From NCBI RefSeq assembly GCF_030506325.1, contig NZ_CP120683.1:2418001-2482000 (forward strand): DNA of 64,000 nucleotides. Reading direction: 5' to 3'. How positions within the stretch are numbered: position 1 is the stretch's first letter; the number at the start of each line of letters is the position of its first letter. Below the pieces are notes generated by a model. It saw only the letters and a program-made list of their open reading frames with translations, was not told where the DNA came from and searched no databases. The stretch is from Tunicatimonas pelagia. GTDB taxonomy: Bacteria > Bacteroidota > Bacteroidia > Cytophagales > Cyclobacteriaceae. The position numbers and the translations under genes are program-made. Below, piece by piece: positions 1 to 64,000 of this stretch.

Positions 1-3000
1 TCGGGGCGAGCATCCAGGTTCCAAGATGGTAGTATCTCCACTTGGTCACTCCAGGTCTGTGCCCCCGCCGAAACAATCCCCTCAGGCAAGTAATCTACCT
101 GCGGAAACTGATCGGGATTGAAGTTGGGGTTGATTTTATACGTCATACTTTCGGCCGACTGGATGAGCATATGCTTGTTAGCCGAATTCTTTACTTTTAG
201 TCCCATTGCCTCGTAGGCCGGAATACGGTAAGCGGGAGTGGATAGGGTAACGAACTGATTGCCGTAGCTATCTTCCGTCCAGGTTTCGGTCGGCTCACCG
301 GAATAAAAGTCAAACGCCAGGTTCCGTTGCTCAGAGGCGATCCCCGTTTTATAGTTAATGGTTGTAGTACCTAGTACTACCGAGGGGTACTCTTCTTTTA
401 TCGTTTGGATGGTCTGCCGTACGTCTCTAATCGGCGTAGAGCCATCGGCTTGAGGCACCTCTTTTTTAACGATACGGTTCTCCTGAAACAACTGGGTAAT
501 CAATCCCTGCCCGCCAAAGCGGTCGATCAAATCCTGGCGGTAGCCTTCGTCGTTGAGGGTAGTGTTAATCTCGTGGTCGTCGTACAGATAGTGGGTACGT
601 GTTTCGGATAGCAAAACTCCCCCTTTACCGTACTGCTCTACTTTTTTCAGCGCACCTACTGCCGTAGAAAAGTCGCGCATGGTTACTACTCTTCCTTCCA
701 GCTCCTCGCTAGCACAGTCTTCACAATCGCGGGTACGCCGCGAGATCATATCCTCCTCAAAGGTCTGAAAGGTGTAAGCTACCGCCCCTGGCACCTGAAA
801 GGGAGGCTCCTCATCGTACTGCACCTCCTCAGTCACCGTTACTCGCCCATATACTACCCCCGGTGGTGGTACTTCCCGGGCGTTGGCGAGGAGGTTGGAG
901 AAACCTTGGTACAAATTTGTTAGATATTCCTCTGTTGCTTCTATCTGACGCTGTAGCTCTCCATTAAGTCTTGAAAGATTTGGAGGGCTCCAATCACCAA
1001 AATCTAATATATTTTGATCAAGTCCAGTTGGTTCGTAGCTAGTAGTACCGTTTTCGTAAGTATATCTAGTGTTAAATAATTTTGCTTGATCTGCAAGGGA
1101 TACACTCTCTACTCTTAAACCACCTCCTTTTTGCCCAAACTCACTCTCAAATGATAAATTTCCTCCGATCCATATCGGAGGAAATTTATAATCAACATCT
1201 ATGTTTACCTTTTTTCCTTCAAGATCGATACAGTCTCCCTGAAATAGTACTCTCCCTTTGATTTCGGTAAGCTTACTAAAAAATATTGGAGATTCAACAT
1301 CAATACTATTTTCACTAATACTGACTATTGCTAAGTCATCTTCAGAATAAGAAATATTTTCATATATATTGCCCCCATCTATTCTATCACCATCACAAAT
1401 AATTGCTGAACTCTTATTGAAAAAAAATCTGATTAACCCTTGCAAACTAATCCTTGAGTTTTCAGAAAATACATTTTGGTAGTCACCTATCTGATCATAA
1501 AATTCAATTCTAACAATTTCGCCTTCTACAGGGCTGGCCGATGCGATCCTTAAAACTTTACTTTTATGTAACTTTGGTTTAATATACTCATCACTATCAT
1601 AGTCAATACTTATCACTGACCCTAAGCTAGTTCTTAAATTTTTTAGCGACCAAGAATCAGTGTGCTCCGAAGATTTTTTGCTTATGAGGCGACTCAAGTT
1701 CTCGTTACTTAAATCTTCGTAGTCCGATTTATAGTAGCCCCACATATCGTAGGCTTCGGCATCGTAAGGATAGTTTTCAGATTTTACTACTTGTACCGGA
1801 GCATTATCTAATGATGTTAAAAGCAAGCTTCTGTTTACTACGTTTGCTCTTACACTGTTGCTTCCGGTAATCTCGGTGATACGGCATAGGTATGCTCTTC
1901 CTTCGTGCTCAAACTTTATCATTTCTCCCACTGAAAAAACGCCCTCCTGTAAATTCTCAACCTTAATACTATTGAATAAGATGGTGTTTACTCGGGATAC
2001 TTCCGCTGTATAACTTTCGGATTCATCATCGTAACCGAAGGTCATGGGAGGTATTATACTAGCTCCGCCTTTACCAAGAAAGCTTAGACTATTTAATGTG
2101 AGCTTACCCTGTTTGCGGTAATTAAAGTTTGGAACATTTTCACCTACATCGGTTATATTTTGGTACATACTGCCGGAGGCATCGTAACTATTCGGGGTTA
2201 GTGGCTGTAGAGAGTAATCGTGCCCAAAATCTATGATCCGTAGCGATTTTTCGGTAAGCTCTTCAGCAATATTTGCTACATCGTGAATATCCACCAATCC
2301 GCCTCCTTGATGAATGGTTCCACTCACCGTTCTAGTAACAGGTTGCCCATCTCGGAAAGAACCATCTTCACCGGATACCTCCCAGCGGTGATTATACTCG
2401 TCGCTATTGTTAGCAATACTGCTACCACCTAACGCTTGGTACGCTTCATTCTTAAGCAGATAAATCTTATTAAGCTTTAGCGTGCTGGTAGGCATCTTAT
2501 TGTACTTGCCAATTTCCCTTTCTGATTCTAGCCTAGAGCCAGATCGTCTAACGGTTACTGTTACTGGTTGGTCAGTTTGCACTTCAAATCCTCCGTTGTC
2601 CGGATCAGTAGTACTTTTACTGTCGGCCCGTAGTTCTTTCACAAATAGTGCGGTGTGGGTTCGGGTTTGTACGGTATTAAGGTAGTACAGCTCCTTTTTC
2701 CCCCGGGAGTAATTTTGAATATCCCGATCAATATCCTTGTGCATCCCCTCACCCGGGTTGCGCCACTCGTAACTATCCGCCCATTTTCCGTAGTTAAATT
2801 TTACCCAGTATCCCCAATCGTTTTCTTCGTCTATGGTTCCATCTTGTGCGGGGTTGCGGTTTACGTAGTCTGGCCCCGTAATCGCCGTAAGCAACCAGGT
2901 GTAGGCATAGGCGTGGGGGTGCTCCTTATTATTTTCTACGTTTCCCCGCCTATCGTCAATCGTTTCACTGTGAATGTATTCGTCGTAAGCGTACACCGGT

Positions 3001-4649
3001 AGAGAGTAGTGGTAGGTGATGCCACTTTCATTCGTGATCATAAACCCACCTACTTGCTGGGTTACTGCGCTACCATACCTACCAGAACGAGAACCATTAG
3101 AAATACCCCGACGAGGATCATCCGTATTATCAGTGGGGTTGCGATTTCTAGAAACTTGCGATTGCTTATCGTAGGAGATGAATCCGAAATCATCATAAGC
3201 TTCGCCACTATTAATTTGAAAGTTTGTAAAGTATTCTACGTGTTTAGAACCTGCTAGCTGCTGCTTTAGAACATTATATCCGTCGGACGGACGGTAGGTG
3301 TTAGTATTGTTTACTATCACTGAAGTAGGCGAAGTTCTACGAATCGAAGGATCATTCACTAGGTGATTAGTGTTAGAAAAGTCATTATTGAACCGAAATG
3401 CGACTGCCTTTGCGTTAAAATTTCCGACGTAGGTTATGATATTTTGCCCAGTGTCTTCATTATCTCCATTTACTTGGTCGACATTTTCCCGATAAAGGGT
3501 TCGGTTAGTGTAAAAATAAGGTTGAATACTGCCGCTCAAGCCCTGTCCGGTTACATTATAAAAATCAGTTGCCGCCATACTACCGCCTAGCACTTTGTCG
3601 GCCTCATCGTTCTCCACAATACCTCCTTCCGCATCCGGATCTAACAGGGCGTAAGAATCAAATGAATTGTCTTCTGGCTCTTGCCACTCTGGATAGAGCG
3701 TTCCCCAGGTGCTTACTTCACTACTCTCATTGGAGTAATAGCGAAGGTAATTATAACCTAACGTTAACCAAGCCTTGGGAGTACCTAGGGGGATAGGAAC
3801 ACTAAAGCCATAACCTTCTGTTGTAATACGCCCAGCAGTGCTGTTTACTTGGTTAATAGATGCTCCCCCGACACTAACGTTCGGTTTTAATCCGTTAGAA
3901 CTAATGGAAGCTCCCATTATTGATATACCATTTGAGCCTATTCCAGCACTAGCGTAGCCACCTATGCTTCCCGATGAGTTAATTGATAACCCGATTGATC
4001 CACCTAATCTTTGGGCTGATTCAGCTGATTTTCCGATGGGTACTCCGGCTGATACTCCAACATTGGCGTAAGACCCGCCATACCCGTTAGTTCCAACGTT
4101 TATTCCTGCACTTAAAGGACTTTTTTCTCCAAAAGGCATCCCGAAACCAAAGTTACTGCCTACACCAAATCCTTGGTAAGTGTCTTGTGAAAATGATAAT
4201 CCAAAGTTTGCCCCACTCGGTAAGCCTACACCTACTGAGAAAGTACTTCGCCCCCCACCTTCCCAACTATCCGTTACTTTCCGATTAGCTCCGTAGTGGT
4301 CGTCGGGGTAGCCGTTTACCGTTCGGTTAATAGCACCGGGGTTCAACGTCCAGCCTAAACCAACCCAACTAGCTTCTTCATTAGGCTGAATACCTGCGTG
4401 ATAGGATAGAGATAAAGGATACCCGCCTTCCGGGCCAGGAACTTCCAGCAATGGGATGTTATACGTAAAATCTCCGGTTGCCAAATTGACCATATCGGTA
4501 GTATCTACCGGCTCAAAGCTGGTGTACTCGGGGGCAGTGGGGCCCGCCGTCAGTGCGTAACTGAGGGTGGGAAGAAACAGGTAATTTATCTGCAATAGTA
4601 GTAGGGCTACGGCTACTGGCCGTTTGATATTTTTTTGACTAATCATCAT
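1..4649 (-). CDS. Very large secreted SpvB/RHS-like protein (C-terminus outside window)
   Basis: An open frame of about 1549 codons runs from 4649 to the left edge without a stop. The start is a double ATG (4649 or 4646) followed by a basic segment and a hydrophobic stretch, about residues 10-31, that reads as a signal peptide. Around residues 50-90 lies a region rich in the pattern VNLATGDF...IPLLEVPGPEGG...LSYHAGI...SWVGLGW, which I associate with the N-termini of SpvB/TcaC-like and RHS/YD-repeat proteins of Bacteroidota. A long Gly/Ser/Asn-rich imperfect repeat follows (about 120-290), then a large region of beta-rich YD-like segments. A CEDC cysteine pair occurs late in the visible part. 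The expected C-terminal part (RHS core or toxin tip) is outside the window, so polymorphic-toxin activity is unproven. It is the last visible gene of a five-gene minus-strand run. Confidence 0.75.
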   Translation of the reverse strand, partial: MMISQKNIKRPVAVALLLLQINYLFLPTLSYALTAGPTAPEYTSFEPVDTTDMVNLATGDFTYNIPLLEVPGPEGGYPLSLSYHAGIQPNEEASWVGLGWTLNPGAINRTVNGYPDDHYGANRKVTDSWEGGGRSTFSVGVGLPSGANFGLSFSQDTYQGFGVGSNFGFGMPFGEKSPLSAGINVGTNGYGGSYANVGVSAGVPIGKSAESAQRLGGSIGLSINSSGSIGGYASAGIGSNGISIMGASISSNGLKPNVSVGGASINQVNSTAGRITTEGYGFSVPIPLGTPKAWLTLGYNYLRYYSNESSEVSTWGTLYPEWQEPEDNSFDSYALLDPDAEGGIVENDEADKVLGGSMAATDFYNVTGQGLSGSIQPYFYTNRTLYRENVDQVNGDNEDTGQNIITYVGNFNAKAVAFRFNNDFSNTNHLVNDPSIRRTSPTSVIVNNTNTYRPSDGYNVLKQQLAGSKHVEYFTNFQINSGEAYDDFGFISYDKQSQVSRNRNPTDNTDDPRRGISNGSRSGRYGSAVTQQVGGFMITNESGITYHYSLPVYAYDEYIHSETIDDRRGNVENNKEHPHAYAYTWLLTAITGPDYVNRNPAQDGTIDEENDWGYWVKFNYGKWADSYEWRNPGEGMHKDIDRDIQNYSRGKKELYYLNTVQTRTHTALFVKELRADSKSTTDPDNGGFEVQTDQPVTVTVRRSGSRLESEREIGKYNKMPTSTLKLNKIYLLKNEAYQALGGSSIANNSDEYNHRWEVSGEDGSFRDGQPVTRTVSGTIHQGGGLVDIHDVANIAEELTEKSLRIIDFGHDYSLQPLTPNSYDASGSMYQNITDVGENVPNFNYRKQGKLTLNSLSFLGKGGASIIPPMTFGYDDESESYTAEVSRVNTILFNSIKVENLQEGVFSVGEMIKFEHEGRAYLCRITEITGSNSVRANVVNRSLLLTSLDNAPVQVVKSENYPYDAEAYDMWGYYKSDYEDLSNENLSRLISKKSSEHTDSWSLKNLRTSLGSVISIDYDSDEYIKPKLHKSKVLRIASASPVEGEIVRIEFYDQIGDYQNVFSENSRISLQGLIRFFFNKSSAIICDGDRIDGGNIYENISYSEDDLAIVSISENSIDVESPIFFSKLTEIKGRVLFQGDCIDLEGKKVNIDVDYKFPPIWIGGNLSFESEFGQKGGGLRVESVSLADQAKLFNTRYTYENGTTSYEPTGLDQNILDFGDWSPPNLSRLNGELQRQIEATEEYLTNLYQGFSNLLANAREVPPPGVVYGRVTVTEEVQYDEEPPFQVPGAVAYTFQTFEEDMISRRTRDCEDCASEELEGRVVTMRDFSTAVGALKKVEQYGKGGVLLSETRTHYLYDDHEINTTLNDEGYRQDLIDRFGGQGLITQLFQENRIVKKEVPQADGSTPIRDVRQTIQTIKEEYPSVVLGTTTINYKTGIASEQRNLAFDFYSGEPTETWTEDSYGNQFVTLSTPAYRIPAYEAMGLKVKNSANKHMLIQSAESMTYKINPNFNPDQFPQVDYLPEGIVSAGAQTWSDQVEILPSWNLDARP

Positions 4650-4708
4650 GCTTATTCCCGGTCAATTTTCTCTTATTTTATAATATTCTTTCCTCTTGGA
4701 TATAAATC

Positions 4709-5314
4709 TCAATGAAACTGTATCTGTGGTGTTTTTTTCCAATCCTCGGTACGAAAGCGAAACTTCTGAGAACCAGTGCCCATCCCAAATTCTTGTAAAT
4801 CAAACTGCACCCACGCATCTTCCGCTAACTCCTCTCGGGCAAACGCAAACAGCACATCCGTGCTGCTACCGTAACCGTATAAGCGGGGAAAAACGAAATC
4901 GCTTACTGGAATGGTATCCTCCTCAGAGGTAACCAGTTGCGTATACTTACCCATCCGAAAAGCTAGGGTCTGCAATTGCTCACTGAATCGCGCATAGTTC
5001 GCACTACGGTAGAGAGCATCTTGCTTATCGGCCGACAAGCTCAGCACAAAGTAAGCGTATTGACCGTATTTCTGCCGCAGCGAATCTACTTTGGCTGAAC
5101 TGGTACTGCCGTTTAGTTCTTGAGCCACTAGTAAATCAGTAGGGCGATACTGAAGGGTAATCTGCAATTCGTTTGCCTGTTTTTTCTGTCGTAGCCCATG
5201 GTCAGCGTCTCGGACGTAGCGTTGTAGTTCAGCTTCGCTCAGGTAAGTGGGCGAGTAACAACCGTACAAAAAACAGCCCACCATGATTACTACCAGCTTC
5301 ATTGGTATATTCAT
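4709..5314 (-). CDS. Putative lipoprotein, unknown function
   Basis: 201 residues. The N-terminus MNIPMKLVVIMVGCFLYGC ends in a lipobox (L-Y-G-C, Cys19), so export and lipid anchoring in the cell envelope are predicted. The rest is a charged, partly helical domain without a family I recognise. The ATG overlaps the stop of the upstream Skp-like gene in an ATGA junction (5311-5314), which fixes the start and implies translational coupling. The large SpvB/RHS-like gene starts about 60 bases downstream. It could be an envelope partner or immunity-like protein for that gene, but this is inferred only from position. Confidence 0.7.
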   Translation of the reverse strand: MNIPMKLVVIMVGCFLYGCYSPTYLSEAELQRYVRDADHGLRQKKQANELQITLQYRPTDLLVAQELNGSTSSAKVDSLRQKYGQYAYFVLSLSADKQDALYRSANYARFSEQLQTLAFRMGKYTQLVTSEEDTIPVSDFVFPRLYGYGSSTDVLFAFAREELAEDAWVQFDLQEFGMGTGSQKFRFRTEDWKKTPQIQFH

Positions 5315-5847
5315 GGAATGTACGCTTCGTTTAATACTTTCAGTAGCTCCGAGGTTAAATCTGCTCCTTCCTGGGCGTAGGCAATAGTACCGGAACCATT
5401 GGCCACCAATATTACGCGGTAGCCATGTTTTTTGCCGTACTCCTCAACCAGGCTATTCACTTGGCTTAACACCTGCTGGGTCATCTGCTGGTCTTCCTGA
5501 GTGACTTTTTCTTGAATAGCCCGCTGGTAGTTTACTAATTGTTGCTGCTTACTTTTAAGCTCCTGTTCTGTCTGTGCAAGAGTAGTGGTCTTGAGGGTTT
5601 TCTGCTCTTGGTATTTCGCTTGTACTACTTGCATTTCTTGCTTTAAGGTATCAATGTTAGCCTGCCACTGGATAGCTTTTTTCTGGTAAGCCTGTTGGGC
5701 ATCAGCCATTCCTCGGTACTCAGCCAGTAGTTTCACTGAATCTACGTAAGCTACTTTTTCTTTATCAGTAAGATGTAAGTAGTAGATACCCGCTAAGGCA
5801 ACCGCCCAGAGGATATGAGGAATCATGTTCTTGGTCATAATTTTCAC
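5311..5847 (-). CDS. OmpH/Skp-like periplasmic coiled-coil protein
   Basis: 178 residues. A single hydrophobic segment (about residues 8-26) precedes the pattern KVAYVDSVKLL, a Gln/Lys-rich coiled coil (about 45-125) and a C-terminal YRVILVANGSGTIAYA...DLT segment. This order matches the OmpH/Skp periplasmic chaperone family, whose usual length is 160-190 residues. The frame can begin with GTG at 5847, which overlaps the upstream stop as GTGA, or with ATG at 5838. The N-terminus looks more like a membrane anchor than a cleaved signal. Its place among secreted surface proteins suggests it chaperones one of them, perhaps the large SpvB-like product; this is inference. A separate housekeeping Skp near bamA would be expected elsewhere in the genome. 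Confidence 0.75.
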   Translation of the reverse strand: MKIMTKNMIPHILWAVALAGIYYLHLTDKEKVAYVDSVKLLAEYRGMADAQQAYQKKAIQWQANIDTLKQEMQVVQAKYQEQKTLKTTTLAQTEQELKSKQQQLVNYQRAIQEKVTQEDQQMTQQVLSQVNSLVEEYGKKHGYRVILVANGSGTIAYAQEGADLTSELLKVLNEAYIP

Positions 5848-6935
5848 GGATTTTCGCAGTGTAACCTCCCTTTATTGTTGATAATAATATTGCTGATACA
5901 GGCTTCGCAGTTTTTTTCTACTGTCACCCGGTCTCGCACCGTTAGCGTTGCTCCCTCAATGGTGAGTAGTGAGGAGGTTCCTTCGGTATCCAGGCTTAAC
6001 TTGGTACATAACTGATCGCCGTCTAGTGAAATAGCGTGCCCGTTGATAAAAACCAATGCAGCTTCGTGAGGAGTTGAGACTGTCGGCGGGCCTTGTTTAG
6101 TATGTGACCAAGTGAGTGGGGTAGTCCAGTCATTGCTGGCAATAGCGTAATAGGTGACTGGCGAAACTAGCATGGTTGTGGCAGCAGTAGTATCGGAATA
6201 ATTAGAAACCCAGTCCCCATTTACGGCCTGGATGCGGTATTGGTAGGTCACGCCTGAAACTAACGTAGTATCTAAGAAAGCTTCTTCGTTTACCCTCGTC
6301 GTAAATATACGTTGGAATGCCCCGCTACCCTCGGGTCGGCGCTCAATGGCAAAGCCCCTTTCGTTATCAGACTGATCTTTCCAAGTAAGGTATATTTCCC
6401 GGTCGGACGCTGCTTGCGCTACTAGATTGGTAGACTCATTGGGAGCACCCGGATGACGAACCAGCCGACTATCGGAGAAATCGCTGGGGCTGCTGGCTTT
6501 CACGTCAATCTGTCGCCCTTGGTAGAAGAGCCTATGCGTAGCTGAACCTTGGTAGTGTCCACTCCGCACAAAAGTTTCGGTATGAGCCGGTATGCTAAGT
6601 GATTGCTCGGCACTGTTACCGTGCGCTTTGAGTACTACACTTTTCACTTCGTTGGTTGCATTACGAATTCGCCACACCGAGTACCGTTCCTGTCCGCTTT
6701 CCCGAATCTTCCCGTGGGAGACTAAGCGTAACCCAGTGTTCTGTTTACCAGCATCGGTCCCAGGGAATGGTAGGTCAGCTCGCCCGAAGTAGCGTACCGC
6801 TTCGTCTAGCCGGATGGTAGTAGCTCCATCACTGTTGAGAGCAGTATCATTAGCGAAGCTTACTGAAGTGGTGCATGCTATTACACTTAGTAGACTGAAC
6901 ACCTGGGGCATTAAAGGTTTTAAGTAGTTGAACAT
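5844..6935 (-). CDS. Secreted fibronectin type III domain protein
   Basis: 363 residues with an N-terminal hydrophobic signal (about 8-28, followed by SFANDTA). A fibronectin type III domain spans roughly residues 163-255, recognisable from the spacing of L-x-W, FAIERR and the strand YQYRIQAVNGDW. The region before it is a beta-rich domain of unknown type. The last 100 residues contain a Cys pair (KNCEAC) and strands like those of parallel-beta surface proteins. The stop overlaps the next gene as GTGA, so it is probably cotranscribed with the Skp-like gene. A structural or adhesive role at the cell surface is likely; no enzymatic motif is visible. Confidence 0.65.
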   Translation of the reverse strand: MFNYLKPLMPQVFSLLSVIACTTSVSFANDTALNSDGATTIRLDEAVRYFGRADLPFPGTDAGKQNTGLRLVSHGKIRESGQERYSVWRIRNATNEVKSVVLKAHGNSAEQSLSIPAHTETFVRSGHYQGSATHRLFYQGRQIDVKASSPSDFSDSRLVRHPGAPNESTNLVAQAASDREIYLTWKDQSDNERGFAIERRPEGSGAFQRIFTTRVNEEAFLDTTLVSGVTYQYRIQAVNGDWVSNYSDTTAATTMLVSPVTYYAIASNDWTTPLTWSHTKQGPPTVSTPHEAALVFINGHAISLDGDQLCTKLSLDTEGTSSLLTIEGATLTVRDRVTVEKNCEACISNIIINNKGRLHCENP

Positions 6936-6955
6936 AGCTGATATGTTTCTAATGA

Positions 6956-8425
6956 TTATTTCTTACGCCCTAATTGCTGAACCTTCTTCTCTAATTGCTC
7001 AATCTTTTTATTCTGCTCAATCAGATATAAAGTAAGCTCTTCTATTTTTTGCAATAGCCTAGCATCCATTTCACCTAAATCAATGCCTTTCTCCTTTACC
7101 TCCGATTCGGAAGGAATATCTGGTAAATGTTTATGCTTCTTAATAAACTTCTCTACTGAAAGGAGCGAAGGAAGCTGGTAAGTATCGTCGGTAAATACGA
7201 AATCCGGCCACCGCTGCCCTGAAGTAGCTCTAATAGACGAGACTAGTACATTTCCGCTAAGTACTATATTGCCCCCTCCCTCTTTCGTTATAGCGAAGTC
7301 ATTATTATTGTTCAAGCCCATCCAGGCTTTTCGCGAATTACTTCTTTTAAATTGGAAATACTGCCAAGAGTTATCGGAGTTGTTAAACGTCATAACTGCA
7401 TCCGAATTGGTGTTGACAGTGACACCCCCCTCGAAGGATACACTCCCCTTAACATCTAAAGTATGCGAAGGAGAAGAGGTACCTATTCCAACCCTTCCAT
7501 CCTTGGTAATTCGCATTCTTTCAGAAATATTTCTACCCGAGCCAGAAGCTGTAGAGAATGAAATATAGGGATTATGGCTGTTGCCCTCCCATAGTTTTAT
7601 TTGTGCTTTTGTTTGACCATCATTGGTAATCATAAAACCAACCTGTCGGTTTGAGCTACCTGAATTGAAGAGCCATGATCGCTCTTGTGAAACATCAACT
7701 CCGGCAACTATTTTAAGATCGTGAATTCTAGCATCTCCATTAACATGTAAAGCGTCGGTGGGATTGGTAGTTCCAATACCTATTCTTCCATTATGCTCAA
7801 TAACCATACGACTCGAACCAGCAGTTTTAAATAGAATGCGCTGATTATACTGTGCTCCGTAACTATTCATTGCTTCTAGAAGTAGAGTATTGCCCGTGCC
7901 ACTACCAATTCCGGTACTCTTATCGATCATCACCTGCCCATATCGTCTACCATCAGTCTGACGTATAAGCATTCCCTTCCCATCAACACCTTCTATTCGT
8001 ATATTGCCGTTATTAATTTCTAGCTTATCATTAGGTGAAGTGGTACCAATTCCTACTCTCCCATCTCCCGAGCCGTCAATGCGCATTACTTCTTGGTGTG
8101 AAAGGTTACGAGTATTAGTTATAAACTTAATAACACCTTCTCCCGAAGTATTACGCAAAAATAGATCATTATCCATAAAACCAACGAACCCGTTCAATCC
8201 ACTATCACTACCTCTACGGAATCGGATTAACCCCTGCCCATTTGTGGTACTTCCGACAGATAAATTTCCATTGATATCCAACGCGCTTCCTGCTACAGGA
8301 AGTGTGTTAATTCCAATTCGCCCCTGTGTATCTTGTACTTTAATTTCGGGAGTATACAATTGAGCGAAAGATTGGGGGATTAGTAATCTGAGGAGATAGA
8401 TTACTATAGCGACTTTTTTTAACAT
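6956..8425 (-). CDS. Secreted tail-fibre-like repeat protein with C-terminal coiled coil
   Basis: 489 residues from ATG 8425. I prefer this to an in-frame start 14 codons upstream because MLKKVAIVIYLLRLLIPQSF is a good signal peptide. Four copies of a GR(I/V)GI(G/N)T...P motif, each followed by a short hydrophobic D-x-(I/V) strand, are spaced through the first 350 residues. This is the pattern of tail-fibre-like or endosialidase-chaperone-like proteins common in Bacteroidota. The last 80 residues (VEKFIKKHKHLPDIPSESEV, then EMDARLLQKIEELTLYLIEQ) form the conserved C-terminal segment and a leucine-zipper-like coiled coil. I do not see a clear Ser/Lys S74 autoprotease dyad. It is the first gene of the minus-strand run ending in the SpvB-like gene; trimeric adhesin or fibre formation is plausible. 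Confidence 0.65.
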   Translation of the reverse strand: MLKKVAIVIYLLRLLIPQSFAQLYTPEIKVQDTQGRIGINTLPVAGSALDINGNLSVGSTTNGQGLIRFRRGSDSGLNGFVGFMDNDLFLRNTSGEGVIKFITNTRNLSHQEVMRIDGSGDGRVGIGTTSPNDKLEINNGNIRIEGVDGKGMLIRQTDGRRYGQVMIDKSTGIGSGTGNTLLLEAMNSYGAQYNQRILFKTAGSSRMVIEHNGRIGIGTTNPTDALHVNGDARIHDLKIVAGVDVSQERSWLFNSGSSNRQVGFMITNDGQTKAQIKLWEGNSHNPYISFSTASGSGRNISERMRITKDGRVGIGTSSPSHTLDVKGSVSFEGGVTVNTNSDAVMTFNNSDNSWQYFQFKRSNSRKAWMGLNNNNDFAITKEGGGNIVLSGNVLVSSIRATSGQRWPDFVFTDDTYQLPSLLSVEKFIKKHKHLPDIPSESEVKEKGIDLGEMDARLLQKIEELTLYLIEQNKKIEQLEKKVQQLGRKK

Positions 8426-8794
8426 CTGTTCAGGTGATTTGAAAAGTTGAAGGCGTAAAAATAGCAACCTAAAAGTAATTGGTGATAGATGCTAAAAACG
8501 GATTTCTTACACACGTACTTTTGTAACAAACTACAGATTTATCGCTACAAAATCAGCTGATACTTTGTTAACGAAATTCTTTCGCGTAGACCCACAATAT
8601 CTTTAAATACTACCGAACTTAGGTACTTCTTATTCAGGTTATCAGTCGTTCTGAATAGCTATAAAAACGTTTTTTCTCAAATGTTGAGAGAACAGCAGAG
8701 TGAGTGTTAATTCTACTCCCACTCACTCTGAGTGCCAAATTGTCTAATTTCATGTTTTGAGGGAAAGAGTAAGTTTTTTTAGCAAATGACTAAC
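8426..8794. other. Intergenic region between surface-protein operon and T2SS locus
   Basis: About 370 bases with no supported gene. It is AT-rich and holds one strong inverted repeat (8697-8729, listed separately) plus a small TCTCAA/TTGAGA hairpin just left of it. It probably contains the 3' end of the T2SS transcript and the promoter of the surface-protein operon. I could not place a confident -7/-33 pair. Confidence 0.5.
8697..8729 (-). terminator. Inverted repeat, possible terminator of the T2SS operon
   Basis: A perfect 10-base inverted repeat (AGAGTGAGTG at 8697-8706 and CACTCACTCT at 8720-8729) with a 13-base loop lies about 65 bases downstream of the last T2SS gene. No clear T-run follows on the minus strand, so intrinsic termination is uncertain; it may instead be an mRNA-stabilising 3' hairpin or an operator. 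Confidence 0.4.
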
Positions 8795-9316
8795 TTATGG
8801 ATTACCTGTTAACCATTTTATCCTACCCTCCTTTACGATATATTGAATATCCTTACCCGAACGTACCAATACTGAATCTTTATAAATTTTTTCTACCAAA
8901 AAGGGTGAGATGCGATCCTGTATCTTAACCAATTTCCGCACTCCATCCAGCGCAATGATGGCTACCTTTTGTTGAGTGTGGCTATTTTCAATCATTCCCA
9001 AATAAGTAATACGGCCCCAGTTTACCCCGGCTGATACATCGGATTTAGTGGTATTGGCAATCAGTATCGGTGTAGAAGAGGCAGAAGCTGGCTCACCTTG
9101 CGACCGGACAGGCTGACGTTTTAAGAAAGGATCAGCGTAATTTAGCTGAAGAGTGTAGGTATCTATTACCATTTCTTCTGTTGTCAACAAAGGAGCCGTT
9201 CGGGAGGGCATGAGTGGTTCTTCTCCCTTAACTGCCTGGTAAATCCGATAGCCAATAACAATCCAGATCACTGCCACGGCAGGCAATAGTATATACACCA
9301 ATCGCTTATCTTTCAT
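8795..9316 (-). CDS. GspC/PilP-like inner-membrane T2SS component
   Basis: About 173 residues from ATG 9316; a GTG three codons upstream is also possible. One transmembrane helix (about residues 5-25, LVYILLPAVAVIWIVIGY) is followed by a proline-rich linker, then a small beta domain with TYLGMIENSHTQQKVAIIAL and KLVKIQDRISPFLVEKI. This layout is that of GspC HR domains and PilP, which link the inner-membrane assembly platform to the secretin in the periplasm. It is the last gene of the secretion operon, 9-18 bases after the FN3 lipoprotein. Identity rests on topology and position more than on sequence motifs. Confidence 0.6.
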   Translation of the reverse strand: MKDKRLVYILLPAVAVIWIVIGYRIYQAVKGEEPLMPSRTAPLLTTEEMVIDTYTLQLNYADPFLKRQPVRSQGEPASASSTPILIANTTKSDVSAGVNWGRITYLGMIENSHTQQKVAIIALDGVRKLVKIQDRISPFLVEKIYKDSVLVRSGKDIQYIVKEGRIKWLTGNP

Positions 9317-9333
9317 CTCTATCACTTTTAGAT

Positions 9334-9750
9334 TTAGCCATCAGTTTCTACCGGATCATCATTCGGAATAGCAGCAGGTGGATCAACTGTAAAACTTCTA
9401 GCTGGGCTAAAAGTGCCTTGGTAAGTGGCATTTTCAGCCCGTACCCGCCAGGCATATTGCCCTGCTGTCAATACCAGCGGGAGTTGATGGGTTTGAACCA
9501 ATGTATCAATAGTCAAGGTGGCGGATTTCTCAAAAGTAGGACTAACTACTTGTACCCGGTACAAAGTATTTACAGATAAACTCTCCCACCAAAGGATGAT
9601 GTCAGTTCGCTCTGTCGTTATTAAATCAGCCGGGGCTAGCAGTACAATGGTTTCATTAGAGACATCCTCAGCGATAAAGTCATCGCAACTGATCAAACCT
9701 AGTAACCCAAGGTATACCAGCCACAGTATGGTTTTACCTATTTTTATCAT
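9334..9750 (-). CDS. FN3-like lipoprotein in the T2SS operon
   Basis: 138 residues. A lipobox ending L-I-S-C puts the lipidated Cys at residue 22. Residues 35-125 read as one fibronectin type III-like domain (ILLWWESLS-type strand, YRVQVVSP, AGQYAWRVRAEN). The C-terminus is an acidic proline-rich tail. The start overlaps the upstream PilO-like gene by 17 bases. The canonical T2SS has a pilotin lipoprotein (GspS) at the outer membrane; this protein may fill that role or tether substrates, but it is not homologous to GspS as far as I can see. Confidence 0.6.
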   Translation of the reverse strand: MIKIGKTILWLVYLGLLGLISCDDFIAEDVSNETIVLLAPADLITTERTDIILWWESLSVNTLYRVQVVSPTFEKSATLTIDTLVQTHQLPLVLTAGQYAWRVRAENATYQGTFSPARSFTVDPPAAIPNDDPVETDG

Positions 9751-10276
9751 TGGTTATTTCTTTTATTCCCTGAATAAAAAACTGCCCCTGTAAATACGTT
9801 TGTTTCTCCCGTCGGTCGTAGATAGTGTTAAAAACTATCGAAGTAACTCTTCCTTGTTGTAAGCTAGATTCCAGTGCCTGGCATACTCGGACTTGAGCTT
9901 GAAAGCTTCCCTCTAATATCAACTCATGGGTTTCTACTTCTAGGTGTTCTTCTATAAATGTTTCTGCCTCCTGAAAGGAGTGTAATTGTAACTGATGTTG
10001 CTGACAGTAGGCACCAATTTTCTCGAACAACTCTCTCCGTAGGGCACTTTCCGCCGTACCCATGGCCATGACTGATCCTAATTGAGTAGACCGCTGCTCC
10101 AACTGGGCAATCCGTTGGGGTGCTCCTGTAGCCTGTTCCAACTGCTGTTGTAAATCAGCGTTGACTTGGACTAGACTCACTGTCTTACGAACCGAAACGC
10201 CCAGTACCAACAGCAATAGTATACCGGACAAAGCGAGCAACAACTGATTCTTACGACGATAACTGAGCGAGTTCAT
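9734..10276 (-). CDS. PilO/GspM-like inner-membrane protein
   Basis: 180 residues: a short basic N-terminus, one transmembrane helix (about 12-30), a coiled coil (about 33-70, VNADLQQQLEQATGAPQRIAQ... pattern) and a C-terminal ferredoxin-like alpha/beta domain (LEVETHELILEGSFQAQVRV). This is the architecture of PilO and GspM, which sit in the cytoplasmic-membrane platform beside PilN/GspL. The ATG overlaps the stop of the PilM/N-like gene (ATGA at 10273-10276). Confidence 0.65.
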   Translation of the reverse strand: MNSLSYRRKNQLLLALSGILLLLVLGVSVRKTVSLVQVNADLQQQLEQATGAPQRIAQLEQRSTQLGSVMAMGTAESALRRELFEKIGAYCQQHQLQLHSFQEAETFIEEHLEVETHELILEGSFQAQVRVCQALESSLQQGRVTSIVFNTIYDRREKQTYLQGQFFIQGIKEITNDKNR

Positions 10277-11472
10277 GGCTGAAGTAGTAAGGTGAACATA
10301 AACTCTCCGGCTTCCCGACTGGCATCCGCCGTATACTGCTGGTTCTGAAGCTTAGCTACCCAAGGTTGCTGTTCCAGCTCACTAAGCCAGCGATTTAAAA
10401 CAACCATATCGTGGCAGTGCCCAGTTATCCGTAGCTGGCTACTATCAAACACTTTCCTCTTATCTTTTCGGTAGCGGTTTTCATCTAAGGGGCTTACGTG
10501 CAATTGAGTTAGAACAATATCGTTTGGTACCGTAGCTGCCAAACGGTCGGCAAGCGAGGCTTTACTGCGGCTATTTTCCCAGTTGAGGGTAGTCAAAAAG
10601 GCCTCTTTTTCTGCTACTTCTTGCTGTAGTGTGGTTAATTTCTGCAATACTGATTGATGAGCCACACTTTCGCCAACTAGTAACTCATTTTGCTGAAAAG
10701 CCCGAAAATAAACTACCGAATTGATCAACAGTACCAGCAAAAAAAAGCCTAATATTACTGGAAGTGATTTTGTAAATATCTGGCGTTGTTTGAACTCGGC
10801 TTGAGTGGCCTGCTGTGGTAGGTTGCCTTCTACTGGTATAAAGTACGAAAGGGCGGTAGCATACGCTAGTAAGTCCCGGGAGGGTATAACCTCATCACCG
10901 ATAGTATAGCGGGCTTCCGAATGATCGTGCTCATTCGTAGTATGTATTTGTTGTAGTTGTTGATCGGCAACATCAATGTTTTGGAAAGGAAGGTGCAGAG
11001 CAGTGATTTCTTGAGACAAGTACGGAAGGATTGTATTCAGTGAAAAGGGGCCTAACTGTACCGATAGTACCCATCTATGATGTCCGTTAAAACGTTCTAA
11101 CAGCTTATCCACCACACTCCGGCGGGCAATTCCCACCCATTGCCCTGAATAACGAATAGCGTAAAAATCTTCAAGTCGGGCATCGGGAATAATTTCACTG
11201 AGATAATTTTGACTATCTTCCGCTACTTTTCGTACCAGAATACCTTTCCCTTCTACGGTAAGATGTATCGGTGTATGTGGGGCAATATATTCAGTAAGTT
11301 CTTCCCAACGCTTAATGCCAGCTCGTTTGGTCACTACCTGGATCATTTGCTTACGTTGTTCCAGTACGCAGACTGAAAAGGTGCATTCTTGAGAGGGTGC
11401 CCAACGGGCGTGAACCCCCGCCACGGTCTTGCTCTTCAGCCAACGGTTTGATATGGTATCCCATGCTTTCAT
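10273..11472 (-). CDS. PilM/PilN (GspL)-like assembly platform protein
   Basis: 399 residues from ATG 11472, whose A is the last base of the secretin stop (TGATG). The N-terminal 200 residues resemble a divergent actin-like PilM/GspL cytoplasmic domain. A transmembrane helix follows at about 238-258 (LPVILGFFLLVLLINSVVYF), then a coiled coil and a PilN-type periplasmic domain with ATVPNDIVLTQLHVSP and RITGHCHDMVVLNRWLSELE, the latter very like PilN. Fusing PilM-like and PilN-like parts gives a GspL-type topology. It should connect the GspE ATPase to the periplasmic parts. Confidence 0.7.
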   Translation of the reverse strand: MKAWDTISNRWLKSKTVAGVHARWAPSQECTFSVCVLEQRKQMIQVVTKRAGIKRWEELTEYIAPHTPIHLTVEGKGILVRKVAEDSQNYLSEIIPDARLEDFYAIRYSGQWVGIARRSVVDKLLERFNGHHRWVLSVQLGPFSLNTILPYLSQEITALHLPFQNIDVADQQLQQIHTTNEHDHSEARYTIGDEVIPSRDLLAYATALSYFIPVEGNLPQQATQAEFKQRQIFTKSLPVILGFFLLVLLINSVVYFRAFQQNELLVGESVAHQSVLQKLTTLQQEVAEKEAFLTTLNWENSRSKASLADRLAATVPNDIVLTQLHVSPLDENRYRKDKRKVFDSSQLRITGHCHDMVVLNRWLSELEQQPWVAKLQNQQYTADASREAGEFMFTLLLQP

Positions 11473-13454
11473 CAATAGACAATCGTAGGTTTGATGAAAA
11501 TAATCAGTTGGTTTTTCGCCCGGCTTTTCGAGCGGGAACTAAACAACCACTTCAAGACCGGAACCCGCGATAGTCCGGGAGTGCCTGAGCCGGAATTACT
11601 GCGGCGTACTTCCTCTAATCCCCCCAGTACAATCATTTCCTGATCGCGTACCCGAATCTTGGAAATAAAGCTACGGGTTGCATTACCAGGAGGTAGTCCT
11701 TCTCCGGTAGGCTCAATAAAGTCGGAAAAAGAGGCTTCTATATTTAGGGTCACATGTTCATCTCCTGCTACAAATGGATTGATTTTAATTTCTAGATTCG
11801 CTTCTAGCTCGCGAAATCGTTGGGTTACGGTATTAATGGGGCTTACCCCAGTTGTGATATTCTGAGTTTGTTCGGCAAAAAACTGTGTTTGCCCAATCGA
11901 CAAAGCAGCTTCATGTCCATTCAAGGTAGACAGTTTAGGTGTAGAGCGAACATTAATCATATTCTCATTTTCCAGGGCTTGTAAGTTGACGTAAAACTGC
12001 GGAGTAACTTGCCCGAGATTAACAATACCATTATTACTCAACTTGCTTAGTACGCTGTTGATGGATCGGGAACTGAGAGTCATATCCACTCCTGATAATA
12101 TCTGCCCACCCGTAGTGACGGTAGAGTCTGATAATCCAGCTTGAATACCAGTTTGCAAACTGCTTCCTTTTTTCACGTCTACCACGATAACCTCAATCAA
12201 AATATTAGGTACTAATTGATCAATACCGCGAAGAAATGCCTTTACCTCATTGATTTGAGGGCGACCGCCGCTAACAATAATGCTATTTAAGTCTTTAAAT
12301 ACTTTAATTTCCACGCCCTGTCGCAATTCGACCGGAATAATTTCTTCTACTTCTTCTACTGTGCGAAACTGCATACGGATCAGTTCAGAACTTCTCAGTC
12401 CTTCCTGGTTTCGCTGCCCAATCAGATAAACTGATTCTTGCTGCCGGTAGGTATGCTGAGTATTTTGTAGTAAGAAACTAAGTAGGTTTTCGTAACTTAC
12501 TTCTTTCAAAAAGCAGGTCGCTACTCCTTCCGGCACAGTGAAGAACACATAATCTTTGTTGAGACGACGAGAAGCCGCCTCAATAACTTCTACAATAGGG
12601 ACTTCCAATGCTTCAATAGATAATAGGCTATCTCCGGTTTCACTTACCAGCAGTTTTAATTCAAAAAAGCTACTAGAAGTGCCCTCTGATGAAGTGCCGT
12701 TACCTTGATGATTACGACGATGATTGGCTGAACGACGAACCACCGAAGTAGTCGTAGTTGCCTCTGAGCTACCGGATTTAGGTTCAATAATGTAGAAGCC
12801 ATCCTCGGTTTTACGGGTTGTTAAGTTATTAGCAAAGGCCACTTTTTCCAGTCCCTGATCAAAAGGAGCATTACGCAAGTAGGCACTGACTACATTGTCT
12901 CGTACCTCAGAGGCAAGTATTATATTTTTCCCGCTCTTTTCCGTGAGCTGGCGGGTGAAAATGGTTAGGCTATCCCGGTTTAGATTCACTGACAACAGGT
13001 CATTTTGATTATCGTACTCAATACTAAGTTCCTTTTCCTCATACGGTAGTGCCGGAGCTTTAGGCCGTTGGTATGGATAGAAGGACATAATATTATTGAC
13101 GAAGCGAACGTCTAACTGGTACTCCTTACACAAAAAATAAAGGAGGTCTTTAACCAGTACGTCGTGAAAATTATTAGTAACCTGAGCACTAATAGCCGGA
13201 TCAACGCTGATATTAAGTCGGTGCGTTTCAGAGATACCCCGCAGTAGTTCCTGTAGGGGGGCAGCTACCACCGAAAAATTGGCAGTTTCTTCCAGCCCCG
13301 GTACCTCAATAGCCAAATCATCCAGCGCGTACTTAATCTGGCGTAGCCGGTCTTCATCCGAATAGTACCTTTCCTGCGCAATAACTACTTCTGCCAATCC
13401 TCCCCAGCTTAGTACCCACATCAACCCTATGATCCACTGTATCTTTTGACGCAT
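11472..13454 (-). CDS. gspD: Secretin, outer-membrane channel of the T2SS
   Basis: About 660 residues from ATG 13454; GTG 13460 is an alternative. A signal peptide ends near VVIAQ. An STN-type N0 domain (residues about 60-115, LRGISETHRLNISVDP) precedes N1-N3-like repeats with a Ser/Asn/Thr-rich insert (about 235-260). The C-terminal secretin domain (from about 425) carries LIEVIVVDVKKGS, the strand TPKLSTLNGHEAALSIGQ and the VPVLKWLF motif near the end. These are hallmarks of GspD/PilQ secretins. The length fits GspD. Preceded by gspE and followed without gap by the PilM/N-like gene. Confidence 0.9.
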   Translation of the reverse strand: MRQKIQWIIGLMWVLSWGGLAEVVIAQERYYSDEDRLRQIKYALDDLAIEVPGLEETANFSVVAAPLQELLRGISETHRLNISVDPAISAQVTNNFHDVLVKDLLYFLCKEYQLDVRFVNNIMSFYPYQRPKAPALPYEEKELSIEYDNQNDLLSVNLNRDSLTIFTRQLTEKSGKNIILASEVRDNVVSAYLRNAPFDQGLEKVAFANNLTTRKTEDGFYIIEPKSGSSEATTTTSVVRRSANHRRNHQGNGTSSEGTSSSFFELKLLVSETGDSLLSIEALEVPIVEVIEAASRRLNKDYVFFTVPEGVATCFLKEVSYENLLSFLLQNTQHTYRQQESVYLIGQRNQEGLRSSELIRMQFRTVEEVEEIIPVELRQGVEIKVFKDLNSIIVSGGRPQINEVKAFLRGIDQLVPNILIEVIVVDVKKGSSLQTGIQAGLSDSTVTTGGQILSGVDMTLSSRSINSVLSKLSNNGIVNLGQVTPQFYVNLQALENENMINVRSTPKLSTLNGHEAALSIGQTQFFAEQTQNITTGVSPINTVTQRFRELEANLEIKINPFVAGDEHVTLNIEASFSDFIEPTGEGLPPGNATRSFISKIRVRDQEMIVLGGLEEVRRSNSGSGTPGLSRVPVLKWLFSSRSKSRAKNQLIIFIKPTIVY

Positions 13455-13460
13455 CCTCAC

Positions 13461-14900
13461 TTAGTAGTTAAAAAGTAGGGGATAAATCTCTTCTAAGCTG
13501 GTTTGCCCCTCGGCAAACAGGGCAAATGCATTCTCGGCTAAGGTTTTGATCCCTCTCTCCTGAAGCAGGTCACCTACCTGGTATTCGTTTTCTTTGATTT
13601 TCTCACTAAGCGTAGCATCAATGGGGACTACTTCGTAGATCGCTTTTCGTCCTTGGTAGCCAGTCTGATAGCACTGCTCACAGCCCCGAGCTACATAATG
13701 CTCAGAAACCTTCTGAAAAGGGCGAAAGCTTTTTGGGTATAGCTCTTCATAGAATGGCATTAACTGCTTACAATTCGGACACAACACCCGTACCAACCGC
13801 TGAGCTACGGTGGTGTTCAAGGTATTGGCCAACAAGTAAGACGGAGTTCCCATATCAACCAAGCGGGACACTGTACCCCAGGCCGAATTGGTATGGATCG
13901 TAGACAATACCAAGTGCCCGGTGAGCGCCGCCCGGATTGCCATATTGCCCGTATCTGTGTCCCGGATCTCCCCGACCATAATCACATCCGGGTCTTGCCG
14001 AAGAAAAGTTCGTAAGGCCCTTCCAAAATCCAGACCGATATTCTCCTTTAGCTGAACTTGATTGATACCTTTAAGCGTATATTCAATGGGGTCTTCAATG
14101 GTCAAAATATTGCGGCTCTCTTCGTTGAGAAGTTTTAGTGTTGCATACAGCGTGGTTGTCTTCCCTGAACCGGTTGGCCCACTAATAAGGAGTATACCGT
14201 TAGGGCGACGAATACCTTCCAGGTAATGTTCCAAATCGGCGGGAGCAAAACCGAGTTGAGAAAGCTCGATTTCCGAGGTATCACTACCCAACAATCGTAG
14301 CACAATCTTCTCTCCGTGCAGGGTAGGTACCACCGATACCCGAATATCAAACTTAAAGCCCTCCTGATGAAAAAAGATCCGGCCATCCTGGGGTAACCGC
14401 TTTTCAGCAATATCCAGGTTCGCCATGATTTTTATTTTATTAACCAGGGCTGGATACTCTTCTTTTTGAATGATCAGCCGCTCGATTAGCTTTCCGTCTA
14501 TCCGCATCCGCACCCGGCACTGAGCTTCATAGGTCTCAATATGAATGTCACTACTATCCAGGGATTTTGCTTCTATTACCAACTGCAACACAAAATCGCC
14601 TGAGCCTATTGATATTGCACGACTGCCTCCTTCGGGTTTTTTACGAATCGTTTTCTTAGGATAGTACTGCGTAAGTGCACGCTCCAGGATAGTAGTCGAT
14701 ACCGGATACAGTGTAATACTTTTTCCGGTCAACATTTCTAGCTCGTCTACCAATTCATCATTCAACTGCTGATCATCAGCGTAGCACTCCAACGTACTAG
14801 TAGTAATTCGTTTAGGCACAGTGCGATAGTGCCAGGCCTGCTCTGCTGTCAGGCACTGCATCGTCTCGGTGTCTAGTACAATCTGATCCGCAGGTGTCAT
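13461..14900 (-). CDS. gspE: Type II secretion ATPase
   Basis: 479 residues from ATG 14900, chosen because it overlaps the stop of the prepilin peptidase (TAATG). An N-terminal N1E-like domain is followed by the RecA-like ATPase with Walker A GPTGSGKT at 241-248, Asp box, Walker B QDPDVIMVGEIRD, a His box and two CxxC pairs (CPNC and CEQC, about 385-425) forming the zinc site of GspE/PilB. It energises pseudopilus assembly at the inner membrane. The CxxC pairs and lack of PilT features argue for an assembly rather than a retraction ATPase. Confidence 0.93.
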   Translation of the reverse strand: MTPADQIVLDTETMQCLTAEQAWHYRTVPKRITTSTLECYADDQQLNDELVDELEMLTGKSITLYPVSTTILERALTQYYPKKTIRKKPEGGSRAISIGSGDFVLQLVIEAKSLDSSDIHIETYEAQCRVRMRIDGKLIERLIIQKEEYPALVNKIKIMANLDIAEKRLPQDGRIFFHQEGFKFDIRVSVVPTLHGEKIVLRLLGSDTSEIELSQLGFAPADLEHYLEGIRRPNGILLISGPTGSGKTTTLYATLKLLNEESRNILTIEDPIEYTLKGINQVQLKENIGLDFGRALRTFLRQDPDVIMVGEIRDTDTGNMAIRAALTGHLVLSTIHTNSAWGTVSRLVDMGTPSYLLANTLNTTVAQRLVRVLCPNCKQLMPFYEELYPKSFRPFQKVSEHYVARGCEQCYQTGYQGRKAIYEVVPIDATLSEKIKENEYQVGDLLQERGIKTLAENAFALFAEGQTSLEEIYPLLFNY

Positions 14901-15409
14901 TATATCCAAAGTATTGTATCGTTGAAACCAAACGCCAATAACCAACCAGTGTAGCATATAGCTTGCAGCCCAGCTAAGGGTATCTTCTGCGTATTTCCGT
15001 AAAAGGAATACCTTCGTAGTGCGAAATGAGCCAGTAGGGCCAATACTAGACTAGAGGTGTAGAAAAACATAAAAGTTAATGGCGTTAATGCTGGGCATAG
15101 AGCCAGCCAGAACAGAACATCACCCCATCCAAGATAACCTTTCATGGGGTTTATCAACTGTTGGTGCTTAAGAATGAGATACAACCACACTCCCCCCAAC
15201 TGAATACTCAAAATCAATACATTGATTACGAGTGACCACATTGTCTGTGAAAAGGAAGTACAGTACCCTCTGCCCAGACATATCAACCCGAAGACTACGG
15301 GAAATGTCCAGAGGCTAATGGCTCGGTAGCGAGTATCTTCCCATGCCATCCAGGCAAGTATGATCATTAACCCACCTGTAACTATCACTACTATTGCTAT
15401 TTCTATCAC
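14900..15409 (-). CDS. gspO: Type IV prepilin peptidase (A24 family)
   Basis: 169 residues, starting with GTG at 15409. Several transmembrane helices are visible. The two catalytic aspartates are Asp25 in WEDTRYRAI and Asp97 in GWGDV, matching the D...GxGD signature of A24 peptidases. The N-terminal cysteine-containing methyltransferase domain of classical PilD is absent, so the protein is a short, peptidase-only version. It should process the pseudopilins encoded in the same operon. Five bases after gspG, TAATG overlap with gspE. Confidence 0.88.
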   Translation of the reverse strand: MIEIAIVVIVTGGLMIILAWMAWEDTRYRAISLWTFPVVFGLICLGRGYCTSFSQTMWSLVINVLILSIQLGGVWLYLILKHQQLINPMKGYLGWGDVLFWLALCPALTPLTFMFFYTSSLVLALLAHFALRRYSFYGNTQKIPLAGLQAICYTGWLLAFGFNDTILWI

Positions 15410-15413
15410 CGTT

Positions 15414-15821
15414 CTAATCTGGGGTTATTTCCTGTAGAGCCCCTTGCTGGTCAATTTCCCATACATTAAATTGCCCGTCCCCATCAAAGTCTACAACTGC
15501 TGTTGCCCGGGCTCGAAAGGAAGTAGGGTTGGCATCAATTACCTCAACGAGGTAATTTGCTTTTCCGCCTTCCCCATCGGTTATCAGCCTCTCTTGCTCA
15601 AAACCAACAGCAATAATATTATCCGAGTAGCGGGAATGTTCGTAGAAGTAAGTTTTTTCTAGCGTGTGCAAGTGCTTTAGTGCCTGCTTAGCTTCTACGC
15701 TCCGAGTGCGGGAAATAAGGGGCATTAGAACCGGCATGGATAGCAAAACCAGAATACCAATGATAACCAGTACGACTAACAGCTCGGTCAATGTAAATGC
15801 ATGTGCTTTGGCAGCCTTCAT
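15414..15821 (-). CDS. gspG: Major pseudopilin, GspG-like
   Basis: 135 residues. A class III signal KAHA|FTLTELLVVLVIIG is visible: cleavage after Ala8, Phe at +1 and Glu at +5, followed by the hydrophobic assembly helix. The C-terminal domain contains ATAVVDFDGDGQFNVWEID, an Asp-rich loop reminiscent of the calcium site of GspG proteins. It would form the shaft of the pseudopilus. It starts a second block of the secretion locus after a 260-base gap, and precedes gspO by a few bases. Confidence 0.88.
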   Translation of the reverse strand: MKAAKAHAFTLTELLVVLVIIGILVLLSMPVLMPLISRTRSVEAKQALKHLHTLEKTYFYEHSRYSDNIIAVGFEQERLITDGEGGKANYLVEVIDANPTSFRARATAVVDFDGDGQFNVWEIDQQGALQEITPD

Positions 15822-16081
15822 ATATTATTTTTATTATACTTTATCTTACAAAGTAAATAATAATAGAATCGCTAAAAAACAGTTTTTCTCTTGACTAGGT
15901 AGGCGGGTAAGTTTTTAGCAGAATTCGAGCGAGCATACTCAATAGCTGACAGTCACTGGTCTATAGTCCACAGAAAACTTTCCCAGTTATCTGTACTTAA
16001 TTATTCGTCTTTAACCTTGATCTTTTAGCTTTCAACTCCTCACTATCAATTGTATATTATTCGCTATTAACTGTAAATTAC
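15822..16081. other. Intergenic gap inside the T2SS locus with low-complexity words
   Basis: No gene. The left part is AT-rich and probably carries the gspG promoter on the minus strand. The right part (about 15940-16080) consists of near-repetitive phrases such as CACTGGTCTATAGTCCACAG and TTCGCTATTAACTGTAAATT, a degenerate short-word repeat discussed under findings. Confidence 0.5.
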
Positions 16082-17251
16082 TTATCCTCCAATGCTGGTA
16101 GATAACTGAAACATAGGCAGGTACATCGCAATGAGAATGAAGCCAACGACTAGCCCTAAAAAGATAATCATTAGTGGCTCCATAAATGTGCTTAGTAAGG
16201 AAGTTTTATGTTCTACGTCTTCTGAGTAGTGAAGGGACAACTTTTGAAAGAAAACATCTAACTGATTCACTTCTTCACCAACTTTAATTAACGCAACCAA
16301 TCGGGTATCAAAAATAGGAAAACAAGATAGACTTTGATGTAGCTCGCGACCTTGCATAATATCCTGTTCTATCTGGGTCAGCGCGTGATGGATAGGGTGA
16401 AAGGCGATCATTTGCCTCACCAGTTGTACGGCTCGCAGTAGTGGTACTTTTGCTCCAACCAGCAGAGCCATAGAACTACAAAATTGAGCTAAGTAAATGC
16501 CAGTGTAGATGCGACCAAATACCGGTATATGAGTGATTAACTGGGCACTTATTCTCTGAAACCATAGCTTTTTGGTTACTAGTAGTGTCCCACCGATTGT
16601 TCCTAGTATAGTGAGTAGGATAACCCAAAAATAGTTGCTCAACCCTTGTGAGAGATTTATGATCAGCTGAGTAACGTACGGAAGATCCCCGCCGAAGCGT
16701 TTGAACACATCAGAAAACATGGGAACAATAAAATAAAGCATAAAACCTACCGCTCCTAGGGAAGTAGCCAGAACTAACAGCGGATAAGAAAGAGCACTGG
16801 TAAACTGGCGACGTTGCTTTAGTTTCTGCGTAAAATAGCGGGCTAACTCGTGCAATACCGGGCTGAGCTTACCGATTTCTTCGCCAATCTGAATACTGTG
16901 GTATTCGTAAGGGGTAAAGTAATTGCTTAGTTGCAGGCTCCGCGAAAAAGAAGCACCATTTACTACCTGATCTTTAATGTCTTGGATAATTTTTGCTTGC
17001 CTTTTGTTTTGCTGCTCTTCTTCTACCAAATCCAAAGCCGCTTTAATATCCACTCCGGCAGCCAGCATGGTAGCTAGCTCCAAATACAACGCCTCCTTCT
17101 GTTTATCAGATAAGCGGGTGGGAAAGAGTTGTATATCCTGACTCATTACCCCTTTCTCTGAACTAGTTGAAGGACTTATCTTATTTTTACTACCCAAAGT
17201 GTCATTATGATGCTGAGCAGTTTGCATGTTACGCAAATCTAGTCCGGCCAT
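16082..17251 (-). CDS. gspF: Inner-membrane platform protein GspF/PilC
   Basis: 389 residues. A polar N-terminal extension of about 45 residues precedes two copies of the T2SSF domain. Domain 1 includes MLAAGVDIKAALDLVEEE...GASFSRSL...YHSIQIGEEIGKL, followed by transmembrane helices near 160-180 and 210-230. Domain 2 includes LLVGAKVPLLRAVQLVRQM and ends in a C-terminal helix (PLMIIFLGLVVGFILIAMYLP). This is the usual GspF/PilC architecture. The start overlaps the GspJ-like gene by 13 bases. It is the last gene before a 260-base gap. Confidence 0.92.
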   Translation of the reverse strand: MAGLDLRNMQTAQHHNDTLGSKNKISPSTSSEKGVMSQDIQLFPTRLSDKQKEALYLELATMLAAGVDIKAALDLVEEEQQNKRQAKIIQDIKDQVVNGASFSRSLQLSNYFTPYEYHSIQIGEEIGKLSPVLHELARYFTQKLKQRRQFTSALSYPLLVLATSLGAVGFMLYFIVPMFSDVFKRFGGDLPYVTQLIINLSQGLSNYFWVILLTILGTIGGTLLVTKKLWFQRISAQLITHIPVFGRIYTGIYLAQFCSSMALLVGAKVPLLRAVQLVRQMIAFHPIHHALTQIEQDIMQGRELHQSLSCFPIFDTRLVALIKVGEEVNQLDVFFQKLSLHYSEDVEHKTSLLSTFMEPLMIIFLGLVVGFILIAMYLPMFQLSTSIGG

Positions 17252-17736
17252 ACTGTTGGAGTTAATTGCATTAATTCATCGGCTGCGTAGGTTCGTTGAG
17301 CTCGGTAGCGCAAAAGTTGGTCTTCCACTTTGAGAGTAAATGACAGAGTGCTGATGGGTTTTCCAGCGACAAATACCTCTTGAGTTAAGAAATAACACTG
17401 CAAATCCTGAGCCGTTCCTGGAAATTTCTCCTGTAATCCAGCTTGTTTTCGTACCACCGCATCGCTGGTAAATTGATAGCTAGTGCTTCCCTCAACCCAA
17501 TGGCAAGTCACGGTTCGGTTATCTTGTCGTAAAATGTACTTTGACTTCTCGAAATCCTGTTGTAATACACTATTTAATGTTCGGTATTGAAGCGATTGCA
17601 CCTGCTGGGTACGAAACCGAGTATAGTATTGCTGGATCAATGTCAGGCCGTAGTAAGCAGCTATTAGCAAAAGACTGCTTATGACCATTACTACGGCGAG
17701 TTCTGGTAGCGTAAATGCTCGAGTTCTAGGGCGCAT
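17239..17736 (-). CDS. Minor pseudopilin, GspJ-like
   Basis: 165 residues from ATG 17736, preferred to an ATG eight codons upstream because it places the class III signal RTRA|FTLPELAVVMVIS close to the N-terminus. Glu12 is the +5 residue. The rest is a beta-rich globular domain. Overlaps the upstream pseudopilin gene by 11 bases and gspF by 13. Assignment to J rather than H is based on gene order (I, J, then K-like on the other side). Confidence 0.75.
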   Translation of the reverse strand: MRPRTRAFTLPELAVVMVISSLLLIAAYYGLTLIQQYYTRFRTQQVQSLQYRTLNSVLQQDFEKSKYILRQDNRTVTCHWVEGSTSYQFTSDAVVRKQAGLQEKFPGTAQDLQCYFLTQEVFVAGKPISTLSFTLKVEDQLLRYRAQRTYAADELMQLTPTVWPD

Positions 17737-18085
17737 AAACGATAATTTGGTGGGTAGCAAGGATAGACCGTTCCGGGCCTACTGCTTCCAGGCGAATGAG
17801 CCAACCATCCTGGCTTTGAGGATGTGGTTGTACTATCTTGCGTATTACTACCTCACTGTCCGTACTTTCCTGCCAAGTTTCGTTAAAAAAGCTCTGTTGC
17901 TGTCTGGTTTCTTGGGCAAGGTCATTTAACTGTAGCTGATAGCGTAACTGGGAAGAGAAGTTCGCCGAAGAAGATACGTTAATGTATATCATCATGGCAA
18001 AGCCCATCACCAGGCTGATAAGTACCATACCGACGATAACCTCGATGAGTGATGAAGCCTCTATTTTGCGTTTAATCAAAGCCAT
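17726..18085 (-). CDS. Minor pseudopilin, GspI-like
   Basis: 119 residues. The class III signal is KIEA|SSLIEVIVGMVLISL, with cleavage after Ala10, Ser at +1 instead of Phe, and Glu15 at +5. A hydrophobic helix and a short globular domain follow. Overlaps the upstream and downstream genes by about 10 bases. The Ser at +1 is a minor departure seen in some minor pseudopilins. Confidence 0.75.
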   Translation of the reverse strand: MALIKRKIEASSLIEVIVGMVLISLVMGFAMMIYINVSSSANFSSQLRYQLQLNDLAQETRQQQSFFNETWQESTDSEVVIRKIVQPHPQSQDGWLIRLEAVGPERSILATHQIIVYAP

Positions 18086-19335
18086 TGAATTATCTCTGGT
18101 TGATTAATGGTTCCCCAAAGCCCCCCACCGCAATAGTAAGGGGATTGCTGACTTGCATCAATAGTAGCATTTAGTAAATGGTTTTCATATAGGCTATTAT
18201 CTGCGCGATAACGAAATTTCCGGCAGCTCAAATGGCCGTGAATATTTCCTTCTAGTTCTACTAGGCCATCAACATAGACCATTCCTTTGAGTATCCCATT
18301 GTTCCTCACCTTCATAGACCGCTGATGATAATCCATGTCCGTTCCAGTAACGAAAACAGTCCCGTGTACTAAGGTTGATTCTCCGATGATCATACTGCTT
18401 TTAGAAGAAGACAGTAGTACTAATGCCGATGGGTAGCTTAGCTTACAATGACTACCGATAATTAATGTATCAGTGGCTAGTATCTGTAGGCGACCTGAAA
18501 AACTAGAGGCAACAACTACACGGGGTGCTGCGATAATTATTGCGTCGAGCTGTGCTTGGGTGTTGATAAAGATAGCTTCTTCCGACGTAATAACTACATT
18601 CCCCTGAATAACTCCTTGGATTGTAACAGACTGTGGGTTATGGTAGTAAAGCAAAGGGTCAGCAAAAGAATGAGTTATACTATCTTCTAAATGCATTAGA
18701 GGAATCATATCTGGTAATTCCCCTTTTAATACGCGATGCAAATGATCTAAACGAACTTGGTTAATTGAGGGCAGCGATGGCTGACTGGCAAAAGTAGAGC
18801 CGTGAACCAATTGCTCACCTTGGTAACCAACTTGGTCAACATATGCACCTTTAATCCCTGCTTTCGGCAAGTAGCAATCTCCTTTCAAATAAGTATGACC
18901 GCTGATGGAGAGCGGACGTTGTTCGTCGGAAAGGTAAAGTGCCGACCGTGTCAGAGTATCGGGTAGGTAGCCTAGTAGTGCCATTTTTTGATAGCTATCA
19001 CTGCCTCGTTTTGCCTTGGCTACCCCTACATCAAAGATACCCCAAGGCTTACACTGAAGCCATACGCTATCCTGCTTTTTTTCAAACAGATCATTCCATC
19101 TACCTTGTCGGTATATAGAGCGATTTGGGGAAGCTCGTAACAATGCTAACCCTGACCGAGCATTTAGAATTAAATCATCGCTACGCATAAATGCTATCGT
19201 CGCTTTACGATAGTAGTAAGCTAATATTATTAGACTACTGCAAAGAGTAGTGATGACTAGTGATATAGCCAATACACTAGATAAAATACCCCCAGAGACA
19301 CGTATTGGTAAAAAACCTTTCATAATTTCTCTCAT
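18076..19335 (-). CDS. Membrane-anchored beta-solenoid-like protein in the GspK position
   Basis: 419 residues. The ATG at 19335 overlaps the upstream stop (ATGA). A hydrophobic helix at about 15-42 anchors the protein, but no clean class III cleavage site with Glu +5 is present. The region from about 130 to 390 is a succession of short beta strands separated by Gly/Asn turns (SVTIQGVIQGNVVITSE, SALVLLSSSKSSMIIGESTL, GILKGMVYVDGLVELEGNI), which reads like a right-handed solenoid or bactofilin-like fold. Upstream of GspI/J one expects GspK; this may be its functional replacement at the pseudopilus tip or a PilX-like protein. The family is not one I recognise. Confidence 0.6.
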   Translation of the reverse strand: MREIMKGFLPIRVSGGILSSVLAISLVITTLCSSLIILAYYYRKATIAFMRSDDLILNARSGLALLRASPNRSIYRQGRWNDLFEKKQDSVWLQCKPWGIFDVGVAKAKRGSDSYQKMALLGYLPDTLTRSALYLSDEQRPLSISGHTYLKGDCYLPKAGIKGAYVDQVGYQGEQLVHGSTFASQPSLPSINQVRLDHLHRVLKGELPDMIPLMHLEDSITHSFADPLLYYHNPQSVTIQGVIQGNVVITSEEAIFINTQAQLDAIIIAAPRVVVASSFSGRLQILATDTLIIGSHCKLSYPSALVLLSSSKSSMIIGESTLVHGTVFVTGTDMDYHQRSMKVRNNGILKGMVYVDGLVELEGNIHGHLSCRKFRYRADNSLYENHLLNATIDASQQSPYYCGGGLWGTINQPEIIQWL

Positions 19336-20408
19336 TGCTCTACTTCAGATGTACTTTTCGAATCAGATCTTTTCAGGGGCGTTTTTATCAACTCGCCATC
19401 TTGGTAGTACTGAATAATTTTATTATCTTCTTCATCCCACCTAATTAGCTTACCATGCAACTTACCATCTCGATAAGAACCTCTTTTACTTAGAGTGCCA
19501 TCAGAATTATACTCTCTAAAAGCACCATGCCGTTGCTGGTTTTTCCATCGGTATACCCGTTTACTATAATGAGCTTGATTTCCCCCTTCAGAAGATGGAG
19601 TTAACTCATAGCTAATTATTTTTCCATGAAGCTTTCCGTAACGATACTTTCCTGTACGGCGGATATGACCGTCGGGAAATCGCTCTTTAAACTTACCGTG
19701 TAACTTCCCGTCCTGATATGTGGTCAATTGGGTAATAACCTTTTCCTGTTGTTCAGATTCAACATAGCGATTATGAGTAACTACTTTCCCGTGCAATTTA
19801 CCTTGTCGATAGCTTCCTTGTTGATAAATTTGTTCCAAAGTATCGTAAATAACAAAAGGGCCTGTAAGCTGATTATTTTTCCAAGTTCGAGTCTGACGGA
19901 CTGGCACTGAACTATCTGGTGAGAGCATATAGCGTGTTTCCTTGCCATGCAATTGACCACTTCGGAAGTGCTGAGTTTCCTGAAGAGTACCTTGTGACGT
20001 GAAGGTTTCCTGACTACCTCTTGCATCTCCTTGCTTCCACTGTCGTACAGTCTTGATCTTTCCATTTGTATGCCAGCGTGTCCATGTTCCATCCTTGAGC
20101 CCCTCCCGGTATGCTCCTTTTTCCAGCAATGTATTATCACGAAGCATTTTGGTATACGAACCGTGCAGTAGCCTTCCTTCGTATCCTCCTTGGGAATAAG
20201 CAATGTTATTTCTTAAGTACCAAGTATAAAATTTATCGGATTGGGGAGATACAGACTGATTAGCAGTAAGTGTAGAGAAGGTGTAGATTGTATCTTGTTT
20301 TACAATAGTAATACGCTGACTATCAGAACTGATATCCGTATACAACGATGTTGTACAAGCGGTGGCTAGCAGCAGTTTAAGACCAGAAGCAATTAATTGA
20401 GACTTCAT
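19332..20408 (-). CDS. MORN-repeat (YwqK-like) lipoprotein
   Basis: 358 residues. A lipobox ATAC (Cys18) indicates an exported lipoprotein. Residues 80-335 carry at least eight repeats of the form GxYRxGKLHGxxxxxxxxG, the MORN_2/YwqK pattern. Such repeats are common in Bacteroidota but their function is generally unknown. It is the first gene of the T2SS operon and overlaps the GspK-position gene by ATGA, which suggests a role in, or secretion by, that system. Confidence 0.75.
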   Translation of the reverse strand: MKSQLIASGLKLLLATACTTSLYTDISSDSQRITIVKQDTIYTFSTLTANQSVSPQSDKFYTWYLRNNIAYSQGGYEGRLLHGSYTKMLRDNTLLEKGAYREGLKDGTWTRWHTNGKIKTVRQWKQGDARGSQETFTSQGTLQETQHFRSGQLHGKETRYMLSPDSSVPVRQTRTWKNNQLTGPFVIYDTLEQIYQQGSYRQGKLHGKVVTHNRYVESEQQEKVITQLTTYQDGKLHGKFKERFPDGHIRRTGKYRYGKLHGKIISYELTPSSEGGNQAHYSKRVYRWKNQQRHGAFREYNSDGTLSKRGSYRDGKLHGKLIRWDEEDNKIIQYYQDGELIKTPLKRSDSKSTSEVEQ

Positions 20409-20872
20409 ACTAAGAGTGAAAATACATTATGATACAGTTTCTGCAAAAAGTCTATCTGAACTTAAGTGTACTTATCCAGTAGGATTTACTTGGTATTAGT
20501 AATTTTTAGTTGAATACACCTATTGTAGACTTTACGAAATGAGAAAAGAACCAAGATTCAAGCTTTCCTAAGCTTATTCTCGACCATTTTTTTCTCACCC
20601 ATCAAGCAAACTATAAAATTGTGGTGCAACTTACATAGATGACTATTTTATATAATTGGAGGTAATTACCAAGATGCTAAGCACTTCGAAGGTTCTACTT
20701 CTGGCTGCTCAGAAGAAGTTAGTAGTGTGGGTTTGTGCAATCAGCTTCGCATTCTGTCCTTGTTGCTCGGCGAAAAAGCGGACAAGGGAAGAAGCTGTCT
20801 TTTTTGCTCCTTACCACAGTATTGCCTGCCCAGAGCTACGTAGTATAGCCTATACGTTCCGACTGCCAACAT
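20409..20872. other. Intergenic region upstream of the T2SS operon, no supported gene
   Basis: About 460 bases that should contain the promoter of the minus-strand T2SS operon in its left part. A 73-codon plus-strand frame at 20656-20877 has no recognisable family and lies opposite the continuation of the decayed minus-strand gene, so I do not call it. Confidence 0.4.
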
Positions 20873-21330
20873 TCTAGTTCAAAACTGACATGTTGCCGAG
20901 ACAAATCAGCAAAACGATCTTACTGAGCTTCCGATAAGCGAATGAATTGAGTGGCATGCTCTGGCAGTTTGCTGTGCTCTTATAAGAAGAGCTTTCCATA
21001 GAACGATAGTTCATCCAGCGGTTTAGCTTTTTCCACCTGAACTTCTGTTTGCTTTTGCAAAATGGCTTCTAACTGCTGATGAAGCTGCATATTTTGCTTT
21101 AAAGTAGGATGTTTTCCCTGCCGTGCTTCCACTAGCTGATTAAGTTCCTTTAACGCAGTGCTGACATCTAGCTATGAGCCAATACATCTTTGCTGTTGGG
21201 GTCAAAGCGGTGGAGTTACTCACTCGTACTCCTAGGCAAAGCCGTCGTAGCTGTAGCCTCGCAAAGCATCGGTAGCAGTTCGGCCAATTTGCTTTAATTC
21301 TTCCTATTGATTAGGCTTTTCTTGTTCCAT
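20873..21330 (-). pseudogene. Decayed gene of unknown family
   Basis: Read from ATG 21330 (MEQEKPNQ, then stop), one minus-strand frame gives convincing protein-like stretches: ELKQIGRTATDALRGYSYDG, then STALKELNQLVEARQGK, then EKAKPLDELSFYGKLFL and ATQFIRLSEAQ. They are interrupted by at least five in-frame stops. The helical, Gln/Lys-rich composition is coherent across the stops, which is what a pseudogene with point mutations looks like. I do not recognise the family. Alternatively it could be a chance open pattern, but the continuity over 150 codons argues against this. Confidence 0.5.
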
Positions 21331-21365
21331 TATTGGTTGTATAATGTTGATTACTTAGTAGTCCA

Positions 21366-21510
21366 GTAATGGGGTACACTACAGATATACAAACGCTGCA
21401 ACGAGAAACAAGCACTTGGGCACAAAATGTCAACCTAAGCCAACGGGAGATAAATTGGCAACTCAAAATCGCTGAGACCCGAGCCAAACTCAGATCAACA
21501 TATCCTAATT
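21366..21510 (+). pseudogene. C-terminal remnant of an IS630-family transposase
   Basis: The plus-strand frame from 21369 gives TLQRETSTWAQNVN, then REINWQLKIAETRAKLRSTY. This pattern (L-x-x-E-x-x-x-W ... I-N-W-x-x-x-x-x-A-R-x-K-L-x-x-x-Y-P) is the end of IS630-family DDE transposases as I know them. Only the last 45 or so codons remain. The catalytic DDE part is missing and no terminal inverted repeat could be identified. It marks past insertion and deletion beside ssrA. Confidence 0.55.
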
Positions 21511-21690
21511 CTTTACCTTGGCAATGCACTAGCCTTCGCCAGATTAATAGCTAAGTTTTCGCCGCCTTTCGCAATAGCTTTTTTGCCGATGACCAGCTGA
21601 GCGGAAGACAGACTGGCAAGGAACGGTAGTATTCCAATACTAAGTATGGTTCGTGTGCTTATTGTCTTGTCATTGTTAGGTTAAAATACC
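21505..21690 (-). pseudogene. Fragment with a signal-peptide-like frame, start codon lost
   Basis: On the minus strand a frame ends at a stop near 21505 and reads RTILSIGILPFLASLSSAQL followed by VIGKKAIAKGGENLAINLAK. This looks like a signal peptide and the start of a mature exported protein, but no ATG precedes it and the frame stops just where the IS630 remnant begins. It is probably a gene broken by the insertion element. Low confidence because it is short. Confidence 0.3.
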
Positions 21691-21805
21691 GAGGCGGTAG
21701 CCAGTGGGCCGAGTCCACGGTGGATACCACCCAAAACTTTTCATTGTTGTGTTTGCTGGAAATGATTGAATACCTGCTTCTTAGAAAATCAAGAGCTTAA
21801 AAGAA

Positions 21806-21839
21806 AAACCCCTTTAAATTTTGAAATTTAAAGGGGTTT
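21806..21839 (-). terminator. Intrinsic terminator of ssrA
   Basis: A perfect 16-base inverted repeat (AAACCCCTTTAAATTT at 21806-21821, complement at 21824-21839) followed on the minus strand by TTTTTCTTTT, 23 bases beyond the tmRNA 3' end. Confidence 0.85.
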
Positions 21840-21861
21840 AAGATTATCTGAATCAGACTTG

Positions 21862-22266
21862 TGGAGCCGGAGGGATTCGAACCCTCGTCCAGAGAAGGCC
21901 ACTATCGTGTCTTCTACATGCTTAGCTATTATTCAATTGTCGGGTTGCCTAAGGTAAATAGCGCACCTGCCAGCAACCGTATCTGCTAAAGTTTCGCTAG
22001 AGCGTCGCAGTGCCGCTTTAGCTAGTTCTGCTGAGTCGACACTCTGTAATCCAACCGAGCGGAACAGCGGTTGGCAGAATGTGGCCCGGGAGCCGTTGGC
22101 TCAACCGATTATGCCCGTTATTCTAGTCTATTAGACTAAAATTAGGCGGCCATGGCGTAATTAGATTCGCCAAGTATGGTTTAGGACTCAGGGGTCAAGG
22201 CGCGCATCCCATGCGCCTGCATGCTTACACACGTAGTCACACATCCTGTCAAATCCGGTCGGCCCC
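21862..22266 (-). ncRNA. ssrA: tmRNA
   Basis: The 5' end GGGGCCGACCGGATTTGACA (from 22266) and the 3' end GGTTCGAATCCCTCCGGCTC plus A (to 21862) form the tRNA-like domain; the acceptor stem pairs GGGGCCG with CGGCTCC, with one G-U pair. CCA is not encoded. The tag reading frame at 22171-22142 encodes GESNYAMAA followed by TAA. The tag ends MAA rather than the more usual LAA, as I recall for Cytophaga, supporting a Cytophagales origin. It rescues stalled ribosomes with SmpB and tags the peptide for proteolysis. Confidence 0.95.
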
Positions 22267-22365
22267 AATTTTTCAAGACAATGCCTATATACTACGTCTT
22301 TGTAGGCGAAAAGGTTCTGAGATAATTTAGTCGCCGCTACGAACGAGCTAATGAGTAGTATTTGA

Positions 22366-24432
22366 CTAAGGCAAATTCCGTTGTAGTTGATCTAGAGCAT
22401 CAGATACGGCGTGTACCGGGAGTTGACAGGTTTTATCGTAACAGACATAGAGCGTGGTTTGACCATCTTCTGCCCTTCGTTCCTTTAGCAGTGGAAGTTC
22501 GCTTTCGTTTTCAGTAGCCAGCACCACTTTGTTAGGATGGTAGTGTTGGATAAGCTCCGAGGCTACCTCCTGATGATCTGGCCCCACAATAGCTACCTCG
22601 GCCAGCGGTAGTGCCATTTCGGTAGCCAGCACCGCCCAATTGGTAGTATCCGAAGGATATTGTTTGACCAACGGTAGCATCCGGCTTAGCATACCCTGCG
22701 CCAACTCAGTGTAATCGGATTTTTCTAACAATACTCCTAGCTTATGCAGGTTGCGGGTCATTGCCGAATTGGAAGCTGGGATCACATTATCGAATAGTTC
22801 TTTTTTACGAGCAATTAGTTCAGAGGAAGCTGGGGTATAAAAGAAAAATTGCTCTTTCTGGTGATAGAAATGACGAATGGCGTACTGCACCAATTGATCG
22901 GCCAGGTGCAACCACTGCTCATCGAAATTGACCTGATAGAGTGCAATCAGTCCGTCGGCTATAAAGGCGTAATCGTCTAAGAAACCATCAATTTTGCGCT
23001 CACCTTTCGCGTAGGTATGGGAGATACTAGCTCCTTCACCTTCCGTTTGAATTAGCTTACTCTTTAAAAATTGAGCGTTCTGTTGAGCCAAATCTAGAAT
23101 AGACTGTTCACCTAATGCTGTGTAGGCATCTATCAGCCCCCGCAGCATCAGACCATTCCACCCGGCAATAATCTTATCATCCAGTCCGGGTCTTTCTCGC
23201 TGCAACCGTCGTTCCAACAAGTCCTGCTTAGCCTTGTTAACTACTTCGCTAAAATCAGGTAGGCTCAGTTCGTACTTCCGAACGAATTCGCCTTCAGACT
23301 GGCTTAGATGCAGAATATTATTTCCGTTTTCCCAGTTTCCTTCGGGGGTAGCACTAAAATAGTCGGTGATCATATCAGTCGTATCGCCTAGCACTTGCTG
23401 AAGTTCGTCGTAGCTCCAGACGTAGTACTTTCCTTCTTCGCCTTCACTATCAGCATCTAGCGCACTGTAAAAGCCACCCTCCGGGCTGGTAAGCTCTCGT
23501 TGTACGAAGGCTATGGTATCGGTTAGTACCTGCCGGTATAAATCGCTGTGGGTAACGCTAAATGCTTCGGAGTACAAACTGAGTAGCTGACCGTTGTCGT
23601 ATAACATCTTTTCAAAGTGGGGCGCAAACCATTCAGCATCAACCGAATAACGGGCGAAGCCACCGCCAATTTGGTCGTAGATACCACCCAAGGCTATTTG
23701 GTCGAGCGTGAGTAGCGCGTGGTTCAGTGCTTCGGTATCTTCCGTAACAAAATGGTAGCGTAGTAGAAATAGCCACTGACTGGGCATCGGAAACTTCGGC
23801 GCTTTGTTCAATCCTCCTTTTTCCGTATCAAACCGTTCTGAGAACGCCCGAAATACTTCTCTCAGCTCACGCTGCACCGAGGCTGGATATAACTCTGGTT
23901 GAGAAGCTGAAATATTGTACCGTAGAGTTTCGCTAGCCTGTAAGCCTTCGGCGAACTTATCGGCTGCCTCCACCACTTGCTCTCGCTGCTTTTCGTAGGC
24001 CAATGCTACATTGTTTAGAATCTGTAGCCAGTTTTGTTTGGGAAAATACGTTCCCCCGTAAAAAGGTTTTTGATCGGGAGTTAAGAAAACGTTCAGTGGC
24101 CAGCCTCCTTGCAAACCCATCGTCTGCACCGCTTCCATGTAAATCTGATCCACATCCGGCCGTTCTTCCCGGTCTACTTTGATATTGATGAAATGTTTAT
24201 TCATCAGTTCGGCCACTTCTTCATCCTCAAAGCACTCTCGTTCCATTACGTGGCACCAGTGGCAAGCCGAATAGCCAATACTCACAATAATGGGCTTATC
24301 TTCATCTTTGGCCTTTTGCAATGACTCTTCCGACCACGGATACCAGTACACCGGATTGTGAGCGTGTTGAAGTAAGTACGGACTACTTTCGTGAATGAGG
24401 TGGTTCGAGGGTTGTGAAGATTTTGCGGTCAT
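22366..24432 (-). CDS. Thioredoxin domain-containing protein, YyaL/DUF255 family
   Basis: 688 residues, the usual length for the YyaL/SPATA20 family. The N-terminal 170 residues are a thioredoxin-like DUF255 domain with [17 protein letters not shown], the redox-like motif [19 protein letters not shown] and [11 protein letters not shown]. The rest is an alpha/alpha toroid resembling N-acylglucosamine 2-epimerases, with [30 protein letters not shown] and [10 protein letters not shown]. The biochemical function of the family is not firmly established. The ATG overlaps the GSCFA stop (ATGA at 24429-24432), so the two are probably translated from one mRNA. Confidence 0.92.
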
Positions 24433-25403
24433 AAAAGTTGTTGTTCGAGTTCTTGAATTTCGGCGATTACATCTACCTGCTGCTTTAACTGCTTAAGCTG
24501 CTCAATCGTTTTACGTAAAAATTGCTGATGGGCTTCGGAAGCTGGGCGAAAGGCTCGATGCTGTACTGCTCTATAAATAGGATTCCAGGTTTTCAGAAAC
24601 TGTTGCGCCTCAGCATCTAGGTAGTGCTCCGCTACTTTTTGCCAGATATAATCCTCCGCCACTTCCGAGGGGTGAAGCATATCCGCTTGATAAAAACGAT
24701 AGTCCCGCAATTCATCTATTAGCAGTTCGTAGCTTGGGAAATAGTAAACATCTTCCGGATAGTTTTCCTGAATAGTGTGAGCTACCAGCCGAAGCACCGA
24801 TTTGCTCACTGAATTTTGTACCAGCGTATCGCGAAGGTGGCGTACCGGGCTGACGGTTAGAATGTATTTGATATTAGGATTTAGTGTATTTAGCACCCGA
24901 TAGAGTTGCTTAAACTGAGTAATCATTTCTCCTGGTTCAAGCAGCCAACGGCGAAATAGGCGAGCGGGCATTTTATGGCAGTTAGCTACGACTTGCCCTG
25001 TTTCTTTACGCCGGTAGCTAAAGGCTGATCCCAGCGTAATCACCACCCAGCTACATTGTTTCAAATAATTGCGGGTACTTACAAGTGCTTGTTCAATTTG
25101 CGTCTGCAAGTCTACTTTAGTCTCACTGCTAAAATCGGAGTGAAAATGGTAGTTGAAATGTGTATTTTGGTTAACTAGATAAGTATCATCATCCGGTACT
25201 GATTGATTGGCAGCGTTCAGCAGTAATTCAAATACTGAGAGCGGATTGTACAGCGTACCGAACGGATTGATGCAGGCACGAAATTTATTTTGTTGAAATC
25301 GTTTACCTATCGCTTGAGCAAAACAAGAACCTACCAACAGCAGTGAGTCGTGCAATGAAATACGTTGGGGGAGAGGCTCTATTTCAACGGGAGTCCGGAA
25401 CAT
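24429..25403 (-). CDS. GSCFA domain protein
   Basis: 324 residues. The eponymous motif appears as [14 protein letters not shown] near residue 25, followed by [10 protein letters not shown] and a downstream TLGSAFSYR and [14 protein letters not shown]. These are the conserved blocks of the GSCFA family, an SGNH-hydrolase-like group found mainly in Bacteroidota. No substrate is known to me. The reading frame ends in a Gln-rich helix. It is coupled to the YyaL-type gene by ATGA and lies downstream of the rplI terminator, so it needs its own promoter within the 80-base gap. Confidence 0.9.
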
Positions 25404-25434
25404 AAAAAATCTAAGCTTAGCCTCTACTAACGAA

Positions 25435-25461
25435 AAAAGCCCTAAAATGATTAGGGCTTTT
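25435..25461 (-). terminator. Intrinsic terminator of the rpsF-rpsR-rplI operon
   Basis: Inverted repeat AAAAGCCCTAA / TTAGGGCTTTT with a five-base loop, followed on the minus strand by a run of six T residues, 22 bases after the rplI stop. Confidence 0.85.
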
Positions 25462-25482
25462 AGTATTAAAAGGTTGAAGATT

Positions 25483-25926
25483 TTAGGCTTCTACTACCTG
25501 TATGGCAATGTTTTGCTTCACTTCTTTGTGCAAATCAACCTCAGCCGAGTATTCTCCTAATGTTTTTATATCCTGATTAAGCGAAATGCGTCGGCGGTCA
25601 ATATCAAAGCCTTTCTCTTTCAGTACATCCGCGATCTGAAGTACGGTAACGGCTCCGAATATTTTTCCACTCTCGCCCGCTTTGGCCGGCAACTCTAAGG
25701 TTACCCCTTCCAGCTTAGCAGCAATATCCTCAGCATCTTTCTTCACCTTATCGGCTTTGTGCGATGCCTGACGAACGTTCTCTTCAATCATTTTCTTATT
25801 GGAAGGACTAGCGATAATGGCTAATCCTTGAGGGATCAGATAATTACGACCGTAGCCACCCTTCACGGTAACGATGTCGTCTTTATAGCCTAACCCTTTT
25901 ATATCTTCTCGAAGTATAATTTCCAT
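25483..25926 (-). CDS. rplI: 50S ribosomal protein L9
   Basis: 147 residues. The N-terminal domain reads MEIILREDIKGLGYKDDIVT with VKGGYGRNYLIPQGLA, the classic L9 signature. A long charged connecting helix and a C-terminal domain with LPAKAGESGKIFGAVT follow. It binds 23S rRNA near the L1 stalk. It is the last gene of the rpsF-rpsR-rplI operon, 90 bases after rpsR. That gap contains degenerate repeats of the CTAACCCCTAATTCC type. Confidence 0.97.
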   Translation of the reverse strand: MEIILREDIKGLGYKDDIVTVKGGYGRNYLIPQGLAIIASPSNKKMIEENVRQASHKADKVKKDAEDIAAKLEGVTLELPAKAGESGKIFGAVTVLQIADVLKEKGFDIDRRRISLNQDIKTLGEYSAEVDLHKEVKQNIAIQVVEA

Positions 25927-26016
25927 GTGTGTATTGGGTTTTTGGGGGTTAGGTGTTGGGTATTAGGGAGCGACAAGATGTCTAACCCCTAATTCCTAAA
26001 ACTCAATCCCCAACAT

Positions 26017-26274
26017 CTATTTTAATGAATCAGCTACGTAGGGGAGCAATGCTAAATGGCGTGCTCGCTTTACGGCTTGGGTTACTTTGCGCTGAAATTT
26101 CTGACTGGTTCCAGTAATTCGGCGAGGTAAGATTTTACCCTGCTCGTTGACGAACTTTAGCAAAAAGTCAGGATCCTTGTAGTCGATGTAGTTGATACCG
26201 GCTTTCTTAAAGCGGCAGTACTTCTCGCGACGCTCTTTGCGGTCGCTGTTAATTGGTTCGTTTTGTAAACTCAT
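26017..26274 (-). CDS. rpsR: 30S ribosomal protein S18
   Basis: 85 residues, typical length. [10 protein letters not shown]-like start ([20 protein letters not shown]), then [20 protein letters not shown] and [11 protein letters not shown] are the S18 signature. It binds S6 and the 16S rRNA platform. The ATG overlaps the rpsF stop (ATGA at 26271-26274), in the conserved rpsF-rpsR-rplI order. Confidence 0.97.
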
Positions 26275-26651
26275 GCGGTGGCTTCTTCTTTGTTTTTCTT
26301 CTTTTTATCCTTTCTAAAATCTCCTCGTCGGCGACGCTCGTTGTACTCAACGGCGTGCTTGTCAAGCGATACCGTTAAGAAGCGCATCACCCGCTCATCG
26401 CGACGATACTCCGTTTCTAAAGTATCTACCAGCGTTGGTTCGGCCACAAACTCGGCTAGGTGATAAAACCCAGTGGTTTTGTGGTTGATAGGATAAGCTA
26501 GCTTTTTTAGCCCCCAGCTTTCTTCATTAATGACGTCGGCGCCATTTTCTTTCAAGAAAGTAGAAAACTTAGCAGCAGCATCCTTCATCTGATCTTCAGA
26601 CAAAACGGGAGTTAAAATGAATACTGTCTCGTAATTTTTCTTAAATTCCAT
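26271..26651 (-). CDS. rpsF: 30S ribosomal protein S6
   Basis: 126 residues from ATG 26651. A farther upstream in-frame start is rejected because [17 protein letters not shown] is the normal S6 N-terminus. The alpha/beta core includes [20 protein letters not shown] and [13 protein letters not shown]. The C-terminal tail is Lys/Glu-rich ([15 protein letters not shown]), as usual in Bacteroidota. It pairs with S18 in the small-subunit platform and is coupled to rpsR. Confidence 0.96.
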
Positions 26652-26967
26652 GCTTATTTTATTAAAGGACTGCAAATTTAGAACATTTGCCGTAGATGTC
26701 AAATTAAATAGTTTAATTTGATGGCGAGGGGCTGGGAGCTTGGCGCAAGGGGTTAAAACTTCCTAAATTCTGTGCTAAGTTTGGGCCTTTAGCTTCTGCC
26801 TTCGTTCTCACAACTTCTGTAAAGCAATTCTCTAAATTGAATTCCCAGTTCAACTGTATACCTGTTCTCGATCCATACTTTCTAACTTCTACCGCCAAGC
26901 TCCCGGCTCCCTGCTAAGTAGATTTGCTATTTTTTCCCTAACTTACCCAATAAACACCCATTAACCT
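26652..26967. other. Divergent intergenic region between rpsF and the SRAP gene
   Basis: About 315 bases without a convincing gene; a 61-codon minus-strand frame here has no family features. The region contains repeated phrases GGGAGCTTGG and CTCCCGGCTCCCTGC, related to the degenerate repeats elsewhere in the window. It should hold the ribosomal operon promoter on the minus strand and the SRAP promoter on the plus strand. Confidence 0.45.
26919..26926 (+). promoter_or_regulatory. TAnnTTTG -7 element for the SRAP gene
   Basis: TAGATTTG fits the Bacteroidota -7 consensus TAnnTTTG and lies 41 bases upstream of the SRAP ATG. No good -33 TTG is seen at the expected distance. Confidence 0.45.
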
Positions 26968-27630
26968 ATGTGCGGCCGATACAGCATTGGACCCGAAATT
27001 GAAACGTTAGTAGAAAAGCTCCGGGTAGCTTTACCCCCGGATTTTGCTCCTCATTACAACGCTGCTCCGTCGCAGCACTTACCGGTAGTAAGTAATCAAC
27101 AATCTGACCGGGTAACTTTATACCAGTGGGGGATGATTCCTTTTTGGGCGAAGAGCTCCAGCGGACAGCGACTCATTAATGCCCGATCCGAAACCGTTCA
27201 CGAAAAAAGTACATTCAAACGAGCGTTTCGTTCGCAACGTTGCTTAGTGCCGGCGGGCGGTTACTACGAATGGAAGAAGACCCCGCAAGGGAAAGAACCT
27301 TACCGAATCATTTTGGCGGATAAATTGCCCTTTGTTTTTGCGGGTATCTGGCAGCAGCCGGGTGAGCTATCGGCTACAGGAACTCCCGAGTATAGCATCA
27401 TTACTACGCAGGCTCCTTCTTCTATCAAAGATATTCACGACCGAATGCCGGTGATTTTGGATGAAGCTGCCTGGGATTTTTGGCTGAGCGATACGGAAGA
27501 CGGCGAAGGCCTACAGGATGTACTTCGCCCGCTAGACGATAATAAATTAAGAGCTTACCCCGTTTCCAAACGAGTGAATAATGTTCAGAACGATGACGCC
27601 GAACTTATCACTCCACTTTCAAACGGTTAA
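26968..27630 (+). CDS. SRAP domain protein, abasic-site DNA-protein crosslinker (YedK/HMCES family)
   Basis: 220 residues, typical length. It begins MCGRYS, so Cys2 becomes the N-terminal residue that forms a thiazolidine crosslink with abasic sites in single-stranded DNA. Other family blocks are YNAAPSQHLPVV, WGMIPFWAK, RLINARSETV, RCLVPAGGYYEWKK (catalytic Glu) and HDRMPVIL (catalytic His). All expected catalytic residues are present. It sits alone on the plus strand, with the DUF1080 gene 12 bases downstream; the two may share a transcript though no functional link is evident. Confidence 0.95.
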   Translation: MCGRYSIGPEIETLVEKLRVALPPDFAPHYNAAPSQHLPVVSNQQSDRVTLYQWGMIPFWAKSSSGQRLINARSETVHEKSTFKRAFRSQRCLVPAGGYYEWKKTPQGKEPYRIILADKLPFVFAGIWQQPGELSATGTPEYSIITTQAPSSIKDIHDRMPVILDEAAWDFWLSDTEDGEGLQDVLRPLDDNKLRAYPVSKRVNNVQNDDAELITPLSNG

Positions 27631-27642
27631 TTTTTATTCTTT

Positions 27643-28299
27643 ATGCAACCTACTTTAATGAGACGAATTTACTTGATGACTGTTTTACTAGCTGTTCTAT
27701 CGCTCAGCGTTCACCTTAGCCTATTGGCACAAGACGGTTGGACGAAACTATTTGATGGTAAAAGCTTAGATGGCTGGAAGGCTAGTGAAAACCCGGAAAC
27801 CTTTAGTGTAGAAGACGGAATGATTGTGGTGGATGGCCCTCGCGCCCATTTATTTTATGTAGGGGATGTGTACGACCACTCTTTTAAGAATTTTGAGTTT
27901 AAGGCGGATGTCAAGACGATGCCTGGAGCCAACTCAGGGATGTACTTTCACACTGAATACCAAGATGAAGGTTGGCCGAATAAGGGATACGAAGTACAGG
28001 TGAATAACTCCCATACGGATTGGCGACGAACCGCTAGTCTCTACGGAGTAGATGACGTTCGGGGGGCTCCCGCCGATGATAATGAGTGGTTCACTCAGCA
28101 TATTATTGTACAGGATAGTTTAGTTACGATTAAGGTAGACGGAGAAATAATCACCGAATACGTAGAACCAAAAGACGTAAAAGAAGATGCCGGGAGCAGT
28201 GGACGCTACTTAGATACCGGAACATTTGCTTTGCAGGGGCACGATCCTGAGAGCAAAGTGTACTACAAGAACATTATGGTAAAGGCATTGCCGGATTAA
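27643..28299 (+). CDS. Secreted 3-keto-disaccharide hydrolase-like (DUF1080) protein
   Basis: 218 residues. A signal peptide (about residues 1-30, ending LSLLAQ) is followed by DGWTKLFDGKSLDGWKASEN, the start of the DUF1080 / 3-keto-disaccharide hydrolase concanavalin-like domain. Conserved pieces are NFEFKADVKTMPGANSGMYF, KGYEVQVNNSH, LYGVDDVRGAP and GTFALQGHDPESKVYYKNIM. The fold is a beta-sandwich acting on glycans in the periplasm or outside the cell; exact substrate unknown. The 3' end overlaps the convergent response-regulator gene by 4 bases. Confidence 0.9.
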   Translation: MQPTLMRRIYLMTVLLAVLSLSVHLSLLAQDGWTKLFDGKSLDGWKASENPETFSVEDGMIVVDGPRAHLFYVGDVYDHSFKNFEFKADVKTMPGANSGMYFHTEYQDEGWPNKGYEVQVNNSHTDWRRTASLYGVDDVRGAPADDNEWFTQHIIVQDSLVTIKVDGEIITEYVEPKDVKEDAGSSGRYLDTGTFALQGHDPESKVYYKNIMVKALPD

Positions 28300-29447
28300 G
28301 TAAAACGCTTTACATCCGAAGCGGTAATTTCGGCATCGCACATAATGACTAACCGCTCTACTACATTGCGTAGTTCTCGGATATTTCCGGTCCACTCAAA
28401 GCTTTGTAGTTCGGTAATCGCGTCGGGAGTTATTTTCTTGACGGGGGCACTGTATTCCTGAGCGATGTCATTCAAAAACTTATCTACCAGCAGCGGAATA
28501 TCGTCTTTTCGGTCTTTTAATGCCGGAACGTGAATGAGGATAACACTGAGACGGTGGTACAAATCCTCCCGAAAAGTCTTTTCTTCAATCTCCTGCTTTA
28601 AGTCTTTGTTAGTAGCCGCAATTACCCGAACATCTACTTTGATGGCTTTATCGCCGCCTACTCGGGTAATTTTATGTTCTTGTAGTGCCCGTAGTACTTT
28701 AGCCTGAGCCGAAAGGCTCATATCGCCAATTTCATCCAAAAACAGCGTACCACCGTTAGCCTGCTCAAATTTTCCTTTTTTCTGCTTATGAGCGGAGGTA
28801 AAGGAACCCTTTTCGTGACCAAACAGCTCACTCTCAATGAGTTCAGAAGGAATGGCCGCACAGTTGAGTTCTATCAACGGAGCTTTCGCTCGATTGCTTT
28901 GGGCGTGTAACCATTTGGCTACCAATTCTTTTCCCGTACCATTCGGGCCAGTTACTAGTACTCGGGCTTCGGTGGGGGCTACCCGGGCAATGGTTTCTTT
29001 TACCGCAGAAATAGCTTCCGATTCGCCAATGATCTCACTAACCCCGGCTATCCTTTTGCGGAGCTTTACGGTTTCTTCTACTAAATCGGATTTATCGAGG
29101 GCGTTTTTGATGGTAACCAGCAGCCGATTGAGGTCGGGTGGTTTCTGCACAAAATCGTAAGCACCTATTTTAGTGGCTTCTACTGCGGTCTCGATGCTGC
29201 CGTGAGCCGAAACCATAATAAATTGGGTATCTGCACCCTGTTGCATAGCTTTCTCTAGCACTTCAATGCCATCCATCTTAGGCATCTTGATGTCGCAGAG
29301 AGCCACATCGTAGTCACCTTTAGCGAGCATCTGAAGACCTTCTTCACCGTCAGTGGCTTCATCAACTTCGTACTTCTCGTACTCCAGAATTTCCCGTAGC
29401 GATCCGCGGATTGCTTTTTCGTCGTCTATAATAAGAATTTTCGCCAT
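28296..29447 (-). CDS. Sigma-54-type response regulator without a DNA-binding domain
   Basis: 383 residues from ATG 29447; an upstream in-frame extension runs into rnpB and is rejected. The receiver domain (1-120) has phospho-acceptor Asp52 in CDIKMPKMDG. The AAA+ domain (about 145-375) has Walker A GPNGTGKE, Walker B GGTLFLDEIGD and the sensor region ELQSFEWTGNIRELRNV. The loop usually reading GAFTGA, which contacts sigma-54, is GSFTSA here. The protein ends right after ITASDVKRFT, so the usual Fis-type HTH is missing. I believe this short form is widespread in Bacteroidota. It is an orphan regulator here with no adjacent histidine kinase. Confidence 0.9.
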   Translation of the reverse strand: MAKILIIDDEKAIRGSLREILEYEKYEVDEATDGEEGLQMLAKGDYDVALCDIKMPKMDGIEVLEKAMQQGADTQFIMVSAHGSIETAVEATKIGAYDFVQKPPDLNRLLVTIKNALDKSDLVEETVKLRKRIAGVSEIIGESEAISAVKETIARVAPTEARVLVTGPNGTGKELVAKWLHAQSNRAKAPLIELNCAAIPSELIESELFGHEKGSFTSAHKQKKGKFEQANGGTLFLDEIGDMSLSAQAKVLRALQEHKITRVGGDKAIKVDVRVIAATNKDLKQEIEEKTFREDLYHRLSVILIHVPALKDRKDDIPLLVDKFLNDIAQEYSAPVKKITPDAITELQSFEWTGNIRELRNVVERLVIMCDAEITASDVKRFT

Positions 29448-29471
29448 ACAATTACTAAAAGTATAAAAATA

Positions 29472-29903
29472 TAAGCAAGCCTGTAAGCCGGGTTCTGTTG
29501 CTCTAGTGCAGGGCACTGGAGTTCTTGCCATTTATCTAGCCCCAGCATTGCTACCGGGGTCTAACGACCTACCCGTACAGCCTCTTAAAAAAAGAATAGG
29601 GCGAGTCACCCTACGTCCAGCTACGCTAGTCTACTGTACTTATTTGGTCTTTCAGCCCGTAAGGTTTACCCTGCCTCCTTAGTCACCCTCGGAGCGGTGC
29701 GCTCTTACCGCACCTTTTCACCCTTACCCTCAATCCCGAAAGATGAAGGCGGTTTGTTTTCTGCGGCACTTTCTGTGTAAATCCTGAACTTGGTTCAGTA
29801 TCTACCCTTCCCGTTAGGAAGTACGGTACTCTGTGCTGCCCGGACTTTCCTCGTAATGTTCAGCATATGATGCCCAACATCCCGCGGCAAGCCAGCTTGC
29901 TAA
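29472..29903 (-). ncRNA. rnpB: RNase P RNA (class A)
   Basis: The conserved CR-I sequence GAGGAAAGTCCGGGC is at 29852-29838 on the minus strand. The distal end contains ACAGAACCCGGCTTACAGG. The outer P1 helix pairs TAGCAAGC near 29902 with GCTTGCTTA near 29472, setting the approximate ends. Internal blocks AGGGTGAAAAGGTGCGGTAA and the GTAAACC segment fit the class A RNA. It is the ribozyme that matures tRNA 5' ends. Exact ends are uncertain by a few bases. Confidence 0.93.
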
Positions 29904-29931
29904 TGTTTATGTAACAATTGTACGATTTTTT

Positions 29932-30339
29932 TTAGAAAACGTCTAACCCAGTAAGCTTCTGTTCCCATTTATCAGCTACTTGAGCTACTTCACAGATCGC
30001 GCTTTTCAGGTATTCTTTGTTTTGTACATTGACAAACTCCCGAAAAACCGAAGCTTCCACCTTAACGAAGGTATCATCTACCACAAAGCGAGAGTAAAGC
30101 ATTTTCTTATTTTCCGCCATGAAATCTACTAGATCCATATGCTCGTAGAAAGGGCACACTTTAGAAATAAAGGAGATAGTTTTAGTGCCTTGATCGTCAA
30201 GCATCTGCATTCTGCCTCGTACGGCCTGAAAACGCCCTTTTCCGAGAGGTACTACAATTACTGAAGTATGCTCGTCGTATTCAGAAAACTGGCCTTCCAG
30301 CTCGTCTGATATTGTCCGCATAAAATCTACTAGATTCAT
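29932..30339 (-). CDS. Conserved hypothetical protein, possibly YbjN-like
   Basis: 135 residues from ATG 30339; a TTG nine codons upstream is possible. The alternation of strands and amphipathic helices (TSVIVVPLGKGRFQAVRG, ISFISKVCPF, LYSRFVVDDTFVKVEASVF) resembles the YbjN / type III chaperone-like fold seen in single-domain proteins. No catalytic motif. It lies just downstream of rnpB, on the same strand but upstream in transcription. Function unknown. Confidence 0.7.
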   Translation of the reverse strand: MNLVDFMRTISDELEGQFSEYDEHTSVIVVPLGKGRFQAVRGRMQMLDDQGTKTISFISKVCPFYEHMDLVDFMAENKKMLYSRFVVDDTFVKVEASVFREFVNVQNKEYLKSAICEVAQVADKWEQKLTGLDVF

Positions 30340-30439
30340 AGTCTTACCATTGTATTGATTAGACAATTAATCTAATGAATGTACCAGAAAATACAGCTTT
30401 AACTCTATAAGCCCTCTTACAATGTACTATTTGCTGCCA

Positions 30440-31618
30440 TTATACTCGTTCTATCACCATAGCTGACGCTCCACCACCACCGTTACAGATACCTGCCACC
30501 CCCACAGTAGCATCCTGCTGCTGGAGCACATTGCAAAGGGTAGTAACGATACGTGCCCCCGAGCACCCCAGCGGATGACCGAGGGCTACGGCCCCACCAA
30601 AGATATTAACCTGACTGGAATCTAGTTCTAGCCTTTGATTGTTGGCGATAGCTACTACCGAGAAGGCTTCGTTAATCTCGTAATAATCTACGTCCTGCGA
30701 ACTGACTCCCGCTCGTTGCATTGCCTTAGGAATCGCCAGTGCCGGAGCAGTGGTAAACCAGAGTGGGTCTTGAGCGGCATCAGCAAAACCAATAATTTTT
30801 GCGATGGGTTTTAGATCAAGTTCTTTTAGCTTTTTTTCACTTACTAATATCATAGCTGCCGCGCCATCATTAATGGTAGAAGCGTTGGCGGCGGTTACGG
30901 TTCCTTCTTTGCTAAACACAGGACGTAGGTTAGGGATTTTCTCGAAGTTTACCCGCTTGTACTCTTCGTCTTCGGTAAGAAGCAGAGGTTCACCTTTACG
31001 CTTCGGAACTTCTACCGGAATAATTTCAGGCTTTAGCTGTCCGGCTTCAGTAGCCTGTGCTACCCTTTTGTACGATTCAATAGCGTATTCGTCTTGGGCT
31101 TCGCGGGAGATGTTCATTTCCTTAGCAGTATTATCGGCACAATTACCCATCGCAAAGCCGTTGTACACCTCAAACAACCCGTCTTTCTCCAATCCATCCA
31201 CCAGCTCTCCGCTTCCGTATTTATAACCAAAGCGGGCTTTCGGAAGATAGTAGGGAATATTAGACATGCTCTCCATCCCTCCGGCTACGATAATATCAGC
31301 TTGCCCCAACATAATAGCTTGCGCTCCGAACATAGCCGCTTTCATTCCCGAAGCACAAACTTTATTGACAGTGGTACAAGGAACCGTATTGGGAATACCT
31401 GCTCCCAAAGCGGCCTGCCGAGCCGGGGCTTGCCCTAAGTTAGCCGATACCACGTTGCCCATCAGTACTTCTTCTACCTGATCTTCGGGAATCTGAGCTG
31501 CTTGAATAGCCCCTTTAATGGCCGCGGTGCCCAGTTCGGTAGCACTCAAACCAGCCAAACTACCACCAAACGATCCTATGGGAGTTCGGACAGCGGAAAC
31601 GATGTATGCGGTGTTCAT
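30440..31618 (-). CDS. Acetyl-CoA C-acetyltransferase (thiolase)
   Basis: 392 residues, standard length for biosynthetic or degradative thiolases. N-terminus TAYIVSAVRTPIGSFGGSL. The acylated nucleophile is the Cys in NKVCASGMKA. The catalytic His and second Cys are in GGAVALGHPLGCSGAR and CNGGGGASAM; NEAF is also present (EINEAFSVVA). It condenses or cleaves acetoacetyl-CoA, in fatty-acid, ketone-body or polyhydroxyalkanoate metabolism. No neighbouring pathway gene narrows this down. Confidence 0.94.
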   Translation of the reverse strand: MNTAYIVSAVRTPIGSFGGSLAGLSATELGTAAIKGAIQAAQIPEDQVEEVLMGNVVSANLGQAPARQAALGAGIPNTVPCTTVNKVCASGMKAAMFGAQAIMLGQADIIVAGGMESMSNIPYYLPKARFGYKYGSGELVDGLEKDGLFEVYNGFAMGNCADNTAKEMNISREAQDEYAIESYKRVAQATEAGQLKPEIIPVEVPKRKGEPLLLTEDEEYKRVNFEKIPNLRPVFSKEGTVTAANASTINDGAAAMILVSEKKLKELDLKPIAKIIGFADAAQDPLWFTTAPALAIPKAMQRAGVSSQDVDYYEINEAFSVVAIANNQRLELDSSQVNIFGGAVALGHPLGCSGARIVTTLCNVLQQQDATVGVAGICNGGGGASAMVIERV

Positions 31619-31784
31619 AATATTTCTTTAGTTAAAAGCGGAGACTGGAAACAGGAGTCCGGAGACCGGAGAATACATTTTTTGATAACTAATAGTGCAT
31701 AGTCGACGGCTCACAGCTTTCATTGTAAGTCAATCACTATAGCTTTCTGACTCCGGACTTCGGTCTCCCGTCTCCGTAAGATGG
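31619..31784. repeat. Intergenic imperfect inverted repeat of GGAGACCGGAG words
   Basis: The left side has GCGGAGACTGGAAACAGGAG followed by TCCGGAGACCGGAG; the right side has the imperfect complement GACTCCGGACTTCGG...TCTCCGTAAG. Between them lies CATAGTCGACGGCTCACAG. The arrangement could fold as a long imperfect hairpin downstream of the Bat operon or upstream of the thiolase gene. Confidence 0.5.
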
Positions 31785-32651
31785 TTACCAATCAGGTTTA
31801 GAACGATCTTTGGGCTTAGTTGGTTTTCGGCGATTTTGTTGGATGTACTGCATCTCGTTGTTTCGCATGGCCTCCAGTATCATTCGGGCTTTCTCTTCGC
31901 TAATGTTCATTTCCTCTAGGCGTTCGGATAGCGGTGAGTTAGACATTTCTTCTTCACTTTTCTCACCTTCACTTTGCTCTTCGCCCTGTTGCGTATTCTG
32001 TTCCTGAGGCTCGCTCTCGTTAGACTGTTGCTGATCTCCTTCCTGCTGATCCGATTCGCTCTGCTGTTGTTCTTGATTTTGCTCATCGGTAGACTCGCCT
32101 TCTTGATCTTGCTGCTGTTCAGACTGTTCTTCGTTTTGCTCCTGATTTTGTTGTTCCTGCTGATCCTTCTCCTCATCCGACTGCTCTTGATTATCATCTG
32201 ATTGCTGTTGTTGCTGCTCTTGTTCTTTCTTCAGCTTCTTTACCAGTTCGTAGTTATAGCGAGCATCTTCATTGGTCGGATTGGCCTTGAGTGATTCTTT
32301 ATACATTGCCAAAGCATTATCGTACTGCTGCTGTTGGGTAGTGATATTTCCTAGCTGTTGGTAAGCCACTGATTTGATAGCAGCCCCTTCCGCATTCATC
32401 AGTTGACCGTACTGTCGCTGGGCGGTAGCGGTATCTCCGGCGTGTAGTTGGGCGTGAGCCAGATTTAGGCGAACCCGCTCATCCTGCACTTGCATAGAAT
32501 CTACCAGTAGTTGGTAGTACTGCACAGCCTGGGTGTAGTCCCCTTGCTGATACGCTTCTTCCGCTTGCTTTTTCAGCCGGTTGATCGTAGCAATATCATC
32601 AATACCGCCAATAACTAGTAAAAGGCCCAAAGCCCAGCCCAGCAGTTTCAT
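31785..32651 (-). CDS. BatC-like TPR protein with Gln/Glu-rich tail
   Basis: 288 residues. An N-terminal hydrophobic segment is followed by tetratricopeptide repeats (about 25-140: AEEAYQQGDYTQAVQYYQLL, NITTQQQQYDNALAMYKESL, ANPTNEDARYNYELVKKLKK). A very low-complexity tail (about 145-235) consists almost entirely of Gln, Glu, Ser and Asp. A short conserved C-terminal block (RLEEMNISEEKARMILEAM) then resembles the end of BatC proteins. The ATG overlaps the stop of the VWA gene (ATGA). Bat proteins were named for Bacteroides aerotolerance; here only two are inside the operon, so BatA, D or E must be elsewhere. Confidence 0.85.
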   Translation of the reverse strand: MKLLGWALGLLLVIGGIDDIATINRLKKQAEEAYQQGDYTQAVQYYQLLVDSMQVQDERVRLNLAHAQLHAGDTATAQRQYGQLMNAEGAAIKSVAYQQLGNITTQQQQYDNALAMYKESLKANPTNEDARYNYELVKKLKKEQEQQQQQSDDNQEQSDEEKDQQEQQNQEQNEEQSEQQQDQEGESTDEQNQEQQQSESDQQEGDQQQSNESEPQEQNTQQGEEQSEGEKSEEEMSNSPLSERLEEMNISEEKARMILEAMRNNEMQYIQQNRRKPTKPKDRSKPDW

Positions 32652-33616
32652 ATTCTTACTGTTTTTAGTTTCACCAAATGATCTATCAAAAATAAGCCCA
32701 CCCCCAGCAGCAAAAAGTAGAAATACTTATTGGCCGAAGCATCAATCTGACGCGAATCCCGCAGTTCGCCCTCAATCTGGCCAATTGAGGAAATGAGCCG
32801 TTCGGTATCATCTTGCCGACCACTAATCTCGAAGTACTGCCCACTGGTCTGATTCGCCAGCTGTTGTAGTGCCTGAGGTTTCAGTTTACTTATAACTACA
32901 TTACCCGACCGATCAGTTTTAGGTACACCTCTCACTACCAATTGACTACCTTGCTCCGTGCCCACACCTAAGGTAAACAAACGAATTCCGCTCTGCTGAA
33001 TTTTTTCAGATACTGCCGAAATGTTATCGCCAAAATCTTCTCCGTCGCTAATTAGCAACAGTACCTTCGATTTCTGCTGTGATGGGTTCTCCTCATCTTT
33101 CTCAAACTTCTCAAGTGCCAGACGCAATGGTGGGGTGAAGTCGGTACCCGAGTTAGGTACCAGACTAGTATTCAGCGCATCAATAAACATATTGAGCGCA
33201 CCCTGATCGTAGGTGAGCGGACTTTGAATGAATGCTTCGGATGAGAAGATAATCAGTCCGATCCGATCCGAACTAAACGACTTTACAATATCTTTCAACT
33301 CGTATTTCACCTTTTCCAATCGACTAGGTTGCACATCGTTAGCATTCATAGACTGAGACAGATCTACTAGAATAAATATATCTTTACCCACCGCTTGAAT
33401 CTCCTTGGTTGCTTTCCCCATCAGTGGTCCGAGCAGGGCGACCAGAAACAGCACAAAATATAGAATACGCAGCCCCACTTTAAAAACGACCGCTTGGTAT
33501 CCCACCGGAATTACCCGATTGATTCGGATCACCCTGGTTAGGTACAGTATGTATCCTATGATGAAGAGAGTGAGAAATATTATTTCAGTTGTACTAAACG
33601 ATCGATACCAATCCAT
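32648..33616 (-). CDS. BatA/BatB-like membrane protein with VWA domain
   Basis: 322 residues from ATG 33616 (MDWYRSF), chosen over an upstream ATG because the longer start adds an unrelated hydrophobic segment. Two N-terminal transmembrane helices and one C-terminal helix enclose a von Willebrand A domain with the MIDAS motif DLSQSMNAND (about residue 90), TFTPP-like SGTDFTPPLRLAL and ISDGEDFGD. A periplasmic, metal-dependent protein-interaction role in the Bat complex is likely. It is coupled to the TPR gene by ATGA. Confidence 0.9.
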   Translation of the reverse strand: MDWYRSFSTTEIIFLTLFIIGYILYLTRVIRINRVIPVGYQAVVFKVGLRILYFVLFLVALLGPLMGKATKEIQAVGKDIFILVDLSQSMNANDVQPSRLEKVKYELKDIVKSFSSDRIGLIIFSSEAFIQSPLTYDQGALNMFIDALNTSLVPNSGTDFTPPLRLALEKFEKDEENPSQQKSKVLLLISDGEDFGDNISAVSEKIQQSGIRLFTLGVGTEQGSQLVVRGVPKTDRSGNVVISKLKPQALQQLANQTSGQYFEISGRQDDTERLISSIGQIEGELRDSRQIDASANKYFYFLLLGVGLFLIDHLVKLKTVRI

Positions 33617-33732
33617 GTCAATTTCACTTATCCAGGTAACGACAAAAATAAGCACTAAGTGCAAATATAGGCAAGCGAAGTTGTAATGAGTCAGAAAAGT
33701 AATTTTTAGCTTTTGTTTTTCCTGTTACGGTT

Positions 33733-33762
33733 GGTATGGTAATAAAACTTGTTTTATATTTG
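33733..33762 (+). promoter_or_regulatory. Promoter of the tRNA-Ser/tRNA-Pro transcript
   Basis: TATATTTG at 33755-33762 fits TAnnTTTG, with a TTG (33731-33733) 21 bases upstream, the spacing of Bacteroidota -33/-7 promoters. It lies 35 bases before tRNA-Ser. Confidence 0.65.
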
Positions 33763-33796
33763 CAGCCTTTAAAGAATTATAGCTTCAAAACTCCAC

Positions 33797-33885
<89 letters not shown>

Positions 33886-33951
33886 CGGCTGAGTTATTGC
33901 ATATAAAGCTTTTAAAATAGTCGGGATTCCGTTGGTTTCACCAAAACTATT

Positions 33952-34026
33952 CGGGGCGTAGCGCAGTCCGGTTAGCGTACCTGCTTTGGGAGCAGGGGGT
34001 CGCAGGTTCGAATCCTGCCGCCCCGA
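33952..34026 (+). tRNA. tRNA-Pro (TGG)
   Basis: 75 bases with acceptor CGGGGCG / CGCCCCG, anticodon loop TTTGGGA (TGG at 33987-33989) and T-arm GCAGGTTCGAATCCTGC. CCA not encoded. It is the last core-genome gene before the metal-resistance and mobilisation island, so its 3' end is a plausible integration site. Confidence 0.97.
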
Positions 34027-34036
34027 CTTGATAATC

Positions 34037-34072
34037 AAGCACTTACGAAGTAAAATTTGTAAGTGCTTTTTT
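34037..34072 (+). terminator. Intrinsic terminator after tRNA-Pro
   Basis: Perfect inverted repeat AAGCACTTAC (34037-34046) / GTAAGTGCTT (34059-34068) followed by a T-run, 10 bases after the tRNA. Confidence 0.88.
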
Positions 34073-34430
34073 ATTTGCAAGCTATTTGCAAGCATTTTTA
34101 GCTATCGCCAATGGTGTTGCACATAGCCTATAGCTCAAACATGAGCATATTTCTAAAGTAACTTCCTATCGTATAGTCTGGCGGAATGTCACTTGACGGA
34201 TTCCTGCTTTGCGTTGCTGTCGTCTAATATAGCGCTTGCTGTTCTTGGGTAAGATCGGCTTCCAGTGTTATCTCTTCCAATTCGATACTGGTAAATGGTA
34301 ATTCTAGTTGCTCAAGAACCTGGCTGACCACTTCAGAAAATCGATCTAAAATGGTAAAGAAGCATTTTAGTAAATCACACAATTGTATTTTAGCATTTTC
34401 TTAAATAATGAAATAAGCTATATTTGTAGT
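34073..34430. other. Junction between tRNA-Pro and the island, with a gene fragment
   Basis: No intact gene. The minus strand from about 34397 to 34224 contains a 58-codon frame without a start, including CDLLKCFFTILDRFSEVVSQ and ELEEITLEADLTQEQQALY before a stop. It reads like the C-terminal end of a real protein whose 5' part was lost. I do not recognise the family. A direct duplicate of GCAAGC (TTTGCAAGCTATTTGCAAGC) lies at 34075-34095. Confidence 0.4.
34419..34426 (+). promoter_or_regulatory. TAnnTTTG -7 element for the ArsR-family gene
   Basis: TATATTTG fits the Bacteroidota -7 consensus and ends 4 bases before the ATG at 34431, so the transcript would be nearly leaderless, or the ATG is reached through a very short leader. 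An autoregulated operator would be expected to overlap it, but no clear palindrome is visible. Confidence 0.45.
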
Positions 34431-34805
34431 ATGAAAGAAAATCAATGTATCCGGGTATTTGCTGCTCAACAACAAATTGAACGTTGTCAGCAACGTGTAG
34501 AACAAGTGAGCCCTTCGGTGACTGGCTTATCCAACGCTTTGGGACTAGCGGGGAACGAAGTGCGCTTAAACATTCTGTTTCTACTCGATGAAGAAGCCGA
34601 GTTATGCGTGTGTGATTTGAGCGATATTCTGGGCATGAAAATATCGGCTATCTCGCAGCACCTGCGTAAGCTCAAAGACGGGAAAATCGTCCAAACCAAG
34701 AAAATAGGCCAAACCGTCTTCTACCGCCTATCCCCGGAATACGCCGGGCTCTTTCGTCCCTTTTTCGCCATGATTGCCGATAACAAAACCATTGCTGTAT
34801 CATGA
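34431..34805 (+). CDS. ArsR/SmtB-family metal-responsive repressor
   Basis: 124 residues from ATG 34431. A winged helix-turn-helix (ALGLAGNEVRLNILFLLDEE, then ISAISQHLRKLKDGKIVQTKK) carries the metal-binding ELCVCDL motif in the recognition-helix region, as in ArsR/CadC proteins sensing As(III), Hg(II) or similar thiophilic metals. It heads the mercury-type cassette and overlaps merT by ATGA (34802-34805), so it likely represses its own operon until metal binds. An ArsR-type regulator instead of MerR is usual for Bacteroidota mercury operons as far as I recall. Confidence 0.9.
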   Translation: MKENQCIRVFAAQQQIERCQQRVEQVSPSVTGLSNALGLAGNEVRLNILFLLDEEAELCVCDLSDILGMKISAISQHLRKLKDGKIVQTKKIGQTVFYRLSPEYAGLFRPFFAMIADNKTIAVS

Positions 34806-35407
34806 AGACGACTAAAAATTCTGCCGCCAGCTTAGGGGTATTAACCGCTATCACCGCTTCGCTTTGCTGTATCACCCCAGTACTGGCTTTTGTGGCTGGT
34901 GCCAGTGGCGTAGCGGCCACCTTCTCGTGGCTAGAACCTTTTTGCCCGTATCTGATTGGATTGACCGTGGTTGTGTTGGGTGTTGCCTGGTATCAACAAC
35001 TCAAGCCCAGGAGCGCCGAAGAAATTGCCTGTGCCTGTGAAGACGATGAGCAGCCAAGCTTTTGGCAATCCAAAAAATTTCTGGTGATCGTTACCGTCGT
35101 AGCCGGAGCATTGCTCTTCTTCCCCATATACGCCGATGTCTTTTTTCCTAATACAGACCATCAAACCGTGATCGTTCAGGCATCTGATCTACAAGAAACG
35201 CAATTCGCGGTGCAGGGTATGACCTGTACCGGTTGCGAAGAGCATGTAAAGCATACGGCCTTACAACTGGATGGAGTGATAGAAGCCGAAGCCTCGTATG
35301 AGCAAGGCATTGCCCAGATCAAGTTTGATCCGACCCTAATTAATATAGAAGCGATTGACCAAGCTATTGAAGAAGAAACTGGATACCAAGTAGACCCATC
35401 ACAATAA
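34802..35407 (+). CDS. merT: Mercuric ion transporter MerT fused to a C-terminal HMA domain
   Basis: 201 residues. Three transmembrane helices with the vicinal cysteines of helix 1 in SLCCITPVLAF and a cytoplasmic CACEDD pair identify MerT. After the last helix (LFFPIYADVFF) comes a soluble heavy-metal-associated domain with MTCTGCEEHVKHTALQLDGV, giving a MerTP fusion in which the MerP function is built in. It moves Hg(II) into the cell for reduction. Here the expected reductase downstream is truncated, so uptake without detoxification would be harmful unless another reductase exists. Confidence 0.88.
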   Translation: MKTTKNSAASLGVLTAITASLCCITPVLAFVAGASGVAATFSWLEPFCPYLIGLTVVVLGVAWYQQLKPRSAEEIACACEDDEQPSFWQSKKFLVIVTVVAGALLFFPIYADVFFPNTDHQTVIVQASDLQETQFAVQGMTCTGCEEHVKHTALQLDGVIEAEASYEQGIAQIKFDPTLINIEAIDQAIEEETGYQVDPSQ

Positions 35408-35409
35408 GC

Positions 35410-35631
35410 ATGGAACAAGAAATTATTTTACAATCAACGCTTACCTGTCCGCAATGCGGACACCAGAAAGAAGAAACCATGCCCACCGATGCGTGTCAAT
35501 ATTTCTATGAATGTGAAAGCTGCGGGCAAGTCATAAAGCCCAAAGCCGGAGACTGCTGTGTGTATTGTTCTTACGGAACGGTCGCCTGCCCCCCGGTGCA
35601 AGAAAGCGGGAATACGGATTGTTGCTGCTAA
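35410..35631 (+). CDS. Small cysteine-rich protein of the GDCCVxC type
   Basis: 73 residues with eleven cysteines. A zinc-ribbon-like start (LTCPQCGHQKEE, CQYFYECESCG) is followed by the family motif AGDCCVYCSYGTVACPP and a terminal CCC. Proteins with this motif are found next to merT in Bacteroidota and other phyla; a metal-binding or trafficking role is presumed. Two bases separate it from merT, so it belongs to the same operon. Confidence 0.85.
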   Translation: MEQEIILQSTLTCPQCGHQKEETMPTDACQYFYECESCGQVIKPKAGDCCVYCSYGTVACPPVQESGNTDCCC

Positions 35632-35661
35632 TTTTTTTAATCTTTTAAAGGAGACTACCCC

Positions 35662-35727
35662 ACGAAAACCTATGGTGTGGTGGTGATTGGTTCTGGCATA
35701 GCCGGAATGACGATTGCCCAATATTTC
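35662..35727 (+). pseudogene. 5' stub of an FAD/NAD(P)-dependent oxidoreductase (mercuric reductase-like)
   Basis: After a good Shine-Dalgarno (AAAGGAG, 35646-35652) the frame reads ACG-KTYGVVVIGSGIAGMTIAQY. This is the N-terminal dinucleotide-binding segment (GxGxxG) of the oxidoreductase normally following merT and the GDCC gene. Two defects are visible: ACG stands where ATG is expected, and homology stops after about 21 codons. The frame then runs into unrelated sequence, so the reductase has been cut off by recombination. This is the left border of the plasmid-like module. Confidence 0.7.
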
Positions 35728-35763
35728 TTGATTTTTTTTAGCTTTTCCTGTTATCTTATACTT

Positions 35764-36045
35764 ATGTATGTTGCCGTCCACAATGACCAGCCAAGACCCA
35801 GAGGGTTAGCATTTTCTAACGAAACCCGCCAAGCAGCATCAAGCATTATGCGTTGCAATGGTTTAAACAAGACCCGTAATCATATCTATTATCGCTTGTG
35901 CCATGAGCTTATCTGTATGGAAATGAGTAATCCCTATGCGGCACAAGATGACATGATAGAACGTGGTGTTGAGCGCGTAGTGAACTCCTACCGGCACCTC
36001 AAAGAAGTTGACCTCTACTTTTACGACTCTGCCCTTTATTCCTAA
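35764..36045 (+). CDS. Hypothetical protein at the island junction
   Basis: 93 residues if it starts at ATG 35764 (MYVAVHNDQPRPRGLAFSNE). The same frame is open upstream into the oxidoreductase stub, creating an artificial fusion. Three short conserved-looking blocks (RNHIYYRLCHELICMEMSNP, YAAQDDMIERGVERVVNSY, YRHLKEVDLYFYDSALYS) suggest a helical protein. No family recognised. An upstream TTG and a TATCTTAT sequence could form its promoter. Could be a small plasmid-encoded regulator. Confidence 0.5.
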   Translation: MYVAVHNDQPRPRGLAFSNETRQAASSIMRCNGLNKTRNHIYYRLCHELICMEMSNPYAAQDDMIERGVERVVNSYRHLKEVDLYFYDSALYS

Positions 36046-36622
36046 AACCGTCCTTTTGCCTACACCTTTAAAGTAAAGAACAGCTCTTTCCCTCTGTAAG
36101 CCTTAGATATTTTTTCAGGGATTAGGGGGATAGAGAGACATTGATTTGTGAGCAAGTCTCATAATGCGCGGCGGAGTGGCTGGTATTGCGTGTTGGCAAG
36201 CTGGCCCTGAAGCGCAGCGGAATAAACAAGCCAAGGCTTTGCGCGTAAGCTTTATGCCGAACGGTTCAGGGGGCGTGTCCGCCGCGCGTTATATCTTGCT
36301 GGCAAACAATGATCTTATCGTGCGGCGGGCTTTGGCTTAGGGATAGAGCGATATGTTTGAGACCGGAAGGGCCTTGCGCTTAGCATGTCGAGTAGCGACA
36401 GCCCGGCCCGCACACAGTAAGGGCAAGCTCCTCCCCTTAGTCTGGCATAGAATTTTTAGAAAAATCTAGAAATATATTGATTTTCTGGAATATCTAGAAA
36501 TTTCGGAAAAGCATATTTTTTTGCCCTTCAAAATCTTTTTTGCCAACTTTACTTCTGTCAATCGCTAGTGCGCGCAATTTTATTTCGGTTGATGAATGTT
36601 TCACCTTTTAAATTCTAACGAC
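36046..36622. other. Long non-coding region of the mobilisation module
   Basis: About 575 bases without a gene. The left part is ordinary; 36161-36413 holds two large fold-back structures (separate entry); 36440-36530 is very AT-rich with a direct repeat ATCTAGAAAT at 36464-36473 and 36492-36501, 28 bases apart. The combination of strong inverted repeats and AT-rich direct repeats upstream of the coupling-protein gene fits an oriT, an oriV or a structured RNA. Confidence 0.6.
36161..36413. other. Two adjacent large stem-loop domains, candidate structured RNA or oriT
   Basis: Domain I: 36161-36175 (ATAATGCGCGGCGGA) pairs with 36278-36292 (TCCGCCGCGCGTTAT), 15 bases with a single T:G position, enclosing about 100 bases. 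Inside it GCCCTGAA (36204-36211) can pair with TTCAGGGG (36265-36272), and AAGCC/GGCTT forms a small hairpin. Domain II: GTGCGG-CGGGCT (36320-36331) pairs with AGCCCG-GC-CCGCAC (36400-36413) with a two-base bulge and an internal GTCG...CGAC hairpin. Such extensive nested pairing in a non-coding GC-rich island within AT-rich flanks is unlikely by chance. Confidence 0.6.
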
Positions 36623-36781
36623 ATGGGATTTGATTCCACGATGAAAAGTTATCTGAGAAGCTCTAAAGGCAACTCCGGTACAACGCGAGATGGTCGATCG
36701 GTTGAAAAAACTGATCATGGGTACAAAGTTGATGGTAAAAACGTTGGTACCCGTACCCAGGCTCTTAACAAGATTCGTTAG
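36623..36781 (+). CDS. Small hypothetical protein
   Basis: 52 residues from ATG 36623 (MGFDSTMKSYLRSSKGNSGT); an in-frame ATG nine codons earlier exists but adds nothing protein-like. Polar, basic, with a repeated-looking GxxVGTRTQALNKI end. No family recognised. It lies between the structured region and the coupling-protein gene. Confidence 0.5.
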   Translation: MGFDSTMKSYLRSSKGNSGTTRDGRSVEKTDHGYKVDGKNVGTRTQALNKIR

Positions 36782-36939
36782 GCTATATCTGACCTACTAG
36801 TCAAGATGGCAGCTTAACCTTGCCCCGTTTTTTGTGGCAGGATAGTTCGGGAATAACTGTCCTGCAAATTCCTCTTCAGGCGATGTGTTTATTACGCATC
36901 GCCTTTTTACTCTTGTTCTTTCACACAAATCACAATGCT

Positions 36940-38394
36940 ATGAGAAAAAACAGATACTCAAAACGAAAAAAGTATGCCCAGCAGCCAAACCCCTTACATG
37001 AACCGCTACTGTCGTTTTCGCCTCAAGATCACTGGTCGCTTAAAGATGCTTTTGAGGGCACTCTGATTGTTGGTACCAATGGCTCAGGCAAGACCTCCGG
37101 TCCCGGCAAGCATATCGCGCTGCAATTCCTGCGCTTTGGGCTAGGTGGTCTTGTGTTGGTCTCGAAAAGAGATGAAGCCAATCTCTGGAAAACCTATTGC
37201 GCTAGCACTGGACGATTGGATGATCTTATTATCATGGAACCGGATGGTCCTCATGTCTTCAACTTCATAGATTATATCGGGCGCACTCAGGTTGGACCAG
37301 GTAGTGGTCTGGCAGCCAATGTGGCGGATGTCATCTACCAGATTGCCGGGACAGCCGGGCAGGGTCAGGATAACCGGGATGCATTCTGGCAGGGTGAGCA
37401 AACCAAAATCCTACTTAGTCCGATAGAGACTTTACTGTTGAGTGGCCAAGAGCTTACACCCAAAGCGATCTACGGTATTGTGGCATCGGCACCGGGATCG
37501 GAGGAAGACCTGCAATCAGAGAAATGGCGTAATGATTCTGCCTGTTACCAAGCCCTTCGTACCATTCGGTACAAGATAGAAAACGGTCTTCTCAGCGAAG
37601 AAGAGATTGAAGATTATAGAGTTTTGGAGTCTTATTGGCTCTATGAATATGCCCGCTTGCACGAAAAGACTCGGGGGATTGTTAGAGCAATGTTCTCTAA
37701 CTTCTTTACCGAGTTCAACCGCAGACCTAATCGGGCTTTGTTTTGCGATAAGACGACCATCACCCCCGAAGCTTGTTTCCAAGGGAAGGTCATTGTGGTG
37801 AACTTGCCGGTGCGAGTGTTTCACAAAGTTGGTGTTGTAGCACAGAAGCTTATGAAGCTGATGTTTCAACGCACTGCTGAGCAAACCGTTATAGAAGGGA
37901 AACCCCGTCTCCCGGCGTTTCTGTTTGGGGATGAATACCAGACCCTCTATTACGACTATGATCGTGAGTTTCAGGCCACGGCTCGTAGTAGCCATGTTGC
38001 AACTGTCTATCTTACCCAGAACCTGCCGAATACCTATGAGGCTGCTGGTGGGGCACAGATGGGAGAGAATAAGAGTAAAGCTCTTATAGCCAATCTTAAC
38101 ACTAAGTTCTTCCTGGCACAGGATGACCCGGTGACCAATGAATACGCTGCACGAATGATCGGACAGACCGTTTACTGGCGGCGCAATAAAGGGGCGTCCA
38201 TTGGTGAGAGCACTTCCCTATCGCACGGGTCATCCGAAACCTACGATTATAAGGTACGACCCGAAGAATTTCACGCGCTGCGAAATGGTGGTTCCCCTCA
38301 CAACTATGAGGTGGATGCCTATGTCACGCAGACGGGGCGCATCTTCAAGGCTAATGGCTCTAATGTACTCAAAGTCACCTTTTCCCAAGCATAA
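36940..38394 (+). CDS. Type IV coupling protein, VirD4/TraG family
   Basis: 484 residues from ATG 36940, chosen over an upstream ATG because the 40-residue extension is of different composition. Walker A is GTNGSGKT, preceded by DAFEGTLIVG. Walker B-like LPAFLFGDEYQTLYYD and the TraG-type block FLAQDDPVTNEYAARMIG then TVYWRRNKG are visible. No N-terminal transmembrane pair is present, unlike canonical VirD4, so the protein may be soluble or depend on the membrane protein encoded next. It would bring the relaxase-DNA complex to a mating channel. No channel genes are in the window. Confidence 0.85.
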   Translation: MRKNRYSKRKKYAQQPNPLHEPLLSFSPQDHWSLKDAFEGTLIVGTNGSGKTSGPGKHIALQFLRFGLGGLVLVSKRDEANLWKTYCASTGRLDDLIIMEPDGPHVFNFIDYIGRTQVGPGSGLAANVADVIYQIAGTAGQGQDNRDAFWQGEQTKILLSPIETLLLSGQELTPKAIYGIVASAPGSEEDLQSEKWRNDSACYQALRTIRYKIENGLLSEEEIEDYRVLESYWLYEYARLHEKTRGIVRAMFSNFFTEFNRRPNRALFCDKTTITPEACFQGKVIVVNLPVRVFHKVGVVAQKLMKLMFQRTAEQTVIEGKPRLPAFLFGDEYQTLYYDYDREFQATARSSHVATVYLTQNLPNTYEAAGGAQMGENKSKALIANLNTKFFLAQDDPVTNEYAARMIGQTVYWRRNKGASIGESTSLSHGSSETYDYKVRPEEFHALRNGGSPHNYEVDAYVTQTGRIFKANGSNVLKVTFSQA

Positions 38395-38411
38395 TTATTT
38401 TCAAACCATAA

Positions 38412-39257
38412 ATGTTAAACATCATGCAAAAGCAAAACCGTTTTCATCTCGTTTTACCCCGTCAGAATATGCTACGCCCTATACTGTACGGATTTATTCT
38501 CATACTCTCGTCTTGGCCGTCCCTGTTGATTGAAGTGTTTACCCGGCGCAAATTCGGGGAACGCCACTTCTCGGTAGGAAGTTGTCTGACTGCCGTGGGT
38601 ATTATGCTCTTCTTTATGGTCTTTGTCCCGGACTGGCAAGTTCCCCTGCTACGTGATCTTGGGTACTCAGTACAGTATTCTGATGTACGGGGCTGGACGG
38701 TGAGTAAAGTGCTTATCGTCATGTATGGTATCGCAGTCATGCTGATTTCTCTTTACCACAAATACGATATTCTTAAAAAAGGACAAACCATGAACTCCGA
38801 ACGTTATAGCAAATCCGAGGGGATAGCTTTCTTATACTGGTATCGCTTGTTCGGTCGTTTGCCTACCTGGGTGAGGGAATGGTGCCCCATGGATGAGATG
38901 ACCCTTCGCCGGTATTATGAACCAATTACGGCTTTTTTGATCGGACTGGTGTTCTTTCTGATTCCCTTTACCACCATGTTTGGATTTGTAATCATGATTT
39001 GTGGGGGGCTTTACTTTTGGCGATCATACGTAAAGTATGCATTAGGGTATCATGCCATGTTGGACATGATGGATGATATGATTCTGGCTGAGGAACTAGA
39101 AGATGTGATTACGGAAGATGAGCCAGTAGGTGATCACCGAGGGGTATTTGTTCTTGCTCCAAAACCCAATAACCCCAATTTGCGCGAAGACCTTTATGAG
39201 GCCATGCGTCAGGAACTTAATCTCACAAAGCCCTCCGGCGAACCACAATTAATCTGA
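38412..39257 (+). CDS. Multi-pass membrane protein, probable partner of the coupling protein
   Basis: 281 residues. Hydrophobic segments at about 20-40, 58-76, 98-114 and 172-205 indicate four or five transmembrane helices; the last 70 residues are acidic and cytosolic-like. The start is ATG 38412, with ATG 38424 (MQKQNRF) as an alternative. It starts 17 bases after the coupling protein, and overlaps the following gene by one base (TGATG). Because the coupling protein lacks its own membrane anchor, this protein may supply it. The family is not one I recognise. Confidence 0.65.
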   Translation: MLNIMQKQNRFHLVLPRQNMLRPILYGFILILSSWPSLLIEVFTRRKFGERHFSVGSCLTAVGIMLFFMVFVPDWQVPLLRDLGYSVQYSDVRGWTVSKVLIVMYGIAVMLISLYHKYDILKKGQTMNSERYSKSEGIAFLYWYRLFGRLPTWVREWCPMDEMTLRRYYEPITAFLIGLVFFLIPFTTMFGFVIMICGGLYFWRSYVKYALGYHAMLDMMDDMILAEELEDVITEDEPVGDHRGVFVLAPKPNNPNLREDLYEAMRQELNLTKPSGEPQLI

Positions 39258-39319
39258 TGTACTTTTGCTCCCATAGGCCGACCGTTCGCGGTTGGTCTAT
39301 GGGACTAATCGCCGTTTTT

Positions 39320-39949
39320 ATGAACAAACAGGATAAAGCCTTTGCCGCTAATCAGACCGATGTTACCAAAGATGCGGAATCAGCACGTGCCGCTTTAAAT
39401 AAAGAAAGACAGGCTATGCGTGATGCTCATGCTCGCGAACTTGGTAGACAGTACGAAAAGCATGGACGTCAAATCAATGCCATCAACCAGATCCAGGATG
39501 AAGGGCCTTATATCTTGGAAAGACGTCGCAGGGAAGCGACCCGGCAGCATGATCGAATGACGGACCTTATTTTGGGCATTCAAGGGCGTGAAAAGCTCAA
39601 ACTGGAAGTCACTCTCAAGAGGGACTGGCAGCGCAAGCATCCCGATAAACCCTTTGATAGCAGTGTAGCCGAAGCCGTGTTGAAGGCACGCCATGACAGC
39701 TACTACCAAGCGCAAACAGACCCTCAAGCCGATCAGCAGTTTGCCCGCCATCAGGTGGAATTTGACAGCGTGGTCAAAGACTATCTCGATGATAAAACGA
39801 GCTATGAAAGCTTCGTCTATCAGCATCAACAAACGGTCACTCGGCAAGCACATGAGCGGCGATATAGTCATGAACGCGAGCTACAGGAACAGAGTCTGGA
39901 CAAGATCCGGGACCGGGTAAAAAGCGAGGGCAAAGCCCCCGACATTTAA
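39320..39949 (+). CDS. Hypothetical charged helical protein
   Basis: 209 residues from ATG 39320 (MNKQDKAFAANQTD); an upstream start at 39257 overlaps the membrane gene stop and is an alternative. The whole protein is rich in Arg, Glu, Gln, His and Ala with coiled-coil periodicity and no hydrophobic core typical of an enzyme. It resembles accessory nucleic-acid-binding or scaffold proteins of mobilisation modules. No family recognised. Confidence 0.55.
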   Translation: MNKQDKAFAANQTDVTKDAESARAALNKERQAMRDAHARELGRQYEKHGRQINAINQIQDEGPYILERRRREATRQHDRMTDLILGIQGREKLKLEVTLKRDWQRKHPDKPFDSSVAEAVLKARHDSYYQAQTDPQADQQFARHQVEFDSVVKDYLDDKTSYESFVYQHQQTVTRQAHERRYSHERELQEQSLDKIRDRVKSEGKAPDI

Positions 39950-40155
39950 CCCCAAATTCCTCCTGGGGTACTGCGGAGGGGAGATGTCTGTTGTACACAC
40001 CAAAACAAAACTTACCATAACCACGGTATCTTGTTTTGTTCTCATTCTCTCCTTTTCTCGCTTCACTTTCGCCTCATTTTACCCCCGGCATCTGCTTGCT
40101 TAACACTAAGCTCATGCCGGTCAAAACTTATTATCCAACACAAACCACGAACCCT

Positions 40156-40431
40156 ATGTTCACTCGTCGCTTACTCAAAATTCTTGCTTTGTTTCTCACC
40201 GTTGGCGGAGTTGTTTTTCTAGTCGGGTTTCAATTCGGTGAACGTAAAGCCCGTCATGATTTCCGCCACCATCTTCACCATATTGTCGGCCGCTCCTCTT
40301 CCATCGTTCGGGTGGACAGTCTGTTCAGCCCAGCCGGTGAACTGGTCAAGGTGGAACGGGATACCACCGGGGTTCAGATGACCGTGGAACAACTCAACTT
40401 GTTAGAACGTGCAGCCCCCCAAAGGCCATAA
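40156..40431 (+). CDS. Small membrane-anchored hypothetical protein
   Basis: 91 residues from ATG 40156 (MFTRRLLKILALFLTVGGVV), a better start than ATG 40036 because it places the transmembrane helix (about 6-26) at the N-terminus. A His-rich stretch (HDFRHHLHHIVGRSS) follows, then a short beta-like tail. No family recognised; situated 66 bases before the relaxase gene, so probably in the mobilisation operon. Confidence 0.5.
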   Translation: MFTRRLLKILALFLTVGGVVFLVGFQFGERKARHDFRHHLHHIVGRSSSIVRVDSLFSPAGELVKVERDTTGVQMTVEQLNLLERAAPQRP

Positions 40432-40497
40432 ATAATCAATCCTATCGTAGGAATATAATCTTGTCAGCATCGTTATTCTGCGCTACACTAAACCTAT

Positions 40498-43233
40498 ATG
40501 ATCCGTATTATTGTCTCTACCTCCGCCGAGGCGGCCAAAAGCTATTTTCAGGATGGCTTGTCCAAATCGGATTATTACTTGAACGACCAGGAACTCCCCG
40601 CCCATTGGCACGGCAAGGCCGCTGCGATGCTGGGATTGTCCGGGCCGGTTCAGACTGAGCAATTCTATGCACTGGCCGATAACCGCCACCCCGAAACGGG
40701 CAAAGCGATTACGCCGGGCGGCAATAGGCCGAACCGCCGGGTTGGCTATGACATTAACTTCCATTGTCCCAAGTCGGTTTCTGTCCTGCATGCGCTGGGC
40801 AACGACAGCCGGATACTGGATGCCTTTCAGGACAGCGTGGATGCGACCATGCAGGATATGGAAGCTGATATGCAAACCCGTGTCCGAGTCAAGGGGCAAT
40901 ACGATGACCGGGAAACGGGCAATATGGTCTGGGCACGCTTTACCCACCAGACCGCCCGTCCGACCAAAGAAGCCCCACCAGACCCGCACCTGCACGCCCA
41001 TTGCTATGCGTTCAATATGACCTTTGATAAAGAAGAGCAACGCTTCAAGGCGGGGCAGTTTGTCACTCTTAAGAAAGACGGGATGTATTACCAAGCCCTG
41101 TTTCACAAGCGCCTCGCCGACAAACTTCAGGCGATGGGCTATACCATCCGTAAAACCAAAAGCGCGTTTGAAGTCGATGAAGTGTCAAAGGAAGCCACTG
41201 CGCTGTTTTCCAAGCGTACCAACCATATCGGGCAGGTGGCGAAAGACAAAGGCATTACCAAAAAGAGTGAACTGGACAAGCTTGGGGCATATACCCGCGC
41301 GGCCAAGCAAAAGGGACTGACCATGCAGGACTTACGCAAAATCTGGCGCAGTCAACTGAAGTCCAATCCTATTCGTAAAGGGCAAGGCGGGAAAGGGGCA
41401 CCCATCAAAACACCCAAGCAATGCGTCACCCATGCCATCCATCATACCTTTGAACGCCTGTCAGTGATGAACGAACGCAAGCTAAAACAGGAAGCGTTGC
41501 GTCATGGGCTAGGCAGTCGTGAAGTGACCATTGAGGCGTTAGACAGGCAGTTTGCCGAGGATGAGCGGCTGGTACGCCTTGATGAGGCAAAGGATGCACT
41601 TTGTACTACGCCGGAAGTACTGGCTGAAGAACAGGAAATGGTTGACCGGGCAATGGATGGGCAAGGCATTTTCAATCCAGTCTCTCGCTTGCCCCGTGGA
41701 CACTGGCAGAACAAAAAACTGAACGCCGAACAAAAGCAGGCGGTCAATCGCGTCCTAATGAGCCGTGACCGGGTCACCCTTATTCAGGGACGGGCGGGGA
41801 CGGGTAAGACCACCATGATTAAGGAAGCCATTGCCGGGTTCAACGAACATCGTAAACGGGTCTATACCTTCGCCCCGACGGCGGATGCCGCCCGGGGTAT
41901 CCTCCGGCAGGAAGGCTTTAAAGAAGCGGATACCATTGCCAAGTTGCTCACCGATAAAGACCTGCACAAGCAGATTAAGCATCAGGTCGTATGGATTGAT
42001 GAGGCCGGATTGATGGGGTCGCGCGATATGGTGCGGATTTTACGACTGGCCGAGGAACAGGATTGCCGTCTTATCTTGTCCGGCGATACCAGGCAGCATC
42101 GTTCGGTCGCCCGTGGTGATGCGTTCCGGGTGTTACAGGATGTGGCCGGGCTCAAAGCCACGGGAACGAAGACCATTTACCGCCAACAACAAAAGGACTA
42201 CCGCGAGGTGGTAGAAGCCTTATCGGAAGGGCGTACCGGTCCGGCTTTTTCCCAGCTTGACCGGATGGGAGCCATTCGGGAAATCGGCACCGATAATGTA
42301 ATAGAGGAACTAACAAACAGCTATCTGGAAACCACCAAACGGGGCAAGTCTGCACTGGTGATTTCACCGACAATTGCCGAACGGGATAAGGTCAATGCCC
42401 ATATCCGCGACAGTCTTCGGGAAAAGGGGCGGTTGGGACGGAAAAGCAGAACCCTGACGCGCTTGCAATCCCTGCAATGGACGGAAGCCGAAAAAGCCGA
42501 TAGTCGCAACTATGTTCCCGGTCACGTCATCCAGACGCATGCCAATATATCCAAGCATTTTGTCAAGGGAAGGAAGTTTCAGGTGGTGAAGGTCAAAGAA
42601 AAAGCAGTCCTCACCCGAAATGAAAAAGGACGTCTCAAGGCGTTGCCACTCGATAAGGCCGCTCGGTTTGATGTCTATGAGCGCTCCAAGCGGGATATTG
42701 CCAAACGTGACCTTATCCGTATTACTAAAAACGGCTCGGATAAAAACAAGGAACGGCTGGATAACGGCATGATGCTCGAAGTTATTGGCTTGACCAAAGA
42801 CGGCCATATCCGGGCGCAAACGGCCAGTACCAGTAAAAAGGCCAAAAACCTCAAGCAATACCTTATTCCTCGATCCCATGAAAACTGGGACTATGCCTAT
42901 TGCCAGACCTCTTATGCCGCGCAGGGTAAAACGGTGGATAGGGTCTTTATCCATCAACCGGCGGCTACCTTTCCGGCCACCAACCAGGAACAGGTCTATG
43001 TGTCCGTTTCACGCGGACGGGAAGCCGTCACGATTTATACCGATGATAAGGACGAACTGCGGCAAATGGCGCAGCAATCCAGCAGGCGCATGGCGGCACT
43101 GGAAGTGCCGGTGCCGGACTACGGGCATGAGCGAACGCCGGAACCCGAACGGCAGCCGGAGATAGAAAAAGAAGCTTCAATAGATATACCACCACCAAAA
43201 TCGAAAAATTATGGATACGACCTCTCAATTTAG
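40498..43233 (+). CDS. MobF-family relaxase with helicase domain (TrwC/TraI-like)
   Basis: 911 residues. The N-terminal relaxase has the paired tyrosines SDYYLNDQE (about 24-28), WHGKAAAMLGLSGPV, and the metal-binding three-His motif PDPHLHAHCY (about 162-170). The C-terminal part is an SF1 helicase with Walker A GRAGTGKT (about 431-438), Walker B WIDEAG, GDTRQHRSVARGDAF, and the late motifs YCQTSYAAQGKT and YVSVSRGRE. It nicks oriT and unwinds the strand for transfer. MobF relaxases are typical of proteobacterial plasmids and seem rare in Bacteroidota. Codon composition is more GC-rich than in the flanking chromosome. Confidence 0.93.
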   Translation: MIRIIVSTSAEAAKSYFQDGLSKSDYYLNDQELPAHWHGKAAAMLGLSGPVQTEQFYALADNRHPETGKAITPGGNRPNRRVGYDINFHCPKSVSVLHALGNDSRILDAFQDSVDATMQDMEADMQTRVRVKGQYDDRETGNMVWARFTHQTARPTKEAPPDPHLHAHCYAFNMTFDKEEQRFKAGQFVTLKKDGMYYQALFHKRLADKLQAMGYTIRKTKSAFEVDEVSKEATALFSKRTNHIGQVAKDKGITKKSELDKLGAYTRAAKQKGLTMQDLRKIWRSQLKSNPIRKGQGGKGAPIKTPKQCVTHAIHHTFERLSVMNERKLKQEALRHGLGSREVTIEALDRQFAEDERLVRLDEAKDALCTTPEVLAEEQEMVDRAMDGQGIFNPVSRLPRGHWQNKKLNAEQKQAVNRVLMSRDRVTLIQGRAGTGKTTMIKEAIAGFNEHRKRVYTFAPTADAARGILRQEGFKEADTIAKLLTDKDLHKQIKHQVVWIDEAGLMGSRDMVRILRLAEEQDCRLILSGDTRQHRSVARGDAFRVLQDVAGLKATGTKTIYRQQQKDYREVVEALSEGRTGPAFSQLDRMGAIREIGTDNVIEELTNSYLETTKRGKSALVISPTIAERDKVNAHIRDSLREKGRLGRKSRTLTRLQSLQWTEAEKADSRNYVPGHVIQTHANISKHFVKGRKFQVVKVKEKAVLTRNEKGRLKALPLDKAARFDVYERSKRDIAKRDLIRITKNGSDKNKERLDNGMMLEVIGLTKDGHIRAQTASTSKKAKNLKQYLIPRSHENWDYAYCQTSYAAQGKTVDRVFIHQPAATFPATNQEQVYVSVSRGREAVTIYTDDKDELRQMAQQSSRRMAALEVPVPDYGHERTPEPERQPEIEKEASIDIPPPKSKNYGYDLSI

Positions 43234-43657
43234 AATTGATTCCATTGAGTTGGGCCAGAAAGAAATTAAAAAGCCCAAATCAAGCACCATTAAGCCACCG
43301 AGAACGGCGGATAAGCTGGATTGTCTGCAACGTTCAACGACAATTCCGCAGAACCTGAACCTGATGATGGAAGGACACCTGCACTTAAGCTTAGCGTATT
43401 CGCATTTGGGGGCGATGCAGTATGAGGAAGACCCTATTGATCAACATATTATCCTGCATCATTCTCTTTACGAGGTCACTATCAGAGGTATCGGCTTAGA
43501 CCCGGTTTATGAGGCGTTGCTGGAACGCAAAGCCTTATGGATACGCCAGGTACATATGAATTTTATTCGCCGCTACGAAAAGCTAAACCCCAGTAATGAT
43601 AACAAGCGAGATAGCGCGCCGATGGTATCGGAGATTGAGTTTATCAGAAAAAGCTAG
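43211..43657 (+). CDS. Hypothetical protein following the relaxase
   Basis: 148 residues. It starts 23 bases before the relaxase stop, so translation is probably coupled. The N-terminus is Lys/Ser/Pro-rich and disordered; residues about 50-130 are helical (MMEGHLHLSLAYSHLGAMQY, IILHHSLYEVTIRGIGLDPV). No family recognised. The last 14 codons (APMVSEIEFIRKS) are duplicated in degraded form at 45290-45331. Confidence 0.6.
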   Translation: MDTTSQFRIDSIELGQKEIKKPKSSTIKPPRTADKLDCLQRSTTIPQNLNLMMEGHLHLSLAYSHLGAMQYEEDPIDQHIILHHSLYEVTIRGIGLDPVYEALLERKALWIRQVHMNFIRRYEKLNPSNDNKRDSAPMVSEIEFIRKS

Positions 43658-43669
43658 GTGCGAAAATAA

Positions 43670-44413
43670 TCAGTCAGGCTTGAGCTTTTCTATGCGTTGT
43701 CGCAGACGATGTACTGTTGATGACCGCCAAGCTTTATCAGGCTTGCCGCGCGGCGGCGCAATACCTTGTTCGGTTAGTTTATCGGCCACTCTCTGGTTCG
43801 TCACTTTTTGGCCTTCGTTAAAAATTTCTTCCTCTGCGTTTTTAACAATGTCGGCCATGTTCAAAGCATAGCGATCTGCGTATTTTTTTGAAGCTTTCTT
43901 GATTGCCGTTAGATTGGCAATGCGCTCATAGAGGTAGGTAGAAATAGCGTAAACTGTATCTTCTTCATTGAGAGCATCGAAATGAACGCCTGAGTCCATC
44001 AAGGTATCGAATAATCGCGGGGACTTAAAAACAGGTTTAACGGATGCTACAAAATCAATTCTATTCGATCCGGATTGATGTGCTTCTTCAATGGCACCCT
44101 GCAACTGTTTTTTAAGGTCGTCTTCTGTTTCACCATCCCATTGTAAGATTGTAACAGGCTCTCTATCCATATCACACTCCAGTTCCGATAATTGACTTAT
44201 GGAATTATCGCTTAAAGTATGAAAAGAGTCAATAAATTTCTGGCCTCTATCTTTTAGATATGACAGCCTATTCTCTTGTATCGTTTCGGGCGATTTGATT
44301 ACCGTCGTATACAACCAGTCGTAAATAGGCATAAGAAGCTGCAATGTTTCCCTACATTTTTTACGATATGTTGTAATACCTCTATTTTTGATAGCACTGT
44401 GACTGGTATCCAT
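43670..44413 (-). CDS. Hypothetical protein with a recombinase-like C-terminal DNA-binding segment
   Basis: 247 residues, convergent to the relaxase gene and 12 bases from it. Residues about 200-247 (NEGQKVTNQRVADKLTEQGI, APPRGKPDKAWRSSTVHRLR) match the helix-turn-helix region of large serine recombinases and resolvases (the A-x-x-L-N-x-x-G-I-x-T-P-R-G-x-x-W-x-x-x-x-V-x-x-x pattern). The N-terminal 190 residues have no serine-recombinase catalytic motif and no tyrosine-recombinase RHRY set that I can find. It is thus more likely a DNA-binding regulator or partition protein than an integrase. A 7-base inverted repeat AATATCC/GGATATT at 44459-44486 lies upstream. Confidence 0.6.
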   Translation of the reverse strand: MDTSHSAIKNRGITTYRKKCRETLQLLMPIYDWLYTTVIKSPETIQENRLSYLKDRGQKFIDSFHTLSDNSISQLSELECDMDREPVTILQWDGETEDDLKKQLQGAIEEAHQSGSNRIDFVASVKPVFKSPRLFDTLMDSGVHFDALNEEDTVYAISTYLYERIANLTAIKKASKKYADRYALNMADIVKNAEEEIFNEGQKVTNQRVADKLTEQGIAPPRGKPDKAWRSSTVHRLRQRIEKLKPD

Positions 44414-44627
44414 ACAACGAAATTACGATTTAATACCAAGAAAGAAACAAAAAAGTAAAATATCCATATCCTTACTTTGGGATATTTGAATTAATTTATA
44501 TAGATTTATATATTGATAATTTACATATATAAAAATATTATTCTTAGTAATGCCAAATAAACAAATTTAAATATGGCTTAGCCGTCAGATAGTTGCTTCG
44601 CCATATTAAACGTTAAACCACAAATCT
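44414..44627. promoter_or_regulatory. AT-rich divergent control region with two inverted repeats
   Basis: Between two divergent genes. AATATCC (44459-44465) and GGATATT (44480-44486) form an operator-like palindrome; AATATGGC (44570-44577) and GCCATATT (44600-44607) form a second one, directly upstream of the plus-strand gene. The middle is almost pure A/T. Likely holds both promoters. Confidence 0.5.
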
Positions 44628-45263
44628 ATGCAATTGTCTGACTTTTACCCTGAATGCCTTATTGTCCTTGTTAGTTTGTTTAAACAGAAACGTATAAGCC
44701 AGTTAGCTGCATGGCTTACTGTTTTTGGGTCACTAACACCCGAACCTCTTTCCCCCGAATTAAAATCTGTACCATGTGTGAAAGAGCTTACTGTAACGCA
44801 GCAGGTAACTGTACAGGCACCTGTCCAAGCGGTTAAGCCGATTTCCCCAGCACCATCTGTCACATCTCCGGTACAAGAGGGCGCGCAAACCGCACGGGTG
44901 TTTTCCGTTCCAGCTGATACCGTGCCATCTGATACACTTTTGGCGCAGACAGTGCCAAAAGATACTGTTTCAGAAAAAGCAGATAGTAAAAAAGAGAACA
45001 AGTACTACCCACCTCCTTATCAAGCACGAACAAAACGCGCTCGAAGCAGAATGATCCAATCATATGCTCTTTTAGACAAATCAGAAAAATTTCAAGATGA
45101 AGCTAATGACGCTAAAGAAATAGGAAGGATTGGAAAAGCCAGGCGTAGGCAAAACCGTGCGGATAAGAAGCTTGAAAAATCAATGAAAAAGGTAGAGAGG
45201 GCCAAACGTATTGACTCGAAGATTCTTATCAATGATGCTGATTTTGCCAGACGATCTAGATAA
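44628..45263 (+). CDS. Hypothetical protein with Pro/Thr/Val-rich linker and basic coiled coil
   Basis: 211 residues. A short hydrophobic N-terminus (FYPECLIVLVSLF) precedes a Pro/Ser/Thr/Val-rich low-complexity stretch (about 40-110, with repeated TVPSDTLLAQTVPKDTV) and a strongly basic C-terminal helix (about 125-200, RTKRARSRMIQSYALLDKSE, KARRRQNRADKKLEKSMKKV). It could be a membrane-tethered DNA- or RNA-binding protein; no known family. Followed by a terminator hairpin. Confidence 0.5.
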   Translation: MQLSDFYPECLIVLVSLFKQKRISQLAAWLTVFGSLTPEPLSPELKSVPCVKELTVTQQVTVQAPVQAVKPISPAPSVTSPVQEGAQTARVFSVPADTVPSDTLLAQTVPKDTVSEKADSKKENKYYPPPYQARTKRARSRMIQSYALLDKSEKFQDEANDAKEIGRIGKARRRQNRADKKLEKSMKKVERAKRIDSKILINDADFARRSR

Positions 45264-45289
45264 TCAGAACCAGCGCAAAACCAAATGTC

Positions 45290-45331
45290 GTGCCAATGGC
45301 GCCGGAGATTGAGTTTTTTAGAAAGAGCTAG
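45290..45331 (+). pseudogene. Degraded second copy of the 3' end of the gene at 43211
   Basis: The frame VVPMAPEIEFFRKS-stop closely matches the C-terminus APMVSEIEFIRKS of the gene ending at 43657, and the DNA is similar (GCCGGAGATTGAGTTT and AGAAAGAGCTAG). It has no gene body in front, so it is a relic of a duplication or recombination event within the module. Confidence 0.55.
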
Positions 45332-45335
45332 CGTA

Positions 45336-45370
45336 GAGCCGGGCGAATTCTTTGCCCGGCTCGAGAAATT
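45336..45370 (+). terminator. Intrinsic terminator, plus strand
   Basis: GAGCCGGGC (45336-45344) pairs with GCCCGGCTC (45354-45362), followed by GAGAAATTTTTC. It would end the plus-strand transcript from 44628 and separates it from the convergent minus-strand genes. Confidence 0.6.
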
Positions 45371-45379
45371 TTTCTAAGC

Positions 45380-45664
45380 CTATAGTAAACTATACTGCCT
45401 TCGTTGCTCTTCGGCATCAATCCATTCAGGTTTCTGCGCATGGTGGTCTAGCCAGGCGGTAACAAAGCTGACGGCCCCTCCAGACGCTTCTATATTGTCG
45501 GGATGGGTGAAATGTGACTTATAGCCAGTTTCGGTGATAGGCAGTGGGATTGCTGCCTCTATCTTAAGACGGGCGATATGAAGGTCATTGTATTTGTGAT
45601 AGCAATCATTGTATTTAATTGTAACCTCAATATCGCGCCATGTGATCGTATCTTTTATTTTCAT
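45380..45664 (-). CDS. Hypothetical protein
   Basis: 94 residues. Starts MKIKDTITWRDIEVTIKYND and has an alpha/beta composition with AGLTP-like turn residues replaced by HFTHPDNIEASGGAVSFVTA and a C-terminal amphipathic helix WLDHHAQKPEWIDAEEQRR. No family recognised. It follows the DUF2958 gene by three bases on the same strand, so it is in the same operon. Confidence 0.55.
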   Translation of the reverse strand: MKIKDTITWRDIEVTIKYNDCYHKYNDLHIARLKIEAAIPLPITETGYKSHFTHPDNIEASGGAVSFVTAWLDHHAQKPEWIDAEEQRRQYSLL

Positions 45665-45667
45665 GGC

Positions 45668-46021
45668 TTAGCCCTCCTTACTGGCATGAGAGGAATAAAG
45701 CGACTGCCCGGTAATAAGCCGGTCAAAAGCCGTTTTGGCGTTCATAGGTTGGAATGACAGGTCGCGTTCCAGTGGCAGACCGAACGGTGGCACCAGAAGG
45801 GTTTCCAGTTCGCTGCGTAGGACACTACCGGTTTCCCATTCCGTGATATGAGCGATACACCAGATATAGTCTTCATCCGCCGGGTCCATATTCAGGCAGT
45901 ACCACGTACCGGCTCCATACGGATTGAAAATTTTACAGATGATATTCTGGGTTTCTAACGCACTACCTCTATCATACTGAGCGGTTAAGTCCTGGATGAT
46001 TTGGTTGGTAAAGAGTATCAT
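45668..46021 (-). CDS. DUF2958-like protein, copy A
   Basis: 117 residues. The pattern FNPYGAGTWYCLNMDPADED, then YIWCIAHITEWETGSVLRSE and PPFGLPLERDLSF is that of DUF2958 proteins, small plasmid- and ICE-encoded proteins of unknown function. A close paralogue (copy B) is at 47082-47408; the two share most of the central 70 residues. The upstream 250 bases are the hairpin-rich intergenic region B. Confidence 0.75.
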   Translation of the reverse strand: MILFTNQIIQDLTAQYDRGSALETQNIICKIFNPYGAGTWYCLNMDPADEDYIWCIAHITEWETGSVLRSELETLLVPPFGLPLERDLSFQPMNAKTAFDRLITGQSLYSSHASKEG

Positions 46022-46273
46022 GAAATAGTCCTTTCCTTAAGTTGTTAATGGGGTTCGTTATGAACCCTTGTTCCCGGCGAGGGTGGGGTAACAACGGCAA
46101 GGGCAAACACGGGTGAATTTTGAAAGCAAAGCGGGTCGCGAGGAATGCCCGTTTACGGGCAGGGGAAAATTCTCCCGGGGTTTGGGCGGTATCGCCTTTA
46201 CCCTTGCGGGCGTGAGGGCGAAGCCCTTAGCAAGAGAAAGAAGAGGGCTGGTAAGCCCGGAATCCAATAAGTC
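46022..46273. other. Hairpin-rich GC-rich intergenic region B
   Basis: No gene (a 69-codon minus-strand frame is rejected). In about 210 bases it has hairpins GGGTTC/GAACCC (46051-46067), TGCCCG/CGGGCA (46146-46161), AGGGC/GCCCT (46215-46227), GGGCT/AGCCC (46245-46258) and a long-range pairing GCAAGGGCAAA (46097-46107) with TTTACCCTTGC (46197-46207) having one mismatch. Could be a structured leader of the DUF2958 operon or a stand-alone small RNA. Confidence 0.55.
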
Positions 46274-46855
46274 TTAGGGAGAAGGTGTCGTATTTGTTAA
46301 TTCATCCAGCGTAAGGCCGATGAACGTATCAATCTGGGCAGCAAGGCGATTGACCCGATGCGCTTGATAGGCTTCAAGGTTTTGCTGGCTTTGCGCCATA
46401 TAATGCTTGGCGTTAATCACCTGCTTATAAAACGGCATAGTGCCGGGAATACTACGCGATATGTCGCTCACGAAGCGTTCAATACAGGGGTCGGGCGGTG
46501 CCGGTATCTGGCAGGTTAATCCATAGGTGGCAATATCGATGGATTGTACATGTACCGCTTTCTCCAGCAGCTTTATAATATTGCGGAAGGTGGTGCTTTC
46601 AAGACCGGCTTGGGTAAATTGCTTATAAGCCATCCGGCCTTCTTGCAAAGCGTTAGACCATTGTTCAGTAGAGACATTGCCATGCACGATGTGCTGCGCC
46701 CTTTCTAACGCTGTTAAAAGCTGGGTTTGGGCAATTAACGGGTCTAGTGGGGAAGAGCGTGCCTGAGCGGTTTGGATAATACCCACTGGCTGAGATGTGA
46801 TAATAATGAAAAGACCAAGCGCAAAGGCAATATGCCGGATAGAACGGCCTAGCAC
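46274..46855 (-). CDS. Exported hypothetical protein of the mobilisation module
   Basis: 193 residues, starting with GTG 46855 which overlaps the upstream stop (GTGCTAG). A signal peptide (about 8-32, HIAFALGLFIIITSQPVGII ... AQA) precedes an all-helical mature domain (LIAQTQLLTALERAQHIVHG, MPFYKQVINAKHYMAQSQQN). Two Cys occur in TCQIPAPPDPCIERF. The helical periplasmic character and the coupling to a small membrane protein are reminiscent of VirB5/TrbJ-type pilus minor proteins, but I cannot establish homology. Confidence 0.55.
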   Translation of the reverse strand: MLGRSIRHIAFALGLFIIITSQPVGIIQTAQARSSPLDPLIAQTQLLTALERAQHIVHGNVSTEQWSNALQEGRMAYKQFTQAGLESTTFRNIIKLLEKAVHVQSIDIATYGLTCQIPAPPDPCIERFVSDISRSIPGTMPFYKQVINAKHYMAQSQQNLEAYQAHRVNRLAAQIDTFIGLTLDELTNTTPSP

Positions 46856-47025
46856 CGGATATCGGTGGTCATACTGCTCATGAGCGGCACGTTGAAGGTG
46901 CAGTCACCGCCGTAAGGCGAGTGCGCCGACAGTGACGTACTCGCAGCAAATGCCAGTGCGGCCAGCAGACAAAAAGCAGTACCACCGGCCAGGGCGATGA
47001 GTGCGTGTTTGTACGTCTTCAACAT
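46849..47025 (-). CDS. Small membrane or exported hypothetical protein
   Basis: 58 residues from ATG 47025 (MLKTYKHALIALAGGTAFCL), preferred to an upstream ATG at 47073. One hydrophobic helix (about 8-28) then a short Cys-containing tail (YGGDCTFNVPLMSS, ending DIRC). Overlaps the next gene, so the pair is coupled. Might be a lysis-, lipoprotein- or VirB7-like small envelope protein; unrecognised. Confidence 0.5.
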   Translation of the reverse strand: MLKTYKHALIALAGGTAFCLLAALAFAASTSLSAHSPYGGDCTFNVPLMSSMTTDIRC

Positions 47026-47081
47026 GAGATGTGGTATAAAGGGTGCGGCTGCATAAGTCAAATACTGCCGCACCCTAGATG

Positions 47082-47408
47082 CTATATAGTCTCTCCAGCC
47101 ATAAGCCTGTCCCAGAGCTGTTGGGCATTCACGGGCTCAAAATGAATGTCCCGTTCCAGTGGTAAGCCAAACGGGGGCACCCGGATGGTTTCCAGGCTGC
47201 TTCTCAATACGCTCCCGATTTCCCATTCAAACAGATGGGCAATTCCCCAGACATAATCCTGGTCGGACGGGTCCATATTGATGCAATACCATGTACCGGC
47301 ACCATAGGGGTTGAAGATTTTACAAATGACGTTTTGGTTTTCCAGATGTCCGCCTTTTGGGTACTGGTTGATTAATTGGTCAATGATGGTTTGTGTGAAC
47401 AGTGTCAT
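47082..47408 (-). CDS. DUF2958-like protein, copy B
   Basis: 108 residues. FNPYGAGTWYCINMDPSDQD, then YVWGIAHLFEWEIGSVLRSS and PPFGLPLERDIHF. Clearly paralogous to copy A at 45668-46021. The upstream gene on the same strand is the RadC/JAB gene. The duplication brackets the two exported small proteins, suggesting tandem duplication and insertion, or selection for two variants. Confidence 0.75.
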   Translation of the reverse strand: MTLFTQTIIDQLINQYPKGGHLENQNVICKIFNPYGAGTWYCINMDPSDQDYVWGIAHLFEWEIGSVLRSSLETIRVPPFGLPLERDIHFEPVNAQQLWDRLMAGETI

Positions 47409-47462
47409 AAGGCATAAAATTTAGATGAAACATGAAAAGCATTGGAAAAAGAAAGAGGATGC

Positions 47463-47963
47463 TTAAAGCATCCCCTCATCGGCAAAAGACCGATAGCTGT
47501 CTTGGGTTAAAATGATATGATCGAGAAGGGGTAAATCCAGTAGGATGCCAATCTCTTTCAGTTTTCGGGTGAGCTTAATATCGGCCTCACTGGGGCTAAG
47601 TTGGCCCGATGGGTGATTGTGCGCGGCAATCAACGCCGCCGCATGAGCTTTCAACGCGGCCCCAAAGATCACCTTGGGGTCGGCTACGCACCCGGCCTGT
47701 CCGCCTTGTGATACCGTTCTTAATCCCAGAACCCGGTTGCTGCGGTCAAGAAAGATGGTTTTGAACTCTTCGACATACTGGATGCGTCCTTTTTTCCAGC
47801 GACTGCGTAGTACCGCCACAGCACTCTCGGAATCGGTAATTTTAAACCGGTCACAGTCTTTGACCTTGCGGGAATAGGATACTTTGATTTCAGCGATGCG
47901 ACTGGGAAAGACAATAGTTCGCTGGCCGCCATCGGGGCGGTAGTGTTGTTCTGAAGCACTCAT
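47463..47963 (-). CDS. RadC/JAB-domain DNA repair-like protein
   Basis: 166 residues. The JAB1/MPN-type metalloprotease-like motif is intact: LIAAHNHPSGQLSPSEAD (His-x-His ... Ser ... Asp), with an upstream conserved FKTIFLDRSNRVLGLRTVSQ and downstream LLDHIILTQDSYRSF. RadC-family proteins lacking the N-terminal HhH are common on plasmids and genomic islands; the biochemical role is not settled. It starts divergently from the fic gene, with region C between. Confidence 0.88.
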   Translation of the reverse strand: MSASEQHYRPDGGQRTIVFPSRIAEIKVSYSRKVKDCDRFKITDSESAVAVLRSRWKKGRIQYVEEFKTIFLDRSNRVLGLRTVSQGGQAGCVADPKVIFGAALKAHAAALIAAHNHPSGQLSPSEADIKLTRKLKEIGILLDLPLLDHIILTQDSYRSFADEGML

Positions 47964-48160
47964 AGAATTTAGGCTTTAGGGTGATACATGAATTTTGGGT
48001 CTCACCCTGCGGTTTGGCACGACTAGAGCAAACAGGAAACGGAATACCGGACGAAAGCGAAGCGAAAGGAGGATATGCCGTCCCTTTTGCGGATGTCGGG
48101 ACAACACCGCGACCTTTACCCAAAAACGCATGGACACCTTGCGCGTGGGGGTCGTAACTT
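47964..48160. other. Hairpin-rich intergenic region C
   Basis: No gene. AGGGTGA (47978-47984) pairs with TCACCCT (48002-48008); GTTTG (48012-48016) with CAAAC (48029-48033); further small GC hairpins follow. It would be the 5' leader of the RadC/JAB gene on the minus strand. Similar in style, though not in sequence, to regions at 36161-36413 and 46022-46273. Confidence 0.45.
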
Positions 48161-48166
48161 ACTATT

Positions 48167-48237
48167 GAGCCGAATAATCTTGACAATCGGCTCATTAATT
48201 TGATATATTTGAGCCGAATAAAGGATATAATCGGCTC
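48167..48237 (+). promoter_or_regulatory. fic promoter embedded in a duplicated palindromic operator
   Basis: Two copies of an operator-like palindrome, GAGCCGA-N13-TCGGCTC, occur at 48167-48193 and 48211-48237. The half-sites and the 27-base length are identical in both, 44 bases apart. The promoter lies between them: TTGACA (48180-48185) inside copy 1, an 18-base spacer, and TATATTTG (48204-48211), which ends on copy 2. The right half of copy 2 abuts the ATG at 48238. A dimeric repressor bound to both sites would block transcription. Confidence 0.75.
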
Positions 48238-49350
48238 ATGGCGTATAATTGGCAACTTCCGGACTGGCCGGACTTTACTTACTCAATAGACGAAGTTGAA
48301 GATAAACTCTTTGACTTTGCTCAACGGGTCGGGCGGGTTAGTGGCGTATTAGCCGGTTTGCCGGACACAACCCAAACCGAAGCGGTGATTGACCTGATGG
48401 TGTCCGAAGCGGTGAAGACCTCCGAGATTGAAGGGGAATATCTTAGCCGTCAGGATGTGATGTCCTCCATCCGTAATAATCTGGGGCTAAACCCATCGGT
48501 TGAGAATGTATCGGACAAACGCGCCGAAGGGGCGGCCGAACTGATGATTGATGTGCGTGACAGCTACGCCGAACCGCTGACCCAAGACAAGCTCTTTGCC
48601 TGGCACCGGATGTTGATGAAAGGCAATCGGCGGATTGCCATAGGGGAATGGCGTAGCCATGAAGAACCGATGCAGGTGGTCTCCGGGGCGTTGGGGAAAG
48701 AGAAAGTCCACTATGAAGCTCCGCCGTCTTCACTAGTACCTGCCGAGATGGCGCAGTTTATCCGATGGTTTAACGAGACCGGGCCGGGTGGTAAAAATGA
48801 GATCAAAAAGCCCATTCTGCATTCAGCCATAGCCCATCTCTATTTTGAAACCATTCATCCGTTTGAAGATGGCAATGGCCGGATAGGCCGGGCGATCTCG
48901 GAAAAAGCCCTGTCCCAACATATCAACCGCCCGATCCTGTTGAGCCTGTCCCGCTCAATAGAAGCCAATAAGAATGCCTATTACGGGGCACTTCAAAGAG
49001 CCCAGCAATCCAACGAGGTTACCAACTGGATCATCTACTTTGTGGATATGGTGCTGGATGCCCAGACCCAAGCCGAGGAGTTGATCGATTTTACCTTAAA
49101 AAAGACCAGGTTCTTTGATCGCTTCAAAAACAGTCTCAATGAACGTCAACTTAAAGCCATCCGCCGGATGCTGGACGAAGGGCCGAAAGGGTTTGAGGGC
49201 GGCATGAGTGCCAAAAAGTACATCTCCATTACCCATACCTCTAAAGCAACTGCCACCCGTGATATGCAGGACTTGGTAGAACAGGGTGTATTTGTCCCGG
49301 TCGGCGGCGGCGGGCGTAGTACGCGCTACGATCTAAAACTAGATCAATAA
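48238..49350 (+). CDS. Fic family protein with DUF4172 domain and inhibitory motif
   Basis: 370 residues. An N-terminal DUF4172-like domain (MAYNWQLPDWPDFTYSIDEV) includes the inhibitory helix motif TSEIEG (about 61-66), matching [S/T]xxxE[G/N] of class II Fic proteins. The Fic core follows with HPFEDGNGRIGR (about 207-218), the AMP-transfer motif. A C-terminal winged helix-like segment (YISITHTSKATATRDMQDLV, EQGVFVPVGGGGRSTRY) resembles a DNA-binding domain, so the protein may itself bind its operator. Expected activity: AMPylation or deAMPylation of a target, auto-inhibited by the Glu. No separate antitoxin is needed for class II. Confidence 0.92.
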   Translation: MAYNWQLPDWPDFTYSIDEVEDKLFDFAQRVGRVSGVLAGLPDTTQTEAVIDLMVSEAVKTSEIEGEYLSRQDVMSSIRNNLGLNPSVENVSDKRAEGAAELMIDVRDSYAEPLTQDKLFAWHRMLMKGNRRIAIGEWRSHEEPMQVVSGALGKEKVHYEAPPSSLVPAEMAQFIRWFNETGPGGKNEIKKPILHSAIAHLYFETIHPFEDGNGRIGRAISEKALSQHINRPILLSLSRSIEANKNAYYGALQRAQQSNEVTNWIIYFVDMVLDAQTQAEELIDFTLKKTRFFDRFKNSLNERQLKAIRRMLDEGPKGFEGGMSAKKYISITHTSKATATRDMQDLVEQGVFVPVGGGGRSTRYDLKLDQ

Positions 49351-49381
49351 GTACCGCTGAACGTGTTAATTCATATTTTAC

Positions 49382-49645
49382 TTAACCGAACGGGCATTTG
49401 GTAGATAACCGTATTGGCCCGATAGCCTCCTTAGCACTATCAATTCGTTTGCCCTTCTGTGTAATTATAATTTGACCGTCAGCAGCGAGTTGATCGGCAA
49501 TGTCGCGAACAATTGGCATAAGGGTACGCCAATCATTATCAAGTATTTTGCGCGCTACTTCGGATGGACAAATGGTTTTATCGTGCCTTCTTTCGTCTGT
49601 CATTTGAAGGATTAAGGATTTGATACGTTTTTCGCGGTTGCTCAT
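49382..49645 (-). CDS. DUF3253 domain protein
   Basis: 87 residues from ATG 49645 (MSNREKRIKSLIL). The blocks KTICPSEVARKILDNDWRTL, MPIVRDIADQLAADGQIIIT and QKGKRIDSA...GPIRL match the small DUF3253 family (winged-helix-like, often in mobile elements). It is convergent with fic. Function unknown. Confidence 0.75.
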   Translation of the reverse strand: MSNREKRIKSLILQMTDERRHDKTICPSEVARKILDNDWRTLMPIVRDIADQLAADGQIIITQKGKRIDSAKEAIGPIRLSTKCPFG

Positions 49646-49807
49646 AGTAAGGTTATACAATCAAAGTTTGCTGTTTTGTGTAGATACGATTCTTACAACT
49701 TAGAAGGTATTTCTCTGAGACATTGATGCTATACTAGTAGAATAGCTTAACTCAAGAAGTTCACTTGGCGGTACAGTAATCGTTTATAGCAAGATAAAGC
49801 ACCAGCG
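49646..49807. other. Right border of the mobilisation module
   Basis: No gene and no strong repeat. It separates the small DUF3253 gene from the copper block, in which all genes are on the minus strand. I found no copy of the 35.7 kb junction sequence here. Confidence 0.4.
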
Positions 49808-51820
49808 TTACTTGAACTTAAACCTTAACAATTGAGCATTCGCCGCACAAACAATCGTACTTAAACTCATCAAGGCAGCCCCAACGGCTGGATTGATCAT
49901 AATCCCTTGATAAAATAGAACCCCGGCAGCCAGTGGAATGGCCACCACATTATAGCCGGTGGCCCACACCAGGTTTTGCACCATCTTGTTGTAGGTAGCG
50001 CGACCAAATAAGATCAGGTTGGCAATATCGGACGGACTGCTTTCAGTCAGAATAATATCGGCGGTTTCCGCCGCGACATCCGTGCCTGAGCCTACGGCGA
50101 TACCAATATCGGCTTTCGCTAGGGCCGGGGCATCATTGACTCCATCCCCAGTCATTGCTACATGGTGTCCTTCTTGTTGTAACTTCTCAATCAGTTCGGA
50201 CTTTTCGTGAGGAAGCACCTGACTATAGTAGCCATCCAACCCCAATGTGCTCGCTACGGCTTTCGCCGTTTGCTCGTTATCTCCGGTAGCCATCAACACT
50301 TTAATACCCTTATCTTTGAGCGTTTGGATGGCATCCTTACTTTCCTTTCTGATTTGATCGGCCAGAGCGATAAAGCCAATGAGAGAACCTTCTTTTAATA
50401 TGAACACCACCGTTTCCGCCTGATCGGAATGGGCTCCTTCCGGTAGATTAATCCCTTCTTCTTTTAAATAGCCGGGACTCACAATCTGATAGGGGATGCC
50501 ATTAACTTTTGCATTCACCCCTTTTCCTTTCGTAGAACCAAATTCAGAAACTGACGGCAGCTTAAGTTCCCGTTTTTTCGCCTCGTTCACAATACCTCTG
50601 GCAATGGGGTGTTCTGAGCTTTGCTCAATAGCTCCGGCTAAGGCTAAGAGGTCCTCCTCGGAACGTTCATCTAAGGCTTTGATCCGGTTCACGCCAAAAT
50701 TACCCTCGGTGAGGGTGCCGGTTTTATCAAACACAATCGCCGAGATTTTACGGCTGTTTTCAAAGGCGGTTCGGTTCCGTATCAGTAGCCCATTTTTAGC
50801 GGATAAGGCGGTGGAAATAGCAACAACGAGGGGTACTGCCAAGCCTAAAGCGTGAGGGCAAGTGATAATCATGACGGTGACCATGCGCTCCAGGGCAAAA
50901 TCCATTCCCTGAGACGTAAAGAAGGCCCAAACGACGAAGGTCACTGCCCCAACCCCAATCGCGATATAGGCTAACCATCCGGCTGCTTTGTTAGCGAGAC
51001 TTTGGGTCTTTGATTTGGTTTGCTGGGCTTCCTCTACCAGCTTGATGACTTTATTCAAGTAGCTGTCCTCACCCGAAGAGGTTACTTCTACTTGAATACT
51101 GCCGTCCCCGTTGATGGCTCCACCGATTACACTATCACCTTCGGATTTTTGAACCGGCTTGCTTTCACCGGTTAAGGCACTTTCGTTCAGGTCGCTATCG
51201 CCCTCGATGATTTTTCCATCCGCCGGAACCTTCTCGCCCGGCTTAATCAGGATAATATCCCCTTTTTTGAGGGCGCTGATTTTGACATCATGAATATCGT
51301 TGCCTACCACTCTATGAGCTTCCGAGGGCATAAGTTCGGCTAGTCTTTCCAGAGCTTTGGATGCGCCCATGATAGAGCGCATTTCCAGCCAGTGCCCCAG
51401 TAGCATGATGTCAATTAGGGTGACCAGCTCCCAGTAAAATACCTTGCCTTCCAGTCCGAGGATCACGGCGGTGCTATAGGCCCAAGCGACCGTAATGGCA
51501 ATGGCAATCAAGGTCATCATGCCAGGCCCGCCTTCGGAAAGCTCGTCTTTTAACCCTTTCAGGAACGGCCACCCCCCGTAGAGGAAAATAAATGTCGCCA
51601 GGGCGGCGGCCACGTAACCCATTCCGGGAAAACTGAACTCAACGCCCAAGAAGCCTTGGATCATTTCCGAAAAGGCCAGTACGGGGATGGAAAGCGCGGT
51701 ACAGATATAGAACCGCCGCTTAAAATCCTCAATCATATGGGCGTGATGATCGTGATGCCCGCCCGAATGACGTTCATGATCGGTATGCGGATCGGTATGC
51801 GCGTGGTGATGTTGTTCCAT
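49808..51820 (-). CDS. copB: Copper-translocating P-type ATPase, CopB type
   Basis: 670 residues. His-rich N-terminus (MEQHHHAHTDPHTDHERHSG) instead of an HMA domain, and the membrane metal site CPH (TCPHALGLAVP) rather than CPC, together define the CopB / class IB-3 subgroup associated with Cu(II) or Ag export. The phosphorylation motif DKTGTLTEG, the SEHPIARGI (HP) motif, TGESKPV actuator motif and GDGVNDAPALAKADIG hinge are intact. It is the last gene of the copper cluster on the minus strand. Confidence 0.94.
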   Translation of the reverse strand: MEQHHHAHTDPHTDHERHSGGHHDHHAHMIEDFKRRFYICTALSIPVLAFSEMIQGFLGVEFSFPGMGYVAAALATFIFLYGGWPFLKGLKDELSEGGPGMMTLIAIAITVAWAYSTAVILGLEGKVFYWELVTLIDIMLLGHWLEMRSIMGASKALERLAELMPSEAHRVVGNDIHDVKISALKKGDIILIKPGEKVPADGKIIEGDSDLNESALTGESKPVQKSEGDSVIGGAINGDGSIQVEVTSSGEDSYLNKVIKLVEEAQQTKSKTQSLANKAAGWLAYIAIGVGAVTFVVWAFFTSQGMDFALERMVTVMIITCPHALGLAVPLVVAISTALSAKNGLLIRNRTAFENSRKISAIVFDKTGTLTEGNFGVNRIKALDERSEEDLLALAGAIEQSSEHPIARGIVNEAKKRELKLPSVSEFGSTKGKGVNAKVNGIPYQIVSPGYLKEEGINLPEGAHSDQAETVVFILKEGSLIGFIALADQIRKESKDAIQTLKDKGIKVLMATGDNEQTAKAVASTLGLDGYYSQVLPHEKSELIEKLQQEGHHVAMTGDGVNDAPALAKADIGIAVGSGTDVAAETADIILTESSPSDIANLILFGRATYNKMVQNLVWATGYNVVAIPLAAGVLFYQGIMINPAVGAALMSLSTIVCAANAQLLRFKFK

Positions 51821-51829
51821 CTTTACGTA

Positions 51830-52285
51830 TTATTGCTCGCTTTCTAGCCGGTAAATCATCTTTTTCATTTGAGCAATTTCCCGCTTCTGCGCCTCAATGA
51901 TTTCTTCGGCCAGTTTGATCGCTTCCGGGTCTTTCAGATGCGCTTTTTGGCTAACCATAATGGCAGAAGAGTGGTGGGGAATCATGGCTTTCATCCACTG
52001 CACATCAGCAATCAATGTTTGCTGGCGAAGCATGGTCAGCGTCGCGATAAAAACAATGGCTGCCACGGCCAGAATGACGTAGTTAAGGGCTTTGTTCTTA
52101 TACATCCCCCACATGAACAGCATCATGGAAATTGCCATCGGGGCGATCATCAGGATGGTCATGTAGGTTCGGGTCGTGCTGAGCATCACATGATCCCAAA
52201 CATCGGCGTTCAGGAACATGACCGCGTACATAATGACAAAGGATACGGTCATCATCAGACCAAATTTGATATAGTGATTATTCAT
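51830..52285 (-). CDS. DUF305 membrane protein, probable copper-related
   Basis: 151 residues. Three predicted transmembrane helices (about 8-25, 40-60, 70-85) and then a DUF305-type C-terminal helical part with MKAMIPHHSSAIMVSQKAHL and EEIIEAQKREIAQMKKMI. The HH/Met spacing is typical for a ferritin-like or metal-binding helical domain. Found repeatedly near copB and DUF3347 genes in Bacteroidota. It lies 9 bases upstream of copB in the same operon. Confidence 0.85.
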   Translation of the reverse strand: MNNHYIKFGLMMTVSFVIMYAVMFLNADVWDHVMLSTTRTYMTILMIAPMAISMMLFMWGMYKNKALNYVILAVAAIVFIATLTMLRQQTLIADVQWMKAMIPHHSSAIMVSQKAHLKDPEAIKLAEEIIEAQKREIAQMKKMIYRLESEQ

Positions 52286-52297
52286 CGTGCGCTCTCT

Positions 52298-52852
52298 TTA
52301 TTTTGAAATAGTCTCTACGGTTTCTCCACAGGTCGGCATCTGCTCACCGAAGTAGGGGTTGTTGATCTCTTTTACATCGGCAATCCAGTAGGCTCCTTTA
52401 TTGTCAAAAGCCATCGGGCAATACTGTTTATAGACGGTACCTTTTGAGATAGCTTCGCTAAAGAGCGGTTCAACCTCATTGGTAAAGGAAGAAAAGTGTG
52501 TCCGTACACCCGCTAAATCGTCCGCTTCGGCCATATTGACAGCAAGCTCTTTAAGATGATCCCGTTCTTGGGTGAACGTCTCTGATAAATTACGGGCTAC
52601 TTTTTTCGCCTCATCCAGATCGGAATTAAACAGCGCTCGTTGAAGCTGTAAATAATTGTGAAAAGCTTTGCCGGTCATGCCATCGACAAAGCTAACATCC
52701 GCTATATCAGCCGTCGTTTTCTGTTCTTCCTTTACCTCAGCCGGGGTATTGACTTCGGCGGATTGTCGGTTTTGCTCGCCGGAACAGGATGCTAAAAAGA
52801 TGATACTCAGTATCATCGTGGTCATGATTAAGGAGGTCTTCTTAATATTCAT
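52298..52852 (-). CDS. DUF3347 lipoprotein (periplasmic copper-handling)
   Basis: 184 residues. Lipobox LASC (Cys23). The DUF3347 domain covers about 60-180 and ends in the characteristic YCPMAFDNKGAYWI, NPYFGEQMPTCGE block, in which Cys, Met and Cys residues likely bind copper. The same domain is fused to the C-terminus of the CusB homologue at 54314-56131. A periplasmic metal chaperone or buffer role is inferred. Confidence 0.88.
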   Translation of the reverse strand: MNIKKTSLIMTTMILSIIFLASCSGEQNRQSAEVNTPAEVKEEQKTTADIADVSFVDGMTGKAFHNYLQLQRALFNSDLDEAKKVARNLSETFTQERDHLKELAVNMAEADDLAGVRTHFSSFTNEVEPLFSEAISKGTVYKQYCPMAFDNKGAYWIADVKEINNPYFGEQMPTCGETVETISK

Positions 52853-53188
52853 TATCGTGTCCTTTTAAAGGTTATGAAATAGACTTATGAATTGTCCGTG
52901 AATAGTCAATGGCTTGACGTATAGTTTCAGTTGGGTAATAGAAAAACGGTTGTCATGTATTACTATCTGGTGTTCTAGCTCATCATACTCTCGATGGTTA
53001 TGATTGATTGGCTCGTTGGCGACTAGACATATAGCTGATGGTAAATAAGTTTTTGTAACTCATACTATTGGGTTGCTTGCGGTATGCAATTGTAAAAGCA
53101 ACTTAGTATATAGACAGTATTAGGTATAAGGCGCCCAAATGCCGAGCAAGATTGCTGTCATTATTGATAAAACTCTAAATCTTTTTAA
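52853..53188. promoter_or_regulatory. Intergenic region upstream of the copB operon
   Basis: About 335 bases without a gene. It probably holds the promoter of the minus-strand DUF3347-DUF305-copB operon in its left part. AT-rich; no clear palindrome identified. Confidence 0.4.
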
Positions 53189-53220
53189 GAAGAGTTCACC
53201 TTTGTTAGGGTGAACTCTTC
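53189..53220 (-). terminator. Hairpin after the Csp-like gene
   Basis: GAAGAGTTCACC (53189-53200) pairs perfectly with GGTGAACTCTTC (53209-53220), eight-base loop, nine bases beyond the stop of the Csp-like gene. The T-run on the minus strand is weak (TTAAAAAG), so this may be a terminator of moderate strength. Confidence 0.6.
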
Positions 53221-53228
53221 ATCTGCTC

Positions 53229-53546
53229 TTAAGCCGCCATTTTCTGGCATTCTTCCGCACACTTACGGCAAGATTCGGCACATTGCTTGCAATGGTCATG
53301 ATCGTGAGCATCGCATTCTTGGGCGCACCACTCGCAAATTTCAGCGCAGAGCGCGCAGTATTTACTGGCATACTGGCTATCAGCGGCCATAAATTTGATG
53401 CAGACGTAGCAGGCATCCACGCAGATTGCACAACATTTGGGACAGTCGTTCATGCTGCTCTTACCCGCCATTTCCATGAGGCAGTTTTGGCACTCTACCA
53501 AGCACGCCTGGCAGGCCTCAATACAACTTTTGAATTTGCTGTTCAT
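53229..53546 (-). CDS. Four-helix-bundle copper storage protein (Csp-like)
   Basis: 105 residues with 21 cysteines, arranged mostly as CxxxC along four helices (for example SCIEACQACLVEC, CPKCCAICVDACYVC, YCALCAEICEWCAQEC, CKQCAESCRKCAEEC). This is the architecture of Csp1/Csp3-type copper storage proteins that load the core of the bundle with Cu(I). No signal peptide, so a cytosolic Csp3-like form. Monocistronic, followed by its own hairpin, and located between the copB operon and the cus operon. Confidence 0.9.
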   Translation of the reverse strand: MNSKFKSCIEACQACLVECQNCLMEMAGKSSMNDCPKCCAICVDACYVCIKFMAADSQYASKYCALCAEICEWCAQECDAHDHDHCKQCAESCRKCAEECQKMAA

Positions 53547-53709
53547 AAAAAATGGATTTAGTTAAAAAATAGACTCGGAAAGTAAACTAATATCTAATGC
53601 TATCGAGTTACGATACTCTGTTTAATGTGTATAAAATTTCAACTTCTGTAACCAGGAAATGGGTAATGATCTGTACTGCTTTTATTGGTTTGAGATGTAC
53701 AGCGTCTTG

Positions 53710-54279
53710 TCATAGGCTATCAAGAGACTCTCTATCTATCTTCACCCTTCTTTTGTACTCAGATACCGAAAAGCCCGTGATTCTTTTAAACTGGTTAGAG
53801 AGATAATGGACACTGCTATATCCTAAGGTCATGGCAATTTCAGAGGCATTAAGCTGATCGTAGTCTAACAGCTCCTTCACCTTCTCTACCCGTAAGTGGA
53901 TGTAGTAGCTCTCTAGCGTATCGGTGGTATATTTTGAAAATATCTTGCTTAAGTAACCGTAGTTCTTACCAACTTTAAGTGCGATATACTCCGAGAGCTT
54001 TTTGGCATTATTTCCTTTGGCCTGCACGTGATTTAGATAATCCAAGACAGCAATTTTAGTCTGCTCGATAAGTAGACTTTCGGGTTCATAAATAAGTTCA
54101 AGCCCACACTTTTTCAGTTGAGCATCAATTTCTTTAAGTGTAAGTGTCGCTGGAAGTTGCACCTGAGCATAGCCCAGTTCTACCGCTTGCACCTCGGCTC
54201 CCAACGCCTTCAACTCACTTTCAACAACCATTATACACCGTGGGCATACCATATTTTTTATATGAAGTGTTGTTACCAT
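53710..54279 (-). CDS. AraC-family regulator with N-terminal HMA domain
   Basis: 189 residues from ATG 54279 (MVTTLHIKNMVCPRCIMVVE); an upstream in-frame start overlaps the CusB gene and is rejected. Residues 1-65 are a heavy-metal-associated domain with CPRC in place of the usual CxxC chaperone loop. Residues about 85-185 are an AraC double HTH (YGYLSKIFSKYTTDTLESYY, ASEIAMTLGYSSVHYLSNQF, KRITGFSVSEYKRR). Such fusions in copper clusters probably sense Cu(I) or Ag(I) directly and activate the cluster. The pairing of HMA sensor and AraC output is a one-component copper sensor. Confidence 0.88.
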   Translation of the reverse strand: MVTTLHIKNMVCPRCIMVVESELKALGAEVQAVELGYAQVQLPATLTLKEIDAQLKKCGLELIYEPESLLIEQTKIAVLDYLNHVQAKGNNAKKLSEYIALKVGKNYGYLSKIFSKYTTDTLESYYIHLRVEKVKELLDYDQLNASEIAMTLGYSSVHYLSNQFKRITGFSVSEYKRRVKIDRESLDSL

Positions 54280-54313
54280 CTTCAGAATTAGTTGGTTTTT
54301 CCAGATTGAGATT

Positions 54314-56131
54314 TTATTTGAACGTTGATACCACTTCACCACAGGTAAGCATGGCTTCCCCGAAGTAGGGATTAAGCACTTCATCAGAGTCACTCAGCCA
54401 GAAAGCCCCGGTATTGTCTTTAGCCATCGGGCAGTACTGCCGATAACCATCAATCTCAACCTGATATTTTTTTAACGTGTGATAGAGCTGGTCACTCAAG
54501 GGGGAAAGCATCTCGCGTATCGTGTCAAGATTACTGGCGTTGGCAATCGTTTGGCTTGAAGTTTTTAAGACATTCAAGTCGTTCATCCACGTCATGTGAG
54601 CCTCATCTTTCACCAGAGACATATCTACTTTTTCCAGGGTCTCCAGTAAGGTTCGTGCTGCGTTATTGGCGGCGGTCACATTGCTTTCAATCAATGCATC
54701 TTTAAGGGGTAGATAGTCTCTAAAAACGGCTGAAAGCTGATTATTAAAGGCTTCATCAGCTTCGTAGGCCTCACTCATTTCATTGACGTGTGGAAGGGTA
54801 TCCATTGAATGTCCGCTATGACTTTCTTTGGTAGAGGTCGGCATAGAAGAAGGCGCGCCTCCATGATTATGCCCGGTCATAGTCGCTCCTCCCTCGGGTG
54901 CCATCATAGAGGGCTTTCCGGCGAGCTGGGCGGCAGCATCAATTGAGAAAGTGCCACTGACAGCAATTTCCTCACCCGCCGTCAGGCCACTTTCCACGAT
55001 GTAAGAGTCTTCCAGAGCCGGACCTAAAACGATTTCCTGCATTTTAAAATGAAGTCCCTGATCGCCCGACGTTTTGACGTAGACGACGGAACGTTTACCC
55101 GTCCATAAGACTGCTGACTTGGGAATCACCAGCTCATCGCGCCGCTCTTCCAGTTCGGCTTTGATAGAGCCCGAAGCAAACATTTCCGGCTTTAATGCCT
55201 TGTCGGTATTTTGAACGACCACCCGCGCTTGGGCCACGCGCGTTTGCGGGTTAATCACGGGGTCGATATAATCAATCTTTCCTTCGTAGGTTTTGCCCGG
55301 CAGGGAAGCCACTGTGAACTCCACAGAATCACCCTTATCAATCCAGGGAAGATCGTTTTCGTAAATATCGAATAAGACCCAAACGCGGGATAGGCTGGCG
55401 ATCTCATAAATGGCTTCTCCCGCCATGACATGATCGCCCAGATTAACATTCCTCTCCAAGACGTAACCGGAATAATCGGCATTAATGGGAAACTCCTCTT
55501 TGGCTCGTCCTGAGCTAATGACTTTATCAATCTGGCTTTCCGTGAGTTTCCAGTTCTTCAGCTTTTCCCGGGCAGCACGGTAGAGTTGCGGTTGGCTTTG
55601 GCGGATTTTATAGGCTTCAAAAAGCTCCTCTTGGGCGGTGACTAATTCTGGTGAATATAAGTAAGCAATGGGCTTTCCTTTGGTGACGTATTCCCCGGTA
55701 AAGTTGACCAGCAGCTTTTCAATTCGACCGGGGAAGTGAGCGGTTTGACTAAACACCAGTCGCTCATCTTCCTGTACTTTTCCGTTCAGTTGCAGGTTTT
55801 TGACCGGTCGTAAGCTTCCTACTTGCGCGGTAGCGACATTAGCCAGTTGCATGGCCGTGGGTGACATGGAAACGGCCATCGGATCAAGTCCCTCATCATT
55901 ACCTTCTTCCAAGGGGATCAAATCCATGCCGCAAATTGGGCATTGTCCCGGTTCGCCCTGACGGATTTGCGGGTGCATAGAGCACGTCCATACCGTCTCA
56001 CCACTGATAACTTCGGTATGCGAATGTTCTTCCGGTGCTGAACTGCCACCAAAAAAGAGCCAGCCTAAAAGCAGTCCAGCAGCAAGTATGGCCAGACCAA
56101 TAAGAACGAGTTTTTGAATGGAAATCTTCAT
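54314..56131 (-). CDS. cusB: CusB-type periplasmic adaptor with heavy-metal-binding and DUF3347 domains
   Basis: 605 residues. N-terminal membrane anchor (about 8-30), then a metal-binding YHS-like segment WTCSMHPQIRQGEPGQCPIC followed by GMDLIPLEE. The membrane fusion core (barrel-sandwich, lipoyl and beta-barrel parts; about 130-400) includes LNGKVQEDERLVFSQTAHFP and YVLERNVNLGDHVMAG. A His/Met-rich linker (about 415-455) leads to a C-terminal DUF3347 domain ending YCPMAKDNTGAFWLSD...GEAMLTCGE. The triple fusion gives three copper sites in one adaptor. Connects CusA to the CusC-like channel. Confidence 0.92.
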   Translation of the reverse strand: MKISIQKLVLIGLAILAAGLLLGWLFFGGSSAPEEHSHTEVISGETVWTCSMHPQIRQGEPGQCPICGMDLIPLEEGNDEGLDPMAVSMSPTAMQLANVATAQVGSLRPVKNLQLNGKVQEDERLVFSQTAHFPGRIEKLLVNFTGEYVTKGKPIAYLYSPELVTAQEELFEAYKIRQSQPQLYRAAREKLKNWKLTESQIDKVISSGRAKEEFPINADYSGYVLERNVNLGDHVMAGEAIYEIASLSRVWVLFDIYENDLPWIDKGDSVEFTVASLPGKTYEGKIDYIDPVINPQTRVAQARVVVQNTDKALKPEMFASGSIKAELEERRDELVIPKSAVLWTGKRSVVYVKTSGDQGLHFKMQEIVLGPALEDSYIVESGLTAGEEIAVSGTFSIDAAAQLAGKPSMMAPEGGATMTGHNHGGAPSSMPTSTKESHSGHSMDTLPHVNEMSEAYEADEAFNNQLSAVFRDYLPLKDALIESNVTAANNAARTLLETLEKVDMSLVKDEAHMTWMNDLNVLKTSSQTIANASNLDTIREMLSPLSDQLYHTLKKYQVEIDGYRQYCPMAKDNTGAFWLSDSDEVLNPYFGEAMLTCGEVVSTFK

Positions 56132-56132
56132 A

Positions 56133-57386
56133 TCAGTAATTCTTTGCCGTTAAGTAATTAAGCTTCGCTAGCGCGATATGGTACTTCATCAGCGCGGTTG
56201 CTTTCATCTTTTGATAGGTGAGCAGTTGCTGTTGTACCCTGAGTACTTCTTCAAATTCCTTCCCCGAGTTACTATAAGCGGTCAATAAAAGATTGAGCAC
56301 CTGACGGGTTTGCCCGATTTGCTCTTGATACAGGGCAATCAGTTGGCTTTGCTGGGACAGCTCAAAGGTGGTCACCTCAAAATTGGTGATGAGATCGTTG
56401 ATTATCCCTTCTTTTTGCAAGGAATAGCCCTGCTGCATGAGCTGGGCTTCCTTTTTTGCTGCCCGGTATTTACCCCGGTAGAGGGGTAGGCTCAGGGAAA
56501 CCATCGGCATCAACGCATCCTGACCGTCATCCTGTATACTCATGCCGGGTGCGAGGTCTTCCCGCTGACCGACCATTACATAGTCCAGACCAATGCCTAT
56601 TTTGGGCAGCCCCTGCTTTTCCGCGAGAATCCCTTGCGCTTCGCTGGCTTTTATTTTCAAATCCAGTTCTTCTAATACCGGATTCTCTCTAAACAGTGAG
56701 TCTTGGCTAATCTCTTGTGCCTCAGCCGAGATAATCAGGGTATCGGGTATTTCTATGGGGGTAGACGCTGATTGGTTGAGCAACGTATTGAAGGTGCTCT
56801 CAAGGGGTTGCCGTTTCTCTTCAAGGATTTCAATAGTGGTAGTGGCATCTTTGAGCATTAAATCCACGCGAAGCACATCCACCAAGGTACCTTCCGCATT
56901 TTCAAATTTGGTGGTGGCAATGGTTTTATAGGACTCCATAATTTCAGCATTTTCTCGCTCCAGTGTAAGCCACTGATTGAGTTCGTAGAGCGGATAGTAT
57001 GAAGCGGATACCCGATAAAACAGCTGGTTTTTCTGGTCTAGAAAAGCTTGATACTGGGCTTCCGCTTTTAGCGCGGCTACATCCCCACTGGCTTTCAGGG
57101 TTCCAAACCAGGGGAACATCTGATTAAGGGAAAACCGGGCACGTTGTGGCCCGACGCGGGTTTCTACCGGCGAGATAAAATACCCGAAGGAAAGGGTCGG
57201 ATCAGGCAAGCCTGTCACTTGCGGTATTTTCTCCAGGGCAGCTTCAAAGGCTTTGTATTGGGCTTGAAGTTCCGGATTATTCTCCGCAGCAATGGCTAAA
57301 TAGTCCTCCAGTGTTGGGTCTTGTGCCATAGTACTTCCGGCAAAAACGCAACTCGCAACGGTCAATACGTGTATAATCTTTTTCAT
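56133..57386 (-). CDS. cusC: Outer-membrane efflux protein, TolC/CusC family
   Basis: 417 residues from ATG 57386, which overlaps the CusA stop as ATGA. Signal peptide ends in STMAQDP. Two repeats of the TolC outer-membrane-efflux helical domain (ENNPELQAQYKAFEAALEKI near the start; KASEAQGILAEKQGLPKIGI and the LLTAYSNSGKEFEEVL region in the second half). No lipobox, so a CusC-like TolC relative rather than a lipid-anchored one. It forms the outer-membrane exit duct with CusB and CusA. Confidence 0.92.
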   Translation of the reverse strand: MKKIIHVLTVASCVFAGSTMAQDPTLEDYLAIAAENNPELQAQYKAFEAALEKIPQVTGLPDPTLSFGYFISPVETRVGPQRARFSLNQMFPWFGTLKASGDVAALKAEAQYQAFLDQKNQLFYRVSASYYPLYELNQWLTLERENAEIMESYKTIATTKFENAEGTLVDVLRVDLMLKDATTTIEILEEKRQPLESTFNTLLNQSASTPIEIPDTLIISAEAQEISQDSLFRENPVLEELDLKIKASEAQGILAEKQGLPKIGIGLDYVMVGQREDLAPGMSIQDDGQDALMPMVSLSLPLYRGKYRAAKKEAQLMQQGYSLQKEGIINDLITNFEVTTFELSQQSQLIALYQEQIGQTRQVLNLLLTAYSNSGKEFEEVLRVQQQLLTYQKMKATALMKYHIALAKLNYLTAKNY

Positions 57387-60300
57387 GATTGTTTCCTGAG
57401 TTTTCGTTCCTCCCGAAGGCAATAGAGTACCGGGACGATAAAATAGGTCACGGCCGCCACCATCATCCCGCCAAAAGCCGGTATTGCCATCGGGATCATA
57501 ATATCCGCTCCCCGGCCGGTTGACGTTAGAATGGGAAGTAGGGCAATGACCGTGGTGGCCGATGTCATCACCGCCGGTCTGATCCGGCGTAGACCGGCCT
57601 CTACGACGGCATCCCGAATTTCGGTAATGCTTTTCGTTCGGTTTTTGATAAAGCTCTGGTCAAGATAGGTTCCCATCAATACGCCATCGTCAGTTGCAAT
57701 ACCGAACAGGGCAATGAAGCCGACCCACACGGCTACACTCAAATTGATAGATTGCATCTGAAACAGGTCGCGCATGTTGGTATTGAAGAGCGAAAAGTTG
57801 GCAAACCAGTCCTGTCCGTAGAGCCAAATCATGATGAACCCGCCGGTGAAGGCCATCGCAATACCGGTAAAAATCATCAGCGATGTGGTAACGGATCGGA
57901 ACTGGAAGTAGAGGATTAAAAAAACGATAGCCAGCACTACCGGAACGATGATGGACAGCCGCTTTTCGGCCCGTACCTGGTTTTCGTAGCTGCCGGAAAA
58001 CTTGTAGCTGATACCTGCTGGCACGTCCAGATTTCCCGCCTCGATTTGATCGGTAATCGCCGCCTGGGCATCATTGACTACATCCACTTCGGCGTAACCA
58101 TCCCGCTTGTCAAACAGGACGTAGCCGACCAAAAATGTTTCTTCACTCTTGATGGCTTGCGGTCCCCGAACGTATTCAATGTCAACCAGTTGGCCTAAAG
58201 GAATCTGGGCTCCGGTAGGGGTAGCCATCAGGATGTTTGCCAGTGATTCCGGGTCATCCCGCAGCTCTCGGGGGTAGCGCACCCGAACCGGAAAGCGTTC
58301 TCGTCCTTCCACCGTCGTGGTGATCTTCATGCCACCAATAGCCGTCTCAATGGTTTGCTGAACATCTTCTACGTTCAATCCGTATCGGGAAATTTCGTCG
58401 CGGTTGATATTGAGGTGCATATAAGGCTTGCCGACGATGCGATCCGCAAACACCGCTTCGGCTTTCACCGAAGGAACATTCTTGAGAATTTCTTCCAGTT
58501 GTAATCCAAAATCCTGGATAGTTCTCAAATCCGGGCCATAGACTTTGATACCCATTGGTGCCCGCATACCGGTTTGCAGCATGACTAATCGGGTCTCAAT
58601 GGGTTGAAGTTTGGGGGCTGAGGTAACCCCGGGAATTTTCGTTACTTGTACAATCTCATCCCAAATGTCATCGGGGGACTGAATGCGCTCTCGCCAGTTT
58701 CTAAAATACGTGCCATTGTCATCCCGTACTAACTGATCGGCGGAAATGCCCTGTTCTAGGGCTTCCTCGTTACTGAGAACGTCACCGCTTTGTAAGCGAT
58801 AGTTACCTTCTTTGTCGACTTTAAAGCGGATACGACGGCCTCTTTGATCCACCATGTATTCCGGTTTATAGTTAATGACATTTTCGTACATAGAGATGGG
58901 GGCGGGATCAAGTGCGGATTCCACCCGGCCCAGTTTACCGACCGTGAGGGCCACTTCAGGAATATTGGTGAGTAGCATATCCAGTTGCCCCACCACCTTG
59001 CGGTTATACGCCATGCCGGAATGAGGCATGGACGTGGGCATCAGTAAAAAGCTTCCTTCGTCTAAAGAGGGCATAAACTCCTTACCAATACCCGGAAAGG
59101 CATGGGCCAGACCTGACCAGACGCGGGTGGTTTGTATTTCTATACCGGTCTTATCAAAACCTTTGGCCACAAATCCAAACACGGTGTTAAAGCCTAGCCA
59201 GATGTTAAGGCCGAATAGGATAAGCATAGCCGGAATGATCAGGAAAGTTGTTTTATGCCGTAGACACCAGGATAAAATAGGGCGGTAGTAATAGGCTAAC
59301 AGACTAAAGCCCGTCAAGATGATCCCAACCAAAAAACCAACAAAGAGGATATTGATCCCCAAACTCTCACCGGCCCCGAGGGGAAGCCAATATTCTGCCA
59401 GTAGCCAGATTACCCCCAGTACCACCACAATAAGTTCCGCTTTGGTGATGATCCAGGAATACAAATGCTGTGACCTGTTAGACTTTTCGTACCAGCTCTT
59501 CAGGAAGAATACGCTTCCAAACAGGATGAGCATGATGCCCGCCCACCATTGCGTAAAGAATAGCGCAATCGCACCCATTACCATCAGTCCAATATTGACC
59601 AGGGTAAGAAGTCTCTGATTCTTTATTCTAAAGCCGAAAAACCAGTGCGCCAGGGTGGGTAAAATAAACAGCGATACCAGCAGGGCGGCGACCAAAGCAA
59701 AGGTCTTGGTAAAGGCCAGGGGGCCAAAAAGCTTTCCTTCAGCGGCCTGCATGGTAAAGACTGGTACAAAACTGACAATGGTGGTAGATACCGCCGTAAG
59801 GATAGCGGAAGAGACTTCGGCTGAACCCTGATAGATTGTTTGAATGAGCTTTTGCTCCGGGGGGGCTTCGTCTAGATGTTTAATGATGTTTTCCGAGAGG
59901 ATAATCCCCAAGTCTATCATCGTCCCGATAGCAATGGCGATCCCGGACAGAGCTACAATATTGGCATCTACGCCAAAGTAGCGCATGGCAATAAAGACCA
60001 TCAGGACGGTAATAGGCAGGATGCTCGCGATAAGCAAAGAAGCGCGCAGGTTGAAAACCATAATCACCACTACCAATATTGAGATGAGAATTTGCAATGA
60101 AATGGCTTCTTCCAAGGTGCCCAGTGTCTCGTAGATCAATTGGGATCGGTCGTAGAACGGGACGATGGTCAGTTGGCTAACCGTACCGTTAGCGAGTGTT
60201 TTCTTGGGAAGGCCGGGGGCAATTTCTGCGATTTTATCTTTGACGTTGTTAATAACCTGTAAGGGGTTGGCGCCGTAGCGGGCTACCACGACACCGCCAA

Positions 60301-61201
60301 CGACTTCCGCTCCGTCTTTATCCAACAGCCCTCTTCGGGTAGCCGGCCCGAGCGTAACGATGCCAATATCCTGGATACGGACGGGTACATTGGCATTGAC
60401 CGCCACTACGGCCTTTTCAATATCCTCTATGGTCTTGATGTAGCCCAGTCCCCGCACCAGATATTCCGCCTGATTAATTTCAATGGTTTTAGCCCCCACA
60501 TCTTTGTTAGACTGCCTTACTGCCGTCATTACGCGGTGCAAGGGGATGTCGTAAGCTTTGAGCGCGTCAGGATTCACATCAATTTGGTATTCCTGGACAA
60601 AACCGCCAATGGAAGCCACTTCGGAAACGCCTTCCGTGGCGTTCAGGCCGTACTTTACGTAGAAATCCTGCACGGTGCGGATCTCGTGCAAATCCCATCC
60701 CCCGGTGGGGTTACCGTTTTCATCCCGCCCTTCCAGGGTGTACCAAAAAACTTGTCCCAGCGCGGTAGCATCCGGGCCCAGGGTCGGCTGAACACCATCA
60801 GGCAGTAGCCCGGCTGGGATAGAATTGAGTTTCTCCAGGATGCGAGAACGGCTCCAGTAAAATTCAATGTCTTCGTTAAAGATGATGTAGATGCTGGAAA
60901 AGCCAAAAATAGACGAGCTGCGGATAGACTTAACCCCGGGAATACCGAGTAGATAGGTGGTTAAGGGATAGGATATTTGATCTTCAATGTCTTGCGGAGA
61001 CCGGCCTTGCCAATTCGTAAAGACAATCTGCTGGTTTTCGCCAATATCGGGAATAGCATCCACCGGCACGGGGTCAGAGGGTAAAACGCCTGTCTCCCAT
61101 CCAAAGGGGGCGGTCACCACACCCCAAGCAATAAACCCTAGCAGGATAAGAACAGTGATGAGCTTATTTTCTAAAAAGAATTTAATGGTACGGTTCAACA
61201 T
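57383..61201 (-). CDS. cusA: Heavy-metal RND efflux pump, CusA family
   Basis: 1272 residues from ATG 61201 (MLNRTIKFFLENKLITVLIL). This is longer than the roughly 1040-residue CusA. Two halves each have one plus five transmembrane helices and a porter loop. N-terminal pattern PVDAIPDIGENQQIVFTNW and DIEDQISYPLTTYLLGIPGV is typical for the HME-RND group; IGTMIDLGIILSENIIKHLD contains the HME signature region. The extra length is an insertion with several added hydrophobic segments between helices 6 and 7 (about 545-700). It moves Cu(I)/Ag(I) from periplasm to outside by proton antiport. Confidence 0.93.
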   Translation of the reverse strand: MLNRTIKFFLENKLITVLILLGFIAWGVVTAPFGWETGVLPSDPVPVDAIPDIGENQQIVFTNWQGRSPQDIEDQISYPLTTYLLGIPGVKSIRSSSIFGFSSIYIIFNEDIEFYWSRSRILEKLNSIPAGLLPDGVQPTLGPDATALGQVFWYTLEGRDENGNPTGGWDLHEIRTVQDFYVKYGLNATEGVSEVASIGGFVQEYQIDVNPDALKAYDIPLHRVMTAVRQSNKDVGAKTIEINQAEYLVRGLGYIKTIEDIEKAVVAVNANVPVRIQDIGIVTLGPATRRGLLDKDGAEVVGGVVVARYGANPLQVINNVKDKIAEIAPGLPKKTLANGTVSQLTIVPFYDRSQLIYETLGTLEEAISLQILISILVVVIMVFNLRASLLIASILPITVLMVFIAMRYFGVDANIVALSGIAIAIGTMIDLGIILSENIIKHLDEAPPEQKLIQTIYQGSAEVSSAILTAVSTTIVSFVPVFTMQAAEGKLFGPLAFTKTFALVAALLVSLFILPTLAHWFFGFRIKNQRLLTLVNIGLMVMGAIALFFTQWWAGIMLILFGSVFFLKSWYEKSNRSQHLYSWIITKAELIVVVLGVIWLLAEYWLPLGAGESLGINILFVGFLVGIILTGFSLLAYYYRPILSWCLRHKTTFLIIPAMLILFGLNIWLGFNTVFGFVAKGFDKTGIEIQTTRVWSGLAHAFPGIGKEFMPSLDEGSFLLMPTSMPHSGMAYNRKVVGQLDMLLTNIPEVALTVGKLGRVESALDPAPISMYENVINYKPEYMVDQRGRRIRFKVDKEGNYRLQSGDVLSNEEALEQGISADQLVRDDNGTYFRNWRERIQSPDDIWDEIVQVTKIPGVTSAPKLQPIETRLVMLQTGMRAPMGIKVYGPDLRTIQDFGLQLEEILKNVPSVKAEAVFADRIVGKPYMHLNINRDEISRYGLNVEDVQQTIETAIGGMKITTTVEGRERFPVRVRYPRELRDDPESLANILMATPTGAQIPLGQLVDIEYVRGPQAIKSEETFLVGYVLFDKRDGYAEVDVVNDAQAAITDQIEAGNLDVPAGISYKFSGSYENQVRAEKRLSIIVPVVLAIVFLILYFQFRSVTTSLMIFTGIAMAFTGGFIMIWLYGQDWFANFSLFNTNMRDLFQMQSINLSVAVWVGFIALFGIATDDGVLMGTYLDQSFIKNRTKSITEIRDAVVEAGLRRIRPAVMTSATTVIALLPILTSTGRGADIMIPMAIPAFGGMMVAAVTYFIVPVLYCLREERKLRKQS

Positions 61202-61313
61202 GCATTCAACGTTTGATGATAAATCACGAAGGGTGGTGGCATGGCTCGGTAAAGCACACACGGGTTCAATCCAGTCACGACAGCGTGACCAGATTTAACG
61301 TATCATCAAATTA

Positions 61314-61775
61314 TCAAATGCGAAATACCTGATACAGGACAGAAATATCCTGCTCAATCAGCGGGGGGGAATAGTCGGCGTACCGAGAGGTTAAGGTTTT
61401 CGTGGGAAAAGCGATCTCAAGGAAAGAGACAGCGAAAGCGGCAACAAACGCCAGGTTAAGACTCGGTTGAACAACCGTGGGTTCGTAATCGCCGTCTACA
61501 TCCAGGGACTGGTATTCGTTTTCACAGCACGGTGTTTTCGTGAGCTGTAGCTCGTGGGTCAGTTCAGACGGGCAGAATTGCTTGTCCACAGTAGCCGTAT
61601 CCACGTTGTCCATTTCAGCCATATCCATGGTGGCCATCCCACAATCCAATGGATCATGACCGTACATGAGTTTAGATTCCACCGCCATTCCACCACAATA
61701 ATGTATGGCGATAGCAAAGCCCATATTGCTAAAAAGCATCAATAGGGCAAGCGATATGGCGATGATTTTTCTCAC
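61314..61775 (-). CDS. HYC_CC_PP family protein
   Basis: 153 residues, starting with GTG 61775. A hydrophobic N-terminus (ISLALLMLFSNMGFAIA) precedes the three name-giving motifs: IHYCGG, KTPCCENE and YSPPLIEQDI. A Met/Asp-rich part (GMATMDMAEMDNVDTA) lies between. Found in copper clusters of Bacteroidota and assumed to be an envelope copper-binding protein. Positioned upstream of cusA on the same strand, likely in one operon. Confidence 0.9.
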   Translation of the reverse strand: MRKIIAISLALLMLFSNMGFAIAIHYCGGMAVESKLMYGHDPLDCGMATMDMAEMDNVDTATVDKQFCPSELTHELQLTKTPCCENEYQSLDVDGDYEPTVVQPSLNLAFVAAFAVSFLEIAFPTKTLTSRYADYSPPLIEQDISVLYQVFRI

Positions 61776-61830
61776 TAATATGAAATAACGAAAATTCTTG
61801 AGATTTGTTAGTACTACTTCAGAAAAGACA

Positions 61831-61855
61831 AGAGTGCAGCGTTGTGCTGCACTCT
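61831..61855 (-). terminator. Intrinsic terminator of the copA-copZ operon
   Basis: AGAGTGCAGC (61831-61840) pairs with GCTGCACTCT (61846-61855), loop of five, followed on the minus strand by TTGTCTTTTC, 15 bases after the copZ stop. Confidence 0.8.
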
Positions 61856-61869
61856 TTCAAACAGTAGAT

Positions 61870-62082
61870 TTACTTTATCAATTCGGCCTGAAAACCAGCT
61901 TTACTAACGGCTTTTTCAACATCATCAGCCTGTAGTTTATCGGTTTTTACGGTTAAAATGCGATCATCATGTTCGAGATCAACCTCCCATGTTTGAATGT
62001 CTTTTTCCTCGTTCAAAATAGGGGTTACTTTAGATAAGCATCCAGTGCAATTGATATTTGATTTGAATTTTAACGTACTCAT
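61870..62082 (-). CDS. copZ: Copper chaperone CopZ-like (HMA domain)
   Basis: 70 residues from ATG 62082 (MSTLKFKSNINCTGCLSKVT). A single HMA domain with the metal loop NCTGC (Cys-x-x-Cys) and a ferredoxin-like core (WEVDLEHDDRILTV, AVSKAGFQAELI). Delivers Cu(I) to the P-type ATPase encoded just upstream. Thirty bases separate the two genes. Confidence 0.9.
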   Translation of the reverse strand: MSTLKFKSNINCTGCLSKVTPILNEEKDIQTWEVDLEHDDRILTVKTDKLQADDVEKAVSKAGFQAELIK

Positions 62083-62112
62083 TTTTCTAGTATTTACTTG
62101 GTTGAACATGGT

Positions 62113-64000
62113 TTAAAGTTTTGCCGCCTTTAGTCTTAGGCTATTGGCTACCACCGAGACCGAACTAAACGCCATCGCGGCTCCGGCAATCATGGGATCA
62201 AGGAGAAAGCCATTCATAAAATACAAGGCTCCGGCAGCGATAGGAATACCGATCACATTGTAGATAAAGGCCCAAAACAGGTTTTGCTTGATGCCTCTGA
62301 CCGTTTTCCTGGATAGTTGTAACGCTTTCGGAATGGCTTGTAAGTCCGAGGTGATGAGAGTCATTTTTGCCACATCCATCGTAATGTCTGAGCCTTTACC
62401 CATCGCGATGCTAACATCGGCCTGGGCTAAGGCATGGGAGTCATTAATCCCATCACCGACCATCGCCACGACTTTGCCTTGCGACTGCAAGTCTTCCACA
62501 AACGCGGCTTTGTCAGATGGCATCACTTCGGCTTGGAAATGTGCTATGCCAACCTGATCGGCAACCGCTTTTGCCGTTTGCTCATTATCTCCGGTGAGCA
62601 TGTAGACTTCAATACCTCGGCTTTGCAGGGTTTTGATAGCCTCTGCCGAGCTTTCCTTAATCTCATCGGCAATGGCCAATAGAGCCAGAACGTGGGTATC
62701 GTTGGCAAAAAAGATCACGGTCTTGCCCTGGCTTCTCCATTCGCTGGATTGCTTTTCTAAAGAGGCAGAGAAGATAATCCCTTTGCTATGCAGCAAGCGT
62801 TGATTTCCAATATAAAAATATTCGCCATCACGAGATTGAGCCTCAGCCCCCATACCGGTGATACTCTGGAAACCGGTAACGGCCTCTGCCTGTAATCCTT
62901 CCTCTTTCAACCGGGCTACGACCGCTTCCGCCAACGGATGTTCGGATTGGGATTCAATGGCTAACAGCACCTGTTTGTAATAGTTATTCCCATCTTCCCA
63001 ATACCAATCGGTCACCGTAGGTTTTCCTTTGGTGATGGTGCCGGTTTTGTCCAGGACAATAGCGTTGGTTTTGTGGCCCAGCTCCAGACTTTCCGCATCT
63101 TTGATCAGAATATTGTTCTCGGCCCCTTTGCCGATGCCAACCATTATCGCCGTGGGAGTTGCTAGTCCCAGCGCGCAAGGACAGGCGATAACCAAGACCG
63201 CCACTGAGGTAAGTAAAGCATGAGTAAAGGCATCATCACCGCCTACCAGCATCCAGGTAATGAATGTTGTGATGGCGATAACCATGACGATAGGCACAAA
63301 AACGCCAGCAATCTTATCCACCAGCTTTTGCACCGGGGCTTTGCTCCCCTGCGCTTCCTGTACCATCTTAATAATTTGGGATAGTAAGGTTTCGCCACCG
63401 ACTTTCTTGGCAACGAACTGAAAACTTCCTTTTTGATTGACCGTTCCGGCAAAGACCTGATCGCCTTTGGTTTTTTCTACCGGCACCGGTTCGCCGGTAA
63501 TCATGCTTTCGTCTACAAACGAACTCCCTTCGGATACTTCCCCATCCACCGGTATTTTCTCGCCTGGTCTAACAACAATCGTAAACCCTTTTTGCACCGA
63601 AGCGATTGGCATTTCCATCTCTTGACCGTTTTGGATGACCTTAAGCGTCTTGGTCTGCAATCCCATTAGCTTTTTGATAGCCGATGAGGTATTGGACTTA
63701 GCGCGTTCTTCCAGTAGTTTGCCCAGCGATATAAACGTGATAATCACGGTAGCCGCTTCGTAGTAGACATGAGGATGAATGCCTCTGGCGTGCCAAAAAT
63801 CAGGAAAGAGTGTGTTAAAAACACTGAAGATAAAAGCGATTCCGGTACTGAGGGCAACCAACGTATCCATACTGGCTTTGCCGTGTCGGGCTTGCTTGAA
63901 GGCATTGATGTAAAAGCTTCGTCCAAACCAGAACAGGATCGGTACGCTCAGCACCATTGAAATCCATCTTCCCGGAATCCAGTCCATGTAAAACATGCCC
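62113..64000 (-). CDS. copA: Copper-exporting P-type ATPase, CopA type (5' end outside window)
   Basis: About 629 visible residues; the frame stays open to the right edge, so the N-terminus with HMA domain(s) and the first helices is missing. The membrane metal site is CPC ([12 protein letters not shown]), typical for class IB-1 Cu(I) exporters. [22 protein letters not shown] (HP motif), TGEPVPV and [16 protein letters not shown] are intact; the last carries Ser-His where Ala-Pro is usual (NDSHAL for NDAPAL). It pumps Cu(I) from cytosol to periplasm and pairs with CopZ. Confidence 0.94.

Follow-up and report, generated by a model that had tools for sequence, protein, structure and literature searches.

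One-Strand Hairpins before Anti-Restriction Genes of Bacteroidota Mobile DNA: A Gene-Less Copy in Tunicatimonas pelagia as a Putative Single-Strand Promoter

A folded block in the window (the whole stretch of Tunicatimonas pelagia DNA analysed, 64,000 nt) contains two domains. The first probably belongs to a hairpin family of the Bacteroidota, whose members fold on one strand of conjugative or mobilisable DNA and are predicted to act as single-strand promoters; we put the probability of this reading at roughly 60%. Judged by sequence, domain 1 is a divergent, gene-less copy of a hairpin that is sited before the anti-restriction genes of mobile elements in many Bacteroidota, and we read it as a putative single-strand promoter or priming site. 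An earlier note on this DNA had offered a structured RNA, an origin of transfer (oriT) or a recombination site as explanations. The structure and the link to conjugation that it described have held, but none of its three named readings fits best.

Structure of the Folded Block

The outer stem of domain 1 pairs 36161–36175 with 36278–36292 on the + strand over 15 nt (14 Watson-Crick pairs and one T.G), as had been described, and 102 nt lie between its arms, in agreement with the earlier figure of about 100. The inner pairing of CCCTGAA at 36205 with TTCAGGG at 36265 was likewise present. The conserved apex, CGGAATAAAC...GCTTTATGCCG (36204–36273, + strand), matched the covariance model R1 (described below) with 60.3 bits, being itself a training member of that model. 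The second domain starts 28 nt past the first, with GTGCGGCGGGCT at 36320 and AGCCCGGCCCGCAC at 36400–36413. The block is GC-rich (GC 0.577 versus 0.437 in the left flank and 0.349 in the right flank) and contains no ORF of at least 60 aa. The two tandem fold-back domains of the earlier description are therefore both real, but they are not of the same type and differ in kind.

The domain 1 hairpin is long and imperfect, and at about 36139–36311 (+ strand) it exceeds what had been described. When domain 1 (36120–36330) was folded as single-stranded DNA, its z-score was −4.3, with 0 of 200 shuffles as good. Folded as RNA, the whole 311-nt block had a z-score of −1.5 for the + strand, with 9 of 100 shuffles doing as well, and of −2.4 for the − strand; the better result of the − strand against its shuffles speaks against the single-strand promoter reading.

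Sister Copy and Conserved Module

A search with the block across 295 genomes of the taxonomic family identified 12, its own included, that match part of it; apart from its own, only one of them matches most of it. This one, L015, is a same-genus metagenome contig (CAKZYJ010000163.1, uncultured Flammeovirgaceae) with 83% identity over window positions 36100–36434. Homology to L015 spans 35782–36434 of the window and stops at 36434; downstream of the module, the window carries traG and L015 a cysteine-desulfurase-like ORF (identified by eye). The block had been placed upstream of the coupling-protein gene. That gene does follow here, but given the homology stop and the different downstream gene, the module is not tied to it. 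On this comparison, the conserved unit is a 93-codon ORF with domain 1 and domain 2.

The 93-codon ORF (35764–36045, + strand) lies beside the block, upstream of domain 1, and was overlooked in the earlier note. It shows 77% amino acid identity in L015, with 16, 8 and 28 changes at the three codon positions. Extended by 12 codons at its start, it had no Pfam match, and a search of named plasmids with its last 87 codons gave no match. A scan of genome contigs for this ORF confirmed one of 33 candidate stretches, which was CAKZYJ010000163.1 itself, and a scan of viral contigs confirmed none of 36.

The comparison with L015 covered 59 pairs predicted on the + strand of domain 1, of which 55 are kept: 47 were unchanged, 6 were changed on one side and 2 on both, while 3 were broken and 1 was gapped. 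Both double changes fall in the outer stem. All six one-sided changes lead to G.T on the + strand, and since 7 of the changed pairs involve G.T and none gives A.C, the + strand is the folding strand of domain 1. The earlier note had looked to compensatory changes in both stems for support, and to conservation limited to a reading frame for refutation. Compensatory changes do occur in domain 1, both in L015 (the 2 double changes) and across the family; domain 2 is nearly invariant and offered nothing informative.

The main rival to a gene-less single-strand promoter or priming site is a structured RNA of the + strand, in which domain 1 (with domain 2) would form the 3′ part of the 93-aa ORF transcript or an independent small RNA. 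In its favour, the co-conserved ORF lies on the + strand, which the G.T and A.C counts above identify as the folding strand; in addition, domain 2 resembles Flavo-1, an sRNA entry in Rfam. However, the + strand RNA fold of the whole block is weak (z −1.5), no Rfam family matches at the block, and the family's folding strand is antisense to the adjoining gene, as set out below. We consider this RNA unlikely.

A tRNA-Pro gene (33952–34027, + strand) precedes the module by 1.7 kb, and a tRNA gene is found about 0.1 kb before it in L015. A tRNA gene on the same side in both genomes would suit an integration or recombination site (att or an attC-like folded site), the third reading of the earlier note. 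Yet most family copies sit at a fixed distance upstream of start codons and not between cassettes, and no long repeat of the tRNA end was present elsewhere in the window. Nothing else was found that points to recombination, and such a site is scarcely credible here.

Between tRNA-Pro and the module, a mercury-type operon (34383–35725) comprises an ArsR-like regulator (by eye), MerT with an HMA domain and a small cysteine-rich ORF. The gene that follows it, a flavoprotein start, is cut short at the beginning of the ORF-hairpin module. Elsewhere, mer-like ORFs adjoin hairpin copies in two other loci, L155 and L162 (by eye), and a Pontibacter plasmid (L172) has them next to radC/ardC. A 16-nt inverted repeat (35721–35736 and 36460–36475, 94%) flanks the module in AT-rich DNA and may be due to chance.

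Extent and Covariation of the Hairpin Family

A multicopy element came to light through a weak match to the apex in a different genus (L010); it was present in 13 of 40 genomes of that genus, with up to 6 matches per genome. The covariance model R1 was built from the window, L015 and 18 copies from the genus of L010. Within the order, it gave 123 matches in 56 of 390 genomes and 22 of 130 genera (E ≤ 0.01). A second model, R2, built from 67 rows, found the family in 29 of 326 genomes and 21 of 151 genera of the phylum (E ≤ 0.001). The window's own genome holds three further matches outside the window, two of them with R1 E-values of 0.004 and 0.009. Neither domain 1 nor the copies in five family loci gave a match in Rfam covariance scans.

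The membership of domain 1 was also assessed with a profile from which the window and L015 rows had been removed, its remaining rows having been aligned with R1. This profile matched domain 1 at 36214–36261 with 30.4 bits (E 7e-9) and the L015 copy with 28.9 bits, and the best of 20 shuffled windows reached 8.4 bits. In the family alignment (A5; 67 rows fitted to R1, 4 of which are opposite-strand echoes of copies already included), 97.1% of cells were paired and double changes occurred in 10 of 13 pairs. None of 500 shuffles was as high, and slid controls reached 36–52%. The copies are related by descent, so these counts are not independent events.

Three weak BLAST matches to the block lay, by eye, in unrelated AT-rich DNA and were dropped; viral pattern scans returned 23 and 1 stretches, which were unrelated by eye. 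No match to the block was present in the named plasmids searched. Eight regions from radC/ardC-bearing plasmids, selected among 18 and 3079 matching records, showed no R1 match better than E 0.83, and across ten upstream regions in those plasmids the template strand folded better in 6; both results speak against the single-strand promoter reading. The Bacteroides ovatus plasmid NZ_CP081918 has template-side hairpins with TAnnTTTG before radC and ardA (7721–7982 and 8500–8733 of the extracted region, L178), which differ in sequence from the family and have no R1 match. The promoter-like layout may thus be wider than the sequence family, or the plasmids examined may not have it.

Neighbouring Genes and Folding Strand

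The positions of adjoining genes were analysed in 62 copies: domain 1 of the window, L015, 19 copies from one earlier locus set, 40 of the 123 R1 matches, picked by the analyst, and the second copy of the window. An ORF of at least 75 aa on the opposite strand starts 35–95 nt to the left of the hairpin in 42 of the 62, compared with 2 of 62 in the mirror control, and 35 of those 42 start at 59–66 nt. The remaining 20 copies have no ORF start in the 35–95 nt range, which argues against the single-strand promoter reading. Most of the adjoining ORFs are radC- or ardC-like by sequence. Pfam analysis of representative genes identified RadC, ArdC, SSB, DUF932 and DUF6943, with no match for two further gene types; the SSB and DUF932 genes sit further from the hairpin, at about 120 nt. 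In four loci (L138, L139, L087 and L088), hairpin copies without a gene at the usual place were seen, which may be remnants, and an IS200-like ORF (by eye) lies near the one in L088.

Among 60 distinct copies, DNA energies favoured the folding strand over its complement in 57, and RNA parameters did so in 50. A held-out set was formed by 16 of the 20 loci from the R2 phylum search, which come from other taxonomic families, the remaining 4 being from genomes already used. Here, the folding strand was lower in DNA energy in all 16, and a gene lay to the left within 140 nt in 11 of 16 (mirror, 1 of 16). As the adjoining ORF is on the strand opposite to the fold, the gene is read from the folding strand as its template, and the hairpin is therefore not an mRNA leader.

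A double-stranded operator or cruciform, where a repressor or nucleoid protein binds the palindrome and controls the adjoining gene, would also suit the fixed distance to the start codon. Double-stranded binding would, however, favour neither strand for folding, in contrast to the 57 of 60 and 16 of 16 observed, and the −7 box described below sits on the strand reading away from the gene. This possibility is regarded as improbable.

The window contains a second copy of the hairpin apex in the canonical position (48025–48093, + strand; R1 19.6 bits, E 0.002). The start codon of a radC-like JAB gene (47463–47963, − strand; PF04002, E 5e-36) is 62 nt from it, and the DNA fold of 47960–48240 gave z −5.6. 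This copy therefore lies upstream of an anti-defence gene (radC), and domain 1 does not.

Promoter Elements in the Right Arm

Promoters of the Bacteroidota carry TTTG at −33 and TAnnTTTG at −7, and in Flavobacterium the −33 element is weak (PMC6847099). Of 76 distinct copies, 24 had an exact TAnnTTTG in the right arm, against an average of 3.2 and at most 9 in dinucleotide shuffles. The exact box was lacking in the other 52, including the radC copy of the window, where none was found in the 60 nt after 48025–48093; this counts against the single-strand promoter reading. The looser pattern TANHTT, picked after looking, occurred at one offset in 52 of 76 copies (shuffles: mean 5.4, maximum 12). 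Of the 24 exact boxes, 14 had a TTG 17–23 nt ahead of them, at 22 nt in nine cases (shuffles: mean 4.5, maximum 11), and the 10 boxes without it are again evidence to the contrary.

In the double-stranded reading direction of the box, a gene was present within 300 nt in 8 of 24 copies, and a gene was present on the left in 19 of 24. Only on a folded single strand do the boxes point into the gene, because the right arm is then the non-template strand. The paired fraction was 0.36 in the box versus 0.65 in the stretch above it across the 18 copies folded, a modest gap.

Domain 1 has a −7-like box, TATCTTGC (36292–36299, + strand), which is TAnnTTTG minus one T, lies near the usual family offset and has identical letters in L015. 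There is no TTG 17–23 nt before this box and no gene on the template side of domain 1, both of which weigh against the single-strand promoter reading. A leftward transcript from domain 1 would run antisense to the 93-aa ORF.

Strand Clustering and Conjugation Context

Of 30 pairs of neighbouring copies within 60 kb of each other, 29 shared a strand, among them the pair in the window. A search for PF03432 relaxases in 15 genomes found them in 11. In all 7 cases within 10 kb of such a relaxase, the copy and the relaxase gene lay on opposite strands, as they did in 17 of the 18 within 50 kb, where neighbours are not independent. In one locus, L209, the hairpin, radC, primase-like and MobC-like ORFs and the relaxase follow in series (names partly by eye), the hairpin, radC and relaxase lying within 4 kb; in another, L210, an ardC copy adjoins mob genes (names partly by eye). 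The folding strand would, on our interpretation, be the transferred strand. In the window, both copies are on the + strand, as is the MobF (TrwC) relaxase gene (40498–43233; PF08751, E 5e-67), which is the reverse of the PF03432 cases and argues against the single-strand promoter reading.

The earlier note had also suggested an oriT for the MobF relaxase. Such sites often contain hairpins, and the block lies about 0.5 kb before the gene of the TraG/VirD4-type coupling protein (36940–38394, + strand; PF12696, E 1e-8; start codon by eye) and 4 kb before the relaxase gene. In L015, by contrast, the block is followed by the cysteine-desulfurase-like ORF, on a contig too short to exclude a relaxase, and the family recurs several times per genome before anti-restriction genes. 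An oriT is thus very unlikely. Separately, two 22-nt AT-rich direct repeats with TCTAGA, spaced 28 nt apart at 36452–36501, form a candidate protein-binding or oriT-type site before traG.

Proposed Mechanism and Relation to Known Systems

In the mechanism we propose for the single-strand promoter, the hairpin would fold once the strand becomes single, its two arms giving a double-stranded stretch. The 3′ arm would be the non-template strand and carry the Bacteroidota promoter elements, with the −7 box at the stem base, and the strand leading away 5′ of the hairpin would be the template. RNA polymerase with the main sigma factor of the Bacteroidota could then start RNA there before a second strand exists. 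At typical copies, such as 48025–48093, this RNA would be the mRNA of radC, ardC, ssb and similar genes. At domain 1, it would be a primer or a gene-less transcript, the gene having been lost or never there. The odds are about even for the broader proposal that conjugative and mobilisable elements of the Bacteroidota own a phylum-wide class of single-stranded DNA promoters before early anti-restriction genes, where the stem base keeps the −7 box open for the divergent sigma factor of the phylum, and that gene-less domain 1 primes the second strand.

Compared by layout, the family is similar to Frpo/ssi of the F plasmid and its relatives, a one-strand hairpin mimicking a double-stranded promoter before SSB and anti-defence genes of mobile elements (PMC11541004). 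As in Frpo/ssi, the family and domain 1 show a conserved hairpin on one defined strand. The same paper describes how Frpo mimics double-stranded DNA, so that RNA polymerase reads leading-region genes off the incoming strand, and how plasmids with Frpo-type promoters express anti-defence genes early from incoming single-stranded DNA (PMC11541004). The family differs in its phylum and in having Bacteroidota promoter elements instead of −35/−10, and domain 1 differs in having no gene. The main text of PMC11541004 has 0 matches for 'Bacteroid', and literature searches combining Bacteroidota or Bacteroides with Frpo or single-strand promoters returned no such promoters in the phylum, which is no proof of absence.

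A likeness was also noted to STAXI (RF01728), a structured motif near antirestriction and SSB genes that is suspected to act as single-stranded DNA (PMC2864571); the family is likewise structured and near antirestriction and SSB genes. The radC motif (RF01754) is listed for Proteobacteria (PMC2864571). Scans of the window and of five family loci gave no covariance match to RF01728 or RF01754.

If the single-strand promoter reading is correct, the hairpin family would suggest how islands of Bacteroidota express RadC, ArdC and SSB on arrival, and the hairpin would serve as a marker for early-entry regions and for the transferred strand. Further candidate anti-restriction genes would include DUF932, DUF6943 and perhaps the 93-aa ORF.

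Domain 2

Domain 2 (36320–36413, + strand) is a separate stem-loop with a Flavo-1-like core at 36340–36404, GGG-A-UR-GA-GC / GC-GA-YA-G-CCC. The patch 36339–36411 recurs alone, in intergenic positions, in two other genera (eight loci), and R3, a model of domain 2, identified it in 20 of 291 genomes of the order, with up to 17 copies each. Covariation in domain 2 is uninformative because the sequences hardly vary. A terminator was considered for the relatives of domain 2 and rejected, as no T-run follows the hairpin (by eye).

The core shares with Flavo-1 (RF01705) short helices and A.G and GA-type internal loops in the same order (by eye), together with many copies per genome, and a relationship between the two is plausible on these sequence features. 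A difference is the 2x2 internal loop, compared with 3x3 in Flavo-1. Domain 2 falls short of the gathering cut-off of RF01705; with E up to 5, the Flavo-1 model matched neither domain 2 nor any of ten loci, among them eight with domain-2 relatives. In the converse direction, ten Flavo-1 loci were scanned with R3, which matched one of them (E 0.18). As part of the overall explanation, and sharing its standing, domain 2 is probably a separate Flavo-1-like element that travels with domain 1 in two genomes. A domain-2-like element occurs 10–17 times per genome in several genomes (e.g., L186, L187, L189 and L190), scattered and in both orientations, and Flavo-1 is likewise repeated, scattered and in both orientations in other genomes.
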